Of a stretch of 64,000 nt of DNA, positions 1 to 64,000 are shown in pieces (the stretch's first letter is position 1; every line of letters starts with the position of its first letter). Both the position numbers and the translations under genes were made by a program. Source of the DNA: Chitinophagaceae bacterium. Its GTDB lineage: Bacteria > Bacteroidota > Bacteroidia > Chitinophagales > Chitinophagaceae. The stretch covers positions 1 to 64,000 of the forward strand of contig SEAD01000001.1 in the NCBI GenBank assembly GCA_004173355.1, given 5' to 3'. The notes beneath the pieces were generated by a model. It was not told the DNA's origin, did no database searches, and was given only the letters and a program-made list of their open reading frames with translations.

Positions 1-2
1 TG

Positions 3-755
3 GTGTCCTGTGAAAAAGTGATCGATATCGACCTTAAATCAGCGGATAAAAAATTTGTTATCGAGGCTAACCTGAGCAACCAGGCAGGCAACTGCCGGGT
101 GCTGCTTACCCGCACCAAGGATTTTGACGAGAGCAACAGTTTTGAAGGCGTAACCGGTGCGCTGGTAACCATCCGTGAGGAAGGCGGTGCTACTACCGCG
201 CTGGGCGCCGTGCAGGATGGCGTATACGAATCAGCAACACTTGCGGGAACCAGTGGCAAGACCTATCACCTGTCGGTGCAGGTGGACGGACAGGAGTTTA
301 CCGCCACATCCACCATGCCGGTATTTGTCAGGCTGGATACCATTTATGTAACCAGGGAAACACTGTTCAGCGACGGGCAACTCATTGTCAACGCCGAATT
401 CCAGGACCCTCCCGGCCCCGGCAACAATTACCGGTTCATCCAGTATTTCAATGGAGTGAAAGAAGACCAGCTGCAGTTCATGAACGACGACTATACCGAT
501 GGGCGTTACGTCAACTCCAAACTTTTTTACTTTAACGACGACGATGAAGATGACCTCAAACAAGGTGATGAGGTACTCGTGGAAATGTACACTATAGATG
601 CCAACATGTACAAATATTGGTTCAGCCTCTTCCGCAGTTCAACCGGCGACAGCAACCAGGCTACACCATCAAACCCCGTGAGTAATATGCAGGGAGGCGC
701 ACTTGGCTATTTCAGCGCCCATACCAAACAATCCAAAGGCATGGTGATACCCTGA
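3..755 (+). CDS. DUF4249-like lipoprotein, 5'-truncated at window edge
   Basis: ORF opens at window start with SCEKVIDIDL (lipobox-like Cys then the VIDIDL motif typical of DUF4249 proteins); signal peptide probably upstream of the window. Confidence 0.75.
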   Translation: MSCEKVIDIDLKSADKKFVIEANLSNQAGNCRVLLTRTKDFDESNSFEGVTGALVTIREEGGATTALGAVQDGVYESATLAGTSGKTYHLSVQVDGQEFTATSTMPVFVRLDTIYVTRETLFSDGQLIVNAEFQDPPGPGNNYRFIQYFNGVKEDQLQFMNDDYTDGRYVNSKLFYFNDDDEDDLKQGDEVLVEMYTIDANMYKYWFSLFRSSTGDSNQATPSNPVSNMQGGALGYFSAHTKQSKGMVIP

Positions 756-800
756 GAATAGTTATCCGTAAGTACTCCACGCCACCGCTGATGCGACTGA

Positions 801-2339
801 ATGAGCGATTTTTGGAAAATGAACCTGACTATGAAGCGGAAGCGGTTCCTGTTATACCTGTCCTTTCCCTTGCTGGCCCTGTTGTTGTACCACGGAGTAT
901 TCAATGCTGAATACGCCTACCTCGACGAAGCCCAGCAGCTCTGGCGTAATCAGGAAGGTTCCAATTTTACCATGTTCTTTGTGCAGGGGCGGCCGCTGAC
1001 GGGGCAACTGCTCGAATGGTTGTTTGGTTCGGTACAGGATATCGCCGGCCTGCGCATGATCAGGATCTTTTCCCTGGTTGGCTGGATTCTTACTGGTCTT
1101 GTACTGCTGGCGTTTCTTGAACGCTGGATCCGTGACCTGCTGATTGACCAGCGAATACTCCTGCCTGCCATGGTCCTGTTCACCGCCGCACCGGCCACCG
1201 CAATCAGCATTGGCTGGGCCTCCTGCGCAGAAATTTTCCTGGCAACACTCGCCGGTCTGGTATCGGGTGCGCTGGTCTTTAACAGTGTCTTCCAGGCCCG
1301 CGGGAAAAAATCCCTGCCGGCGTTGATCCTTGCCATTGCCTGCGGCGTAGTCTCATTGTTCCTCTACCAGAATTCCTTTGGCATTTTCCTCCTGCCTTTT
1401 GTGCTTTTGTTATTCGCCGGTAAATCCCTGCCGGTAAAAAAAATGGTGACAGCGGGGATCATTTTTTACCTGCTTGTATACCTTGTTTATTACATTTCCT
1501 TCGCGGCTCTATTGCATCACTACGGTGTTCACAAAGCCACCAGGGCTGCACTGAGTACCGACCTGCCCGGTAAACTTTCATTTTTCTTCAGCGGGCCGGC
1601 GCCAAAAGCATTTTCGCTGAACCTGCTCTATCACACCAGTTCGATCTTCAAACAAATATTTGCACCCCTGATGATCGGGCTTTTTGCCGTTAGTGTGTAT
1701 ATACGTTACCGGGAACAGGGCTGGGTGAAAACAACGGGCCGGCTGCTTTTGTTCCTGGTCCTTTTAATGCTGGTTTACCTGCCATCGATGGCGGTGGCAG
1801 AAAATTTTTCTTCCTACCGGACCATGCTTCCGTTTTCGCTGGCGGCGGGTTTTGTACTTTTTATCCAGTTGTCCTGGTTTTTCCGGCAGGGCCGTTTCAT
1901 TCAGGTGACAGGCCTGCTGCTCACCATTACAATGGCGTTTATCGGCTACCTGAATATCAACAGGCACTTCCTGCACCCGGTCAGGGAAGAACACCTGGCA
2001 CTGAAAACTTTTCTTAACGGATCATTCAGGAAGGATACCAAAGAGGTCTTGTTTATCCGTGCGGACAGACAGGTCTTTCGCAGGACGTTTGGCCCCTACC
2101 CTGTAAAAGATGAATTTGGTTATGCCTCTACCGCACGCGAGTGGGTACCAGACCCGCTGGTGCGCCAGCTGGTGATGGAGCAGACCGGTAAACGGGCTAC
2201 CGCCGACTCGCTGCGGATCCGTCAGTTCGCCAGCCGCAAGGATTATGAAAAATCAGGGCTGACTCCTGGCAGCACCACCCTGCTCATCGATATGGATAGC
2301 CTGATCATACGCGGTGTTACTCCGGCTTCAGGCTTTTAA
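801..2339 (+). CDS. Polytopic membrane protein, glycosyltransferase-39/EpsG-like architecture, unknown specificity
   Basis: 512-aa ORF with many hydrophobic segments and a hydrophilic C-terminal domain. Confidence 0.7.
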   Translation: MSDFWKMNLTMKRKRFLLYLSFPLLALLLYHGVFNAEYAYLDEAQQLWRNQEGSNFTMFFVQGRPLTGQLLEWLFGSVQDIAGLRMIRIFSLVGWILTGLVLLAFLERWIRDLLIDQRILLPAMVLFTAAPATAISIGWASCAEIFLATLAGLVSGALVFNSVFQARGKKSLPALILAIACGVVSLFLYQNSFGIFLLPFVLLLFAGKSLPVKKMVTAGIIFYLLVYLVYYISFAALLHHYGVHKATRAALSTDLPGKLSFFFSGPAPKAFSLNLLYHTSSIFKQIFAPLMIGLFAVSVYIRYREQGWVKTTGRLLLFLVLLMLVYLPSMAVAENFSSYRTMLPFSLAAGFVLFIQLSWFFRQGRFIQVTGLLLTITMAFIGYLNINRHFLHPVREEHLALKTFLNGSFRKDTKEVLFIRADRQVFRRTFGPYPVKDEFGYASTAREWVPDPLVRQLVMEQTGKRATADSLRIRQFASRKDYEKSGLTPGSTTLLIDMDSLIIRGVTPASGF

Positions 2340-4731
2340 CGGGATTCACCGTTGCCGCCCTGATCGCCTGGGAACTGACAGTAAGTAAAGCCACCAGCAC
2401 GGTGAACAAAGCGCTCAATCCAAAGATCCACCACGATATGTTTACACGATATGCAAAATCCTGCAGCCATTTATCCATTACCAGCCATGCCACCGGTGCC
2501 GCGATGACAAACCCGATCAGCACAAGACGGATATAATCCCTGGAGAGCATGGCAACAATACCGGTCACATTTGCCCCGAGTACTTTCCGGATCCCGATCT
2601 CGCGGGTGCGTTGCTCAGTGGTGAACATCGCCAGTCCGAATAACCCGAGACAGGCCACAAGGATGGTGAGCACTGCAAACACGCCAAGGATGGTGGCAAT
2701 ATTTTTTTCGGATTTATACATCGCATCAAACCGATCATCGAGAAAGGAATAGGACAACGGGAATTCCGGCTCCGCCTTTTTCCATCCGGCTTCAATAACC
2801 GACACCAGTGAAGACAGCTCTGCTGTTTTGATTTTTACAATCATGGTGCCTCCACCGCCCACCGACATGACCAGCGGCGTGATCGCCTGCTGCATGGAAC
2901 GGAAATGGAAATCTTTTACCACACCGATCACGGTATACCGTTTATGGTTGTCGTTGTTGACGCTGGTGATCGTATGCCCTTCGGCATTGGTCTCCCAGCC
3001 ATATACTTTTGCGGCTGCTTCATTCAGGATCACCGAGTTTGAATCCGATACGGATCCCCTGCTGAAATTACGCCCCGATTTTACCTCCATACCCAGTGTT
3101 GGGATATACTGGTCGTCGACATCATACATCAGCGACTTAACCAGCATCGACGACTGGTTATCGGGATAGGCCGTGAAATTGTTGTTATCCGAAGCGCCGG
3201 CTGGCAGATAACCCGAGGAGCTGACGGAGACAATGCGCGGATCGGCGAGTAACTGGTCGCGGAAAGCCGCCTGTTTACCACCCAGCCGCCAGGTGTTCTC
3301 GATCACCAGCACCTCTTCCTTGTTATATCCCAGTTTTTTGTTTCGTATAAACGAGAGCTGCCGGAACACAGTGATGGTGCCGACTACGAGGCTCACCGAG
3401 ATAAAGAACTGGAATACGACCAGTGCGCTCCTCAGGCTCAGGGTGCGTTTGCCAATGGCAAAGCGGCTCTTGAGTACCCTGACCGGTTTAAAAGAGGAAA
3501 GGTAAAGTGCCGGATAACTGCCGGCAATCAGTCCTGTACCCAATGCCACAACCACCAGCCAGAAAATCACGGATGGATTTTTTTGCAGTTGTTTACCCAG
3601 ATCCTGCGCCGCCAGGGTATTAAAGTACGGCAATGTGACCCATACGATCAGCATGGCAAGAACCATGGCGATAAAGGTAACCAGCATCGATTCCATGAGG
3701 AACTGGAATACGAGTTGCCGGCGGCCGGATCCCATTACTTTCCGTACCCCGATTTCCTTTGCCCGACGGGACGCACCCGCAGTGGAAAGGTTCATGAAAT
3801 TGATACAGGCGATAAGGATCATGAAGATGGCTACCGCGCCAAAAATATATACGTACTGGATATCACCAGGGGCTTCAAACTCACCCGTCATGTTCGAATG
3901 CAGGTGGATGTCGGTTAGTGGTTGCAATGCGAACCCGAGACTGTTCCCTTTTGCTTCAAAATCAACATAGGAAAGACCCATGATTTTCTCCAGTTCGGGA
4001 CCGATATACCTGCCCACCATCGGCTGGATTTTCGCCTGGAGTTTGCGATAGTCAGCCCCCTTGCGCAACAACAGGTAGGTATAAAAATTGGAGCTCATCC
4101 AGGTAGGCTGTTTCGCTTCATCCAGTCCGTTCATTGAAGCGAGTATGTCGAAATGGAAATGACTGTTTTCCGGAACGGGTTCCATCACTGCGGTGACACG
4201 GTATGGTTGCCCCTGGTCACCTACCAGCAATGTTTTCCCAATCGCCGGTTCATTCCCGAAATAACGAAAAGCTGTTTCGGTGCTGACCACGATGCTGTTG
4301 GGTTCAAGCAATGCAGTTGCAGGTACACCTTCCTTCAGGGGTAATGAAAACACAGCGAAGATCCCCTGGTCGGCAAACGCAAACCGGTCGGTACGAAGGG
4401 TGCGGTCACCATAACTGATCCGGGGAGTACCATAGCTGCGGATGCGCACGGCATTTTCCACTTCGGGGAAATCCGCCTTGAAGGCGGGAGCCACCATGGG
4501 CATCACATTGGCCTCATGGATTTCCCCACCCTGCATACGTCCGTTAAAAACCACCCGCACGATCCGGTCTGCATGCAGGTTAAAACTGTCATAGCCCGTC
4601 TCATGCCGGATAAACAACACGATGAGTAAAGTAGTAGCCAGTCCGAGTGACAAGCCAAGTATATTGATGAATGACAAGCCCCGGTTGCGCCAGATAGTGC
4701 GCCAGGCAATGGTGAGATAATTCCTGAACAT
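2317..4731 (-). CDS. FtsX/MacB-type ABC transporter permease
   Basis: N-terminal MFRNYLTIAWRTIWRNRGLSFINILGLSLGLA, duplicated FtsX domains with RAKEIGVRKVMGS and RTREIGIRKVLGA. Confidence 0.95.
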   Translation of the reverse strand: MFRNYLTIAWRTIWRNRGLSFINILGLSLGLATTLLIVLFIRHETGYDSFNLHADRIVRVVFNGRMQGGEIHEANVMPMVAPAFKADFPEVENAVRIRSYGTPRISYGDRTLRTDRFAFADQGIFAVFSLPLKEGVPATALLEPNSIVVSTETAFRYFGNEPAIGKTLLVGDQGQPYRVTAVMEPVPENSHFHFDILASMNGLDEAKQPTWMSSNFYTYLLLRKGADYRKLQAKIQPMVGRYIGPELEKIMGLSYVDFEAKGNSLGFALQPLTDIHLHSNMTGEFEAPGDIQYVYIFGAVAIFMILIACINFMNLSTAGASRRAKEIGVRKVMGSGRRQLVFQFLMESMLVTFIAMVLAMLIVWVTLPYFNTLAAQDLGKQLQKNPSVIFWLVVVALGTGLIAGSYPALYLSSFKPVRVLKSRFAIGKRTLSLRSALVVFQFFISVSLVVGTITVFRQLSFIRNKKLGYNKEEVLVIENTWRLGGKQAAFRDQLLADPRIVSVSSSGYLPAGASDNNNFTAYPDNQSSMLVKSLMYDVDDQYIPTLGMEVKSGRNFSRGSVSDSNSVILNEAAAKVYGWETNAEGHTITSVNNDNHKRYTVIGVVKDFHFRSMQQAITPLVMSVGGGGTMIVKIKTAELSSLVSVIEAGWKKAEPEFPLSYSFLDDRFDAMYKSEKNIATILGVFAVLTILVACLGLFGLAMFTTEQRTREIGIRKVLGANVTGIVAMLSRDYIRLVLIGFVIAAPVAWLVMDKWLQDFAYRVNISWWIFGLSALFTVLVALLTVSSQAIRAATVNPVKSLKPE

Positions 4732-4915
4732 AATATTACGGTTAGGGTTTATCCACGAGCCAAGGGAATGCCATTTTTACAAGCAGTTATTACTCAGTAT
4801 TATGTATTTTTCCGGATTCCGGGGATCGTCCGTAAACGAACACCTGTCCGTTCATACTGACACTGAACAAAACCCCTTTTGATAGTGTTTATTCCCTAAC
4901 TATTCCAGTAAACAT

Positions 4916-5509
4916 ATGGCTGTATTTACATTCAACGAATCGTTTTTAGAAAGTGCACTCTCGTATGACCAGTATCGCAAAGGCCTTCATGCATGGCTGA
5001 AACACCCGCCGGCTGATGAAGCCGCGGTGAAAATGATCCTGTATACCCAGAAGAACCAGGACCTGATGGATGAATATGACCAGGCCTACCGGATTGGTGA
5101 TGCGCTTCGCGCTACCGTGGAAAAAGCACCCGCACTGACATGGGTGGTGATCACAGAGGGATGGTGTGGTGATGCCGCATTCAATGTGCCCATGTTTGCA
5201 TTGCTGGAAGATGTGTTTCCTGAAAAAATCAAACTCCGTCTTTTCCTGCGGGACAAAAATCCTGAACTGATGGATGCCTATCTCACCGAAGGCGGACGAT
5301 CGATCCCGAAACTGGTGCTGCTGGATCAGGACCTGAAAGACAAGGGCACCTGGGGACCGCGTCCCGCGCCGCTAATGACCAAAGTGGGTGAATGGAAGGA
5401 AGCCGGTGATCCCCTGAAAGAAATGATCCGCAAGACGAAGGAGTGGTATGATGCAGACCAGACGGTTACACTGCAGCAGGAATTGAACACGCTGCTGTCC
5501 GGAATCTGA
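4916..5509 (+). CDS. Thioredoxin-family protein
   Basis: 197-aa ORF, VITEGWCGDAAFNVPMF and RSIPKLVLLDQD typical of the Bacteroidetes thioredoxin-like family. Confidence 0.85.
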   Translation: MAVFTFNESFLESALSYDQYRKGLHAWLKHPPADEAAVKMILYTQKNQDLMDEYDQAYRIGDALRATVEKAPALTWVVITEGWCGDAAFNVPMFALLEDVFPEKIKLRLFLRDKNPELMDAYLTEGGRSIPKLVLLDQDLKDKGTWGPRPAPLMTKVGEWKEAGDPLKEMIRKTKEWYDADQTVTLQQELNTLLSGI

Positions 5510-5524
5510 CAGGCACGGATGAAT

Positions 5525-5563
5525 AAAAAAAACTGCAGCTGTTAACGCGGCTGCAGTTTTTTT
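5525..5563. terminator. Bidirectional intrinsic terminator between convergent genes
   Basis: AAACTGCAGC-tgttaacgcg-GCTGCAGTTT with A- and T-tracts on either side. Confidence 0.85.
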
Positions 5564-6956
5564 ATGCCACAGGTTGCGCTTCCTGTGGCAATACAAAGGA
5601 GAATACACTGCCCTTGCCCGGTTCGCTTTCCACGTACATCCGGCCGCCGTTTTTGACGAGGAATTCCTTGCAGAGCATCAGTCCCAGACCTGTGCCTGAT
5701 TCATTATCTGTGCCCTTTGTGGTATAAAATTCGTTTTTATTGATCCGTTTCAATGCTTCATCATTCATCCCGGTACCGGTATCCTGTACAAAAATTTCTG
5801 CGAAATCATCCCTGTTTTCCGCATCGAGGATTACCGAACCATTTTCGGGGGTAAACTTGATGGCATTGGATACCAGGTTTCGCAGCACGAGGTTGATCAT
5901 ATCGCGATCGGCATAGATATATACCGGCTCCTCCGATTTTAGCTCGAGATAAACCCGTTTTGATTCCGCCTGCAGGCGCAGTAATGCCGCGGTTTCCTGC
6001 ATCATCTCGCGGACATCGATCAGCTGCGGGTTGGCGGGGGCCGACTGCATCTGGCTTTTCGCCCACTGCAACAGGTTTTCCATGAGCCCTGTGGTGTAGT
6101 TCAGGTCTTTTACCACATCCGGCACCATCAGCTTGATTTCATCTCCCGGCAGGTCGTATTGTTCCATATTGCGGAACAGGTTACGCAATGCATAAATCGG
6201 GGTTTTGAGGTCATGCGAGATGATGGAGAATAATTTATTTTTCAGTGCATCGAGTTCCTGGAGTTCATGCGTCTGCTGTTGCAACCTGCCGGTTTTTTCC
6301 GCCAGTTCCAGTTTCTGTTCCCTGATTTCGATATTACTCTTTTCGAGCTCATTCCGCTGGTGGATCAGCTTTGACTGGTAACGGGCATTTTCCTTTTTTA
6401 TCATGAACAGTCCGAGGAAAATACAAACCGCGGCAATCAGGTGGTTAAGGAAATAAAATGAATGGCTGACATCAACCAGTTTGAATGTATAATCCTGCCA
6501 CAATACAAAGACGGCGAGGTAGCAGGCAATGGATAGTGTAAAGGACAACATCACATTGACGATGCGCTGCAGGAAGAACACGGAGAGTACGCCATAAAGG
6601 ACAAAGAACAATTCAATGCCCACATCAATTTTTGCAGCATACACCAGTGAGGTCATCACCGGGTAGAGGATGAAATAGATCATCCTGGCCAGTTCGTAGC
6701 GGCCGCGGCGGTTGCTGTAGAGTACGCTGATGCTGATAAATGCGGGGGAACAGGCAACAACCCACGCCAGTGCGGGCAGGTGCTGGTTATTGAAGATCCC
6801 GGCAACGGGAACGATGATACCTGAAATAAATCCGAAAAAATTGAGGAGGTTGAAAACGCCGAGTTTGCGTTTTTCATATTCATCAAGGACGGGTGAAACG
6901 CCGTTCAAACGGATGGACTGGTACAGCCTGTTCACATACTGAAACAGTAAGTTCAT
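5562..6956 (-). CDS. Membrane sensor histidine kinase
   Basis: N-terminal TM segments, coiled coil, H-box ISHDLKTP, NLVSNAIKFTPENG, GTGLGLMLCKEF. Confidence 0.95.
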   Translation of the reverse strand: MNLLFQYVNRLYQSIRLNGVSPVLDEYEKRKLGVFNLLNFFGFISGIIVPVAGIFNNQHLPALAWVVACSPAFISISVLYSNRRGRYELARMIYFILYPVMTSLVYAAKIDVGIELFFVLYGVLSVFFLQRIVNVMLSFTLSIACYLAVFVLWQDYTFKLVDVSHSFYFLNHLIAAVCIFLGLFMIKKENARYQSKLIHQRNELEKSNIEIREQKLELAEKTGRLQQQTHELQELDALKNKLFSIISHDLKTPIYALRNLFRNMEQYDLPGDEIKLMVPDVVKDLNYTTGLMENLLQWAKSQMQSAPANPQLIDVREMMQETAALLRLQAESKRVYLELKSEEPVYIYADRDMINLVLRNLVSNAIKFTPENGSVILDAENRDDFAEIFVQDTGTGMNDEALKRINKNEFYTTKGTDNESGTGLGLMLCKEFLVKNGGRMYVESEPGKGSVFSFVLPQEAQPVA

Positions 6957-7322
6957 AGCGTGAGCTTGGGTTTGGATTAAGCGGCTTTACCAGGTTTGGA
7001 TCGGATGGTTGAGTGTCCGTGTTTTTACTAAGACATTCTACCAGGCCTACCTACGGAAAGTTTTCTGCTGCGGATTTTCTCCGCCACATTATTTTTCCGG
7101 GCCTGCTATTGAATTTCAACCCCGTTTGACGACACTAACATAGAGCGAAATAGTGATTACTGCAAGTGATGCGTAAGATTATCTGGTAATTTCCCCTGTT
7201 TATGGAATGAAGAAGGGATGCGGATCCTGGCGGATCGATGTTATTTTCCCCTGTTTTTTTCCGCGTTTTTTGCTTTGGAATATGACTCGTTTTCCCTTTT
7301 CCCCTATATTTGCACTCCCCTA

Positions 7323-7406
7323 GCCCAGGTGGCGAAATTGGTAGACGCACTACCTTGAGGTGGTAGCGCCGGAAACGGTGTGCTGGTTCGAATCCAGTCT
7401 TGGGCA
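7323..7406 (+). tRNA. tRNA-Leu (anticodon GAG)
   Basis: Acceptor GCCCAGG/CTTGGGC, anticodon stem CTACC-TTGAGGT-GGTAG, long variable arm, canonical T-loop TTCGAAT. Confidence 0.95.
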
Positions 7407-7420
7407 CAGGCCGGAAACCC

Positions 7421-7450
7421 CTTTCAGATAACACTGAGAGGGGTTTTTAC
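7421..7450 (+). terminator. Intrinsic terminator after tRNA-Leu(GAG)
   Basis: AAACCCCTTTCAG / CACTGAGAGGGGTTTTT hairpin. Confidence 0.75.
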
Positions 7451-7513
7451 ATTTAACCCAGGCACCTTCGCACTCAGCCAGGTTCCAAAAAGCCACCGCT
7501 CAGAAGCGATAAT

Positions 7514-9343
7514 TCATAGTAGCTGGCAAAGTCCCGGATATTTTGACTGCATGAATGCAAACTGCGCTGCGTTCAGGAAAAGATAGCCCGCAGCCTGGCC
7601 ATCATCGATACATTTATAGATTTTCCCGTCCACACCAGCCTGTTCAATTGCGGTGATGATCATCTCCAAAAAACCTGGATTGAGCCAGTCGCCCTGAAAG
7701 TCAAGCGCCTTTTCGTAACGGATACCGTTGAGGGTAAAACCGAAAATCGTGGCTGTTGCTTTTTTGTCGAATCCATTTGCAAAATCATCGGTTATGTTTT
7801 CGAGGCGGAAAGCGCCGCGCGATGCGATGCTGAATAAGCCACTGAGCTCGCGGTAAGGGTCTTCGAGATTTCCGGTTTCCCAGTCAAAGAAAACAACGAG
7901 ACCGGGGAACCCTGCGAGCAACTCCCCATAATCCCTGAAATCTGAACGGCTGATCTCTTCAAGCGCCTTGTCGATATCAGGCTTGCTGATGTTGTCGAGC
8001 AGGCCAATGGAACGGATATCTTCCAACAGCGTCTTTACTCCGGCCCGTGTAAACCGCCTGTCAAAACTTTCAGCACTCAACCGGTTGTTGTACTGGACAA
8101 ATGGTGCCTGGGATTCATTTAGTAATATAAGTCCCACCCTTGTAGCTTGATATTCTGCAGCCGGGTCAGGCGGCAGTCGCATCTGGTGCAGTCGGTATGG
8201 GGATCCGGTTTCCGCAAGCCACCTGTTGATTGGTTTCTGGAAGTCAACGTCGATTACCGACGGGACTGAATTGGGGTTATCGTCTTTTGGGTCAGCGTGA
8301 CGGTAATCATGGAAAAATACGTGGCGGTATACCAGGCCATCCGCTTCAAACTGCAGGTGCACATCCTGCCGGATCAGGTTATGATCATCTGACTCCATGA
8401 CTTTTACCCGCAGGTTGCTGTACCGAAACCCCGGGAGCAGCTGCTGCACGAGCCGGAACATTTCCGGATACACTTTCAACGGATCCGGGGGAAATGCTTT
8501 GAGATCTGCCAGCAGGTAATTATTACTGTACGCCACCATGCCATGCATACCGGGCAGCCTGCCGTCATTGAACTCCGCCCGGATTGTCTCCCTCCTGCCC
8601 GGTGCAATGACTCCCTTCTCAATAAGTGTATCCAGATGATTCAGTTGTTCATTACGGAACGTCTCATAGTAACTGGCCATAGTGCTGCGCTGCAACATGA
8701 ATTGCAGCAGGTCTGATTCAAGCTGGAGTTTCGCGGACTGTAATGCCGCTTTACATTCCCCAAAAACGGCATCGTTGATCAGTCCGGTATCATGGAATAA
8801 ACGGAGCGTCCGCAACCGGGTAAGACCAGTCACGCTTGTTTCATCGCTGATGCAGTCTGGAATGGATTGCACTCCCCACATCGTTTGCGAGGAGAACTGG
8901 ATGGTTTGATTGGCGGAACCGGGCAATTCCTCCGTATTCCGGAATTTTTTTTCACGGTTCTTTTTTTTGCGCGTCATCATAAATTGCCCCAACTCTGTGA
9001 CCAGCGCATCGTGACAGAAATGCAGGATCGTTTCACGCATCAGATCGTCGATGCTGTAACTGTATTCATTTATGGAAGAGCGGACCTCAACTTTTATCGT
9101 GCCTTTGCTGTATTCCCTGAAGAACACCTCAGGCGCGTCTTTGGAAAGGAAGCCGTTGCTCACAAGGTTGTCGAGATAAACTGAGGCCTGGCTTTCTGTA
9201 ATTATTGCGTGGGACGGGGTGTGGAATTCCATGGGTAGTGTTTTGTAAGTAACGGCGCCCTGACTGAATGCCGAATCAATATCCACAACCTGCGTCATGG
9301 CAGCAAAGGGAAGACAGAACAGGAGTAAGGTCAAAGATTTCAT
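7514..9343 (-). CDS. Secreted protein of unknown function (609 aa)
   Basis: Signal peptide MKSLTLLLFCLPFAAMTQ; no family recognised. Confidence 0.7.
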   Translation of the reverse strand: MKSLTLLLFCLPFAAMTQVVDIDSAFSQGAVTYKTLPMEFHTPSHAIITESQASVYLDNLVSNGFLSKDAPEVFFREYSKGTIKVEVRSSINEYSYSIDDLMRETILHFCHDALVTELGQFMMTRKKKNREKKFRNTEELPGSANQTIQFSSQTMWGVQSIPDCISDETSVTGLTRLRTLRLFHDTGLINDAVFGECKAALQSAKLQLESDLLQFMLQRSTMASYYETFRNEQLNHLDTLIEKGVIAPGRRETIRAEFNDGRLPGMHGMVAYSNNYLLADLKAFPPDPLKVYPEMFRLVQQLLPGFRYSNLRVKVMESDDHNLIRQDVHLQFEADGLVYRHVFFHDYRHADPKDDNPNSVPSVIDVDFQKPINRWLAETGSPYRLHQMRLPPDPAAEYQATRVGLILLNESQAPFVQYNNRLSAESFDRRFTRAGVKTLLEDIRSIGLLDNISKPDIDKALEEISRSDFRDYGELLAGFPGLVVFFDWETGNLEDPYRELSGLFSIASRGAFRLENITDDFANGFDKKATATIFGFTLNGIRYEKALDFQGDWLNPGFLEMIITAIEQAGVDGKIYKCIDDGQAAGYLFLNAAQFAFMQSKYPGLCQLL

Positions 9344-9349
9344 GAACGG

Positions 9350-10501
9350 TCAGGCTTTGCGTAATACAATCCGGAAGGTCGTGCCTTTGCCCGGTTCGGA
9401 ATTTTTTACAAAAATCTCGCCTTTATGGTATTGCGAGATGATCCTTTTGGACAGGCTGAGACCAAGACCCCATCCGCGTTTTTTGGTGGTGAATCCGGGC
9501 TTGAACACCCTGCTTACATTTTTGGATGAAATGCCTTTGCCCGTATCCGTGACATCGATCGTAACGGATTTATTTTCTTCCATCATGTCCACATTGATAG
9601 AACCCTTCCCTTCCATCGCGTCCAGCGCATTCTTGAGCAGGTTCTCAATCACCCAGTCAAACAATGGCGGGGAAATCAGCGCACTGATATGGCTGCGGCC
9701 ATGTGTCTCCACGGAAAACAACACACGGCCGGGTGCCCGTTTGCTCATATAATCCACCATATCATTGATCTGCCGGACCAGGTCGGTGCTTTCGAGCTGT
9801 GGCGTGCTGCCTATTTTCCCGAAGCGGTCCGATACCAGCCGCAGCCGGTCCACATCCTTGCCAAGGTCCTGCACGATCGCCTCGTTACCGGGCATTTCCT
9901 TCATCATTTCCACCCATCCTTCCAGTGATGACACCGGGGTACCCAACTGGTGGGCAGTTTCCTTGGCCATGCCGGCCCAGACCTGGTTCTGCACCGAACG
10001 GTAGCTGCTGCGCAAAGCCAGGAAGATGACGATGATGAATAACCCTACTATAAATAACTGGACGATCGGGTAGATCCTTACTTCGTTGAGCAATGCCGTA
10101 TGACCAAAATAGTAGCGGTTGGTCTTCGTGCTGTCCAGCGGGTCAGTGTAGATGATCGGGGGATTGATCGACTTCAGGTCTTCCAGTTTTTCCCGCAGGT
10201 AATCCGCGTCATTGACCGAGCGCGCAGAGTCCAGGTTCACATAATTGGTGATGCTGTCTTTCTCGTCCGTCTCGATGATAGGGATATCGTGGTTATCAGA
10301 CACAATCCGGAACGGCAGGCGGATATCGGTGACTGCCGGGTTGAGGAGCGACTTGCTCGCCTCCACCCAATGTTCCACCTTCTGTCGTTCTTCCCCCGCA
10401 ATTTTACGTGCGAGGTACTGGGAATAAAAGATGGTACCGGTGACGATCCCTATCGCTACCACAGCCAGGAAGGTGCGCCAGTTGAGGAGTTGCTGAAACA
10501 T
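9350..10501 (-). CDS. Sensor histidine kinase (orphan, no adjacent response regulator)
   Basis: Two TM segments, MAKETAHQLGTPVSSLEGW H-box, NLLKNALDAMEGKG, DTGKGI, GWGLGLSLSKRI. Confidence 0.93.
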   Translation of the reverse strand: MFQQLLNWRTFLAVVAIGIVTGTIFYSQYLARKIAGEERQKVEHWVEASKSLLNPAVTDIRLPFRIVSDNHDIPIIETDEKDSITNYVNLDSARSVNDADYLREKLEDLKSINPPIIYTDPLDSTKTNRYYFGHTALLNEVRIYPIVQLFIVGLFIIVIFLALRSSYRSVQNQVWAGMAKETAHQLGTPVSSLEGWVEMMKEMPGNEAIVQDLGKDVDRLRLVSDRFGKIGSTPQLESTDLVRQINDMVDYMSKRAPGRVLFSVETHGRSHISALISPPLFDWVIENLLKNALDAMEGKGSINVDMMEENKSVTIDVTDTGKGISSKNVSRVFKPGFTTKKRGWGLGLSLSKRIISQYHKGEIFVKNSEPGKGTTFRIVLRKA

Positions 10502-10615
10502 TTTTCGAAAATAGGTCCAACAGACAGGAATGTCAAAACCATTTTCTGCTTTAAACTAAGGGTTAAACCCCTTGCCGGTCGATATACATCGACAGAATTA
10601 CCATATGTTCTACGA

Positions 10616-10646
10616 TTGCGGTCACTCCCGCGTGATTTTACTTTTG
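10616..10646 (+). promoter_or_regulatory. Bacteroidetes-type promoter (-33 TTG, N20, -7 TACTTTTG)
   Basis: TTG at 10616 and TACTTTTG at 10639-10646, upstream of the CDS at 10667. Confidence 0.6.
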
Positions 10647-10666
10647 TCTCCTAAAGCGTACCCCTT

Positions 10667-11794
10667 ATGAATAATTCTACCCAACAGTTTTTACGTCCTT
10701 TTTACACCATCATTTTAACCGCCCTGCTGGTTAATGCCGCACAGGCACAATGTTCACAAACCGGGGTGATCTCGCCGTCGAGCGCAATCAATGATGACGG
10801 TTCCGGTGCCTGGGGCTTTACAACCCCGGGATATGCTGTATTTGGTGGCCAGTCCTTTGCCACTGCTTCCGCTACACTCACCTTACTTGGCGGCAATACC
10901 GATAACCTGAAGATCCAGGGCTTCGGACTTAATATCCCCGCCGGCGCTACGATATGCGGGATCCAGATGAAGATGTCCAAACGTGCCTCGGGCATCAGTA
11001 TCCTCGCATCCGTGTCAGACTATAGGGTGAGACTCATGAAGAATGGCAGCATGAATGGCTCCAACCGGGCCAAGGGTGCCAACTGGACGGGCACGTCAAC
11101 AACATCTACATATGGAGGCCCAACCGATCTGTGGGGCAGCACATGGACAGCCGCTGATGTCAACAGTGGCAACTTTGGCGTATCGGTATCCGCAGAAATC
11201 AACGGGTTGTTGTCTTTGCTGCCTTCTGCTCATATCAATGATGTAAGCATGACCGTGTATTTCAGCCAGATCACATTGCCGATCAAACTCGTCAGTTTCA
11301 ACGGCCAGCTCAGCACTACAAAAGATGTTAAACTCACCTGGACCACCAGCGGTGAAGAAGAGAATACCAATTTCACCGTACAACGCAGTAATGACGGTAG
11401 CACCTGGAGCAATGTGGAAACCATCGCCGCAGATGCCACGGGTCGCACAACGAATTATAGCTATACCGATAAAAACAGCCTCCGCGGAAAGACCTACTTC
11501 CGTCTGTCGATCCGCAACAGCACCGGCGCCACCACCTATTCCGATATCGTAACGGTAATGGATCGGGCCAACCTCAGCCTTAGCGTTTTCCCTAACCCTG
11601 CTGCGGAATCTGCCACCATCCGGTCGGATGCAAAAATCAGCAGTATCCGTCTCTTCAACGCAATGGGTACCGCACAGCAGGTGCCGGTAACGAAAATCTC
11701 AGACAACAGCAGCAGGATCAATACCAGCGCGCTTCCTGTTGGATTGTACTATGTGGATGTGGACGGGGAAATGATCAAACTCCTGAAAAAATAA
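10667..11794 (+). CDS. T9SS type A sorting-domain secreted protein
   Basis: Signal peptide, C-terminal SVFPNPAAESATIRS...GLYYVDVDGEMIKLLKK sorting domain. Confidence 0.85.
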   Translation: MNNSTQQFLRPFYTIILTALLVNAAQAQCSQTGVISPSSAINDDGSGAWGFTTPGYAVFGGQSFATASATLTLLGGNTDNLKIQGFGLNIPAGATICGIQMKMSKRASGISILASVSDYRVRLMKNGSMNGSNRAKGANWTGTSTTSTYGGPTDLWGSTWTAADVNSGNFGVSVSAEINGLLSLLPSAHINDVSMTVYFSQITLPIKLVSFNGQLSTTKDVKLTWTTSGEEENTNFTVQRSNDGSTWSNVETIAADATGRTTNYSYTDKNSLRGKTYFRLSIRNSTGATTYSDIVTVMDRANLSLSVFPNPAAESATIRSDAKISSIRLFNAMGTAQQVPVTKISDNSSRINTSALPVGLYYVDVDGEMIKLLKK

Positions 11795-11901
11795 CCAGCA
11801 AAGAACGTCTTCATAAATTTCATGTACGGGTTCGTCCGGTCATCCTGGCAAGGGTGCCGGACTTTTTTTTGTAGGTTTGGCGAAATTTTCCCGCAAACAA
11901 A

Positions 11902-12930
11902 ATGCAGAATCCCCGGGTCGCCATTGTCATCCTGAACTGGAACGGCAGACATTACCTTGAAAAGTTCCTGCCCTCCGTGCTGGCATCCACCTACAGCAAT
12001 ATTGAAGTGGTGGTGGCCGATAACGGATCCACCGATGATTCAATTGATTTTCTCCGGGCAACATATCCGTCCGTCACTTTATTGGCTTTTGAGAAAAACC
12101 ATGGTTTCACCAGCGGGTATAACCTTGCGTTAAAACAGGTGTCAGCTCCCTACTACATCCTGCTCAACTCTGATGTGGAAGTGGAGCCCGGATGGATTGA
12201 ACCCATGGTAACCCTGCTGGAAAACAACCAGGCAATCGGTGCCTGCCAGCCGAAGCTCCGGGCATACCAGCACCGGGAACAGTTTGAATATGCCGGTGCC
12301 GCTGGCGGATGGATCGACCGCTATGGTTATCCCTTTTCCCGTGGCAGGGTGTTTGAATCCTGCGAAACGGACAACGGCCAGTATGATGATGCCGCTCCCG
12401 TATTCTGGGCATCCGGTGCAGCTTTATTTATCCGGTCAGAAGTGTTCCACGCCGAAAAGGGATTTGATGATTTTTTCTTCGCGCACATGGAAGAGATTGA
12501 TCTCTGCTGGAGAATCCAGTTATCAGGTAAACAGGTATGGTCATGTCCTTCCTCCGTGGTGTATCATGTCGGTGGCGGTACGTTGCCGAGGGGAAACTCA
12601 CGTAAGACATTCCTCAACTTCCGCAACAACCATATCATGCTCTGGAAAAACCTGCGTCCGCTGGAAAAAATGCGGGTGCTGCCGGTACGACTGGTACTGG
12701 ATGGTGTTACCGGAATGAAGTCCCTTTTCTCCGGCGACAGCGGTAGCTGCATCGCAATCGTCCGCGCACACTGGGCCTTCTTCGGATGGCTGGCCAGGGG
12801 CCGCAAAACGCACTACCCAAACAGGATCGCCGGTGCACGGCCGGCAGGTTTGCTGTACAAAAACCTTGTCTGGCTTCACTTTGTACGCAAGAAAAAAACC
12901 TTTTCAGAAATTGTAGGGCGCTGGCTTTGA
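11902..12930 (+). CDS. Family 2 glycosyltransferase
   Basis: VAIVILNWNGRHYLEKFLPS, VVADNGSTDDS, LLNSDVEVEPGW, HMEEIDLCWR. Confidence 0.95.
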   Translation: MQNPRVAIVILNWNGRHYLEKFLPSVLASTYSNIEVVVADNGSTDDSIDFLRATYPSVTLLAFEKNHGFTSGYNLALKQVSAPYYILLNSDVEVEPGWIEPMVTLLENNQAIGACQPKLRAYQHREQFEYAGAAGGWIDRYGYPFSRGRVFESCETDNGQYDDAAPVFWASGAALFIRSEVFHAEKGFDDFFFAHMEEIDLCWRIQLSGKQVWSCPSSVVYHVGGGTLPRGNSRKTFLNFRNNHIMLWKNLRPLEKMRVLPVRLVLDGVTGMKSLFSGDSGSCIAIVRAHWAFFGWLARGRKTHYPNRIAGARPAGLLYKNLVWLHFVRKKKTFSEIVGRWL

Positions 12931-12957
12931 TTTATTTACGCTGATCCCTTACTTTTG
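12926..12957 (+). promoter_or_regulatory. Bacteroidetes-type promoter
   Basis: TTTG 12926-12929, 20-nt spacer, TACTTTTG 12950-12957; start codon of the small CDS at 12976. Confidence 0.6.
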
Positions 12958-12975
12958 TGTCACAAAACAGCAACA

Positions 12976-13197
12976 ATGATCGACCCCAAACAGGAGTACA
13001 AAGAGGAACTGAAAAAAGTGCAGGACAAAGACTTTGCACATGACTGGGTATCTTCTTCAGCGTTCATTTTTTACCTCAGCATCGCCTGTATTTTCGCACT
13101 TACATGGGGTGGTTGTGGCAAGCTGTACACCAAGCGTTTTGAGAAGCCCGAGGTGACGGTACAAAGCAGTTCTTTGTACACTCCGGTCTACAAATAA
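12976..13197 (+). CDS. Small single-TM protein (73 aa)
   Basis: MIDPKQEYKEELKKVQDKDFAHDW...SAFIFYLSIACIFALTWGG; start chosen downstream of the -7 box. Confidence 0.6.
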   Translation: MIDPKQEYKEELKKVQDKDFAHDWVSSSAFIFYLSIACIFALTWGGCGKLYTKRFEKPEVTVQSSSLYTPVYK

Positions 13198-13210
13198 TTT
13201 GCAATAAAAT

Positions 13211-13241
13211 TTTGTTGTTAAGGTGCACCTCCCTATTTTTG
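13211..13241 (+). promoter_or_regulatory. Bacteroidetes-type promoter of tRNA-Gly
   Basis: TTTG 13211-13214, 19-nt spacer, TATTTTTG 13234-13241. Confidence 0.6.
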
Positions 13242-13271
13242 CACCCCCAAACAAACAGTTCTTTAGTTTAA

Positions 13272-13344
<73 letters not shown>

Positions 13345-13379
13345 CAAAAGTCCTCTGCCGTTGCAGGGGACTTTTTTAT
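13345..13379 (+). terminator. Intrinsic terminator-like hairpin after tRNA-Gly
   Basis: AAAAGTCCTCTGC-CGTT-GCAGGGGACTTTTTTA. Confidence 0.7.
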
Positions 13380-13384
13380 TGGCT

Positions 13385-13470
13385 GCCCTGGTGGTGAAAT
13401 TGGTAGACACGCAGGACTTAAAATCCTGTGGCCAGCAATGGCCGTGCCGGATCGTCCCCGGCCCGGGGTA
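13385..13470 (+). tRNA. tRNA-Leu (anticodon TAA) with non-canonical T-loop
   Basis: Acceptor GCCCTGG/CCGGGGT, anticodon arm CAGGA-CTTAAAA-TCCTG, variable arm GGCC-agcaat-GGCC, T-arm GCCGG-ATCGTCC-CCGGC. Confidence 0.85.
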
Positions 13471-13473
13471 CAT

Positions 13474-13512
13474 AAAAAAAGGGAGTATCATTTTGATACT
13501 CCCTTTTTTCGT
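13474..13512. terminator. Bidirectional intrinsic terminator
   Basis: AAAAAAGGGAGTATCA-tttTGATACTCCCTTTTTT between the tRNA and the convergent adhesin gene. Confidence 0.85.
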
Positions 13513-13529
13513 TTATGTCACCTGCCTTC

Positions 13530-16500
13530 CTAGAAGACCTGTATTTTTTCTTTTGTCAGTACCCTGTTCTGCGCATCACCCAGTACGATGATATATGTAC
13601 CCTGGGTCACCCCCATGATATTTACATCCATTACCGTGTAGGCGTCACTGATGGTGAACACCTTCTGGTAAATCAGTTTGCCATCCAGGTCGTAAATCGT
13701 CATATGGCGTTTGCCATAGAAGACCGAAGGTGAGTAATAACGGATCCTGAACTGCCCGTTGCTTGGGTTCGGACTCACATACAGTCGCTGTGATACCGAG
13801 TCTTTCACTTTCACTTCGTTGGACAACCCTTCACATCCGTTGATGCTGGTTACTTTCACCATATAGGTACCACGTGTATCGATCGTCACATCATAATTAT
13901 CTGCGGTGATCCCGGTCATTGCTGTGCCATTCCTGTACCAGGTATAGGTATCGCCGCCGGAAGCAGGTGATACAGATGCCTTGAGCCTTGTATTCATACC
14001 CGGTTGCAAGGCAAGGTATCCGTTGGCAGTCAGTGTAACTACCGGTACCGGATTAACCGTTACTGATGCCGATGCGCAGCTGCTTGCACCGCATCCGCCT
14101 TCCGCCCGTACAAAGAAAGCGGTGGTAGCACTGACCGGTACATTGTTGAGTGTAGCGCCGGTCCCGATGAGTGTGCCGCCACAGCTGCCACTGTACCATT
14201 TCCATTCTGCACCCGTACCAAGTGATCCACCCACAACGCTGAGGTCAACAGTACCAGCACCACAGGTAGAGCCTTTACTTACCGTAACCCCTGTCGGAGC
14301 AACGGATGGCAGGTTAACTGTAATGGTAAAGACTTCTGCATCACCCGTGCAGCCATTTGATTCGGGGGTCACGGTGATGGTGGCAACCAGTGCAGCACCC
14401 GTATTGTTGGTAGCGGTAAAGACCGGCATTGCGCCTGTACCTGATGCGGCAAGACCGATAGCCGGTTCACTGTTGGTCCAGGTAAAGGTTGTACCTGCCA
14501 CCGGACTGCTGATAGTAACCACAGGAATCTCGGTGCCGGTGCAGATCGTGATATCATCCACCGCGTTTACCCTGGCTGATGGTTTCACTAGGATAGTAAA
14601 TGATTCCGCAGCGCCCTGGCAACCGTCTGCTTCCGGGATCACGATAATGTTTGCCGTCACAGCCGAGTTGCCGGTATTGATTGCAGTAAATGCTGCAATA
14701 TCACCCGAACCAAAGGCGGCGAGCCCAATCGATGGCAGGTCATTGGACCAGCTGTATGTTGTACCCGATACCGCGGAGCCACTGAATGTGAATCCAACGG
14801 AACCTGAATTATTACAGATCGTTTCACCGGTAATGGCATTCACGGTTGGTGTTGGTTTACCGGTTATGGTAAAGGTTTCGGTAACACTGCAACCCGCTGC
14901 ATCAAGCACGGTCACCGTGTAGGTACCTGCTTCGAGTCCGGTTGCAGTTGCACCCGTACCACCCGATGGTGCCCAGCTGTAGGAATAAACACCCGAACCG
15001 CCGGAAGCACTTACTGTGATAGCCCCATCTGCTGTACCCGCACAGCCCGTATTGGTCACGGTGCCCGTCACGGCAATCGGTAAACCGTCGGTGATCGTCA
15101 CTACGCTGGCTGCGGCACATCCGCTTGCATCGGTTACGGTGACGGTGTAGGTGCCGGCCGCGAGACCCGTTGCCGAGGAGGAAGTACCACCCGATGGTGA
15201 CCAGCTATATGTATAGGATCCGGCACCACCTGTTGCTGTTACGTTTGCTGAACCGGTAGAGGAACCACTGCAGAGCGCGTTGACCTGGGTAGAAGCCAGC
15301 ACGATTTGTGTCGGACCACCCACAACTACCGAGCGGCTGAATCCACATCCATTTGCATCATAGATTGTACAGGTATAATTGCCAGGTGCCAGGCCGGTTG
15401 CCGTTGCGGTTGTTTGCCCGCCTGGTAACCAGGTATAAAAATAAGGGGCTGTGCCGCCACTGATCACTACGGATGCTGTACCATTGGCAGCGCCAAAGCA
15501 GGTTTCATCCGTTGCGGATTTAACCGCAGTAAGCAGGGCTGGTTCACCGATCACCACTGTTTCTGTATATGTACAGCCATTGGCTCCGGTGATAATACAC
15601 TCATAGGTACCGGCTGCGAGGAACTCTTCCGTATCCGATGTGCCACCGCTTGACCAGCTATAGGTAAAGGGTGCAACACCGCCTGATACCGAAATCGTGG
15701 CAGCGCCTTCGCTGCCGCCATGACATTTATTGTCAGTAATCACCGAAGTGACGATGATTGGTGTGCCTTCTTCAATGGTGAAATCAACCACCGCAGAGCA
15801 ACCGGTGTTGTCGGTAACAGTCACGCTGTATGAACCTGCACCGAGACCATTTACGGATGTACCTGTGCCTCCGGAAGACCAGAGGTAACTGTATCCACCG
15901 GTACCACCGGTCACGCTGACTGATGCCTCCCCTTCTGTGGCACCGTAACAGCTGTTGTCTGTTTTCGATAATGTAGCCACGATCTGGGTCGGACCTGTAA
16001 TCACTACAGTACGCGAAGCACCACAGCCATTGGCATCATAGACATTACACGAGTAGGAACCCGGGGCCAGGTTGGTAGCAGTTGCTGCCATCTGGTTAAC
16101 CGGCATCCAGATATAGTTATAGGGCGCAGTACCACCCGTCACATCTACTGTTGCGGTACCATCATTTGCACCAAAGCAGGTCACATCGGTGCCCGATTTG
16201 GTGATCACCATCGGGTCCGGTTCGCTGACGATGATCGTTTCGGTTACCGAACATCCGCCCGGACCGGTGATGGTGCACTGGTAGGTACCGGCAGCAAGGT
16301 CAGTAGCCGTAGCTGCCGATCCTGCACCACCTGTCCAGCTATAGGTAAATGGTCCGCCACCTGAAGCGGAAATAGTAGCGGAGCCGTTGTTGGCACCATT
16401 GCAGGTGATATCGGTTGAACTCACGGACACAATCATGGCCGCGCCTTCTGATATAGTAAATGATTCGGTTACGGAGCATCCGATTGCATCCGTGATGGTA

Positions 16501-19085
16501 CATTCAAACGTACCCGCACCAAGGTCTGTGGCCGTTGGGGTGTTATGACCGGAACTCCAGGCATAGGTGTAAGGACCAACGCCGCCGGTAACGGTCACGG
16601 TGGCCGAACCGTCGGATGTGCCGTAACAGGTTGCATTAACCTGCGAAGGAGTGATCACCAGCGCATCGGGTGCAGTGATAACGATGGTCTCCACAATCGA
16701 GCAACCACCGGCTGAAGTTACCAGGCAGGTATGTGTGCCGGGGGTAAGACCGGTTTCGGTTGCACTCGCACCACCGGTTGACCAGGCAAAGGTGTATGGC
16801 GCGCCGCCACCCGTTGGTGTGATCGTCGCTTCACCGGTTCCGTTGGCACATACCGGATCCACCTGTGATACCGCAAGGGTCATTGGTGTACCGGCAGTGA
16901 TCTCTACCTGTACGCTTGTGCCACAACCGTTCAGGTCATAGATAAAACAGGTATAGGTATCCGGTGTCAGGTTAATAGCTGTAGCAGTTGTTTGTCCCGA
17001 AGGCCACCAGAAATATTCATAACCCGGAGTACCGCCAGTCACTGCCACGGTAGCCGTTGCATTACCTGCACCGGCACATGTTTCGGCTGTAAATGAAGTG
17101 GTCGCGGTAACATAGTCCGGTTCAGTGATCGTAAATGTTTCGGTAATGGAGCATCCGTTGCCGTCGGTGATAATACATTCGTAGGTGCCGGCAGAAAGAC
17201 CGGTTTCTTCGTTGGATGTATTACCCGAACCCGTCCAGTTGTAGCTGTAGCTACCAGAACCACCGGTTACGGAAAGTGTTACTGTACCGTCGCTGCTGCC
17301 TGCGCAGACAGGATTGTAAATCGATGATGTCACCACCAGTGCAGCTGGTTCGGTGATGGTAGCGGAACGGGTGATGGAACAACCCGTTGCATCGGTGATG
17401 GTGCAGGTATAAGTTCCCGCAGCAAGACCGGTTGCCGTTGCAGCCGTGCCACCCGATGGCGCCCAGTTGTAGGTATAGGGACCAGTGCCTCCTGCGGGAG
17501 CGGTAACTGATGCAGTAGCCGTTGCCTCACCGGCACAGGTATTATTATCATGTGAAATGTTGCTGACAATCTGGGTAGGACCGGTAATGGTTACGTTCCG
17601 GCTGTTGCCACAACCATTCGCATCATACACCGTACAGGTGTATGAACCCGGGGCGAGACCAGTGGCTGTTGCCGTTGTTTGTCCCACCGGTACCCAGTTA
17701 TAAAAATAAGGTGCAGTACCACCGGTTACCACTACCGATGCTGTACCATCATTCGCGCCGAAGCAGGAAACATTGGTGCCCGATTTGCTGATAACCCTTG
17801 CAGGTGCTTCGGTGATAGTCACCGATCCTGAAGTTGTACAGCTGTTTGCCCCTGTGATTGTATAGGTATAAGTACCCGCAGCAAGATCGGTCACATGTGC
17901 AGTGTTTGCACCGGTTGACCAGCTGTAAGTATAAGGGGCTACCCCGCCGGTTGGGGTGAGGGTTGCTTCACCGGTTGCGTTGCCAAAACAGGCCACATTT
18001 ACCTGGCTTATTCCCACTGTCATGGCAGCACCTTCGGTGATGGTGAAACTGCGGGTAACCGAACAGCTGGTTGCATCCGTGATGGTGCAGGTATAGGTGC
18101 CGGCAATGAGTCCGGTTGCAGTAGCAGCCGTACCACCAGTTGGTGCCCAGCTGTAGGTCAGTGTGCCCACACCGCCGGAGGCCGCTACGGTGGCTGATCC
18201 GGTTGCCCCGCCGGCACAGGTGATATTTACCTGTGAGGAAGTCGCGACAATCTGGGGAGGTCCTGTAATGACAACACTCCGCGAGATCCCGCAGAGGTTA
18301 GCATCATATATTGAACAGGTGTAGGAGCCCGGTGCCAGTCCGGCCGCAGTGGCCGTGGTCTGTCCCCCGGGATACCAGTTGTAACTGTAAGGGGCCGTGC
18401 CACCCGTGGGTGCAACGGAAGCGGTGCCATCGCTGGCACCAAAGCAGGAAACGTTTGTGCTGGTTTTGACAGCACTGAGACCGGCTGGTTCAGTGACTTC
18501 AAAAGTTTCCGAACCACCGCAACTGTTTGCATCCATGACAAACACTTCATAAAAACCGGCTCCAAGATCGGTTTGTGAACTGACGCCATCACCGGAACCG
18601 GTCCAGTAGAAAGTATACGTACCGGTACCGCCTGTCGGGTTGAGGGAGATACTGCCATTGTTTGCACCGTTGCAGGTAAGGTTGGTGATGGTTGGGTTAA
18701 AACTGACTGCTGCAACCGAAAGGGTCACTGAAGATGAAATGACCGCAGGTCCACTCGAACCTTCTACGGTACACCGGTAGATATATCCGTTGAATGTTTC
18801 CGGGGCCATCGAGATGATAAGACTGGCATCGTTGACACCCGAATATTCATCTCCATCAGCCAGGTCTTCAAAACCGGCGCCCTTGTTGACCGACCACTGG
18901 TAGGTAACTGCATCGCTGGCTACGATAGAGAAAGTGGCATCACCAAACGGGCAGATCGCAGAACTGGATGGCTGTGTGGTGATGGATGCCGGCGTGGAGT
19001 TCACCCGGAATGAGTTGAATGCGATTAACGCGAGTACTAGCCAAACGCGCAACGGCAATGATCTTGCAGTCAGGAAAGGTTGCAT
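13530..19085 (-). CDS. Giant SprB-repeat T9SS adhesin (1851 aa)
   Basis: N-terminal Ig-like domain, about 17 SprB-type repeats (xC.G...G.A.v..tGG..pY.Y.W..G...a...gL.aGtYtc.itDa.GC), PKD-like domains, C-terminal LYVSPNPSNGQFRIRY sorting domain. Confidence 0.93.
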   Translation of the reverse strand: MQPFLTARSLPLRVWLVLALIAFNSFRVNSTPASITTQPSSSAICPFGDATFSIVASDAVTYQWSVNKGAGFEDLADGDEYSGVNDASLIISMAPETFNGYIYRCTVEGSSGPAVISSSVTLSVAAVSFNPTITNLTCNGANNGSISLNPTGGTGTYTFYWTGSGDGVSSQTDLGAGFYEVFVMDANSCGGSETFEVTEPAGLSAVKTSTNVSCFGASDGTASVAPTGGTAPYSYNWYPGGQTTATAAGLAPGSYTCSIYDANLCGISRSVVITGPPQIVATSSQVNITCAGGATGSATVAASGGVGTLTYSWAPTGGTAATATGLIAGTYTCTITDATSCSVTRSFTITEGAAMTVGISQVNVACFGNATGEATLTPTGGVAPYTYSWSTGANTAHVTDLAAGTYTYTITGANSCTTSGSVTITEAPARVISKSGTNVSCFGANDGTASVVVTGGTAPYFYNWVPVGQTTATATGLAPGSYTCTVYDANGCGNSRNVTITGPTQIVSNISHDNNTCAGEATATASVTAPAGGTGPYTYNWAPSGGTAATATGLAAGTYTCTITDATGCSITRSATITEPAALVVTSSIYNPVCAGSSDGTVTLSVTGGSGSYSYNWTGSGNTSNEETGLSAGTYECIITDGNGCSITETFTITEPDYVTATTSFTAETCAGAGNATATVAVTGGTPGYEYFWWPSGQTTATAINLTPDTYTCFIYDLNGCGTSVQVEITAGTPMTLAVSQVDPVCANGTGEATITPTGGGAPYTFAWSTGGASATETGLTPGTHTCLVTSAGGCSIVETIVITAPDALVITPSQVNATCYGTSDGSATVTVTGGVGPYTYAWSSGHNTPTATDLGAGTFECTITDAIGCSVTESFTISEGAAMIVSVSSTDITCNGANNGSATISASGGGPFTYSWTGGAGSAATATDLAAGTYQCTITGPGGCSVTETIIVSEPDPMVITKSGTDVTCFGANDGTATVDVTGGTAPYNYIWMPVNQMAATATNLAPGSYSCNVYDANGCGASRTVVITGPTQIVATLSKTDNSCYGATEGEASVSVTGGTGGYSYLWSSGGTGTSVNGLGAGSYSVTVTDNTGCSAVVDFTIEEGTPIIVTSVITDNKCHGGSEGAATISVSGGVAPFTYSWSSGGTSDTEEFLAAGTYECIITGANGCTYTETVVIGEPALLTAVKSATDETCFGAANGTASVVISGGTAPYFYTWLPGGQTTATATGLAPGNYTCTIYDANGCGFSRSVVVGGPTQIVLASTQVNALCSGSSTGSANVTATGGAGSYTYSWSPSGGTSSSATGLAAGTYTVTVTDASGCAAASVVTITDGLPIAVTGTVTNTGCAGTADGAITVSASGGSGVYSYSWAPSGGTGATATGLEAGTYTVTVLDAAGCSVTETFTITGKPTPTVNAITGETICNNSGSVGFTFSGSAVSGTTYSWSNDLPSIGLAAFGSGDIAAFTAINTGNSAVTANIIVIPEADGCQGAAESFTILVKPSARVNAVDDITICTGTEIPVVTISSPVAGTTFTWTNSEPAIGLAASGTGAMPVFTATNNTGAALVATITVTPESNGCTGDAEVFTITVNLPSVAPTGVTVSKGSTCGAGTVDLSVVGGSLGTGAEWKWYSGSCGGTLIGTGATLNNVPVSATTAFFVRAEGGCGASSCASASVTVNPVPVVTLTANGYLALQPGMNTRLKASVSPASGGDTYTWYRNGTAMTGITADNYDVTIDTRGTYMVKVTSINGCEGLSNEVKVKDSVSQRLYVSPNPSNGQFRIRYYSPSVFYGKRHMTIYDLDGKLIYQKVFTISDAYTVMDVNIMGVTQGTYIIVLGDAQNRVLTKEKIQVF
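14850..18700 (-). repeat. Array of about 17 SprB repeats (about 75 aa each), organised as a higher-order repeat
   Basis: Direct reading of the translated tandem modules. Confidence 0.9.
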
Positions 19086-19314
19086 GGTATTTTCTTTAGG
19101 ATTCTTGGAACTTCAGGTAATGTTAAAAACAATAATTGCTATTTCTTAATGGTTTACACAAAACTTTCCCCTAATCGTAGATTTACGAGGTATTATAACA
19201 ATCTACGATACGTAGAAGGTCCACCGGCGGGGTCTGTTCGACGTTTGACAGGACGTTTGGCAGGTCATTTTCCCACCTCGCCCCCAACTTCCTAACTTTG
19301 CAAAAAAACCGTCC

Positions 19315-20547
19315 ATGCCTGCCGATATAAAATGTCCGAACTGTGGCCATGAATTTGAACCCAACGATGTGATCCGGGAAGAGGTGCAGCGCGAGCTGCG
19401 ATCGAAAGCTGCCGAATGGCAGAAACAGAAAACCGCTGAATTCCAGCAGGAACTCCAGAAAAAAGACCAGGAACACCAGGTACAGCTACAGGCTGAAAAA
19501 GGCCGGCTGCAACAGCAACTGGAAGCCAACCTGCGCCGGTCGATTACCGCCGACTACGAAGTACAGGTCAAAACGCTTCAGGAGAATAATCGGGAAAATG
19601 AGGAAAAACTGAAGCTTTCGAGGCAAAAAGAGCTCGAATTCCTGCGAAAAGAGGGCGAATTGAAGAATAAAGAGGCTGAATTGGAAATCACGATCCAGCA
19701 GAAACTGCAGTCGGAACGCGAGAAATTATCCGAAGACCTCCGCAAGCTGGAAGAGCAGAAATCAGCCGCCCGCGAGGGCGAATACCAGCTCCGGATGCGC
19801 GAGCTGGAAAAACAACTCGATGACCAGAAAAAGCTGGCCGAGGAAATGCGGCGCAAGGCAGAACAGGGATCGATGCAGTTGCAGGGGGAAGTCCAGGAAA
19901 TTGCACTCGAGGAAATGTTGCGGTCAGCCTTCCCTTTTGACCTGATCGGCGAAGTGGGTAAAGGCGTGCGCGGGGCCGACTGTATCCAGACCGTCCGCAA
20001 CAAATCCGGGCAGGAATGCGGCAAGATCATTTACGAAAGCAAACGGACCGAAAATTTCGGGGGCGACTGGATCGAGAAACTCAAGTCCGATATGCGGAGC
20101 CTCGGCGCGGATGTAGCCATCATCGTGACCAAGACCATGCCCCGCGGTATGGAGCGCTTTGGCGAAAAGGATGGCGTGTGGATCTGCAGTTTTGCCGAAC
20201 TCAAGGCCGTGGCACATATGCTCCGCGATGGAATTATCAAAGTGTCAGGAGCGCTCCGCAACCAGGTCAACAGCGGCGACAAAATGCAGCTGCTCTATAA
20301 TTACCTCACGAGTGGCGAATTTGCCGAACAATGGAACGCCATCCGCGAGGGATTCATGGGCATGCGGATTTCCATCCAGAAGGAACGCGATGCGATGGAA
20401 AAAATGTGGAAATCAAGGGAAAAACAACTCGATAAAGTATTGTTGAACGCGGCCCATGTCCGTGGCTCGATTGAAGGAATTGCAGGTATGGAATCCATTG
20501 ACCTGAACCTCCTGGACGGTCCCGATGAAGACGATATGGCCCACTGA
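19315..20547 (+). CDS. DUF2130-domain protein: zinc ribbon, coiled coil, PD-(D/E)XK-like C-terminal region
   Basis: CPNCGHEFEPNDVI N-terminus, long coiled coil, GADCIQTV...GKIIYESKRT. Confidence 0.85.
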   Translation: MPADIKCPNCGHEFEPNDVIREEVQRELRSKAAEWQKQKTAEFQQELQKKDQEHQVQLQAEKGRLQQQLEANLRRSITADYEVQVKTLQENNRENEEKLKLSRQKELEFLRKEGELKNKEAELEITIQQKLQSEREKLSEDLRKLEEQKSAAREGEYQLRMRELEKQLDDQKKLAEEMRRKAEQGSMQLQGEVQEIALEEMLRSAFPFDLIGEVGKGVRGADCIQTVRNKSGQECGKIIYESKRTENFGGDWIEKLKSDMRSLGADVAIIVTKTMPRGMERFGEKDGVWICSFAELKAVAHMLRDGIIKVSGALRNQVNSGDKMQLLYNYLTSGEFAEQWNAIREGFMGMRISIQKERDAMEKMWKSREKQLDKVLLNAAHVRGSIEGIAGMESIDLNLLDGPDEDDMAH

Positions 20548-20585
20548 TTATCGCGGACATGACTGCCGATGATTATATTTGCCAC

Positions 20586-21716
20586 ATGCAAAAAGTTGGG
20601 ATTCTTGGGGGCGGGCAACTCGGACGGATGCTGCTCCAGGCTGCGGCCAATTACCCCGTCGAAACATTTGTGCTTGAAAACGATGCGGAATGCCCCTCGG
20701 CCCATCTGTGTGACCATTTCACCAAAGGTGATATCCGCAGTTTTGATGCGGTCTATCAATTCGGGAAAGGCCTCGATGCCATCACGATCGAGATCGAAAA
20801 TGTAAATACCGAAGCGCTGGAAAAACTGGAATCGGAAGGCGTAAAAGTGTTCCCGAAACCATCGGTGCTAAAGACTATCCGCAACAAAATCCTCCAGAAA
20901 AAATATTATGCCGACAACTCGATCCCGAGTCCGGCGTACATTGTAACCGACAACCTGGCTGCATTACAGCAGCAGTCGGATTTCCTTCCTGCCGTGCACA
21001 AGATCGGTGAAGGCGGGTATGATGGCAAGGGAGTACAGGTGCTGCGCAAACCCGAGGATATCACCAAGGGGTTTGATGCGCCATCAGTCCTCGAAAAAAT
21101 GGTGGACATCGATAAGGAGATTGCCCAGATGGTGGCCGTCAGCAGCACGGGAGAGATTGCCCTCTATCCTCCTGTGGAAATGTTGTTTGACCATTCCCTG
21201 AACCTGCTTGATTTCCAGTTATGCCCCGCAACCATCAATGAGAAAACACTCTGGAAAGTAGAGGCCATCGCGGTACAGGTTGTAAAGAATTTTAAATCCC
21301 CGGGGATTTTTGCCATTGAACTTTTTGTAGACCGCTCCGGAGCCGTGCTGGTCAATGAAACCGCACCGCGTGTGCATAACAGCGGGCATCATACCATCGA
21401 AGCCCATTTCAGTTCACAGTTTGACATGTTATGGCGGATCATCCTTGGTTTCCCCCTGGGCAACACGGACGCGATCCTCCCATCGGTTATGGTAAACGTG
21501 ATCGGTGCTGAAGGTTACAGCGGCAAAGTAAAGTACGAGGGTCTGGAAGAAGTACTGGGCATCGACAACGCCTTTGTACACCTGTATGGGAAAAAAGCCA
21601 CCAAGCCTGGTCGTAAAATGGGTCATGTGACCGTCTTAAGTAAAGAAAAACAGGAATTGATCCACCAGGCCAACAAGATTAAGTCCCTGTTAAGCGTCCA
21701 ATCCACTTCCGATTAA
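20586..21716 (+). CDS. purK: 5-(carboxyamino)imidazole ribonucleotide synthase
   Basis: MQKVGILGGGQLGRMLLQAA, ATP-grasp motifs, EGGYDGKGVQ, NETAPRVHNSGHHTIEA; start set at 20586. Confidence 0.96.
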   Translation: MQKVGILGGGQLGRMLLQAAANYPVETFVLENDAECPSAHLCDHFTKGDIRSFDAVYQFGKGLDAITIEIENVNTEALEKLESEGVKVFPKPSVLKTIRNKILQKKYYADNSIPSPAYIVTDNLAALQQQSDFLPAVHKIGEGGYDGKGVQVLRKPEDITKGFDAPSVLEKMVDIDKEIAQMVAVSSTGEIALYPPVEMLFDHSLNLLDFQLCPATINEKTLWKVEAIAVQVVKNFKSPGIFAIELFVDRSGAVLVNETAPRVHNSGHHTIEAHFSSQFDMLWRIILGFPLGNTDAILPSVMVNVIGAEGYSGKVKYEGLEEVLGIDNAFVHLYGKKATKPGRKMGHVTVLSKEKQELIHQANKIKSLLSVQSTSD

Positions 21717-21726
21717 ATAAACAATT

Positions 21727-22809
21727 GTGAAAACAGTAGCTTCCACCGGTTCACTTGCCATTCTCCTGACCCTTACCACCTTAACCGCCTGTGGCGACAA
21801 AAAAGACAAAAATGCGGCCGCCCCTGCCCCGAAAGCAGCTGCCGCCGCGGTCAAAGTAGACGGTTTCCTTGTCACCACCCAGGCATTTGCCGAAAATATA
21901 GAAGTGCCCGGCTCGGTCATTGCCAATGAAACGACCGTGATCAACCCCGAGATATCAGGCAGGCTGACCTACCTCAATGTGGCCGAAGGCCGCACCGTGG
22001 CAAAGGGAACACTGCTGGCCAAACTCTATGACGCGGACCTCCAGGCACAGCTTAAAAAACTGGAGGTACAGCTCAAGATTGCACAGACCAACGAAGGCCG
22101 CTCGGCCCAGCTGCTGAAAATTGAAGGGATCAGCAAGGCGGATTATGATGCAAGCCTTCTCAATGTAAATACGATCAAAGCCGATATGGAGATCGTACGC
22201 ACGGGTATAGTACGGACGGAGATCCGCGCCCCGTTCAGCGGTAAACTGGGTTTAAAAAATATCAGCCCAGGTGCATATGTAACCCCCAGTACCATCATTG
22301 CCGTGATCAACCAGGTGGGACAGCTGAAACTCGATTTCACCGTACCTGAAAAATATTCCGCGCAGATGAAGAACGGCAAGGTTGTACACTTCTCTTATGA
22401 AGGGTCGGATAAACTTTATACCGCAAAAATCAGTGCCACTGAGTCTTCTGTCACAGAAGCAACGAGGAGCCTGATGGTGCGCAGCCTGATCCAGGACAGC
22501 GACGAACGCCTGGTACCCGGCACATTTGCCAAAGTGCGGCTGAGCTTTGATCCTGATCCCAATGCTATCCTGATCCCTACGCAGGCCATCGTGCCACAGG
22601 CAAGGGGTAAAAAAATAGTATTGTACAAGTCAGGTATCGCAAAATTTGTGGATGTAACGACCAGTTCCCGTGACTCTGCCCGCGTGCAGGTGATTGAAGG
22701 GCTCAAGGCCGGAGATACCATCGTGACCACCGGCCTGCTGAGCGTCCGGCCCGATTCAAAAATCCAGCTGAACAAGGTGGTCAACACCGACAGCACCGGA
22801 AAAAAATAA
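21727..22809 (+). CDS. RND efflux periplasmic adaptor (MFP)
   Basis: Lipoprotein signal, biotinyl-lipoyl/HlyD fold motifs, GTG start. Confidence 0.93.
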   Translation: MKTVASTGSLAILLTLTTLTACGDKKDKNAAAPAPKAAAAAVKVDGFLVTTQAFAENIEVPGSVIANETTVINPEISGRLTYLNVAEGRTVAKGTLLAKLYDADLQAQLKKLEVQLKIAQTNEGRSAQLLKIEGISKADYDASLLNVNTIKADMEIVRTGIVRTEIRAPFSGKLGLKNISPGAYVTPSTIIAVINQVGQLKLDFTVPEKYSAQMKNGKVVHFSYEGSDKLYTAKISATESSVTEATRSLMVRSLIQDSDERLVPGTFAKVRLSFDPDPNAILIPTQAIVPQARGKKIVLYKSGIAKFVDVTTSSRDSARVQVIEGLKAGDTIVTTGLLSVRPDSKIQLNKVVNTDSTGKK

Positions 22810-22837
22810 TCTTAATGCGACGCCATAAATCCAGCGT

Positions 22838-25800
22838 ATGAACATTTCCGAGTTAAGTTTAAGGAGACCAATCCTGGCGATCGTGATGAATATCATCATC
22901 GTTGTTTTCGGGATCATCGGATTCAAGTTTCTCGGGATCCGCGATTACCCCGCGATTGACCCGCCCAATATCAGTGTACGTACCTCGTATGCCGGTGCAA
23001 ATGCAGATATCATCGAGACCCAGATCACCGAACCGCTGGAGAAGTCGATCAACGGTGTGGCAGGTATCAAAAACATGACATCTTCTTCCAGTAATGGAAC
23101 CAGTAATATCAATGTGGAGTTTGACCTGGGTATCGATCTCGAGGCTGCGGCCAACGATGTGCGCGACAAGGTATCGCAGGCACAGCGTTCATTGCCCCCG
23201 GACCTCGAAGCACCACCCGTGGTGTCAAAAGCAGACGCCAGCTCGGATGCGATCCTGAGCATGACTGTGCAGAGCAGCACGCGCAATCCACTCGAGATTA
23301 CGGAATATGCCAACAACGTGCTGGTGGAAAAACTCCAGACCATACCCGGTGTCAGTGGCATCCAGATCTGGGGCGAAAAACGGTATGCCATGCGGATCTG
23401 GATTGATCCGGCGAAACTCATCAGTTTTAGTCTCACCGCAGGTGATGTGGCGGCGGCCCTGACCCGCGAAAACGTGGAACTCCCTTCCGGTAAAATTACA
23501 GGCAATGCAACGGAACTTACAGTCCGTACATTCGGCCGGCTGAATACCGAAGACGAATTTGAAAATGTAATTATCAAAAATGTAAACGGTGCAGATGTAA
23601 AGATCAGGGACATTGGTGAAGCGGTACTTGGACCGGAGAATGAAGAAACCGCACTTCGCGAAAGCGGAATCCCGATGATCGCACTGGCGCTGGTACCGCA
23701 ACCCGGATCCAATTACGTATCTATCTCGGATGAATTTTACAAACGTCTCGACCAGATCAAAAAAGACGTTCCCGATGATATCAAAATCAATATCGCACTT
23801 GACCAGACGAGGTTCATCAAGAAGTCGATTTCCGAAGTTGAGGAGACGCTGATCATTTCGTTTATCCTTGTTGTAATTATCATTTACCTCTTTTTCCGCG
23901 ACTGGCTGATTGCTGTGCGGCCACTGATCGATATTCCCGTGTCACTGATCGGTGCTTTCTTTATCATGTACGTAATGGGTTTTACCATCAACGTACTTTC
24001 GTTACTCGCTATCGTACTTGCAACTGGTCTTGTGGTGGATGATGGTATTGTGGTGACGGAAAACATTTACAAGAAGATGGAACGCGGTATGGATAAATAC
24101 TCCGCGGCACTTCATGGATCCAAAGAAATTTACTTTGCGGTGATCGCGACCTCCATCACCCTTGCGGTGGTATTCCTGCCGATCATCTTCCTGCAGGGTT
24201 TCGTGGGTAGCCTGTTCCGTGAATTCGGGATGGTGGTTGCCGGTGCTGTACTGATCAGCGCCTTCGTTTCACTGACCCTCACCCCGGTGCTTAACGTTTT
24301 GCTTACCAAAAAAGGTGTTCATAAACACGGATGGTTCTACCGCAAAACCGAACCATTTTTCCGAGGTATGGAAAATGGTTACCAGCGCGCCCTGACAGCA
24401 TTTATGAAAGTCCGCTGGATTTCATTTGTTGTGATCGGTGCCTGCGGGATCCTGATATATTTTATCGGAGGCGGACTTCAATCCGAACTGGCACCCATGG
24501 AAGACCGCAGCCAGTTCAGGCTCCAGCTTTCAGCTCCTGAAGGGACCTCATTTGATGCCATGGACGAGTATGTGGATGACCTGACCACTTTCATGGTGGA
24601 TTCCGTGCCGGAAAAACAGATTGTGCTGTCGATTACTTCCCCTGGTTTCAGTGGCGGTAACGTCAACAATGGCACAGTGCGGGTTACCCTGAACGAGCCA
24701 AACGAACGCCAACGCTCGCAGGAAGAAATTGTGAACATGGTGAACCGCAACCTCGGGAAGTATAATGCCGGTCGCGCCTTTGCCATCCAGGAACAGACCA
24801 TCCAGGTAAACCGCCGCGGCGGACAGCCTATCCAGTTTGTGATCCAGAATAATAACTTCGAAAAACTGACCGCTGTCATCCAGCCATTCCTCGATGAAGC
24901 CAATAAAAGTGATGTACTCCAGCAGGTGGATGTGGACCTGAAGTTTAATAAACCCGAACTGCGGATCGTGATCGACCGGCTGAAGGCAAGTGAACTCGGT
25001 GTCAGTGTGAGTGCGATTTCCGAAACGCTGCAGCTGGCCTACAGCAACCGCCGTCTTGGATATTTCACCAAGGATGGCAAACAATACCAGGTAATGGGAC
25101 AGGTGGCACGCAGTGACCGCGATGACCCGAATGACCTGAAGACCCTGTTTGTCCGCAACAACCGGGATGAAATGATCAGCCTCGACAACCTGGTACTGGC
25201 CGAGGAATCCAATACCCCTCCCACTATCTATCACTTCAACCGGTATAAATCGGCAACGATCAGCGCAGGGCTTAAACCCGGGAAAACCGTAGGTGATGGC
25301 ATTGAGGAAATGAACCGGATCTCGGCCAAACTGATGGACGAGACATTCTCCACTGCGCTGTCTGGTTCATCCCGTGATTTCCAGGAAAGCAGCAGCAATA
25401 CCAGTTTTGCTTTCCTGCTCGCACTCGGGCTGATCTTCCTGATCCTGGCTGCCCAGTTTGAAAGCTTTATCGATCCGCTGATCATCATGATCACCGTGCC
25501 GCTGGCTATTGCCGGTGCGGTGCTTACACTCTGGCTCTTTGGGCATACACTGAATATCTTTTCGCAGATCGGTATGATTATGCTGATCGGGCTGGTGACC
25601 AAAAACGGGATCCTGATCGTGGAGTTTGCCAACCAGAACCGTAAACTGGGTATGGAAAAAAATGAAGCCGCGATCTATTCAGCGACCCAGCGACTACGCC
25701 CGATCCTGATGACCAGTCTCGCCATGGCGCTTGGCGCATTGCCTCTCGCACTTTCACTTGGCGCGGCCGCCACCAGCCGGATTCCGCTGGGTGTGGTGAT

Positions 25801-26005
25801 TGTCGGCGGGATTATGTTCTCCCTGTTGCTTACACTTTTTGTTTTACCCGCGATGTATTCCTATATGTCCGGCAAAAAGAAAGTGAATAAAATGGACGAG
25901 CTCTTCCCGGAAAAAGCCGATGATTATGGTGAGGCCGAACTGAAGGCGCTCGAGCAGCAGGCCCACATGGATGAACCCGATACAAAACCAGTCAACGATA
26001 AATAA
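22838..26005 (+). CDS. RND efflux transporter permease (AcrB/MexB family)
   Basis: 1055 aa; NISELSLRRPILAIVMNIIIVVFG, GLVVDDGIVVTENIYK, GLVTKNGILIVEFANQ. Confidence 0.97.
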   Translation: MNISELSLRRPILAIVMNIIIVVFGIIGFKFLGIRDYPAIDPPNISVRTSYAGANADIIETQITEPLEKSINGVAGIKNMTSSSSNGTSNINVEFDLGIDLEAAANDVRDKVSQAQRSLPPDLEAPPVVSKADASSDAILSMTVQSSTRNPLEITEYANNVLVEKLQTIPGVSGIQIWGEKRYAMRIWIDPAKLISFSLTAGDVAAALTRENVELPSGKITGNATELTVRTFGRLNTEDEFENVIIKNVNGADVKIRDIGEAVLGPENEETALRESGIPMIALALVPQPGSNYVSISDEFYKRLDQIKKDVPDDIKINIALDQTRFIKKSISEVEETLIISFILVVIIIYLFFRDWLIAVRPLIDIPVSLIGAFFIMYVMGFTINVLSLLAIVLATGLVVDDGIVVTENIYKKMERGMDKYSAALHGSKEIYFAVIATSITLAVVFLPIIFLQGFVGSLFREFGMVVAGAVLISAFVSLTLTPVLNVLLTKKGVHKHGWFYRKTEPFFRGMENGYQRALTAFMKVRWISFVVIGACGILIYFIGGGLQSELAPMEDRSQFRLQLSAPEGTSFDAMDEYVDDLTTFMVDSVPEKQIVLSITSPGFSGGNVNNGTVRVTLNEPNERQRSQEEIVNMVNRNLGKYNAGRAFAIQEQTIQVNRRGGQPIQFVIQNNNFEKLTAVIQPFLDEANKSDVLQQVDVDLKFNKPELRIVIDRLKASELGVSVSAISETLQLAYSNRRLGYFTKDGKQYQVMGQVARSDRDDPNDLKTLFVRNNRDEMISLDNLVLAEESNTPPTIYHFNRYKSATISAGLKPGKTVGDGIEEMNRISAKLMDETFSTALSGSSRDFQESSSNTSFAFLLALGLIFLILAAQFESFIDPLIIMITVPLAIAGAVLTLWLFGHTLNIFSQIGMIMLIGLVTKNGILIVEFANQNRKLGMEKNEAAIYSATQRLRPILMTSLAMALGALPLALSLGAAATSRIPLGVVIVGGIMFSLLLTLFVLPAMYSYMSGKKKVNKMDELFPEKADDYGEAELKALEQQAHMDEPDTKPVNDK

Positions 26006-27342
26006 TGAAAAGGTTTGCCCTGATACTGGTCAGCAGTATAATAGTCAGCACCGTTGCAGTTGCACAGGACACGCGGATGCTGACGGTCGAAGAAGCGATT
26101 GCCACTGCATTGCGGACCAACTACGATATCGCGCTTTCGAAAAATGATTCGATGGTGGCCGCAATCGATTACCTGTACCGCAATGCAGCTTTCCTGCCAA
26201 CGATCAATGGCGAAGCAAATGATATCTGGAACCGGAATAACCAGCGCCTGCGTTTTGTAAAACGCGTGGGTGGTGGTGATAGTCTTGTCAACCGGGATGC
26301 GGTACGGACCCACAACCTCAACTACTCGGCAAACCTGCAATGGACGCTGTTTGACGGATTACGCATGTTTGCCACACGCAAAAAGGCAGAGGAGTTTTTA
26401 ACCCTTGGTTCACTTACCGTGAAGAACCAGGTAATCAATACCGTTGCCGATGTGATTACTACTTATTACGATGTGGTCAGGCAAAAACAACAGCTGCGGG
26501 CAGTAGACGAACAGATAGTGCTGAATGAAGAGCGCGTGCGGCTGGCGCAATACAAACTTGATATCGGTACCGGAGCCAAACCCGACCTGCTGCAGAGCAA
26601 GGTGGATTTGAATGCGCAGAAGTCGTTGCGGCTGCAGCAGCTGGCGTTGATCGAACAGCTGAAGGACCAACTCAACCAGGTGATGAACCTGCCCGCCAGG
26701 AGCAGGTTTGAAGTCGCGGACTCGATCCCCCTTAACCAGGGTATCGCGCTCGCGGATATTTCCGAAGGCATTGCGGACAGTAACCCTACCCTGCTGATCG
26801 CACAGAAGAATGTTGACATAGCGCGACTGACTTTGAAAGAACGTAAAGCGGACCGATGGCCGGTGGTGCGTTTCAACTCAGCTTATAATTTTACCCAGAA
26901 TGACAACAGTGTGGCGGTAAATATCAACCAGCCGATATTCAACTCCAACCGGGGGTTCAATTATGGCCTGTCTGCCACCATCCCGATCTTTAACCAATTC
27001 ACCGTGCGAAGGCTGATCCGCCAGGGCGAACTGGATATCCGCTACCAGCAACTGGTGCTGGACAACCAGCGTACGCTGGTTAACCTTTCCGTACTCAATG
27101 CCTACACCAGTTATGAACAGCAGAAACAGGCATTGGCACTGGAAGAAGAGAACATCAAACTGGCTAGGGAAAACGTGGACATTGTATTCCAGGTCTACAA
27201 ACTCGGCGCCGCCACACTGGTGCAGTTGCGCGAGGCCCAGTCCAGTCTGGAAGATGCCAACAACCGACTCATTGCCGCCCGTTATTCCACCAAACTTGCC
27301 GAGACCGAACTCATCCGTCTGAAGGGCGATATGGTGAAATAA
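26005..27342 (+). CDS. TolC-family outer membrane efflux protein
   Basis: Signal peptide, duplicated OEP coiled-coil; TAATG stop/start overlap with the RND gene. Confidence 0.95.
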   Translation: MKRFALILVSSIIVSTVAVAQDTRMLTVEEAIATALRTNYDIALSKNDSMVAAIDYLYRNAAFLPTINGEANDIWNRNNQRLRFVKRVGGGDSLVNRDAVRTHNLNYSANLQWTLFDGLRMFATRKKAEEFLTLGSLTVKNQVINTVADVITTYYDVVRQKQQLRAVDEQIVLNEERVRLAQYKLDIGTGAKPDLLQSKVDLNAQKSLRLQQLALIEQLKDQLNQVMNLPARSRFEVADSIPLNQGIALADISEGIADSNPTLLIAQKNVDIARLTLKERKADRWPVVRFNSAYNFTQNDNSVAVNINQPIFNSNRGFNYGLSATIPIFNQFTVRRLIRQGELDIRYQQLVLDNQRTLVNLSVLNAYTSYEQQKQALALEEENIKLARENVDIVFQVYKLGAATLVQLREAQSSLEDANNRLIAARYSTKLAETELIRLKGDMVK

Positions 27343-27418
27343 ACCGTTCGGGAGTCTGGCATAAATACTGCAACTTCGTGGCTGCACTGAATTTCCATTT
27401 TCAAAAGCCTTCAGATAC

Positions 27419-27934
27419 ATGAAACCAGTAGTTGGAATTATCATGGGAAGCGACAGCGACCTCAGCGTAATGCAGGCCGCCGCAGACATCCTCAAAGAAT
27501 TCGGGATCCATTTTGAACTGACCGTTGTGTCAGCACACCGCACTCCCCTGCGGATGGTTGAATATGCACAGAAAGCCGCTGACCGCGGGCTGAAAGTGAT
27601 CATTGCCGGTGCAGGTGGCGCAGCCCATTTACCGGGTATGGTAGCCTCACTGACTATCTTGCCGGTGATAGGAGTACCCGTTAAATCCTCCAACTCGATC
27701 GACGGATGGGATTCGGTATTGTCAATCCTCCAGATGCCAAACGGGGTACCCGTTGCCACTGTGGCACTCAATGCCGCAAAGAATGCAGGTATACTTGCTG
27801 CACAGATCGTAGGCACTGCTGATAAAACCGTTGCGGAGGCACTCGCCCAGTACAAACATACCATGAACAAGGAAGTGATCGAAAAAGCCGGGCGGCTGAA
27901 GACCAGCGGATGGGCAAATGATTTTGACCAGTAA
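27419..27934 (+). CDS. purE: N5-carboxyaminoimidazole ribonucleotide mutase
   Basis: [39 protein letters not shown]. Confidence 0.97.
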
Positions 27935-27962
27935 TATCCGGTCCTGCCACGTAAATTTGAAA

Positions 27963-28736
27963 ATGCTCCTCCGGTATCTCGTCCTGTTGTTGCTGGTTCC
28001 CCTTGCTGGCTGTGGCCAGTCACCCCGTCCGGGTACAAAAGTCAAATGGTTCATTCTTGGTGAGGATAGTATTTCAGTGAGCCTTACCAGCTATGGTGCG
28101 GGCAAGGGGCCGGTGTATGTGCATCTCCATGACGATGAAACCACCGCCCTTGATGCAGCCCTGCCCATACTGCGGACCAATGGAGGGTTGCTGCTGAAGA
28201 TCCACAACAACGGTGAGCGGAATATCCGGTTTACGCTCGACAGCGCGGAATATGAATTTGACCCGAACCGGATGTTTTCCCGGGAAGGCATCACCCATAG
28301 CCTGGTCCGGCACAAACGGATCAGCAACAAGTCCATTGCAGCAATCGAAGATTTCGCACGGGCATTCCTGGAGATGCTGCCTTCTTCCCCAACCATGCTG
28401 GTGGCGCTTCACAACAACCGCAACGGGAGCCTGTCCGTGAAAACTTACATGGGTGAAGGCGAGGAAGCTGCTGATGCGGCAGATGTAAGTGTGGTGAAAA
28501 AAGCCGACCCCGATGATTTTATGCTCACTACTGAGCGCGGCTTGTTTGACCATTTCCGTTCACGGTTTAACATCGTGCTGCAGTCTTCCGGCCGCCTTAC
28601 CCAGGACGGTTCACTGAGTGTGTACTGTGGTGAAAAAGGTATTCCTTACCTGAATTGCGAAACAGAGCATGGGCATAAAGTGCAGTTTGAAAATATGCTC
28701 GTTGAACTCCAGCATTATCTGCGTCGGGATAAGTAA
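27963..28736 (+). CDS. Lipoprotein of unknown function with metallohydrolase-like motifs
   Basis: MLLRYLVLLLLVPLAGCGQS lipobox; HLHDDETTA, LVALHNN, NCETEHGH. Confidence 0.65.
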   Translation: MLLRYLVLLLLVPLAGCGQSPRPGTKVKWFILGEDSISVSLTSYGAGKGPVYVHLHDDETTALDAALPILRTNGGLLLKIHNNGERNIRFTLDSAEYEFDPNRMFSREGITHSLVRHKRISNKSIAAIEDFARAFLEMLPSSPTMLVALHNNRNGSLSVKTYMGEGEEAADAADVSVVKKADPDDFMLTTERGLFDHFRSRFNIVLQSSGRLTQDGSLSVYCGEKGIPYLNCETEHGHKVQFENMLVELQHYLRRDK

Positions 28737-28776
28737 TTACCGGGAAAGAACCAGCCGTACACTGACCGGAACAGTT

Positions 28777-30264
28777 TTACTTCTTTTTTTTGGGTTCGGG
28801 AAAATGCGGAAAAAACAAATCGTATTCCGGCCTGTTATTGACAGCCTCGGTGTATTTACGATAGTATTCCGGAGTCAGCAACTGCAGTCCATGCGTATAA
28901 GCGACTGGCCGCCCTGCCGGCGTGACTAATTTCTCCACCGAAGCAAGTGCAAAGTCACTGTTCCGGTAAGCGGACAGGTCAGAATTACTCACGCGCTTTC
29001 CGTTGATCTGTACACGGTAGACTGCAGCATTTTTATACGACTCAAATTCAGCTTCTGTCGGCACTTTCCCTGGAGTTGCAGGACGTCGTTTGCGGATAAC
29101 AACATCATGGGGAATCCGCTGATCAGGGGTCATCCGCAGGTACAGATCACCCATACGTTTGTTTTGCCCTTTGGTGAGTACATTACTATTGTAACGCTTA
29201 TACGCTTTTTTTTCACTTTCCTTTCCCGGGATCAGCATTTGTTCAAGAAGCCCGCGGTATTCATTTTCTTCTTCTTCAGATATACCCTGACCACCCGGGA
29301 TCTGCAGGTTGCGGGTTTCACCGGGTATCGTGTCTGTCAACCGCCCCGGTTGAAAATTGGTAAGGTCCCTGGGCGTTGGACCGGCAGCCCGCGCGGTGAA
29401 CAGGATCGCTGAAGCCGTGATAACAAGAACGCCGGTGATTGCCGCCATGACCCGCATGGCTACGGTAGTCTTTTTGTTAATCATGATTATTCGTTTTTTT
29501 ATGGATGAATAATTTAAGTGGCTTGCAAACTGAAAGTCCTTGCCCTTACCCGAACCGATAAGCAGGTACTGGTAAGCCACGGGGTCTGATACAGCTGCTA
29601 CAGCCGCATCCGCAAGGTATTCATGGTTCTGGTTAATCGCCCGGCGAAGAAAAGGCAGGAAAGGATTGAAAAAGAAAAACAAACGCAGGAATTCAGTCGC
29701 CAGTACATCTGCGCTATGCAGTTCGCGGGCGTGGACGCACTCATGTGTCAGGACCGCAGGGTCGAGTTGTCCCCGTTCCCATTCCTGCTGGTTTACATAA
29801 ATCGTACGCCAGAAAGTAAATGGGTGTGGTATGCCAGGTACCGGACAAACCCGTACATGCTGACCCTTTAAATGCAGCCCTTTCCCTTTTTTCAATAACT
29901 GCAGCAGGTTGTATACAAATCGAATCAAAAGGAAGACCCAAATGCATGCAATGATTACAGGTAAACTGATTGGTGATGAAGCGTCTGCTGTTGGGTGTGT
30001 GGCAATCGCCACGCTTTCTTCAAACGGTACGGGTTGCGTGGCTTTTATGATTTTTAATTTGTCCGGATCCAGGATTTGCGTTGGCACAGGACGTATCGGC
30101 AAACCGGAGCTGGTCCTGACCAGCGGTAACACCATGGGCAACAACAGGCAAAGAATAAGATAGAACCTGTTGAAGCGGAACCAGGCCAGCCGCTCCAGCA
30201 GCAGGTAGTACACACCGAGCATAAAGCCCATACAAATGATATAACCCAGTATCAGGTGCAACAT
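28777..30264 (-). CDS. M56-family (BlaR1/MecR1-like) membrane metallopeptidase
   Basis: N-terminal TM segments, LTHECVHARELHSADVL (HExxH), FFFNPFLPFLRRAINQNHEYLAD. Confidence 0.93.
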   Translation of the reverse strand: MLHLILGYIICMGFMLGVYYLLLERLAWFRFNRFYLILCLLLPMVLPLVRTSSGLPIRPVPTQILDPDKLKIIKATQPVPFEESVAIATHPTADASSPISLPVIIACIWVFLLIRFVYNLLQLLKKGKGLHLKGQHVRVCPVPGIPHPFTFWRTIYVNQQEWERGQLDPAVLTHECVHARELHSADVLATEFLRLFFFFNPFLPFLRRAINQNHEYLADAAVAAVSDPVAYQYLLIGSGKGKDFQFASHLNYSSIKKRIIMINKKTTVAMRVMAAITGVLVITASAILFTARAAGPTPRDLTNFQPGRLTDTIPGETRNLQIPGGQGISEEEENEYRGLLEQMLIPGKESEKKAYKRYNSNVLTKGQNKRMGDLYLRMTPDQRIPHDVVIRKRRPATPGKVPTEAEFESYKNAAVYRVQINGKRVSNSDLSAYRNSDFALASVEKLVTPAGRPVAYTHGLQLLTPEYYRKYTEAVNNRPEYDLFFPHFPEPKKKK

Positions 30265-30303
30265 GTTGGAAAAATTCAGATGAATACTTTGTCAGCCGGT
30301 CAC

Positions 30304-30675
30304 CTATTTCTTTTTCTTTTTTATCTGCTTATCGATCAGGTCTTTTAACGACTCGAGTTCTTTTGCAGTGAGATTTGTGCTGTTTGTAAAAAACGAGGCA
30401 AACTGTAATGCAGAATTATCGAAGTAGTCGCGGATGATTCCATTCACCTGCTTTGAGAAGTAATGATCCTTCTGCACTGCCGCGAAATACTTCCGCGAAT
30501 TGCCAAAGGTCTCGTAGGTCACGAACCCTTTATCCTGCATTCGTTTGAGCAGTGTGGCCACCGTGGTGGATGCGGGTTTGGGTTCAGGCAATTCATTGAG
30601 CAGGTCTTTCAGGAAAATCCCCTCCTGCCTCCAGATAAATTCCATCAGTTGTTCTTCCGACTTTGAAAGCTCCAT
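30304..30675 (-). CDS. BlaI/MecI/CopY-family transcriptional repressor
   Basis: LSKSEEQLMEFIWRQEGIFLKDLLNELPEPKPASTTVATLLKRMQDKGFV winged helix. Confidence 0.95.
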   Translation of the reverse strand: MELSKSEEQLMEFIWRQEGIFLKDLLNELPEPKPASTTVATLLKRMQDKGFVTYETFGNSRKYFAAVQKDHYFSKQVNGIIRDYFDNSALQFASFFTNSTNLTAKELESLKDLIDKQIKKKKK

Positions 30676-30678
30676 ATT

Positions 30679-30731
30679 CTACAATTGTGTCTTTTGCTCT
30701 ACAAATGTAGAATATAATCTGGTATTGCAAA
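30679..30731 (-). promoter_or_regulatory. BlaI operator dyads overlapping the blaI promoter
   Basis: CTACAATTGTG (30679-30689) and CTACAAATGTAG (30699-30710); minus-strand -7 TACATTTG (30709-30702), TTTG -33 (30731-30728). Confidence 0.65.
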
Positions 30732-30777
30732 ATAATTTCTTCCCTAACCGAAACCCGAATTCATTACATTTGCCGCC

Positions 30778-30953
30778 GTTAGCGGTTCCTGCCTGTTTTT
30801 CAGCGCAGGATTAAAAGGGAATCCGGTTTAAACCCGGAGCTGTCCCGCAGCTGTAAAGGATTTCACGTGAGTGAAACGGTTTTATCTCCAGCGCCACTGT
30901 CCACGGACGGGAAGGCATGAAACCGGTCCTGAGCCAGAAGACCTGCCACTGAC
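30778..30953 (+). promoter_or_regulatory. Cobalamin (B12) riboswitch
   Basis: AAAAGGGAATCCGGTTTAAACCCGGAGCTGTCCCGCAGCTGTAA ... GCGCCACTGTCC ... GGGAAGGC ... GAGCCAGAAGACCTGCC, upstream of a TonB-dependent receptor. Confidence 0.95.
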
Positions 30954-30995
30954 ATCATATTTCACCGGCTTTCGTGGAAAAAAGCTGTCGAAAAC

Positions 30996-32990
30996 ATGAC
31001 GTATAACCGAGTATACCATACCTGTCTCTGCCTGTTTATGGCCATAGCTGTTTCCTGCCCCGCGCAGGAAAGGGATAGCACTGCCATACTTGATCCTGTG
31101 CAGGTCTCCGGTGCAGGCAAAAGGAACAGTTTCACAGGAAGTATCCCTTCACAGACACTTGACCGGCGCACACTCAACCAGCTCAATGCCACATCGGCAG
31201 GTGATGCAGCAAAATATTTTTCCGGTGTACTTGTAAGGGATTACGGTGGTGCGGGTGGATTGAAAACGATATCGGTGCGCAGCCTTGGCGCCACACATAC
31301 CGGGCTGCTTTATGACGGCATACCGGTGAGTGATGTACAAACCGGCCAGACTGACCTCGGCCGTTTTTCAACGGGGTTCCTCCGGTCGCTGGACATCTTC
31401 CAGGCCAATACACAGCTCCAGCCTGCACCAGCAAGGAGTTTTGCTTCAGCAGCAGTGTTATCGATGACTACCAAAACATTTACCCCGCCGGTCAACCATG
31501 AATGGTTTGCCGGATTGAGACAGGGATCTTTTGGATTCTGGCAGCCATTTGCAGGCACTACATTGCGGATCGGCAATAACCTTCACCTGCAGGTAAACAC
31601 AGAGCTGACCCGTTCGGATGGCCGGTATCCTGTTAACATTGATAATGGTGTATTGACACGGAAATCAAAACGGATCAATACCGACCTCGACTCCTGGCAA
31701 TCCGAAGCCAGCATCCTGAAGTTGTTTAAAGACAGCTCCACCTTACAGGTCAAAGTTTTCAACTACCTCTCCGATCGCGGACTCCCGGCGGGGCTCACTC
31801 TGGGAAATGAGCAGTCAAAACAACGACTCTTCAACAGCGACCAGTTTGTCCAGGCACGTTACCTGAAAAACTATACAAACGGATATTCCTTACTCCTATC
31901 CGGTAAAGCCAGTCAAAATTATACCCGTTACACCGATCCCCTTTTCCAGAACAATGCCGGCGGACTTGATAACCGGTACCGTCAGTCGGAATACTATTTA
32001 TCTGCAGCAATCAGTAAAATCATCCGTAATGTGCGGTTGTCTTATGCATCTGATATTGCCATCACCGACCTGAACGCAAACACCAGCAACTTTGCGTACC
32101 CTACCAGAACATCCTTATGGAATAATTTTGCCGGCTCCTATGCAAAAAAGCGATGGCAGATCGACGGATCCCTGCTGCTGACTACCATCACTGACAGGAC
32201 CAGGACAGGCATTGTTTCCAGGGATCGTAACAAACTAACACCGACATTGTCGGCCTCCTACCGGCCCGGCATCAACAGCCCGTTTTTAATCCGTGCATTC
32301 TACAAGGAAGTATTCCGTATGCCAGGTTTCAATGACCTGTATTATATACTGGTGGGCAACAGCAACCTCCGGCCTGAACAGGCCCGTCAGTATAACGCAG
32401 GATTTGCGTTCAACAGGTCTTATGACCATAACATCCGTTCGATCCGACTGAGTGCGGATGCCTACCTTAACCGGATCGATGACAAAATTGTAGCTGTACC
32501 CGCGCAAAACCTCTTCGTGTGGACCATGCTCAACCTCGGCAAGGTGGACATCAAAGGGATCGACCTGACGGGTGAACTGGAAGGCCGGTTCAGCCAAACG
32601 ATAAACTGGTTTGCCCGCGTGGCATACACCTGGCAGCAGGCAAAAAATATCACGGATAAAGCAGCCGGTAATTACAGGGACCGGATTCCGTATACCCCTG
32701 ACCATTCCGGTTCGGGAATCTTTTCCATTGCCTGGAAACAATGGAATACCGGCATCAGCGCGCTGTTCAGCGGCAACCGGTATGGCCTCGGTGATAACAG
32801 TGCGTTTACCCAACTCCGCGGCTGGGGAACACAGGACCTTTTCATCAGCAGGTTTTTCCTTATAAAAAAGGCCCGGGCTTTAATACGCGGGGAGCTGAAT
32901 AACATCGGTGACCAGCGTTATGAGGTGGTCCGTGCATATCCGATGCCCGGCCGCGCTTACAGAATCAGTATTACATTTTCCAATCAATAA
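30996..32990 (+). CDS. TonB-dependent receptor, BtuB-like (cobalamin)
   Basis: Plug domain, C-terminal beta-barrel, directly downstream of the cobalamin riboswitch. Confidence 0.92.
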   Translation: MTYNRVYHTCLCLFMAIAVSCPAQERDSTAILDPVQVSGAGKRNSFTGSIPSQTLDRRTLNQLNATSAGDAAKYFSGVLVRDYGGAGGLKTISVRSLGATHTGLLYDGIPVSDVQTGQTDLGRFSTGFLRSLDIFQANTQLQPAPARSFASAAVLSMTTKTFTPPVNHEWFAGLRQGSFGFWQPFAGTTLRIGNNLHLQVNTELTRSDGRYPVNIDNGVLTRKSKRINTDLDSWQSEASILKLFKDSSTLQVKVFNYLSDRGLPAGLTLGNEQSKQRLFNSDQFVQARYLKNYTNGYSLLLSGKASQNYTRYTDPLFQNNAGGLDNRYRQSEYYLSAAISKIIRNVRLSYASDIAITDLNANTSNFAYPTRTSLWNNFAGSYAKKRWQIDGSLLLTTITDRTRTGIVSRDRNKLTPTLSASYRPGINSPFLIRAFYKEVFRMPGFNDLYYILVGNSNLRPEQARQYNAGFAFNRSYDHNIRSIRLSADAYLNRIDDKIVAVPAQNLFVWTMLNLGKVDIKGIDLTGELEGRFSQTINWFARVAYTWQQAKNITDKAAGNYRDRIPYTPDHSGSGIFSIAWKQWNTGISALFSGNRYGLGDNSAFTQLRGWGTQDLFISRFFLIKKARALIRGELNNIGDQRYEVVRAYPMPGRAYRISITFSNQ

Positions 32991-32997
32991 AAACAAC

Positions 32998-34065
32998 ATG
33001 AAGACTGCGCAGATTCTTTTTCTCTCCCTGATCACAACGATGGTAATCAGCTCCTGTTCCAAAGACGACAATGAACCCGGTGAAAATCCAAAAGTCACTA
33101 CCGGTGTGTTTACGCTCAGTGAAGGTCCTTTCGGACAAGCGGCCACTACCCTTACCTTTTATAATCCGGTCACCAATACCGCCTCGACTGATTTCTACGA
33201 AAATGCCAATAACAGCTCCCTTGAATCTTTGGGAAATGACATGATCATTTACGGTAGTAAAATGTATATAGTTGTAAATGTCGGCAGCTCCCTGACTGTA
33301 GCTGATGCAAAAACCGCAAAGCTTATCCAGAACATTCCTTTTGAGACACCCGGAGGTGACAAACTGGAGCCACGATACGTAGTGCCGTACAAGGGAAAAG
33401 TACTGGTATCTTCCTGGGATGGCACGGTGGCAGTGATCGATACGGTCAGCCTGACCATCAGCAAGTTCATCACAGTGGGCGCAAACCCCGAACAGATGGC
33501 GGTTGTGGGTGATAAATTATATGTAGCTAATTCAGGTGGACTGCAGGCAGTGATGGACAGCACCGTTTCGGTGGTTGACCTGATCTCCATGTCCGAGACT
33601 TCAAAAATCGTGGTCGGAGTGAATCCCAACTACATTGTCGCCGACAATAACGGCAGCATCTATGTTGCCAGTACCGGTAACTACTGGGATATCGGTCCGA
33701 AACTCACAAAGATTAATACCGCAAACAACACCATTACCAAAGTGGCAGATACTGCAGTAGCTAAGATGGCCTTCCATGACGGCCTGCTCTACACCACCGG
33801 CGGATACCTGGGTTCGCAATTCGTACGGACACTGAACACCACCGATTTTGCAGCCACCTCCCCGAATTTTGTAACGGACGGCACCGCAATCACCCAGGCC
33901 TATGGAATCACCGTCGATCCACAGAATAACGATGTATATGTGACAGACGCCAAAAACTTCATGGGTTCCGGAGAAGTCTTCTGCTTCGATAAAAACGGGA
34001 AAAAGAAATTTTCCTTCCCGGTGGCACCGGGCATCGGTCCAAACACCGTGATACTGGTGAAATGA
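32998..34065 (+). CDS. YncE/DUF5074-like beta-propeller lipoprotein, BtuG-like
   Basis: MKTAQILFLSLITTMVISSCSKDD lipobox; propeller repeats (VAVIDTVSLTISKFITVGANPEQMAVVGDKLYVANS). Confidence 0.85.
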   Translation: MKTAQILFLSLITTMVISSCSKDDNEPGENPKVTTGVFTLSEGPFGQAATTLTFYNPVTNTASTDFYENANNSSLESLGNDMIIYGSKMYIVVNVGSSLTVADAKTAKLIQNIPFETPGGDKLEPRYVVPYKGKVLVSSWDGTVAVIDTVSLTISKFITVGANPEQMAVVGDKLYVANSGGLQAVMDSTVSVVDLISMSETSKIVVGVNPNYIVADNNGSIYVASTGNYWDIGPKLTKINTANNTITKVADTAVAKMAFHDGLLYTTGGYLGSQFVRTLNTTDFAATSPNFVTDGTAITQAYGITVDPQNNDVYVTDAKNFMGSGEVFCFDKNGKKKFSFPVAPGIGPNTVILVK

Positions 34066-34070
34066 TTTTT

Positions 34071-34101
34071 AAACCGGGGTAATCAATTGCCCCGGTTTTT
34101 T
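34071..34101 (+). terminator. Intrinsic terminator
   Basis: AAACCGGGG-taatcaattg-CCCCGGTTTTTTT. Confidence 0.88.
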
Positions 34102-34123
34102 TATTGCCTGACGCAATCCCTGG

Positions 34124-34969
34124 TCATTGTTGCTCTCCGCCCGCAACAGCGGCCCAGATTCCTGTCGCTGCTGTTACCCCTGCCCATTCTTTGAAACTTT
34201 TTGGTTTCCTTCCCAGAGCCTGCTGCACACCATCCGTAAGTGACTCATTCCGGCCATCCAGTACCTCGGTAAACAGGTAGTTCACCAGCCATTGGTAATC
34301 TGCCGGCACCTGCATCTGTGCCATCGCAGCATTGTATTCCCCGTTACTGATCCGGAGGTATTGGATCCTGCGGCCACTTGCATGCGCAATGATTTCGAAT
34401 GCCTCGGGGAAACTCAGCAGGTCCGGGCCACTGAGCTCATAAACTTTGCCATGGTGTCGATCGTCTGTCAACGCAGCCACCACCACATCGGCAATATCGT
34501 CCGCATCCACAAACGGCTCCTTCACATCACCGAGCGGTAAGGCTGCTTCACCGGCCAATACATTGTCCAGGAAAAATGATTCACTGAAATTCTGGAAAAA
34601 CCAGGCAGCACGCACAATGGTGAAAGCCAGACCCGATTGCATTACCAGTTCCTCCGCTTCCTGTGCTTCTTTTTCCCCACGCCCGGAGAGTAATACCAGC
34701 TGCGCCACGCCCGATTTTTTTGCCTCATTGATAAATCCGCGCATTGTATCCACCGCACCCGGCACAGCAAGATCGGGCTGGTAGGCAATATAGACTTTTG
34801 AAACTCGCGCCAGTACTGCTTTCCAGCCGGAAGGATCATTCCAGTCGAAAGAAGGTACTGCTTTCCTCGAACCGATTTTTACTTCAATCCCTTTTTCCTG
34901 CAAGCGCGCTGTCACGCGGCTTCCGGTTTTACCCGTGGCACCGGTTACTAAAATCCTGTTGCCCATCAT
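34124..34969 (-). CDS. NmrA/SDR-type NAD(P)-binding protein
   Basis: ILVTGATGKTGSRVTARLQEKGIEVKIGSRK. Confidence 0.93.
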   Translation of the reverse strand: MMGNRILVTGATGKTGSRVTARLQEKGIEVKIGSRKAVPSFDWNDPSGWKAVLARVSKVYIAYQPDLAVPGAVDTMRGFINEAKKSGVAQLVLLSGRGEKEAQEAEELVMQSGLAFTIVRAAWFFQNFSESFFLDNVLAGEAALPLGDVKEPFVDADDIADVVVAALTDDRHHGKVYELSGPDLLSFPEAFEIIAHASGRRIQYLRISNGEYNAAMAQMQVPADYQWLVNYLFTEVLDGRNESLTDGVQQALGRKPKSFKEWAGVTAATGIWAAVAGGEQQ

Positions 34970-35035
34970 TTCTTATTTTGATTAAATAATGATGCAAACT
35001 ACCCCTCAGGAAAAAGATGGAATTGGAGAAAACCG

Positions 35036-35836
35036 TCAGAATTGGTTCAGGCATGTCCGGGCAGAGCGTCGGAACACACGCGGTGTTTTTCCGCTGAATT
35101 GTTTGAATGAGCGGATAAAATGGGACTGGTCCGCGAAACCGTTTTCATACCCCACATCCGTCAGCTGGCGTCCCGCATCGAGCGTTATCTGCTGCATAGA
35201 AAAACGGAACTGGATGATCCTTGCAAACAGCTTTGGACTGATCCCGATTTCCTGCATAAACTTACGCTCGAAGCTGCGTTCACTCATGAAAAGATTTTCC
35301 CGGAGACGGCTGATCGAAATCAATCCCTTTTCATCGATGATCGAGCGTACCGCAAGTCCGATGCGGCTCGATTCCTTCCGGGTTGAACGACGCATCGCCT
35401 GGCGGATATACCGCGACATCAAACGAAGTTGCCCATCTTCCGGCACCCCTTCAAGCCTCGCCAGCAGACCCGTGTTGCATACATCCGGATCGCCGGTCAG
35501 GTCGGCACAGTCATTATTGAGTGCTCGCGCATTTATATCAAACAGGTAATTGGGAATCTCGGGATATAACTGGAAGATGATCAGCCGGCACTCACCAGTC
35601 ACTACCAGTTCGAGTGGCTCGACCGTCTGCCCGTACACAAATAATTTTGACAGCTTTTTACCACCCTCCCCCAGCGTCATCCTGCTACCGGCATCCTGGT
35701 AGATCACGCCAGGGAAACCGTCGGGGAAGCAGGGCAGTACGGATGTACCTGCACCACCTGTCACATTGTACACCGATACAAGGCTGACAAATCCAACCAG
35801 TGATTTATCGGGAATATGATTGGTGACGGTGATCAT
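35036..35836 (-). CDS. AraC-family transcriptional regulator
   Basis: C-terminal AraC HTH: ISRLRENLFMSERSFERKFMQEIGISPKLFARIIQFRF...DVGYENGFADQSHFIRSFKQFSGKTP. Confidence 0.92.
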   Translation of the reverse strand: MITVTNHIPDKSLVGFVSLVSVYNVTGGAGTSVLPCFPDGFPGVIYQDAGSRMTLGEGGKKLSKLFVYGQTVEPLELVVTGECRLIIFQLYPEIPNYLFDINARALNNDCADLTGDPDVCNTGLLARLEGVPEDGQLRLMSRYIRQAMRRSTRKESSRIGLAVRSIIDEKGLISISRLRENLFMSERSFERKFMQEIGISPKLFARIIQFRFSMQQITLDAGRQLTDVGYENGFADQSHFIRSFKQFSGKTPRVFRRSARTCLNQF

Positions 35837-36237
35837 TTTTTCTTTTTTGTTCCAGGCGCCTCTGACCGGGAGTATTTACCCTGCAACTCTTCCAGCAGTC
35901 CGATCATTTTTTCATTGGAATGATTCAGCTTTTCCAGTTCAGTTATCCGCTGCTCCTTCTGGCTTATCACTGATTGCAGCCGTTTCACCTCCGTATCCAG
36001 CGACTCCACCTGCTCATGGAACATGGACTTCAGCGGCTCCTGCTCAAAGTACGGGAGAAAAAGGTTTACATCGAGGAACTGGGAAAATCGGATGAGTTTG
36101 TCTATGTCAATCGTCTCGCGATGATAAATTTTGTATACACTGGACTCACTGACGTTTATCGCCCCGGCTACAGCTAATGCTTTTATTCCGCGTTTTTTTA
36201 TGATTTCATGTATCAAATTGCCGATATGGATAGACAT
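35833..36237 (-). CDS. XRE-type HTH protein with C-terminal coiled coil
   Basis: AGAINVSESSVYKIYHRETIDIDKLIRFSQFLDVNLF; ATGA overlap with the AraC gene. Confidence 0.8.
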   Translation of the reverse strand: MSIHIGNLIHEIIKKRGIKALAVAGAINVSESSVYKIYHRETIDIDKLIRFSQFLDVNLFLPYFEQEPLKSMFHEQVESLDTEVKRLQSVISQKEQRITELEKLNHSNEKMIGLLEELQGKYSRSEAPGTKKKK

Positions 36238-36291
36238 ACTGCAAAACTTGCCAATATTCCTTGCAAGATTTATAATTCGACTGTAATGTAC

Positions 36292-36309
36292 TTATAGTTA
36301 CAGCTATAA
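36292..36309. promoter_or_regulatory. Dyad TTATAG-ttacag-CTATAA between divergent transcripts
   Basis: Perfect 6-bp inverted repeat next to the promoter at 36313. Confidence 0.5.
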
Positions 36310-36312
36310 TAA

Positions 36313-36343
36313 TTTGGTAGTTAACCCAATTTTTCTATCTTTG
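36313..36343 (+). promoter_or_regulatory. Consensus Bacteroidetes promoter with no annotated downstream gene
   Basis: TTTG (36313-36316) N19 TATCTTTG (36336-36343). Confidence 0.65.
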
Positions 36344-36349
36344 ATATGT

Positions 36350-36524
36350 CCCGGTGACAGACCGGGTTTTCTCATGTCACGTACAGTTTGTGGTTAAGGT
36401 TTCTGGTTTAGTATGAGAAACCATTTCGAAGTCTCCGCATCCAGCCGTCCAGGGGATTAAAGCCGGAGTGATTGTAGCCTCTCAGAAATTAAAATGCCGT
36501 CCCACTACCATGGGACGGCATTTT
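36350..36524 (+). ncRNA. Candidate structured small RNA (about 175 nt)
   Basis: Consensus promoter just upstream, hairpins CCCGGT/ACCGGG, GGTTTCT/AGAAACC and CTCCG/CGGAG, terminator at the 3' end, no credible ORF. Confidence 0.5.
36491..36524. terminator. Strong bidirectional terminator
   Basis: AAAATGCCGTCCCA-ctacca-TGGGACGGCATTTT, 14-bp perfect stem. Confidence 0.88.
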
Positions 36525-36543
36525 ATATGGTGAGATTTCTTCC

Positions 36544-38046
36544 TTACAGGTCCCACCAGACCTTCGCTGAAATAACATCATCACTTCCCTGCAAAGAAGC
36601 GTTTTCATTATTGGTCATGCGTTCTGTTTCGGGATACATAAACCGTAAGGGTCTTGATGCAGCAGTTGGTGCCTCGAGTGAATTGGGTATCGCCGGTACA
36701 CCAAGGCGACGGAAATCATTCCATGCTTCGATCCCCGAGATACTGTTTAATGCAAGCCATTTCTGTTCGATGATCCTGGTGATCGGGTCCGCAGCATTGT
36801 CCAGGCTGACCAATGGCTGTGCGGCATAGGTTGCCGATCCGCCTGGTACACCGAGATAACTGAATGATTCCTCGATACCTGATTCAAACAGCGCTTTTGC
36901 GTTACCGCTGATCCATCCGCGTTCAGTCGCTTCCGCCTGTAGAAACAGGCTCTCGAATGACGAGAGCAATATGGATGCCTGCGTAGCCGATTTGAAAATC
37001 CCTGCAGCCTGTCCCCCGTTTTCCGACGGCCCTTTGAATGCAGAAGTGTTCACGCGTGAATATTCCGGTGCCACATCTGGATTCCCAAACAACACACCCC
37101 GGTAATCACCGGCCACGGATACGTACATCCGGTCGATCCGCGGATCGGCGAGCAGCTTATACTGGTCAATAATAAATGAGGTAGGCCGGATGTCCTGGTA
37201 ATTACCCGTCACCACACCCTGCACATTGCGGTAATACGACTCCCAGAACGGATTGAGTTTACCCGATGTATTCAGGTAGCCAGGCTGCACCTGTGCAGTC
37301 TGGCCGGCACCGATAAACCCTGTGCCTTCGGCCTGGATCTTAGCGATCTCGGCATTCACATACGACTGGTCAGCTACTTCACTCTGGCGGATCAGCGCGC
37401 GGAGTTTGACCGTATTCGCAAACCGGTACCAGGCATTGCGGTTACCGGCAAACAATATATCGTCAGTTGTCGGCTCCGTACCCGGTGTACTGTTTTTGAT
37501 ATCACTGATCCCGGCAGTAACAAGGTCCATGGCTTTCTGGTACACTACCCTACCCTCTTCATAACGTGGCGTCGGGAATTGTGTGCCGCGCAATGCATCA
37601 TCAAAAGGTACATTGTTGTAAATATCCACGAGACGGAAGAAATGCCAGCCCTGCATGATCTTCGCGATACCGGCATAAAACAAAGCACCCTCCGACTCCG
37701 CTTCTTCTTTCATGAGCTGGTAGTAAAGCAATGTATTGAAACCATTTTCCCAGACCGGAATGCCATCGCGCTGGTGGCGGATCGCAGGACCGTTGAAGGT
37801 TTTCAGGTCGACGAACATACTGATACCCTCGTTGGTGGTGCCCCAATAACCTCCCCAGAGCGACCCGATCTGGTTCAGCTGCCCCTGTTCCTGGTTCACC
37901 GTGCTGACCAGCACGGCAGGAAGCTTCGCGCGCAACGGTAGTGTTTCCGATGTGGGTGCATTCGGGTTTTCATTTACATCAAGGAATTTGTTGCAGCTGA
38001 TCAGCAACATGGATATAATAGCGGAAAAAAGTATTCTTTTCATCAT
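36544..38046 (-). CDS. SusD/RagB-family nutrient-binding lipoprotein
   Basis: MKRILFSAIISMLLISCNKFLDVNENPNAPT; adjacent to SusC. Confidence 0.95.
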   Translation of the reverse strand: MMKRILFSAIISMLLISCNKFLDVNENPNAPTSETLPLRAKLPAVLVSTVNQEQGQLNQIGSLWGGYWGTTNEGISMFVDLKTFNGPAIRHQRDGIPVWENGFNTLLYYQLMKEEAESEGALFYAGIAKIMQGWHFFRLVDIYNNVPFDDALRGTQFPTPRYEEGRVVYQKAMDLVTAGISDIKNSTPGTEPTTDDILFAGNRNAWYRFANTVKLRALIRQSEVADQSYVNAEIAKIQAEGTGFIGAGQTAQVQPGYLNTSGKLNPFWESYYRNVQGVVTGNYQDIRPTSFIIDQYKLLADPRIDRMYVSVAGDYRGVLFGNPDVAPEYSRVNTSAFKGPSENGGQAAGIFKSATQASILLSSFESLFLQAEATERGWISGNAKALFESGIEESFSYLGVPGGSATYAAQPLVSLDNAADPITRIIEQKWLALNSISGIEAWNDFRRLGVPAIPNSLEAPTAASRPLRFMYPETERMTNNENASLQGSDDVISAKVWWDL

Positions 38047-38061
38047 TGTAAAGTTTAAGGG

Positions 38062-41000
38062 TTAGAAGCTGGCGGTGAGATTAAAGCCAAAACTGCGGTA
38101 AGGTGGTACTTGCCGGAAGCTGAGATAACCATCCGTGTTGTTGTAGAGGTATTCCGGATCGCCGTATTTATTATCCTTGTGGCGGATGATAAACAGGTTG
38201 GTCCCTACAAGTCCTATACTGAGATCCCGCACGATCCGCTGTCCCCCGAGTATGGATTGCGGCAATGCATAGCTGATATTCAGTTCACGCAGTTTCAGGA
38301 AATCCGATGGCGCAGCCGTATTGATCTGTACTTCACCCTGGCGGCTCCAGAACGCGCGGCCACCGGATGATGTCAGCATCGTATTCGCCTGGTATTGCCC
38401 GGGGCCTGTTTCAATCACCGAACCGGGCCATACAAATGGCTGGCGGTCGAAGGCGGCGGTACGTGGATCAGTACCGGCGGCATACATGGCCGGTACGATT
38501 TCCGAGTACAACCAACCACCCATGCGCCAGTCAAACTGTGCACCAACGGTCAGGCCTTTGAAACTGAACTGGGTATTGATGCCCATCTGGTAGGGCGGCA
38601 CCAGTGAGCCAAGGGTAGTGTTTTCCGTGGCAACAACCGGATCACCGGTACTGGCATCCACCACCACATTCCCGTTCGGGTCGCGTTTATAATCACTCAC
38701 GAGCAGCGTCGGGAACTGCTGGCCAATCACGGCATAGGACTGGCGGAAATTGTTGATATTATCAAGACCACCATATAGTTCTTTCACCTGGTTGTCGATG
38801 TAGGTGAAATTGAATCCAAGATTCCAGCGGATATCTCTTGTGCGGATGAGATCCCCGTTGATACCAGCCTCGATGATGCTGTTGGTCAGGCGGCCGGCAT
38901 TTACCCGTGCAGAGTTGTACCCTGTGGCAGCGGAGGCGGTTGCATTGAAGATCTGGCCCTTTGAATCAGAATACACATAGGTACCCTCGATATTCAACCG
39001 GTTATTAAACAGACCCAGCTGGAAACCGGTCTCGACGGAGGTCACGAACTCCGGTTCAATATTGGGGTTGGGGTTAACCAGACCGGGCAGGAAGCCCACC
39101 AGGTTGCCAAATGGAAAGCCGAGTGACTGCGTATAAGCATTCTGCAGCTGGTAAGGTGCGAGGGTTACGTTACCCGTTTTATTCCAGGACCCGAACCATT
39201 TCAGGTAAGAGATCCTGCGGCTGTCTTTCAGTGAAGTAATGGCATCGGAAGCAACGAATGACACACTGACTCCCGGATAAAAATAAGAACGGTTCTCCTG
39301 GCTCAGTACGGATGTCCAGTCATTCCGGCCGGTCAGGGTCAGGAATAAAAAATTATCATAGCCTGCCACAAACTCACCGTACACAGCCGAAGAGCGTTGT
39401 TCGGTAATGGCAACCGATCCGTTGAGTTCGCCCTGGCGGCTGCCGGGGTTGAGCAGGTCCTGGTAGAGGAGGTTGGCTGCACCGATGCTGCTGGTCTTGC
39501 GGTAGTCTGTACGTACGTTCTGGCCAACAAGCAACCGAGTGCTGATTTTATCAAACTGTTTTTCAAAATTCAGGATCAGGTCGCTGTTGAACCGGCGATA
39601 CGCATTGGAACCATCGCTCACACTACCCACCGTGTTCCTGGTACCCGGCGCCTCAAACTTGCGGGTGCTGCTGCGTGATTCATCCGTGAGTGAATACATA
39701 CCCGCACGGTACAGTGCCTTGAACCAGGGGGCGAAACTGTAATCGAGTTCAATTTTCCCGTTCAGCGTCTGCTGTTTGCTTTCATCCCGGATATTATCAA
39801 TCAGGAAATAAGGATTACGCAGCCATGATCCCTGGCTGGTGAAATAGTTCAGCGGATTACCGGGCGACAGGGTATTTTCCCAATCCTTCACCATATCAAA
39901 GTTGAAGTTGGCAGGATAACGATAGGCACCGATCCATGGTCCGTCGGGCGTGGTGTTCTTATCATTAATACTGTAGTTCACATTGTAGGATGCATTCAGT
40001 TTCCCGAATTTCCTCGATCCGTTGAAGCGCAGGTTGGTGCGTTTGTTTACATCATCCGGGATAATCCCCCTGATGTCCACATGCTGCACCGACATGAAAT
40101 AGGTGCTGCGGTCATCACCACCGGAAAAAGAAAGATCATTCTGTATGGTCAGGCCCGTGTTGAACAGATCCAGCCGATTATCTTTTGACGGTACTGCATA
40201 CAGCACTGTTGGTTGTGTACCATCGGGCAATGGCAATCCGAAGTCGCGCGTGCTGCCATCAAACTCCGGCCCCCAGGACTCGTATTGCACAGCATCGTAT
40301 ACACCATTGTTTCCCTGTCCGTATTTTGTCTGTGCCGGTGGAAGCAGGAACACATTGGAGAAAGTGGTTGTGTGTCCGAATGTAACCACACCCTTTCCCT
40401 TCTTCCCTGATTTGGTACTGATCATCAAGGCACCATTCACGCCTTCCGAACCGTAGAGTGCAGCTGCGTTGGCACCCTTCAGGACGGTGATGGATTCGAT
40501 ATCATTCGGATTGAGCCGTGCGATATCCGGTACAGGCACACCATCCACCACGTAGATCGGAGCATTCGGATTACGGCCATCGATACCGGCGGTGCGACTC
40601 AATGAACGGCTGCCTCGCAGGGTAATGTTGACCTGCGGGTCTACCTTGCTGTCGTACATATTGATCCGCAGTCCGGATACTTTTGAGGAAAGCCCGAAAA
40701 TCGGGTTGACCGTTTTACCCTGGTTAAGGTTACGGTTGTCGACCAGTTGTGCACTTGCACCAATCTCGCGTGCAGCACGTTTTACACCGAGTGCACCCGT
40801 TACCACTATTTCGGAGAGATCGGTAACATCGGCTACCAGCTGGATATCAAACAGCGTGGACGACTTGCCAACGGCAACCAGGTCGCCCCTGTAGCCAACA
40901 TTAGAAACTTCTAAGAATTCACTGGCATTCACGTTAATTTCGAAGTCACCGTTTACATTTGTTGTAACGGCCTGCGATTTTCCTTTGACCGCAATTGTAG

Positions 41001-41124
41001 CACCAGCAAGGGGTTTGCCGGATCCGGCATCGGTCACTTTCCCTTTGATGGCGCGTTGCTGGGCTGACGATACCATTACACCGAGCAGGAATACAAGTAC
41101 CAGCAGTTGAACTTTTTTTACCAT
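38062..41124 (-). CDS. SusC/RagA-family TonB-linked outer membrane protein
   Basis: Carboxypeptidase-D-like domain, VSNVGYRG, plug PIYVVDGVPVPDIARLNPNDIESITVLKGANAAALYGSEGVNGALMI. Confidence 0.97.
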   Translation of the reverse strand: MVKKVQLLVLVFLLGVMVSSAQQRAIKGKVTDAGSGKPLAGATIAVKGKSQAVTTNVNGDFEINVNASEFLEVSNVGYRGDLVAVGKSSTLFDIQLVADVTDLSEIVVTGALGVKRAAREIGASAQLVDNRNLNQGKTVNPIFGLSSKVSGLRINMYDSKVDPQVNITLRGSRSLSRTAGIDGRNPNAPIYVVDGVPVPDIARLNPNDIESITVLKGANAAALYGSEGVNGALMISTKSGKKGKGVVTFGHTTTFSNVFLLPPAQTKYGQGNNGVYDAVQYESWGPEFDGSTRDFGLPLPDGTQPTVLYAVPSKDNRLDLFNTGLTIQNDLSFSGGDDRSTYFMSVQHVDIRGIIPDDVNKRTNLRFNGSRKFGKLNASYNVNYSINDKNTTPDGPWIGAYRYPANFNFDMVKDWENTLSPGNPLNYFTSQGSWLRNPYFLIDNIRDESKQQTLNGKIELDYSFAPWFKALYRAGMYSLTDESRSSTRKFEAPGTRNTVGSVSDGSNAYRRFNSDLILNFEKQFDKISTRLLVGQNVRTDYRKTSSIGAANLLYQDLLNPGSRQGELNGSVAITEQRSSAVYGEFVAGYDNFLFLTLTGRNDWTSVLSQENRSYFYPGVSVSFVASDAITSLKDSRRISYLKWFGSWNKTGNVTLAPYQLQNAYTQSLGFPFGNLVGFLPGLVNPNPNIEPEFVTSVETGFQLGLFNNRLNIEGTYVYSDSKGQIFNATASAATGYNSARVNAGRLTNSIIEAGINGDLIRTRDIRWNLGFNFTYIDNQVKELYGGLDNINNFRQSYAVIGQQFPTLLVSDYKRDPNGNVVVDASTGDPVVATENTTLGSLVPPYQMGINTQFSFKGLTVGAQFDWRMGGWLYSEIVPAMYAAGTDPRTAAFDRQPFVWPGSVIETGPGQYQANTMLTSSGGRAFWSRQGEVQINTAAPSDFLKLRELNISYALPQSILGGQRIVRDLSIGLVGTNLFIIRHKDNKYGDPEYLYNNTDGYLSFRQVPPYRSFGFNLTASF

Positions 41125-41361
41125 AATTCGTTTTGGTTATTTTTGGGTGAATCGGAGATTTTCGCGGTGCAAAATTCCGTGCATGTTTTATCTGTTAATG
41201 GAAAAACAAACACGTCCCACGGAGAACGTTTGCCCTGAAACCCGCTACCAGCAAAGATTTTACGCATTTCGAAAAAGATTTTTCCAAATAATAAAACGCT
41301 TTCGCAAGTACATTCCGATACATTACGCGAGCGACACCAAACAATCACCAAAAACGACCGG

Positions 41362-42414
41362 ATGCAAACCAGTTACGAATCACAGGCAGACACCACGCAG
41401 ACCGAATTCAACATCCTCTATCCGGATCTTTCGGCTGAACTGCCGGATAATTCAGTAGATGGGCTATTTGCTTTTGACCCTGCCAGCATGGGGTTGAGCA
41501 TCAGTGAAACACTGATGCCTGGAATGCATTTCGCTTATTACAAACGAAACACACGCGAGACAAAACGTTTCCGGATCAGTAATCCTGAACCGTACATCAG
41601 CCTGGTGTATTCCATCCGCAACAAGTCACGCTATACAGATGCAGGGTCGGGTGAACAGTTTGCCCGGTTTGACCATCGCCAGCATAATCTTCTGTACATC
41701 CCCGACGGTACATTTTTTATTGATGCTGCAGCGGACGAAAACGCGGAATCGTTTGTGATCAATTTCAGCATTGAACGGTTCAGTTCAATGATCCCTGATG
41801 AACATCCCCTCTTCCGTGTTTTCCGGAGGATGGTTGAGCAGAACCGGGCGGGTTCACTTGCCGAGTTCAACATGCCGGTCCGGCCCTCGTTGCAGTCAAT
41901 CCTCATGGATATCCTGCATTCAGCACGGACCGGATACTACAAATCGCTGTTTGTGCGGGCGAAGGTGACTGAACTGCTGATGTTGCAGCTGGAGCAATCG
42001 GAGATGGAACCCGAACCACTGGCGCCGGGTGAGAGTGAGGAAGTAAAAAGGATGTATGAGGTAAAGGCACTTATTACCGGCGACCTGGCCAGCCATGTGT
42101 CCATCATTGAACTGGCAAAAAAGGTGGGGACCAATGATTGTTACCTGAAGAAACAATTCAAGGAAGTGTTTGGAACAACCGTATATGGCTATCTCCATAA
42201 AGAGCGGATGGAAAAGGCGCGGCAGATGCTGGGCGAAAGCAATCGCAAGATCTCGGAAGTGGCAAAGAGTATCGGGTACAAACATGCCTCCCATTTCTCC
42301 CTTGCCTTCAAAAAATATTTTGGCTACCTCCCTAATAAAATCAGGATGCTCATTGCAGCGCTGCTCTGCGGGCCGGACCTAATGCTGGTATCAGAATGGG
42401 GATCGATGATCTGA
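41362..42414 (+). CDS. AraC-family transcriptional regulator, divergent from susC
   Basis: HTH: VSIIELAKKVGTNDCYLKKQFKEVFGTTVYGYLHKERMEKARQML...EVAKSIGYKHASHFSLAFKKYFGYLP. Confidence 0.92.
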   Translation: MQTSYESQADTTQTEFNILYPDLSAELPDNSVDGLFAFDPASMGLSISETLMPGMHFAYYKRNTRETKRFRISNPEPYISLVYSIRNKSRYTDAGSGEQFARFDHRQHNLLYIPDGTFFIDAAADENAESFVINFSIERFSSMIPDEHPLFRVFRRMVEQNRAGSLAEFNMPVRPSLQSILMDILHSARTGYYKSLFVRAKVTELLMLQLEQSEMEPEPLAPGESEEVKRMYEVKALITGDLASHVSIIELAKKVGTNDCYLKKQFKEVFGTTVYGYLHKERMEKARQMLGESNRKISEVAKSIGYKHASHFSLAFKKYFGYLPNKIRMLIAALLCGPDLMLVSEWGSMI

Positions 42415-42418
42415 TAAA

Positions 42419-43354
42419 TCAGATATTTTTCTTTATAAACGCTATCACTTTCTGTCGCACCGCAGGTGCGTCAAACATTTCACCATAATGGGGTGCACCG
42501 GGTACGACCACAAGTTCCTGCTGCACCCCTTTCAGTCTTAACCAGGAGGCCAGCAGTACTGACTGTGTCACCGGCACCATATCATCTTTCTCCCCGTGGA
42601 TGATCAGGAAGGGCGGATCATGTTCATCCACATAAGCGACCGGACTGGCTGCCCGCGCAAGATCAGGCCGGTCGTTGGGTTTTGCCCCCAGCAGCACGGC
42701 GACGGCACTCCGATCGTTGTTGGCTGCCGTATCCGCAGACGATGAGATCGCAATAAAGTCGGAAGGCCCGTAAAAATCCACCACCGCCCGGATCCTATAC
42801 GGCGGTTTCTTTTCCATATTATTCGATTGCAGTCCAAGCAGCGAAGCCAGGTGTCCGCCGGCAGAAAATCCCATCAACCCGATCCTGTTTTTATCAAGTC
42901 CGTATTTTGCCGAACTGATATACAGGAAACTGACGGCATTTAAGCAGTCATACAATTGTGCGGGGAACACAGCACTTGTGCTGAACAGGTAATCAACGCT
43001 GGCGATGGCATAGCCACTGGCAAGGATCTCCCGGATTGTTTGCTTCATATAACCCATGTCCGCATACTTGTCATTTGATCGCCAGGCACCGCCATGGATC
43101 CAGACTATCACCGGTACATTCCCCTTCCTGCCGGCGGGCAGGTACAGGTCCAGCTGGTGTTTCTGCAGGGTATCATCATGGTAAGGGACATTATTATAAA
43201 CGACTGTCCCCTCCGGGAAAATTCCTGCCACAGGTGCAGCGGCTTTTCCGGGGGGAACAGCGGGTTTGGTCGTCTGCGACGAGGCAGCGATTGGTAACGC
43301 AACAATAGCAACGATCATCAGTAGCCCTGGCAGGCGGATAAATTGTTGTGACAT
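42419..43354 (-). CDS. Secreted alpha/beta hydrolase (BD-FAE/esterase-like)
   Basis: Signal peptide, VIWIHGGAW, GLMGFSAGGHLAS, catalytic Asp/His motifs. Confidence 0.92.
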   Translation of the reverse strand: MSQQFIRLPGLLMIVAIVALPIAASSQTTKPAVPPGKAAAPVAGIFPEGTVVYNNVPYHDDTLQKHQLDLYLPAGRKGNVPVIVWIHGGAWRSNDKYADMGYMKQTIREILASGYAIASVDYLFSTSAVFPAQLYDCLNAVSFLYISSAKYGLDKNRIGLMGFSAGGHLASLLGLQSNNMEKKPPYRIRAVVDFYGPSDFIAISSSADTAANNDRSAVAVLLGAKPNDRPDLARAASPVAYVDEHDPPFLIIHGEKDDMVPVTQSVLLASWLRLKGVQQELVVVPGAPHYGEMFDAPAVRQKVIAFIKKNI

Positions 43355-43380
43355 GGTTAAATCTACAACAATCCCGCGGC

Positions 43381-44637
43381 TTACTTTGTACTGGTTACCT
43401 TTAGTTTCACGGGGAAAAATTCAATTTTTGTTATACGCGTGTCATCGTTACAGTTGTCATCGGTACTGATATCCGGCCCGCCGGTATCGCCTACGATATG
43501 GAAAAACTTTACCAGCGTGCCTTCGGTAGATGGCACCTGCACCACGGTATTGCCATGGTCAATAGTCCCTTTGACGAGACGCGAGAGTAATGACTTCTCC
43601 TCCGGTCCGAATCCATAGGCGTTGAGCACAGCTGATTTTACATCGGTATTATCCAGGAAAGTATAGAGGGCCTGCGCCACATCCGTACCGGGTACAATGA
43701 ACTGGATGCCACCAGGCGGACTGATAAATGAAGTCCGTGACCGGGTATCGGAAAGAATGCCAAGGATTTTCATTCCGTAGGGTGCCTCATAAATTGTTTT
43801 CGTCCACCGTCCTTCTGTGGTACTCCAGTCCTGCACGGTTTCCACGGCCGAGAGGCTGATGTTTGCCATCAGGCTGCTGCCATCCTTTGTGACATAAATA
43901 CCCACCTCACATTTTATCCGGGGCCCATGGCCGTCGAATTCACGATCGCCGCGGACCACAGCAGACGGACAAAGCCACTCGCTAACAGCGTCCGGCGTGA
44001 TTGTGATTTCTTTCGTGGATGCCTGTGCCGGCAATGCAGCTGCTTGTTTTTTCAGGTACACTTTGAAAGGTCTCAGGCTCGCCGCCACCTGTGTATGGCT
44101 TGCACAGGTACTTCCTTTTCCCTTCACGGTTGGCTGCGTAATTTCCCATCCGGCCACCAACCCGTTGTCGAGATCAACCATCGGATCGTTGGGACCCAGT
44201 CCAAGCAACGAGCGGAGTTGTCCCGGGCGAAACTGCGTCAGTGTCCTGTTGCCGGCAAACTCAAATTTTGCCTCGTCATTTTCACCAATACCACTGATCA
44301 CGAAACCATCTGGTGCCTTATACACAACATCCAGGCTCACTCCTTTTGTCTCGGACAGATCATCGGTCTGCTCCTTTTCGCGCACATTCATTGTCAGCAG
44401 CACCGCATTCCGGTTCCAGCTCAGCTTCAGCGCGGCAGAGACCTTCGAACGTGCCGGATTGAATTCAAGGTCACCCTTTGATTTTTGCGAAGGGCAAAGT
44501 CTCGCCGCCTGTACGCCGCTGACTTCAGCGATCCTGTTTCCATTTGCCTCCGGGGCCGATAAACTGACCGTTGGCTTCTGGGAAAACAAGTTGACAAATA
44601 ACAGGCAACCTGCCAGGGATATAATAGTCTTTTTCAT
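43381..44637 (-). CDS. Secreted protein with an internally duplicated uncharacterised domain
   Basis: Signal peptide MKKTIISLAGCLLFVNLFSQ; two copies of an LCPS..(R/K)GD.EF domain. Confidence 0.75.
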   Translation of the reverse strand: MKKTIISLAGCLLFVNLFSQKPTVSLSAPEANGNRIAEVSGVQAARLCPSQKSKGDLEFNPARSKVSAALKLSWNRNAVLLTMNVREKEQTDDLSETKGVSLDVVYKAPDGFVISGIGENDEAKFEFAGNRTLTQFRPGQLRSLLGLGPNDPMVDLDNGLVAGWEITQPTVKGKGSTCASHTQVAASLRPFKVYLKKQAAALPAQASTKEITITPDAVSEWLCPSAVVRGDREFDGHGPRIKCEVGIYVTKDGSSLMANISLSAVETVQDWSTTEGRWTKTIYEAPYGMKILGILSDTRSRTSFISPPGGIQFIVPGTDVAQALYTFLDNTDVKSAVLNAYGFGPEEKSLLSRLVKGTIDHGNTVVQVPSTEGTLVKFFHIVGDTGGPDISTDDNCNDDTRITKIEFFPVKLKVTSTK

Positions 44638-44653
44638 TGTTATAGTTTTTACC

Positions 44654-45301
44654 TTACTCACTCCGTTTGTATTTTTCTTTCATGAATTCGAAATACATAA
44701 ACCCGAAACGCTGATACCAGTCAGGCGTGCCGAACTTGTCCTCACATTTGCTGACAGACTCCAGTGCTTTTTTAAGCGAGCCCATCATATCGACATATTT
44801 CCGGTCGTAGGTTTTTTTGAAACTTTCCAGTCCGGTCATGATTTCCGCCCGGGCTGCCTGCCAGGCCAGACCGGTCACTGCGTGGATGCCGCTGGCATTG
44901 TCCCCGAAAGAGATCGCGGCATTGTTGAACTCGATAGTATTCCGGAAAATGCAGCCCAGGCGCCCAAGCTGGCGGCGGATAAAATTTAACTCGCTGACTG
45001 CCGAGCGGTAACATTCTGCACAACCAGGGTTCTCACCGCAGGTGGAAGGCATCATGGCCGAAGCATCGGAACCGAAATCAGGTTTGCAGGCATTGGGATT
45101 AAAATCGTCCATGGTAGTGATATCATTATCGCCATTCCTGATCCCGGTTATCACCGAGTTGAGCGTCCCCAGCGCGTCGGTGATTGCCGCCTGTTCATTT
45201 CCCCTGCGCTCATTGCCCATGCCGCGCAACGAGCCATCCTCCTGCGAGCGAACCACCAGCAATGGCAGCACCAACAGGATTACGAATAAATACTTTTTCA
45301 T
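44654..45301 (-). CDS. Secreted Cys-containing protein, unknown function
   Basis: Signal peptide, CGENPGCAECYRSAV. Confidence 0.7.
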   Translation of the reverse strand: MKKYLFVILLVLPLLVVRSQEDGSLRGMGNERRGNEQAAITDALGTLNSVITGIRNGDNDITTMDDFNPNACKPDFGSDASAMMPSTCGENPGCAECYRSAVSELNFIRRQLGRLGCIFRNTIEFNNAAISFGDNASGIHAVTGLAWQAARAEIMTGLESFKKTYDRKYVDMMGSLKKALESVSKCEDKFGTPDWYQRFGFMYFEFMKEKYKRSE

Positions 45302-45903
45302 GATTTTTTCTTTTTGTTGAGTCTGATGACAAGAAAGATGATTACGGCAAGGGCGAGTACGATGATCCCGACAGTAAGCAGGTTGGCCTTACTCCATGCG
45401 GCGAGCCCGTCGGCGCTACCGGATTCACCCGCCTGCCGGAATACGGATGGCATCGGCACATCCAGTTCCTTGCCCGTCCAGGTGAGCAATACATACCTGG
45501 CCGGTTTGTTTTTCGCGACCACCATGATCCCGAAACCATCCTCCGTTTTAAATTTGCTGTTCCAGATTTTTGTACCCGACACATCCCCGGACCGGAGCGA
45601 CTGCCGCCAGTTTTCCTGGCAGAGATTGACATGAAGTGATACATCGTCATCGATCCCGTTGATGCTGAAATAGGTGGGTGAATACATACTCAATCCCTTG
45701 ACATAATAGTAGGCCGTATCGGTTTCCTGGGTGGTGACAAACTTCGCGAGGCGCCCATCTGGCTTGTCTTTTCCGGGAACCGTGTACTCTTCCATTTTGA
45801 GTTCAACCGGTACTACCCGCTCGTCCAGCGAGAATGGCTGTGCTCCGGTTACCACCACTGTTAAGAGCAGCAGTGACAGCAGTAATAATTTTACAGGCTT
45901 CAA
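45298..45903 (-). CDS. Signal-peptide protein with C-terminal TM anchor, unknown function
   Basis: Probable TTG start (LKPVKLLLLSLLLLTVVV); C-terminal LLTVGIIVLALAVIIFLVIRLNKKKKS. Confidence 0.65.
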   Translation of the reverse strand: MKPVKLLLLSLLLLTVVVTGAQPFSLDERVVPVELKMEEYTVPGKDKPDGRLAKFVTTQETDTAYYYVKGLSMYSPTYFSINGIDDDVSLHVNLCQENWRQSLRSGDVSGTKIWNSKFKTEDGFGIMVVAKNKPARYVLLTWTGKELDVPMPSVFRQAGESGSADGLAAWSKANLLTVGIIVLALAVIIFLVIRLNKKKKS

Positions 45904-45910
45904 GGTTTGA

Positions 45911-46696
45911 TTATTTTGAAATACTGGTAATCTCGTTGCGCATGGCCACCTTTCCGCTGATGAACAATTCCATTGCGAGGATCGTGAGTGAGGGTGCATA
46001 CCAGACGGTCATTGTATTTTTGCCCATTCTTTTTTTTGCTTTCTCCAGCTCTTCCTTTACTTCCGGTGTCAGGCCAGCCATGCTGCTGCTGGTTTCGATG
46101 GTGGGCACGATGCGGTAGCAATCAAAACTGCCGGCGGCCGTGGTCAGCTTTTCCTTTGCTTCCACTTTACGTTCATGGATCCTGGTTGCGATCTGCATCT
46201 CTTTTCCGCCATAGTTCATGCTGACCGTATAGTTGGCATCGGGCAGTGATTGTCCCACTTCAAGCTTCGAGGAGAAACTGAAACCGGCGGAGCTGATCTT
46301 TGTATTTTCGGAAGTGGTCACAAATGAAGAAAGGTCGATCAGCAGGTTGGTTCCATCACAAGCATACCTGCCTGTTCCGGCTGTCGGCTCGCGGCCATCC
46401 CCGAATGTGGATGTCATGGCGATCTCCGACTGTTTCCCGCCACCTGCATCCGATACCCTGATCACTTCCGATTCAGTGCTGACGATGAGTTTGCCGTTGG
46501 CGTCTACTGCCTTGTTGGTAAACTTTGCGCCTTTTTTAAAAATGAGGGTGGAACCGCAATCACCGGTAGCGGAAGCTTTTGCGGTCTTTGCCTTGCCGGC
46601 CTGGCTTACATCCGGAAATGCAGCATCCGGTTTCGCCACATCATTGTTGCAGGATAAAAACGCAATCAGTAAAAGGAAAGGAGTTGAAAGTTTCAT
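45911..46696 (-). CDS. Lipoprotein resembling DUF3108/TapB-like family
   Basis: MKLSTPFLLLIAFLSCNND lipobox; AAGSFDCYRIVPTIETSS ... VWYAPSLTILAMEL. Confidence 0.65.
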   Translation of the reverse strand: MKLSTPFLLLIAFLSCNNDVAKPDAAFPDVSQAGKAKTAKASATGDCGSTLIFKKGAKFTNKAVDANGKLIVSTESEVIRVSDAGGGKQSEIAMTSTFGDGREPTAGTGRYACDGTNLLIDLSSFVTTSENTKISSAGFSFSSKLEVGQSLPDANYTVSMNYGGKEMQIATRIHERKVEAKEKLTTAAGSFDCYRIVPTIETSSSMAGLTPEVKEELEKAKKRMGKNTMTVWYAPSLTILAMELFISGKVAMRNEITSISK

Positions 46697-46745
46697 ACGC
46701 TTGATTTTGATGGAATGAAACTAACGTATGGATCAACAGGGGAAA

Positions 46746-46761
46746 CTACATGATCATGTAG
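46746..46761. promoter_or_regulatory. Perfect 16-bp palindrome CTACATGATCATGTAG (copy 1)
   Basis: Sequence is its own reverse complement; between the response regulator and the lipoprotein gene. Confidence 0.6.
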
Positions 46762-46766
46762 CGGGC

Positions 46767-47402
46767 TCAGACCAACCGGTCGCGTATCGCCCTGGACACT
46801 GCTTCCGTGGCGGAATGTACGTGCAGCTTGTCATAGATTTTTTTAATATGGAAACGGACCGTATCAATACTGATTTTTTCCTGCGTGGCGATCATTTTGT
46901 AACTGTACCCGTTTACGAGGTGCTGCAGGATCGCGGTTTCTTTGACAGAAAGATCCAGCTTCTCCTGCCCGGTTGATTTGGCCACGGGTACCATACCGAG
47001 CACTTTCCTTGCCACCGACCCGGTCATGGGTGCACCCCCGGACAATACATCGCGGATGGCCGACACCACTTCCTGCGCGGCGTATCGTTTGAGAATGTAT
47101 CCGGAAGCGCCGGCACAGATGGCGTTGAAAATATTTTCATTGTCGTCGAAAACAGTGAGCATGATCACCGGCAGCGAACCATTACGGAGCCTGATCCTTT
47201 TCACGGCCTCCACTCCATGCACCCCGGGCATATCGATGTCCATCAGCACCACTTCCGGCCGAAAGGTTGCGAGGTCAGCTTCGACCGTGTCGGCATTGGG
47301 CATTGCCGCCATCAACTCAAACCCTGGCTCCTCTTCGATCAGCAGGGTCATGCTGTTTCGCAAGGCTTCATTATCGTCGTATAAAAGGATTTTTATGGAC
47401 AT
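46767..47402 (-). CDS. NarL/LuxR-family response regulator
   Basis: REC domain (EVVLMDIDMPG), C-terminal LuxR HTH (LVNGYSYKMIATQEKISIDTVRFHIKKIYDKLHVHSATEAV). Confidence 0.96.
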   Translation of the reverse strand: MSIKILLYDDNEALRNSMTLLIEEEPGFELMAAMPNADTVEADLATFRPEVVLMDIDMPGVHGVEAVKRIRLRNGSLPVIMLTVFDDNENIFNAICAGASGYILKRYAAQEVVSAIRDVLSGGAPMTGSVARKVLGMVPVAKSTGQEKLDLSVKETAILQHLVNGYSYKMIATQEKISIDTVRFHIKKIYDKLHVHSATEAVSRAIRDRLV

Positions 47403-47435
47403 ACCGTAATATAAGTGGATAAATACCCGTCCGGA

Positions 47436-47451
47436 CTACATGATCATGTGG
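47436..47451. promoter_or_regulatory. Near-palindrome CTACATGATCATGTGG (copy 2)
   Basis: 15/16 identical to copy 1, core ACATGATCATGT perfect; overlaps the kinase stop codon. Confidence 0.6.
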
Positions 47452-49681
47452 CAGGAAAATCGAGTGTGATCTCGGTGCCTTTTCCGGGTGCCGACAGGAT
47501 GCTGAGCTGTCCGTTCATCGCGGCGGCGCGGGATGCCATATTCTTCAAACCCCTCGACGACCTTGACTGTTCCGGATCAAATCCCTGGCCATTGTCGGTA
47601 ATGCGGAGACGGACACGGCCCCGCTCCAGGCCAAGAAACAACAACACATCCGTGGCGCCTGCATACTTGCTGATATTGTTGACCGCTTCCTTGAACACGA
47701 GGTAAAAATCGCGCCGCTGCTCCATCCCGATACTGCCACGCAACACCAGTTCCTCCACTTCAAAACGGGTGAGGATATTTTTTGGCTCGAGTGTATCCCG
47801 GACAAACTCCCGCATTCGCACCAGCATATTTTCCAGCCGGTCGTTTTGTGGTGCAATGGCCCATACAATATCACTCATGCCCTGCTGCATCTGTTCCGAC
47901 TGTTCGGTAATCTGCCGCAGCAGCAGGGAAGATTTCTGCTGGTCTTTCCCGAGGTTGTTGAACGATACCTGTGAAAGGATGCGTATGCTCGTGAGTGTGG
48001 ATCCTATTTCATCATGCAGGTCTTTGGCAATATTGTTCCGGACAGATAACAGGACCTGTTGTTGTTGTAGTTTTTTGCGCAGCTGGTAGCGGTTGAACAG
48101 GAAGCCCGCCACAACCAGCAGGAAGGCAATGCCCCCCAGGATCAGGTTGCGTTGTGTGCGCTGTACTCCCAGCCTGACAGCACTGATTTTCTTTTCCTGC
48201 TCGGCCAGTTGCAGCGCCTGCTGGTTGTTCCTTGCCAGCAGGAGTTGTTTATCGAGCTGCTCCTCCTGTTGCCGGATCCGGATATCGCGTAACTCCTGTT
48301 GCTTGGATAAAAGCCTGATCTCGGATTCTTTTTTTGCCGCCTCGAGCTTGTTACCTGCCAGTTCCGCCCCTTGCTTTTCCAGTGTGAGCTGCCTTAGCCG
48401 CTGCGCGGTTTCCAGCCGGAGAATTTCGTTATCCTTTTTCTCTGTTTCATATTTTGTCTGCAGCTCAGCGATATCGGTAGCTGTATTTTCACTGATCACA
48501 CTGTCTCTGTAGCTGTAAAAGTTTTTCAGGCTGGCGAGCGCTTTTTCGTAATCTTTCCGACGGGTATACGCTGTGGCTTTTGCGCCATGGATATCCCGTA
48601 ATACTAATTTGTCGGTAAGGCGTTCGGCGATTTCCGTTGCCTCCCTGAAACCCGCTTCCATGGCGGCACTGTCACCCAGGTCGGCATGCATCTGCGCCGC
48701 CCAGCGGGTCTTGATGGCTAGTGCGCGCTCATCTTTCATCTCGCGGCAGATACCAATTGCCCTGAGTATACTTTCGAGTGCCAGCCGCTTGTTGGCGTCC
48801 CGGTTGCCCTTACCTGCCTTCATATCATAAAACAGCGACATGTTGGTAAAGGACTGCGCCAGCATTGAAGGGAGCCGGTTCTTCTCCGCCGCCGTGGTTG
48901 CTTTCTGCTGGTACCAGAGAGCTGAATCGAGATTTACCGCCGCAAAAAGGGTGGCAAGGTTGCCATAGGAATTGGCCAGCGCATCGGGATTGCCCCCATC
49001 TTCTTTCAATTCAATCGCCATCCTTGTGTACCGGATCGCTTCTGCACGGTTGCCCATATTATAATACACGGTGCCGAGATTACCCATTACTGTGGCCGCA
49101 CCCTGCCGGTCGCCCAGTTGTTCATGCACACGGAGGGAACGCAGGAACCAGTCTGCCTGCCCCTTCAGATCGCCCCTTTGCCCGTACAGGTAGCCGAGGT
49201 CATTATAGACCTGTCCCTTGTGGCCCGAAGAAATTTTATCAAAATTGAAATCCAGCGCATCGTGGTAATACTTCTCTGCCTGGTCTAGCTGGCTATCGTA
49301 CATCAGCACCTGCCCCTTCTGGTAATAACCCAGCGCCAGCAGGAAGGAGTCTTTCAGCTGCCTGGCTGTAACGAGGCCCTGCTCGATTAAGGGCATCAAA
49401 CTGTCCGACCGGTCCTGTTTTATATACACTGCCGCAATCTTGAATTTCGCCAGCGCAATTGCCCGGGGAAGGTGCCGGCTGGAACCCAGTGCCAGCGCCT
49501 CTTTACACAGCCTCAATGTAACGTCGAGTGAACCGAGCAGGAATTCGTCATCGGCTTCGTCGAGCAGTTGCTCCACCCGTAACGAATCTGCACGGCGGCT
49601 GCCCTGCTGGGCAGGAACAGACTGTGCCTGTCCCAGCAGGGTACAGAGAAGTAAGCAGTATGGGAGGATAACCCGTTGCAT
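47444..49681 (-). CDS. TPR-containing sensor histidine kinase (HisKA_3/NarX type)
   Basis: Signal peptide, TPRs, coiled coil, IAKDLHDEIGSTLTSI, NNISKYAGAT, DNGQGFD. Confidence 0.95.
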   Translation of the reverse strand: MQRVILPYCLLLCTLLGQAQSVPAQQGSRRADSLRVEQLLDEADDEFLLGSLDVTLRLCKEALALGSSRHLPRAIALAKFKIAAVYIKQDRSDSLMPLIEQGLVTARQLKDSFLLALGYYQKGQVLMYDSQLDQAEKYYHDALDFNFDKISSGHKGQVYNDLGYLYGQRGDLKGQADWFLRSLRVHEQLGDRQGAATVMGNLGTVYYNMGNRAEAIRYTRMAIELKEDGGNPDALANSYGNLATLFAAVNLDSALWYQQKATTAAEKNRLPSMLAQSFTNMSLFYDMKAGKGNRDANKRLALESILRAIGICREMKDERALAIKTRWAAQMHADLGDSAAMEAGFREATEIAERLTDKLVLRDIHGAKATAYTRRKDYEKALASLKNFYSYRDSVISENTATDIAELQTKYETEKKDNEILRLETAQRLRQLTLEKQGAELAGNKLEAAKKESEIRLLSKQQELRDIRIRQQEEQLDKQLLLARNNQQALQLAEQEKKISAVRLGVQRTQRNLILGGIAFLLVVAGFLFNRYQLRKKLQQQQVLLSVRNNIAKDLHDEIGSTLTSIRILSQVSFNNLGKDQQKSSLLLRQITEQSEQMQQGMSDIVWAIAPQNDRLENMLVRMREFVRDTLEPKNILTRFEVEELVLRGSIGMEQRRDFYLVFKEAVNNISKYAGATDVLLFLGLERGRVRLRITDNGQGFDPEQSRSSRGLKNMASRAAAMNGQLSILSAPGKGTEITLDFPAT

Positions 49682-49788
49682 GGTGAAATGGCCTCGTAAA
49701 AATTACAACTTCCCGCCGGAATAGCTGAAATAGATTTGAAAGCTGCCGTCCCGCAGTCTTAACTTAGGGGCAAATCAAACTTCCGGGT

Positions 49789-50898
49789 ATGAAAGTATTC
49801 CTCCTCTCCTGCCTGCTCGCATTCAGTATAACGGTGGCACAGGCACAGCAGCCGAAAGACCCGCGCGTGATCGCTTACTTCGCGGGTAATATCAGCCAGC
49901 TGGACAGTTTTGATGTAACTAAACTGACACATATTATTTTCTGTTTCGGGCATCTGAATGGCAACCAGTACCGGGTCGACAATGCGAAGGATACGGCCAT
50001 CATCCGCAAAATGGTGACCTTAAAAAAAATCAATCCTGCATTAAAAGTCATCCTGTCACTGGGTGGCTGGGGTGGATGTGAAACCTGCTCCTTTGCTTTC
50101 TCCACACCCGAAGGGCGCCAGGAATTTGCATCGGAATTCAAAAAACTGAATGATTATTTCGGGACCGACGGACTGGACCTCGACTGGGAATACCCTACGA
50201 TCCGCCTCGATAATGACATCGATAAAAACCCGGTGCACCAGGCCGGACCGGCGGACCGCGACAACTTTACCGATCTCGCGCGACGGATCCGTCGGGAGCT
50301 CGGACCAGTACACGAACTCAGTTTCGCCGCAGGCGGTTTTGATACCTATCTGACAGGCTCGGTTGACTGGGCAGCAGTGATGCCGGAAATTAATTACGTG
50401 AACCTGATGAGTTATGATATCATCAATGGCTATTCCACTGAAACAGGCCACCATACGGCATTATATTCAACACCCAAACAGAAGGAATCGACAGATAACG
50501 CCGTCAGCTACCTGCTGAAAATCGGGGTTGATCCGAAAAAGATCATCATCGGTGCTGCGTTCTATGCCCGGGTATGGGAGAATGTGCCGGGGAAAGACAA
50601 CGGACTTTACCAGAAAGGAAAATTCAAGGAAGGGTTCAGCTTTTCCAGCTTCCCCCAAAAACTCAACGCCGCAGCCGGTTTCGAAACCTATTGGGATGAT
50701 ACAGCCAAAGCACCCTGGTCGTATAACAAAAAGAAAAAACTTTTTGCAACCTATGACGATAAACGTTCGATCCGGGAAAAGACAAACTACGTGATCAGCA
50801 AGGGCCTTGGCGGGATTATGTTCTGGGAACTGAGCAATGATCTTTACAAGGATGGTTTGGTTGACATCATCATCGAAACGATCCGCGCAAAAAAATAA
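49789..50898 (+). CDS. Glycoside hydrolase family 18 (chitinase-like)
   Basis: LKVILSLGGWGGC, FGTDGLDLDWEYP (DxxDxDxE), GGIMFWELSND. Confidence 0.95.
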   Translation: MKVFLLSCLLAFSITVAQAQQPKDPRVIAYFAGNISQLDSFDVTKLTHIIFCFGHLNGNQYRVDNAKDTAIIRKMVTLKKINPALKVILSLGGWGGCETCSFAFSTPEGRQEFASEFKKLNDYFGTDGLDLDWEYPTIRLDNDIDKNPVHQAGPADRDNFTDLARRIRRELGPVHELSFAAGGFDTYLTGSVDWAAVMPEINYVNLMSYDIINGYSTETGHHTALYSTPKQKESTDNAVSYLLKIGVDPKKIIIGAAFYARVWENVPGKDNGLYQKGKFKEGFSFSSFPQKLNAAAGFETYWDDTAKAPWSYNKKKKLFATYDDKRSIREKTNYVISKGLGGIMFWELSNDLYKDGLVDIIIETIRAKK

Positions 50899-50945
50899 CA
50901 CTGATCAAAGGAACCGCTGGAAAGCCATCGGGATAAACAAAGGCA

Positions 50946-52265
50946 ATGGAAAACTATAGTATCGTCATTTTCATCCTTGCGCTTATGATCGGGCTTTCGG
51001 CGATGGCCGGGAAGATCCGGGTCCCCTATCCGATCCTGCTGATCACTGCCGGAATTGCTGTGGGGTTCATCCCCGAGATGCCGCAGTTTGAAATCAATTC
51101 GGAAGTGGTGTTCCTTATCTTCCTTCCCCCCTTGCTATATGATGCGGCATTCAATATTGACTATAAAACTTTCCGGACACAGATCAACACAATCAGTGGC
51201 CTGGCCATCGGGCTGGTATTCCTGACCACCGTTGCCATTGCTGCGGTTGCGCATTATTGTATCCCCGGGATGGACTGGCCGCTTGCATTCGTATTGGGGG
51301 CAATTTTATCAGCAACGGATGCGGTGGCGGCAATCGGCATTACCAAGGGCCTTGGACTCTCCCACAAAACCACTACGATCCTTGAAGGGGAAAGCCTGAT
51401 CAATGATGCATCGGCACTGGTTGCCTACCGTTTTGCCGTGGCGGCGGTCACGGGCGTGAGCTTTGCTTTTTTCAAGGCTTCCCTCCAATTCCTCGGATTG
51501 ATGGCGGGTGGCGTGCTGGTCGGTTTTGTGATGGGAAAATTGCTTGCCTTCATCCTGCAGCGTGTTAAAAAGGATGCGATGGTAACCATCAGCTTTATGC
51601 TGCTTATGCCATTCGTGACCTACCGGCTTGCAGAGGAATTGCATTTATCCGGAGTGATAGCCGTGGTGATGCTGGGGCTGGTGATTTCGCAATTCAGTAC
51701 ACGCGTGTTCCCGGAGGAACTCAAACGCCAGTCAAGGTCGATCTGGGATATCATCATCTTCCTGCTCAACGGACTTATTTTTATCCTGATCGGATTACAG
51801 TTTCCCTATGTACTCGCGCATATCGGCCGGGACCAGGTGCTGCCCTATCTTGGTTATGCCTTGCTCATCACTGTAGTGGCACTACTTGTCAGGATGTTCC
51901 GGGTATTCGGACAACGGACCAACCTGCAGAAAGGATTCGCCCGTCTCAGTAATTCCGCTGCCACCGGCCGGGGAAAAGGTAAACGACGGATGCGGATCAC
52001 CGAGGAAGAATTACTGGATCTTGAAACCAGCATCATCATCAGCTGGTCGGGGATGCGGGGTATTGTATCACTGGCCATCGCGATCGGTTTGCCTGCTACG
52101 CTGGATAATGGACTTGAATTCCCTATGCGGAATGATATTATCTTTATTTCAGTGGCGGTGGTATTGTTTACCTTGCTCGGACAGGGACTGACCCTGCCCT
52201 GGCTGGTAAAAAAACTGAAAAACAAACGCATCGGGCCGGTGGAAACCATCGGCAGCCACAGTTGA
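50946..52265 (+). CDS. Na+/H+ antiporter (CPA1 family)
   Basis: PPLLYDAAFNIDYKTFR, GAILSATDAVAAIGITKGLGL, EGESLINDASALVAYR, SWSGMRGIVSLAIA. Confidence 0.96.
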   Translation: MENYSIVIFILALMIGLSAMAGKIRVPYPILLITAGIAVGFIPEMPQFEINSEVVFLIFLPPLLYDAAFNIDYKTFRTQINTISGLAIGLVFLTTVAIAAVAHYCIPGMDWPLAFVLGAILSATDAVAAIGITKGLGLSHKTTTILEGESLINDASALVAYRFAVAAVTGVSFAFFKASLQFLGLMAGGVLVGFVMGKLLAFILQRVKKDAMVTISFMLLMPFVTYRLAEELHLSGVIAVVMLGLVISQFSTRVFPEELKRQSRSIWDIIIFLLNGLIFILIGLQFPYVLAHIGRDQVLPYLGYALLITVVALLVRMFRVFGQRTNLQKGFARLSNSAATGRGKGKRRMRITEEELLDLETSIIISWSGMRGIVSLAIAIGLPATLDNGLEFPMRNDIIFISVAVVLFTLLGQGLTLPWLVKKLKNKRIGPVETIGSHS

Positions 52266-52359
52266 CCTGCCTCGCACAAACCTTCCATTGAAAATACCGG
52301 AATGCAGGCAGTTGCCGGTCCGGGAAAGCCGGTTAGATTTACCTGTTAAAATTTTACGG

Positions 52360-54396
52360 ATGTTCCACCCCAAGCCCGTTCCCATCAGGGTTATCTTACT
52401 TGCCATTATAACCTGCTGCAGCAGCCTGCTGCCCGCGCAGAAAGTCAATACCGACAGCCTGCGCCGCATCATCAGCAGCCAGCTGCCCGACACCCAGCGC
52501 ATCGATGCCATGCTCTCCCTTGCCGCTTACCAGGTCAAACATGAACGCGATGACTCCGGCGGGTTGCGCCTGCTGCGTGATGCAAGGGACCGGTCAGTCA
52601 GGGCCGGTTATCCCGCAGGACAGGTACAGGCACTACTGACCATGGGCAATTACCATCGGGAGAAAAACCAATGGACACCTGCGCTGGAATCCTACCAGGA
52701 AATGGTCCGCGCGGCAGCTACGGTAAAATGGGACAGCCTGCGTTACCGCGCGATCATGATGGCTTATAATAATCTAGGAGGCATCTATAATTTCAACGGC
52801 GATTACAACAACTCGCTGGCCAACCGCATGAAATCACTGGAAATTGCCGAACGGTACACTCCGGACAACTACCAGAACCTTGGTGTCATTTACCTCAACA
52901 TTGCCAGCGATTACAGGCAACTGAAGATCCCAATAAAGGCATTGGAATACCTGGGGAAAACGACGGGTTTCTTTGATAAACTGTCTGACCGGCTGAAGAT
53001 GGAGTACTATTATGAGTACTACGAAAATTATCTCGCCGCCGACAGTACCGCTGATGCGGAACTGGTGCTGGGCAAACTGGAAAAGGGTCTTGCCGAATAC
53101 AGCCTGAGCCCCTTCCAGCAAAAAGACTACGCACTCATGATCACCCGACTCAGAGGCAATTTTGCCATCAGTCACGGAAAAGATTATACCAGCGGGATAA
53201 CCCTGTATGAAAAAGCGCTGGGGCTTGCCCGCGCGCTGGAAGACCGCGCCGAGATCAGTTCGGCATTGCAGCAGCTCGGCGCCGCATGGATCAGCAATGG
53301 CAACCCGGCAAAAGCGATCCCCATCCTGCGCCAGGCCTACGATTCAAGCCTGGCGGGCAAACAGCTCAACCTGCAACTGAAAACTGCAACCGGGCTGGGT
53401 GAAGCTTACCGGGCAACTGGTAATGAGGGGGAGGCCAACCGGTTTTTATCCGAAGCCATCCGTCTGCAGTCAACAATTTATGACGATGAAAAAACGAAGG
53501 AACTCAATTTCCTGGAGGCCATTTACCAGGGTGAAAAAAGGGAAAAGGAAATCACCGCACTGAAACTTTCCGGTGCGGAAAAAGAATTATCGATTGTAAA
53601 ACGAAACCGGATGCTTATAACGGGTGGGGCCGTTGCCCTGGCCATCGTGCTGTTATTGCTGCTGCTGTACCGCAACAGCCGCCAGAAAAGTGCCATCGCC
53701 GAAAAGGAACAACAGGTGCAGGCCGAACAGATCCGTTTCCTCGAACGCCAGCAGCAGGTGGTATCGCTGCAATCAATGATCAACGGGCAGGAGACGGAAC
53801 GGACAAGGATGGCGCGCGACCTGCATGATGGCCTTGGAGGTTTGTTCTCCACCATCCGCATGCATTTCAGTACACTGCAGCACGAACATCCTGACCTGAA
53901 AACATATCCCCTGTTCAACAGCAGTTATTCCATGGTCAATACTGCAGCCGAGGAGGTACGCCGGATCGCGCACAATATGATGCCCGAGGTATTGATCCGG
54001 ATCGGGCTGGTGCCGGCAGTACAGGAGCTGTGCAACAGTATCAGCGCAGGCAAACTGCTTACGGTGACAATGCAATCATATGGGATGGACAATCGCATGG
54101 GCTCCGGTACGGAGATCATGCTGTACCGCATCATCCAGGAGCTGCTGAATAATATTATCAAACATGCCCATGCCACGGAAGCGCTGATCCAGTTCAACCG
54201 CGAAGGGAACCAGCTCAACCTGACGGTGGAGGACAATGGCCGCGGGTTTGACACACTCGATACCGGCACGCAGAAACAGGCGGGTCTCGACTCCGTCAAA
54301 AGCCGCGTGAATTATCTCAACGGTACGCTTTCGATTGATTCGGAAAAAGAGGTCGGCACCACCGTGATGATGCTTTTCCTCGTAAATGACCAATAA
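52360..54396 (+). CDS. TPR-containing sensor histidine kinase (HisKA_3 type)
   Basis: MFHPKPVPIRVILLAIITCCSSLLPAQ start chosen; RMARDLHDGLGGLFSTI, NNIIKHAHATEA, DNGRGFD. Confidence 0.94.
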   Translation: MFHPKPVPIRVILLAIITCCSSLLPAQKVNTDSLRRIISSQLPDTQRIDAMLSLAAYQVKHERDDSGGLRLLRDARDRSVRAGYPAGQVQALLTMGNYHREKNQWTPALESYQEMVRAAATVKWDSLRYRAIMMAYNNLGGIYNFNGDYNNSLANRMKSLEIAERYTPDNYQNLGVIYLNIASDYRQLKIPIKALEYLGKTTGFFDKLSDRLKMEYYYEYYENYLAADSTADAELVLGKLEKGLAEYSLSPFQQKDYALMITRLRGNFAISHGKDYTSGITLYEKALGLARALEDRAEISSALQQLGAAWISNGNPAKAIPILRQAYDSSLAGKQLNLQLKTATGLGEAYRATGNEGEANRFLSEAIRLQSTIYDDEKTKELNFLEAIYQGEKREKEITALKLSGAEKELSIVKRNRMLITGGAVALAIVLLLLLLYRNSRQKSAIAEKEQQVQAEQIRFLERQQQVVSLQSMINGQETERTRMARDLHDGLGGLFSTIRMHFSTLQHEHPDLKTYPLFNSSYSMVNTAAEEVRRIAHNMMPEVLIRIGLVPAVQELCNSISAGKLLTVTMQSYGMDNRMGSGTEIMLYRIIQELLNNIIKHAHATEALIQFNREGNQLNLTVEDNGRGFDTLDTGTQKQAGLDSVKSRVNYLNGTLSIDSEKEVGTTVMMLFLVNDQ

Positions 54397-54420
54397 CATT
54401 CGTATTTTCATTTTATCCAG

Positions 54421-55053
54421 ATGATAACGGTTTTAATTATAGATGACCATCCACTTGTGGCCAACGGCATAGCCACCATGATCCGCGATGTGGATCACCT
54501 GCAGGTAATCGGCAGCTGCAAGACGGCCGCCGCGGCACTTGAGCTTCTTGCCACCCAGACACCCTCGGTGATCCTGCTGGATATCAGCCTGCCGGATATT
54601 GATGGACTCGAGCTTTGCAGCCGGATCCGGAAAACAAACAAGGAAAGCCGGATCGTTGGCCTGACTTCCACCAATGAAGCCGGCATCATTTCCCAATTGC
54701 TTACCCGCGGTGGGAATGGGTACCTGCTCAAGAATATGGAGCGGGAGGAACTGCTGCAGGCAATCGATACGGTGATGGATGATAAAATATTCCTGAGCCG
54801 AGCCGCCAATGAGAAATTGCTGGAACAATACCGGTCTGCCTCCGAAGCCATGACCAGCTCGCCCGTGCTCACCCGCCGGGAAAAGGAAATACTGCAGTTG
54901 CTGCATGAGGGACTGAATGGCCCGCAGATTGCGGCAAAATTGTTTATCAGTCATTATACCGTGGAGACACACAGGAAGAACCTGATGCAGAAACTGAATG
55001 CCAGCACCACACAGGCACTGCTGAAGACTGCGAAAGAGAACAGGTTTATCTGA
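54421..55053 (+). CDS. NarL/LuxR-family response regulator
   Basis: VILLDISLPDIDGLEL; LTRREKEILQLLHEGLNGPQIAAKLFISHYTVETHRKNLMQKL. Confidence 0.96.
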   Translation: MITVLIIDDHPLVANGIATMIRDVDHLQVIGSCKTAAAALELLATQTPSVILLDISLPDIDGLELCSRIRKTNKESRIVGLTSTNEAGIISQLLTRGGNGYLLKNMEREELLQAIDTVMDDKIFLSRAANEKLLEQYRSASEAMTSSPVLTRREKEILQLLHEGLNGPQIAAKLFISHYTVETHRKNLMQKLNASTTQALLKTAKENRFI

Positions 55054-55142
55054 TACTTGCAGCACACCTCGAGAAGGATAGCTGGAAGTTTGCCTCCGAG
55101 GATTGACGAAAATTGATTTGCAGTCCATATATTCATGCAAAA

Positions 55143-55601
55143 ATGAATTTACCTGATATCTTCACTGCCGAGGTTGCAGAAACCATCATCAGCCGGATTG
55201 ACAAAATCAACCCGGATACAAAACCATTGTGGGGAAAGATGAATGCCTCCCAGGTACTGGCCCACCTGAACGTAGCATACGACTCCACATTTACCGATAT
55301 ACATCCCACCCCGAACTTTATCCAGCGATTATTTATAAAAGCCTTTGCCGCCTCAATGGTTGTCGGCAACAAGCCCTATCCGAAGAATGGCCCTACGGCA
55401 CCGTGGTTTAAAATTACCGGCGACCGTGATTTTGAAGCGGAGAAAAAGAAACTCCTGGCTTATATCCGGTCGACCGCAGCAAAAGGCGAAGCGTGGTTTG
55501 AAGGAAAGAAAAACAAAAGTTTCGGGGTACTGACCGCCAACCAGTGGAATACTATGTTTTATAAACACCTCGAACACCATCTCACGCAATTCGGAGTGTA
55601 A
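55143..55601 (+). CDS. DUF1569-like protein (DinB-type)
   Basis: KPLWGKMNASQVLAHLNVAYD ... NQWNTMFYKHLEHHLTQFGV. Confidence 0.85.
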   Translation: MNLPDIFTAEVAETIISRIDKINPDTKPLWGKMNASQVLAHLNVAYDSTFTDIHPTPNFIQRLFIKAFAASMVVGNKPYPKNGPTAPWFKITGDRDFEAEKKKLLAYIRSTAAKGEAWFEGKKNKSFGVLTANQWNTMFYKHLEHHLTQFGV

Positions 55602-55604
55602 CCA

Positions 55605-58600
55605 TTACCTGACGAGCAGGATCGTTCCGGATTTCTTCAGCGGTTTTCCCGTCACATCCTTATAGGTGATCAGGTATACATACACTCCGGCTGCCTGTGG
55701 CACGGAGGCCACCCTTCCATCCCAGCCCCTGTGCCGGTCACGGGTATCAAAAAGTTTCTGTCCCCAGCGGTTGAACACCTGCAGCTGGTAATCCTTCAAC
55801 GGTGCGGGTACCATCGGGGTGAAGATCTCGTTCATGCCATCACTGTTGGGACTGAATGCATCCGGCACCTGGATCTCCAGGCAGTTGGTAAAAAAATACG
55901 CCTCACTGGAATCCTTGCCGGTACAGCCATTGCGGTCAATCACCGTCAGGAAATAGGTGCCGGTCTCCGTGACGTTGATAGATTCAGTAGTTGCTCCCGT
56001 ACTCCAGTTGTAGGAGTTAAATCCTTTCACACCAAGCTGGATGATATTGCCTTTACACATACTATCCATCGGAGGCAGGAAATTTTTTGGCAGGCCGAAT
56101 ATTTTTGTAAGCCGCATCGTATCCGAATTGCGGCAACCATTGTTGTCCATCACTTCCACCCAATAGGTGCCGAGACTTCCGGTGGCATATGTCGGAGTGG
56201 TGGCTGCATTGAACCAGGTATACCCGGTAAAACTTCCCGGGTTCAGAAGCAGCGCACTTCCGATACATACACCGCGGTCGGGACCGAGATCCGGTTTCGG
56301 CAATGGATGCACGGTCAGGTTATATACCAGGATGGAATCACATCCCAGCCAGGTTGCCAGCGTATCACGATATATGCCCGAACTGGTCCGGTTGGCACCC
56401 GCCGCGAAATAGGACTGGCCCTCACAGATCTCGGGATAAAAATTGGTGTACTTCACGGGGTTCACGGTGAGCATCAGTGTGCGGGTACTGTCGCACCCGT
56501 TCGCGGCGGGGAACACATCCACATACGTACCGCTGGTAGCATGCCCGCCATATACCTCCCCTTCGCAGAGTGTGACGGCGATGCTGGTAAAAGACCGTGG
56601 TTTCACCAGCAGGTCAAGGGTTACTGTGCTGTCGCACCCCAGTGATGAGATATAATGATCCACATAGATCCCTGTACTGGTATGGCCGGCATAGGTCTGT
56701 CCGTCACAAATCGCCATACCCATACTGATATTGTATGTCGGTGTTACCGTGAGATTGAGTGTCCGTATACTATCGCATCCATTGAAAAAGCTCGCAAAAG
56801 TGTCGACATACACACCGGTGGTGGTATGGCCCGAATAGTTGAGACCCTGGCAGATTTTCGCAGACACGGTAGTCCGGGGCGGGGCGAAGGACGCAAAATT
56901 ATTATGGTAATTAGTTTCCAACAATGGAGTATTCGGAAGCAAAATTGGCATCGGCGTACCTGCATCATTGAATACAACAAAAAGCTTCGGCAGTCCATAG
57001 TAACTCACATTTACCGTATATGAAAAACACATGTAGCAGTTGCCACCCGGCACAGCCGAAGGCAGCAGGTAAGTGCTCAGTAGAGTAGCGCCTGGCAGCC
57101 GCGGGTCGTTATTGTAAAAACTCACCGGGGTATTTTTCGGGAGCGACGCATATCCATAGTCGGCAACACAGAAATCAACTTTTACCTGATTGCCCGATGA
57201 GCAGCGGATGGCCACGTCGAAGATGCCGGCATCTGCGGTAGGATCCGCAACCGGCACGGTGTAAAAGGACGTGGTGTCCGAACAGCTTCCGTTGGTACTG
57301 ACCAGCCGGACCTGGTAGTTGCCGGGTGTCGGGAAAACATAATTCAGGTTGGGCGAGGTAGCCACAACTGTTTCGGTCATTCCCACATTATTACTAACCA
57401 GCCACTGGTATGAAACGGCATTTACCGAAGTATTGGTAAAGAGGATGCTGTCGGTATACACACCCAGTTTAGATGCGATTGCTTTTTTATTGGTATAAAA
57501 ACGGGCGGTTACGCCGCAGTTGACAATTACATAGTCAGTGTAGCTCGAAAAGCAGGTGGGATCAGCATTCCACGCCTTCAGTGTGACCTTGTATTTCCCG
57601 GGCAGGGTGAATGCGGATCCGATCGTGCTGAGATTACCATGCGACACCCCATCGATAAACCATTCGATATTGGCCGCGCCGGTGCTGGTGTTCACAAAAT
57701 TGATCACGGTGCCGGGCAGCGGGTATGGATCACTACGCGTGAATGCGGCAGTGATGGGTTCGGTGCAGGGTTTGGTACACTGGCTGACCAGCAGTCCCGG
57801 TCGCTGCGTCAGTACGGCGGCATGCATCCGGTCTGCCTGTCCCTGGGTAAATTCGTTACCACAGGCATTGTTTCCATAGTCCATGAAATTGGAAATCTGG
57901 TCGGGCACATCCGATGTAAAGAAACCATTGGAGAATGCTGACAGCGTATCCGTATCACAGGAATTTTCCGGCGATGCACAGGATGGGGATGGTTTTACGC
58001 TGAAATCGGGAGGGGTATCACAAACGCGGTCGCCGTTGGTTGTGCAGTCGAAGTTACTGCAGCCACCTTCGAATGTGTGGTAGAGTCCAAGGTAATGTCC
58101 CATCTCATGCGCCATCAGTGTACCCCAGGCCGTAGCCACGATACCATCCAGCGGACCACCATTAGGTGGCAGGGTAGCATAACCTCCTACCCCCAGCCGG
58201 TACCAGGTACCGCAACTGAAGTTGGCATATGCTTCCGCATTGATGCTAGTGATAAACCAGATATTAATATAGTGTGCCGGATCCCATTGTATGAGGTTTT
58301 TGAGCCGGGCATCTTCATTGTCCATGTTGAGATTGTTCCCGTAGAAGGAAGTGGTACGCGTGATACCAGTTGTGTTGCCTCCCTCCGGGTCACGCTGGGC
58401 GAGACAGAAACTGATTTTTGTATCTGCACCCGCGCTGGCAGAATAAATGCCGGATTTGCTGAAGGCATCGTTCAGGTCGCTGATTCCTGCGATCACCTGT
58501 GCATCGGTAATGCTGAGGGGATTGTTGTTGACGATATGCACCACAACGGGAAGCACAACCGGGGTGTTGGCCGACTTACCCGTGGCCGAGCGGATGGCAG

Positions 58601-58808
58601 CATTCATGGCTTCTTCACGCTGTACGTAAACGGGATCCCGGCGACGGGCATCGAGCAGGATATCATTGCTGCATCCGTTACCGGTGGTTTTGTCACTGCC
58701 CGGTGGCAGTCCGTTTCTGACCTTTTGCTGGGAATGAAGGGTCAGTGCCGGTTGCAGGAAAAGCAACAGGAGCAGCAGGTTCCTGGTTATCCGGTTGAGG
58801 TTGAACAT
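55605..58808 (-). CDS. Secreted M43-family zinc metalloprotease with PKD/repeat region and gliding-motility-type C-terminal domain
   Basis: LMAHEMGHYLGLYHTFEG, 4 repeats of GH.T.G.YVD...GCDS..TL.LTV, CTD EIQVPDAFSPNSDGMNEIFTP...VYVYLITYKDVTGKPLKKSGTILLVR. Confidence 0.94.
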   Translation of the reverse strand: MFNLNRITRNLLLLLLFLQPALTLHSQQKVRNGLPPGSDKTTGNGCSNDILLDARRRDPVYVQREEAMNAAIRSATGKSANTPVVLPVVVHIVNNNPLSITDAQVIAGISDLNDAFSKSGIYSASAGADTKISFCLAQRDPEGGNTTGITRTTSFYGNNLNMDNEDARLKNLIQWDPAHYINIWFITSINAEAYANFSCGTWYRLGVGGYATLPPNGGPLDGIVATAWGTLMAHEMGHYLGLYHTFEGGCSNFDCTTNGDRVCDTPPDFSVKPSPSCASPENSCDTDTLSAFSNGFFTSDVPDQISNFMDYGNNACGNEFTQGQADRMHAAVLTQRPGLLVSQCTKPCTEPITAAFTRSDPYPLPGTVINFVNTSTGAANIEWFIDGVSHGNLSTIGSAFTLPGKYKVTLKAWNADPTCFSSYTDYVIVNCGVTARFYTNKKAIASKLGVYTDSILFTNTSVNAVSYQWLVSNNVGMTETVVATSPNLNYVFPTPGNYQVRLVSTNGSCSDTTSFYTVPVADPTADAGIFDVAIRCSSGNQVKVDFCVADYGYASLPKNTPVSFYNNDPRLPGATLLSTYLLPSAVPGGNCYMCFSYTVNVSYYGLPKLFVVFNDAGTPMPILLPNTPLLETNYHNNFASFAPPRTTVSAKICQGLNYSGHTTTGVYVDTFASFFNGCDSIRTLNLTVTPTYNISMGMAICDGQTYAGHTSTGIYVDHYISSLGCDSTVTLDLLVKPRSFTSIAVTLCEGEVYGGHATSGTYVDVFPAANGCDSTRTLMLTVNPVKYTNFYPEICEGQSYFAAGANRTSSGIYRDTLATWLGCDSILVYNLTVHPLPKPDLGPDRGVCIGSALLLNPGSFTGYTWFNAATTPTYATGSLGTYWVEVMDNNGCRNSDTMRLTKIFGLPKNFLPPMDSMCKGNIIQLGVKGFNSYNWSTGATTESINVTETGTYFLTVIDRNGCTGKDSSEAYFFTNCLEIQVPDAFSPNSDGMNEIFTPMVPAPLKDYQLQVFNRWGQKLFDTRDRHRGWDGRVASVPQAAGVYVYLITYKDVTGKPLKKSGTILLVR

Positions 58809-58955
58809 TGGATTGGTAAGGTAATGGACCGCGCCAGACGCGGGCAGCGTTAAAATAATATTTATTTATCATAAAACATAGGGTGTCCGGTGATTATCCC
58901 GCGCCCGTTGATGACAAAACCGGGGTTTCCCGATTAACCGGTACAATCAGCTGTT

Positions 58956-60191
58956 ATGAAACCAATCCATTCATTTTTACTATCAATCAGTATGGCCAGT
59001 CTTCTTTCCTGCAACAACGCAGCTCAACAGCCACACACCAGCGGCATTCCTGCGGTGACAGGCAGCGAACCCGGCAGCGGTAATTTCCGCGAGGGCGTGG
59101 ATTACCAGCTGTTCGAACGGGCGCGGATCCTCGACAGGAAAGGGTTTGCCGAACCAGCGGAGGCATACAGCCTTCTGCTGCCAAAGGGTTGGAAACAGGA
59201 AGGGGAAATTATCTGGAATGGTCCGGGCAGCGGTTGTGATGGCACTAACCAGTGGATCAAAGCCAGCTCCCCTGACGGGAAATACAGTATCGAGTTCCTG
59301 CCCATGCTGCTCTGGGGCTGGAGCAGCAATGCCGAACTTCGCCAGATGCAGCAGCAGACGGCGGTGCCATCCAGGTATTGCAGTTATGCCGAACCCCTCA
59401 CTGCCGAGCAATACCTCCGGGGTGATTTCCTGCAAAACGATCTGCGTGGTGCCAGCATCATGGCTGTGAGCAGCAACGATGGAGTGATCACGGAGATGTC
59501 GCAGTCCAACGACAAAGCCCGCCGCGAACTGATGTCGTATGGCGCCAGTGATGTGCAGTTCCGCGCCACTGCTATCCGTGCCTCCGTGAGTTTCCCCGAT
59601 GGCAGCGAAGGCATCGTGCTCTGCGGGATGAACAATGTTGAAACGACTATTCCCAATATGTATACCGGGAGTTACGACCAGTCGTACACCAGCCAGGCCC
59701 AGCAACGAATCGTGTTCCGTTTCCCGAAGGGGCAACAGGAACAGGCGGACAAAATGCTGAGTGTAATCCTGTCAGGGTTCCGCACCAATCCATCCTGGCG
59801 GGATGCGGTGAATGGTTTCTGGAAAGATGTGCGCGAGAAAAAACAGGTGGCGCATATCGGGAGGATCCGGATGATGGATGCCCAGACCCGCGCGATCGGT
59901 GACGCAGCCATCCGCCAGGGCAATGAACGGCTGGCGCAGATGGATGTGCAGATGCGCAACTGGGAAGAACGGCAGCAATCGCAGGACAGGATCCATACCG
60001 AATTTATCAAGACCATCCGCGGGGTGGAGAACTACCAGGATGCTTCAGGAAAAGTAGAGCTCAGTGGTGGTTACAACCATGCCTGGAGCCGTGGGGATGG
60101 TGGAAGTTTTATCCTGACCAACAACTCAACATTTGATCCCTCTTCTGTATTCCAGGACCAGGAATGGAAAGAAATGAAAAAAGTGGATTAG
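58956..60191 (+). CDS. Lipoprotein of unknown function
   Basis: MKPIHSFLLSISMASLLSCNNA lipobox; no family recognised. Confidence 0.7.
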   Translation: MKPIHSFLLSISMASLLSCNNAAQQPHTSGIPAVTGSEPGSGNFREGVDYQLFERARILDRKGFAEPAEAYSLLLPKGWKQEGEIIWNGPGSGCDGTNQWIKASSPDGKYSIEFLPMLLWGWSSNAELRQMQQQTAVPSRYCSYAEPLTAEQYLRGDFLQNDLRGASIMAVSSNDGVITEMSQSNDKARRELMSYGASDVQFRATAIRASVSFPDGSEGIVLCGMNNVETTIPNMYTGSYDQSYTSQAQQRIVFRFPKGQQEQADKMLSVILSGFRTNPSWRDAVNGFWKDVREKKQVAHIGRIRMMDAQTRAIGDAAIRQGNERLAQMDVQMRNWEERQQSQDRIHTEFIKTIRGVENYQDASGKVELSGGYNHAWSRGDGGSFILTNNSTFDPSSVFQDQEWKEMKKVD

Positions 60192-60194
60192 TAT

Positions 60195-60233
60195 AACAAT
60201 GATGGCTGCCTCGTACGGGCAGCCATCATTGTT
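60195..60233. terminator. Terminator-like perfect hairpin between convergent genes
   Basis: AACAATGATGGCTGCC-tcgtacg-GGCAGCCATCATTGTT, 16-bp stem; no clear U-tract. Confidence 0.65.
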
Positions 60234-60248
60234 AAAAGAAAGAAGTTG

Positions 60249-63146
60249 TTATTCCACAATAAATTTCTGTGTTGAAGAACCTGCCTTCAACAGGTACACC
60301 CCTCGCCGGAGCTGGCTCACATCGATCTGCCGGTTACCGGTACTAACTTTTTCCTGTTTCAGTACCTGTCCGGAAAGGTTCGTGATATACGCCGTACCTG
60401 CCCTTGCAAATGATACCTGCAGGCTCCCTCCCTTTACGGGATTGACCAGCACCCTGAAGGACGCCGGATCACCAACTGCCACTGCTACCAGGTTGCTGTA
60501 AATAAATTTACCATCGATATCCACCAGTTTGAGCCGGTAGTAATACACACCCGGTGCCGGCGACTGGTGACGCCAGGAGTAATTGATGATACTATTGCTG
60601 TTACCCGCTGCCTGCTGTTGTCCGAGTGTACTGAATGTTACTGCATTGGTGCTGTATTGTATTTCAAAACGGGCTGAATTCCCTTCCGATGAGGTCTGCC
60701 ATTTCAATAATATATCGGTCGCCATTTTTTCACCGTTAAACGACACCAGTGTGACCGGAAGTACAAACGGACTGGTCTGCAGGATGAAGCCCCCGAAGCC
60801 AACAGCAGGGAACGTGATCTCCCAGCGCGAAGCGGATGCGTTCCACACAATATTGGCATCGGGCGGATCGATCACGGAAGATGACCCACCGGTGTAGGAA
60901 CCGGGCAGGCCCGTATTTCCGGTGGATGTGCCGCGGTATTGTCCCACGCGGATATTGGCGATGCCTGCCGCATCTGAAGGACCGGTTGGCATTTTGAGGG
61001 TACTGCCGGTTGCGGCATTGAATGCGTTGAATTCGCTTTGCAGGAAAAACAGTGTGACTGTTCCTGTAGCCGTACCCGCATTTGCCGCAGGCGTAATATC
61101 ATAATGGCGGGAGACAAATGGCTGGCCTGCGAAGCTGGGCACCGCTGTTTCCACCCAAACCCTTGAATCAACGGAACCCGTTACCGGCGCGGCACCGCTG
61201 CCAACAGTCCGGCTGATCGGGTTGCAACCTGCATCAAGGTACAGTCCGCCCTGGCTGCTCACGGGTTTAACCTGCTGGCTTGCACCGGATCCTGCCACAC
61301 CTGCCAGCCCATTGCTGTTAGACGGACCGGTGACGGTTGCGGTGGTGGTGATGGACAGCAGGCAACTGCTTCTTGGCACAGTGATGCTAACGGTATACAC
61401 ACCCGATGCTGCTGTGGTTGCCGGTGTTATGGATGGATTGCTGATACCTGACACAAATCCGTTCGGCCCGGTCCATGAGTAGCCAACCACAGAAGATGCG
61501 GATGCAGTAAGGTCAAGCTGGTAACCCGCGCAGATCGGACCGCTGTTGCCCGCCACCGGCGGAGGGCAGGTCACCGAATTGATGGCGGTAGGGGTTGAAC
61601 CCGGTATGGGGCAGCCATTGCCATCAAAAATATCGGGGTTACTCGCATTACTGAATACGTTACCGGACACATTGCCCGTACCATAGATATAGGAACTGTT
61701 GTCGATAATATTATCACAGGCCAGCACCACGCAATCCGAACTCGCGGTGACGCGGAATGTAAAGACGGTGCTGTCGACTCCCTGCGGGGAGTTCTGCATC
61801 TGTCCGCCTGCTACGCCATTGGCCCCCGTTCCTGACCGGACCCGTATAGTCCGTGAAGCTGCGATATACTCGGCCTGGTCATCACCCGATGCATCTGTTT
61901 TGGCACCCAGGTTGGGACCACGGGTGATGGTAATGGAATTGGGTACATACACTGCATTGCCCTCGAGCGTGTCCACGATAAATGTATTGACTGCCGGATC
62001 GGAGCCGATATTTTTCCCTGTGACGGTATACTCCAGCACATCACCCGGTTCCACCTGTCCCCCGTTGAGATCAAGCACACGCACCGACGACCGGAGGTCG
62101 GGTTCGTATACATCAATGGCAAGGGTCACTACCTGTGTCAGGTAGGTTTCCCCGCCGGTGGTCAGCAGGATATTCGCGCTGGTGGTGCTGTTGCCGATAT
62201 AATTTTTTGCGGAGTTGTTGGGCAGGAAAATATCTGCATCATAACCCAGGGTATTGGAGTAGGCAGGGATGAGGAACGGGGAAGTTTTGTTTACCCCATT
62301 ATAGGAAAGGGTGCTGTTGAATACATCACTGACCGGGTTCATGGCATCCGTCACATTCACATTGGTGCCTGCACCATTGAATACAAGGTTATCCCCGGTC
62401 TGTCCACGGTCCCCGTCATAACTGACTGCACCTAATTCGAACGTCACCGGACCCGATAATGGTGTAAGGAAACCAGAGATCGGCACCGTGGTATTATTAC
62501 CATTGGAAACAACGGTGAGACCGTTGAATACCGTCAGCCTGCGCATCGGCTGCAGGTCATTTTTATATACGATCACAATTGTCCATCCCCCGAATTTATT
62601 CGTGGCGCCGGTGGTGGCCGTCACATTTGCCAATGTATACCGGGCATTGGCGCCTGCTGCTTTTGCGATGCTGGTCACATCTTTAAAACAGTGATACGTT
62701 GCATATCCGACGGTGTTGGTGGACAGCTGGTCTGCGGTAAGATTTACATACGTACCGGCATTGACTTTCAGTCGCACCTGGTTTTTTGTCGCCCATCTTG
62801 CATTGGTTGAAGCCAGGTCACCACCCCAGTAGAGACCCGCCCAGGTGATCTCCGTACAGCCGGGTAAGGCAAGGCTGTCTGAGGACGACATAAATGTGGC
62901 GGCGTCGCCATCCATATCAATAAAAGCTGAGTTGTAGTCATTGTTCTGCGCATTTCCCGAAGGGGCAGTCTGCGACTGGGCCGTGACACAAGCTCCGCTG
63001 GCAGCACAGGTCAACGCAGAATTGGAAACATACCGGATTCCCCCTTTCTGGGTCGTCTGGTGACGGATCGAAAATGGGGTCACAACCTGTGACCGGGCGG
63101 CTGAGTATACTCCGAAGACGAGTATAGCTATGAGGATAAATCTCAT
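60249..63146 (-). CDS. T9SS type A sorting-domain protein with DUF11-like repeat
   Basis: MRFILIAILVFGVYSAARS start chosen; VEPGDVLEYTVTGKNIGSDPAVNTFIVDTL; C-terminal sorting domain ending GVYLLKAGSSTQKFIVE. Confidence 0.88.
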   Translation of the reverse strand: MRFILIAILVFGVYSAARSQVVTPFSIRHQTTQKGGIRYVSNSALTCAASGACVTAQSQTAPSGNAQNNDYNSAFIDMDGDAATFMSSSDSLALPGCTEITWAGLYWGGDLASTNARWATKNQVRLKVNAGTYVNLTADQLSTNTVGYATYHCFKDVTSIAKAAGANARYTLANVTATTGATNKFGGWTIVIVYKNDLQPMRRLTVFNGLTVVSNGNNTTVPISGFLTPLSGPVTFELGAVSYDGDRGQTGDNLVFNGAGTNVNVTDAMNPVSDVFNSTLSYNGVNKTSPFLIPAYSNTLGYDADIFLPNNSAKNYIGNSTTSANILLTTGGETYLTQVVTLAIDVYEPDLRSSVRVLDLNGGQVEPGDVLEYTVTGKNIGSDPAVNTFIVDTLEGNAVYVPNSITITRGPNLGAKTDASGDDQAEYIAASRTIRVRSGTGANGVAGGQMQNSPQGVDSTVFTFRVTASSDCVVLACDNIIDNSSYIYGTGNVSGNVFSNASNPDIFDGNGCPIPGSTPTAINSVTCPPPVAGNSGPICAGYQLDLTASASSVVGYSWTGPNGFVSGISNPSITPATTAASGVYTVSITVPRSSCLLSITTTATVTGPSNSNGLAGVAGSGASQQVKPVSSQGGLYLDAGCNPISRTVGSGAAPVTGSVDSRVWVETAVPSFAGQPFVSRHYDITPAANAGTATGTVTLFFLQSEFNAFNAATGSTLKMPTGPSDAAGIANIRVGQYRGTSTGNTGLPGSYTGGSSSVIDPPDANIVWNASASRWEITFPAVGFGGFILQTSPFVLPVTLVSFNGEKMATDILLKWQTSSEGNSARFEIQYSTNAVTFSTLGQQQAAGNSNSIINYSWRHQSPAPGVYYYRLKLVDIDGKFIYSNLVAVAVGDPASFRVLVNPVKGGSLQVSFARAGTAYITNLSGQVLKQEKVSTGNRQIDVSQLRRGVYLLKAGSSTQKFIVE

Positions 63147-63319
63147 GAACAGTTTTTGGATATTGAATTCGATTCTGGTCGTAGCACAATGGTACGACAG
63201 TGAACGCCACAAACCCTTATTTCATATGCGGGAAACCAGTATTTTTCTAAAATCTGGATAAGTTCCCGTCAATTGAAAAACTGTTTTTATATGAGCGGAC
63301 AAAAACCTGGTGAGTGTTC

Positions 63320-63790
63320 TCAGGATACGGCCTGGTCCGCGGGCGGAGGGATGAGGTCAGTAACCGGCAACTGTTTTGGTTTTGTTGCGGGCAACAATGC
63401 AAAAAACACTGCGCTGATCATCATGCCGATCCAGAAAAGATAGAACCCGAGATGGAATCGTTCTTTCAGGAGGCGGTGGGAATAGTTATGGACAAAATCA
63501 TTGTAGGTGTACCAGAGTCCCACTAACGCCAGCAGGAATACCACACCACAGGTCATGTAGTGGCGGCGGCGGGATAAGCGCTGGTGGGTATAGGTCAGTA
63601 CACCGATCACGAGCAATTGGGTCAGGATCAGGTAAGCATATGTTTTGGGAAAAGAACGCAGGAATTTGTACTCCTTGTACATCATGGCGATGCCAACTTT
63701 TCCAATGAAAGAAATTTTTGAGATCAGGCTGACCTGGATAAATGTAAAGACCAGGTGGAAGAGCACGAGGATGGACAGTTTCTTTTTCAT
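63320..63790 (-). CDS. Small polytopic membrane protein, unknown function
   Basis: MKKKLSILVLFHLVFTFIQVSLISK with several TM segments. Confidence 0.65.
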   Translation of the reverse strand: MKKKLSILVLFHLVFTFIQVSLISKISFIGKVGIAMMYKEYKFLRSFPKTYAYLILTQLLVIGVLTYTHQRLSRRRHYMTCGVVFLLALVGLWYTYNDFVHNYSHRLLKERFHLGFYLFWIGMMISAVFFALLPATKPKQLPVTDLIPPPADQAVS

Positions 63791-64000
63791 CGCCGCCAAG
63801 ATCGAAAAAATCCGGCATTTTTCCCAGTGCCCGGAGGGAATCGGCCAGGCACTGTGTTGAGCGGTAGGACCACCCCGTTCAAATCCGTTAAATTGCACAA
63901 GCTGTCCCGGCCCGGGATCAGGGTAATTAAACAACGTTCGGAATATGCGCCATCGGATCTTATCGCTCACTGCCTTGCTGCTTATTGTTATTACAGGTAA

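Follow-up and report, generated by a model that had tools for sequence, protein, structure and literature searches.

A conserved promoter divergent from an XRE-type regulator gene in a Chitinophagaceae genome, its candidate short RNA, and an uncatalogued structured RNA family in related genomes

Comparative analysis of a 64,000-nt stretch of Chitinophagaceae DNA (hereafter the window), belonging to a draft genome of 372 contigs with 99.5% completeness, revealed a promoter that is well supported by sequence conservation and faces rightward, away from the gene of a small XRE (HTH_26) regulator, and opposite this gene a candidate RNA lacking any recognisable relative. All element coordinates of the original prediction, which had proposed a discrete regulated RNA at this site, proved correct on checking against the sequence, and the features are compiled in Table 1. 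Tracing of the promoter in related genomes additionally revealed 66 loci, spread over 44 of 399 genomes, of a structured RNA family that is new and uncatalogued in Rfam; the role of this family is directly testable, and it is more interesting than the RNA of the window itself.

Table 1. Features of the XRE-susD intergenic region and its flanks (window positions)
Feature	Position	Strand	Evidence or remark
XRE (HTH_26) small regulator gene	35833..36237	-	PF13443 HTH_26, E 1.8e-6; divergent partner of the RNA promoter
Dyad TTATAG-ttacag-CTATAA	36292..36309	.	Candidate XRE operator common to both promoters
Promoter TTTG-N19-TATCTTTG	36313..36343	+	10/10 consensus bases kept in register in G031
Putative short noncoding RNA, ~175 nt	36349..36525	+	Promoter and terminator; internal ORFs of 20-27 aa only
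5' hairpin CCCGGT-gacag-ACCGGG	36350..36366	+	-11 kcal/mol; 0/1000 shuffled 22-mers as stable
Two competing 7-8 bp pairings	36368..36422	+	p ~0.01; fold no better than shuffles
Bidirectional terminator, 15-bp stem	36490..36525	.	-24.4 kcal/mol; common to the candidate RNA and the susC-susD operon
susD-like gene	36544..38046	-	PF12771, E 1.6e-55; convergent to the candidate RNA

To the left of the candidate RNA, the minus strand carries the genes of the XRE regulator, an AraC-type regulator and an NmrA-like protein, and to the right stands a susD-susC pair. The Pfam assignments agree with the flanks originally described, a divergent XRE gene (PF13443) and a convergent SusD gene (PF12771). Since susD and susC are read convergently over positions 36544-41124 and no same-strand gene follows downstream, the claim that the element is not an mRNA leader was borne out, and a 5' leader or riboswitch reading was rejected. 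Elsewhere in the window the Rfam matches comprise three tRNAs and a cobalamin riboswitch (RF00174, E 3.8e-25) at positions 30766-30964 of the plus strand, with a 664-aa same-strand ORF located just downstream of it.

The Bacteroidetes promoter consensus consists of TTTG near -33 and TAnnTTTG near -7 (PMC7366714), and the promoter of the window comprises TTTG at 36313-36316 followed, after 19 nt, by TATCTTTG at 36336-36343. The dyad ends 3 bp before the -33 box of this promoter, and on its other side 54 bp separate it from the XRE start codon, which it likewise precedes. Few genomes carry the XRE gene: among 299 family and 399 order genomes a close ortholog was detected in G031 alone (63% protein identity), no ortholog was found in a second species of the window genus, a search of genome contigs gave one weak N-terminal relative, and none appeared in viral contigs. 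The conservation values reported here therefore derive from a comparison of two sequences, the window and G031, which can be aligned without gaps upstream of the XRE start codon, with identities of 62% (0 to -80) and 53% (-80 to -120) that fall to 35, 30 and 26% beyond -120. Between positions -110 and -40 identity reached 60%, compared with 31% in mononucleotide shuffles, none of 20000 being equally high. In G031 both TTTG-N19-TAnnTTTG and TTATAG-N6-CTATAA lie exactly as far from the XRE start codon as they do in the window; the promoter boxes are better kept than their 19-bp spacer, and exact matches to the dyad pattern are confined to this locus in both genomes. The rightward-facing promoter of the original prediction can accordingly be taken as genuine in so far as its boxes are conserved in register, and the dyad is tied to the XRE gene by the same 54-nt spacing; the suggestion that the HTH protein controls the RNA gains from this the position of the dyad and nothing beyond position.

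Conservation between the window and G031 ends sharply at the predicted transcript start, as would be expected for a divergent promoter pair. The presence of promoter and dyad in the same place in G031, together with this boundary, argues that divergent transcription linked to the XRE gene, as predicted from conservation, is probably real. According to an alternative explanation, no discrete RNA exists at all: the conserved block would serve only the XRE gene, the remainder would be spacer plus the susCD terminator, and the promoter match would be coincidental. In its favour, two-box matches do arise by chance (TTTG-N17..22-TAnnTTTG is expected 1.2 times in the 64-kb window, where a modest excess of four was seen, another of them directly upstream of a tRNA gene), and the fold signal of the candidate RNA stems from its terminator and 5' hairpin only. 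However, G031 has both boxes again, equally placed and equally spaced, and retention of all ten consensus bases would have a probability of ~0.006 if each were kept at the 60% background, which makes this explanation improbable.

The candidate RNA as a whole folds better than its shuffles (z -3.9), with z dropping to -0.9 when the terminator is removed and to -0.2 when the 5' hairpin is removed as well; therefore promoter, 5' hairpin and terminator exceed the chance level and the competing-hairpin switch is marginal. In the first of the competing pairings TTTCTCAT (36368-36375) is matched with ATGAGAAA (36413-36420), and in the second GGTTTCT (36398-36404) with AGAAACC (36416-36422); a further stem joins CTCCG (36433-36437) to CGGAG (36464-36468). 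Mutually exclusive hairpins had been put forward as a switch, and the pairings indeed exist (p ~0.01 for two stems of at least 7 bp within 36367-36489), yet without any fold signal above shuffles. The statement that the region holds no credible ORF was confirmed, with ORFs of at most 20-27 aa inside 36349-36490, so that the product of XRE-linked divergent transcription could here only be a short RNA. Two details of the candidate RNA may be recorded separately. A tiny ORF (ATG...TAA, MRNHFEVSASSRPGD) lies at 36413-36460, its translation being without support; and the 5' hairpin followed by TTTTCTC (36350-36370) resembles an intrinsic terminator starting at about +2, in which case many transcripts could end at ~22 nt.

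The terminator at the 3' end is a simple hairpin with a 6-nt loop, its arms AAAATGCCGTCCCA (36491-36504) and TGGGACGGCATTTT (36511-36524) forming 14 bp, or 15 bp with the T36490-A36525 pair. Because it is symmetrical (AAAA...TTTT), lies 20 nt past the susD stop codon and has a counterpart shortly after susD in G038 (SusD protein 55% identical), it is best read from these sequences as a susCD terminator that may also serve the opposite strand. The view of it as the RNA's own terminator is weakened to that extent, the hairpin serving the convergent susD at least equally well.

Searches for the identity of the candidate RNA yielded chance matches only when Rfam was screened at gathering and relaxed thresholds, so that the proposed comparison with known housekeeping RNAs left it without a match. 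DNA searches of phages and of 100 related genomes, a second species of the genus among them, gave no credible match; the best four partial matches (L002, L003, L004 and L009) were dismissed, being located in or beside unrelated coding sequences. The conservation of the RNA body that the original prediction had proposed to look for in relatives was thus not detected in these 100 genomes, and the body likewise has no counterpart in G031 or in the other genomes searched. That the RNA is a known housekeeping or guide RNA, either 6S or a guide of nuclease-dead Cas12f (dCas12f), is suggested by its length and by the dCas12f loci of relatives, which have an HTH-type gene and a structured RNA. Against this stand the lack of an Rfam match and the absence of 6S, dCas12f and any guide-like match elsewhere from the genome, leaving the proposal with hardly any probability. 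In particular, 6S RNA (RF00013), left open originally as a 6S-like identity, was found neither in the window nor in the whole genome, whereas 8 of 14 control genomes gave a match, and the closing stem of 5' and 3' ends is absent, the 5' end folding into its own hairpin; the 6S identity was rejected on these grounds. A dCas12f guide was rejected too, as no dCas12f gene was found in the 99.5% complete genome and the best guide-like match of the RNA elsewhere in it covers 21 nt at 90% (E 1.4). Duplex prediction against 94 start regions of the contig did not favour susC, susD or the XRE gene, and the suggested action on susD is consequently left without a base-pairing signal towards susC or susD.

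Opposite its XRE gene, G031 has a region that folds at z -5.0, and strong folds were also obtained facing several further HTH_26 genes. Against a background of 52 genes preceded by 300 nt or more of ORF-free DNA, itself drawn from loci rich in HTH_26-type genes, HTH_26 loci account for most of the strongest folds. A helix, GAAYCUGASAA / UUSUCAGRGCC, anchors an alignment of the sequences from G279, G253 and G031, and a covariance model built from these three (R1) recovered a held-out copy in G157 (E 5e-8) and detected the 66 loci among the 399 Chitinophagaceae genomes, where they are distributed over 22 genera. In an alignment of 31 loci that was fitted to R1, a model by which about half of the pairs were already fixed and which lacks the tip helix, 96% of cells hold standard pairs versus at most 42% with partners slid, 16 of 25 pairs are changed on both sides, and the covariation score amounts to 0.417 versus 0.166 in shuffles. 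In all 31 loci the tip hairpin has a 3' arm able to pair alternatively with the sequence just downstream (GUAGGUUCCAACCC-like, then U-rich), the matched mean being -25.7 kcal/mol versus -20.9 kcal/mol with exchanged tails (0/300). The family is accordingly predicted to hold two conserved, mutually competing folds, namely a GCCCAAY hairpin and a long terminator-like stem. A search with the family against Rfam (15) gave no match, and a UCUCGC/GCGAGA pseudoknot, the two segments of which are conserved, was rejected for want of covariation support. Family loci include L041:1174-1317 (-), L073:8233-8380 (-), L072:6888-7004 (-), L097:2692-2835 (+) and L118-L147.

The family member of G031 is situated opposite the XRE gene and downstream of the orthologous promoter; a second TAnnTTTG lies nearer to it there, and either box could drive its transcription. 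This shared position opposite an HTH gene and the orthology of the promoter region in G031 would fit a strongly diverged family member in the window. Nevertheless, R1 found no member in the window genome, and with filters off both covariance models remained at noise level on the candidate RNA (best R1 match 4.7 bits, on the wrong strand; best plus-strand R2 match within the RNA 3.2 bits). Neither the core helix nor the long terminator stem is present. Family membership was rejected on the noise-level scores of the two models, and strong divergence from a common origin appears very unlikely. As judged by these comparisons, the RNA of the window occupies the same position as the covarying RNA of G031 without recognisable homology, and the locus would consist of a conserved regulator-promoter half joined to an RNA that is unrelated to the family or unrecognisably diverged from it.

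In most of 30 family loci the upstream divergent gene encodes a small protein of 76-141 aa, and many of those tested match Pfam HTH_3, HTH_19 or HTH_26, several having no Pfam match. The genes downstream of the family RNA vary and include those of TlpA-like proteins followed by SusC, sigma factors, sensor kinases, and an MNEPL-starting protein of ~320 aa (L120:1763-2725, L122, L128, L135 and others). The latter is encoded directly downstream of the RNA; it gave no Pfam match in the three cases tested and seems, from its sequence, to consist of a single domain in several copies. Two family members (R2 E 1.9e-4 in G017 and 0.0028 in G159) are flanked on one side by an HTH-type gene and on the other by a sigma factor gene, with a dCas12f gene next in line (L099:5699-8502 and L113:4991-7817). 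The G017 protein matches PDB 9n9c ('Nuclease-deactivated Cas12f') with E 4e-122, and that of G159 was found by profile search. Systems pairing dCas12f with a sigma factor act in RNA-guided transcription, and in some loci the family RNA could act as a dCas12f guide. It does not appear to be simply such a guide, because G031, G279 and G253 contain the family RNA and no dCas12f match was found in them. A literature search did not find a paper describing the dCas12f-sigma system or the RNA family.

Taken together, the reading that we favour, with somewhat better than even confidence, is that a single regulatory block drives the XRE gene to one side and a short noncoding RNA gene to the other, the RNA being coupled to the XRE protein and acting in trans. 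RNA polymerase carrying the housekeeping sigma factor of Bacteroidetes would start at about 36349 and produce an RNA with a stable hairpin at its extreme 5' end and a weakly structured, ORF-less middle, ending at the terminator that also serves the convergent susC-susD operon to give ~175 nt. The most likely binding site of the XRE protein is the TTATAG-N6-CTATAA dyad, and such binding would couple the synthesis of the protein to that of the RNA. The trans-acting regulatory role is the least certain step, to which we give slightly less than an even chance; it is plausible that the RNA is an orphan sRNA unique to this genome.

The main rival is a relic transcript, in which the promoter is real and its original product, perhaps a family RNA of the G031 type, was lost when susCD came to lie downstream, so that the short RNA would now be meaningless, its transcription simply reaching the susCD terminator, and the block selected mainly for control of the XRE gene. 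Several observations agree with it: conservation ends at the transcript start, the RNA body is unique and weakly structured, the equivalent site in G031 is occupied by a true structured RNA, and susD accounts for the terminator. On the other hand, the RNA-facing promoter boxes are perfectly kept, beyond their spacer, a strong hairpin stands right at +2, and sRNAs confined to one lineage are frequent in Bacteroidetes (in B. thetaiotaomicron 27 of 49; PMC7366714). A relic is considered a serious possibility, though a doubtful one. Somewhat more tentative still is the broader proposal that an HTH gene with a divergent RNA promoter forms a widespread Chitinophagaceae module whose usual RNA is the competing-fold family, the RNA of the window being functional and either replaced or diverged; were this true, the operator-promoter half would be conserved and the RNA half exchangeable. 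The window offers a testable XRE-linked sRNA candidate beside a susCD locus; sRNAs have been little studied in this bacterial family.

Compared with known systems, the candidate shares with 6S RNA (RF00013) a comparable length and its stand-alone nature, and with the R1/R2 family the head-to-head arrangement with a small HTH-type gene, from which it differs in having neither the GAAYCUGASAA/UUSUCAGRGCC helix nor a long terminator stem competing with a GCCCAAY hairpin. The dCas12f-sigma factor loci of G017 and G159 likewise combine an HTH-type gene with a structured RNA, in a genomic setting that includes the dCas12f absent here. A parallel at the level of class, and not of homology, is provided by the 49 high-confidence intergenic sRNAs of B. 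thetaiotaomicron, such as GibS, for which promoter and terminator served as criteria (PMC7366714). The RNA of the window has its own promoter, a 3' intrinsic terminator and no protein-coding capacity, and in common with these sRNAs it is intergenic and ORF-less, with a TTTG/TAnnTTTG housekeeping-sigma promoter and an intrinsic terminator. Unlike them, it is a prediction from sequence, shares its terminator with a convergent gene and stands head-to-head with an XRE gene; like 27 of the 49, it appears to be strain-specific.
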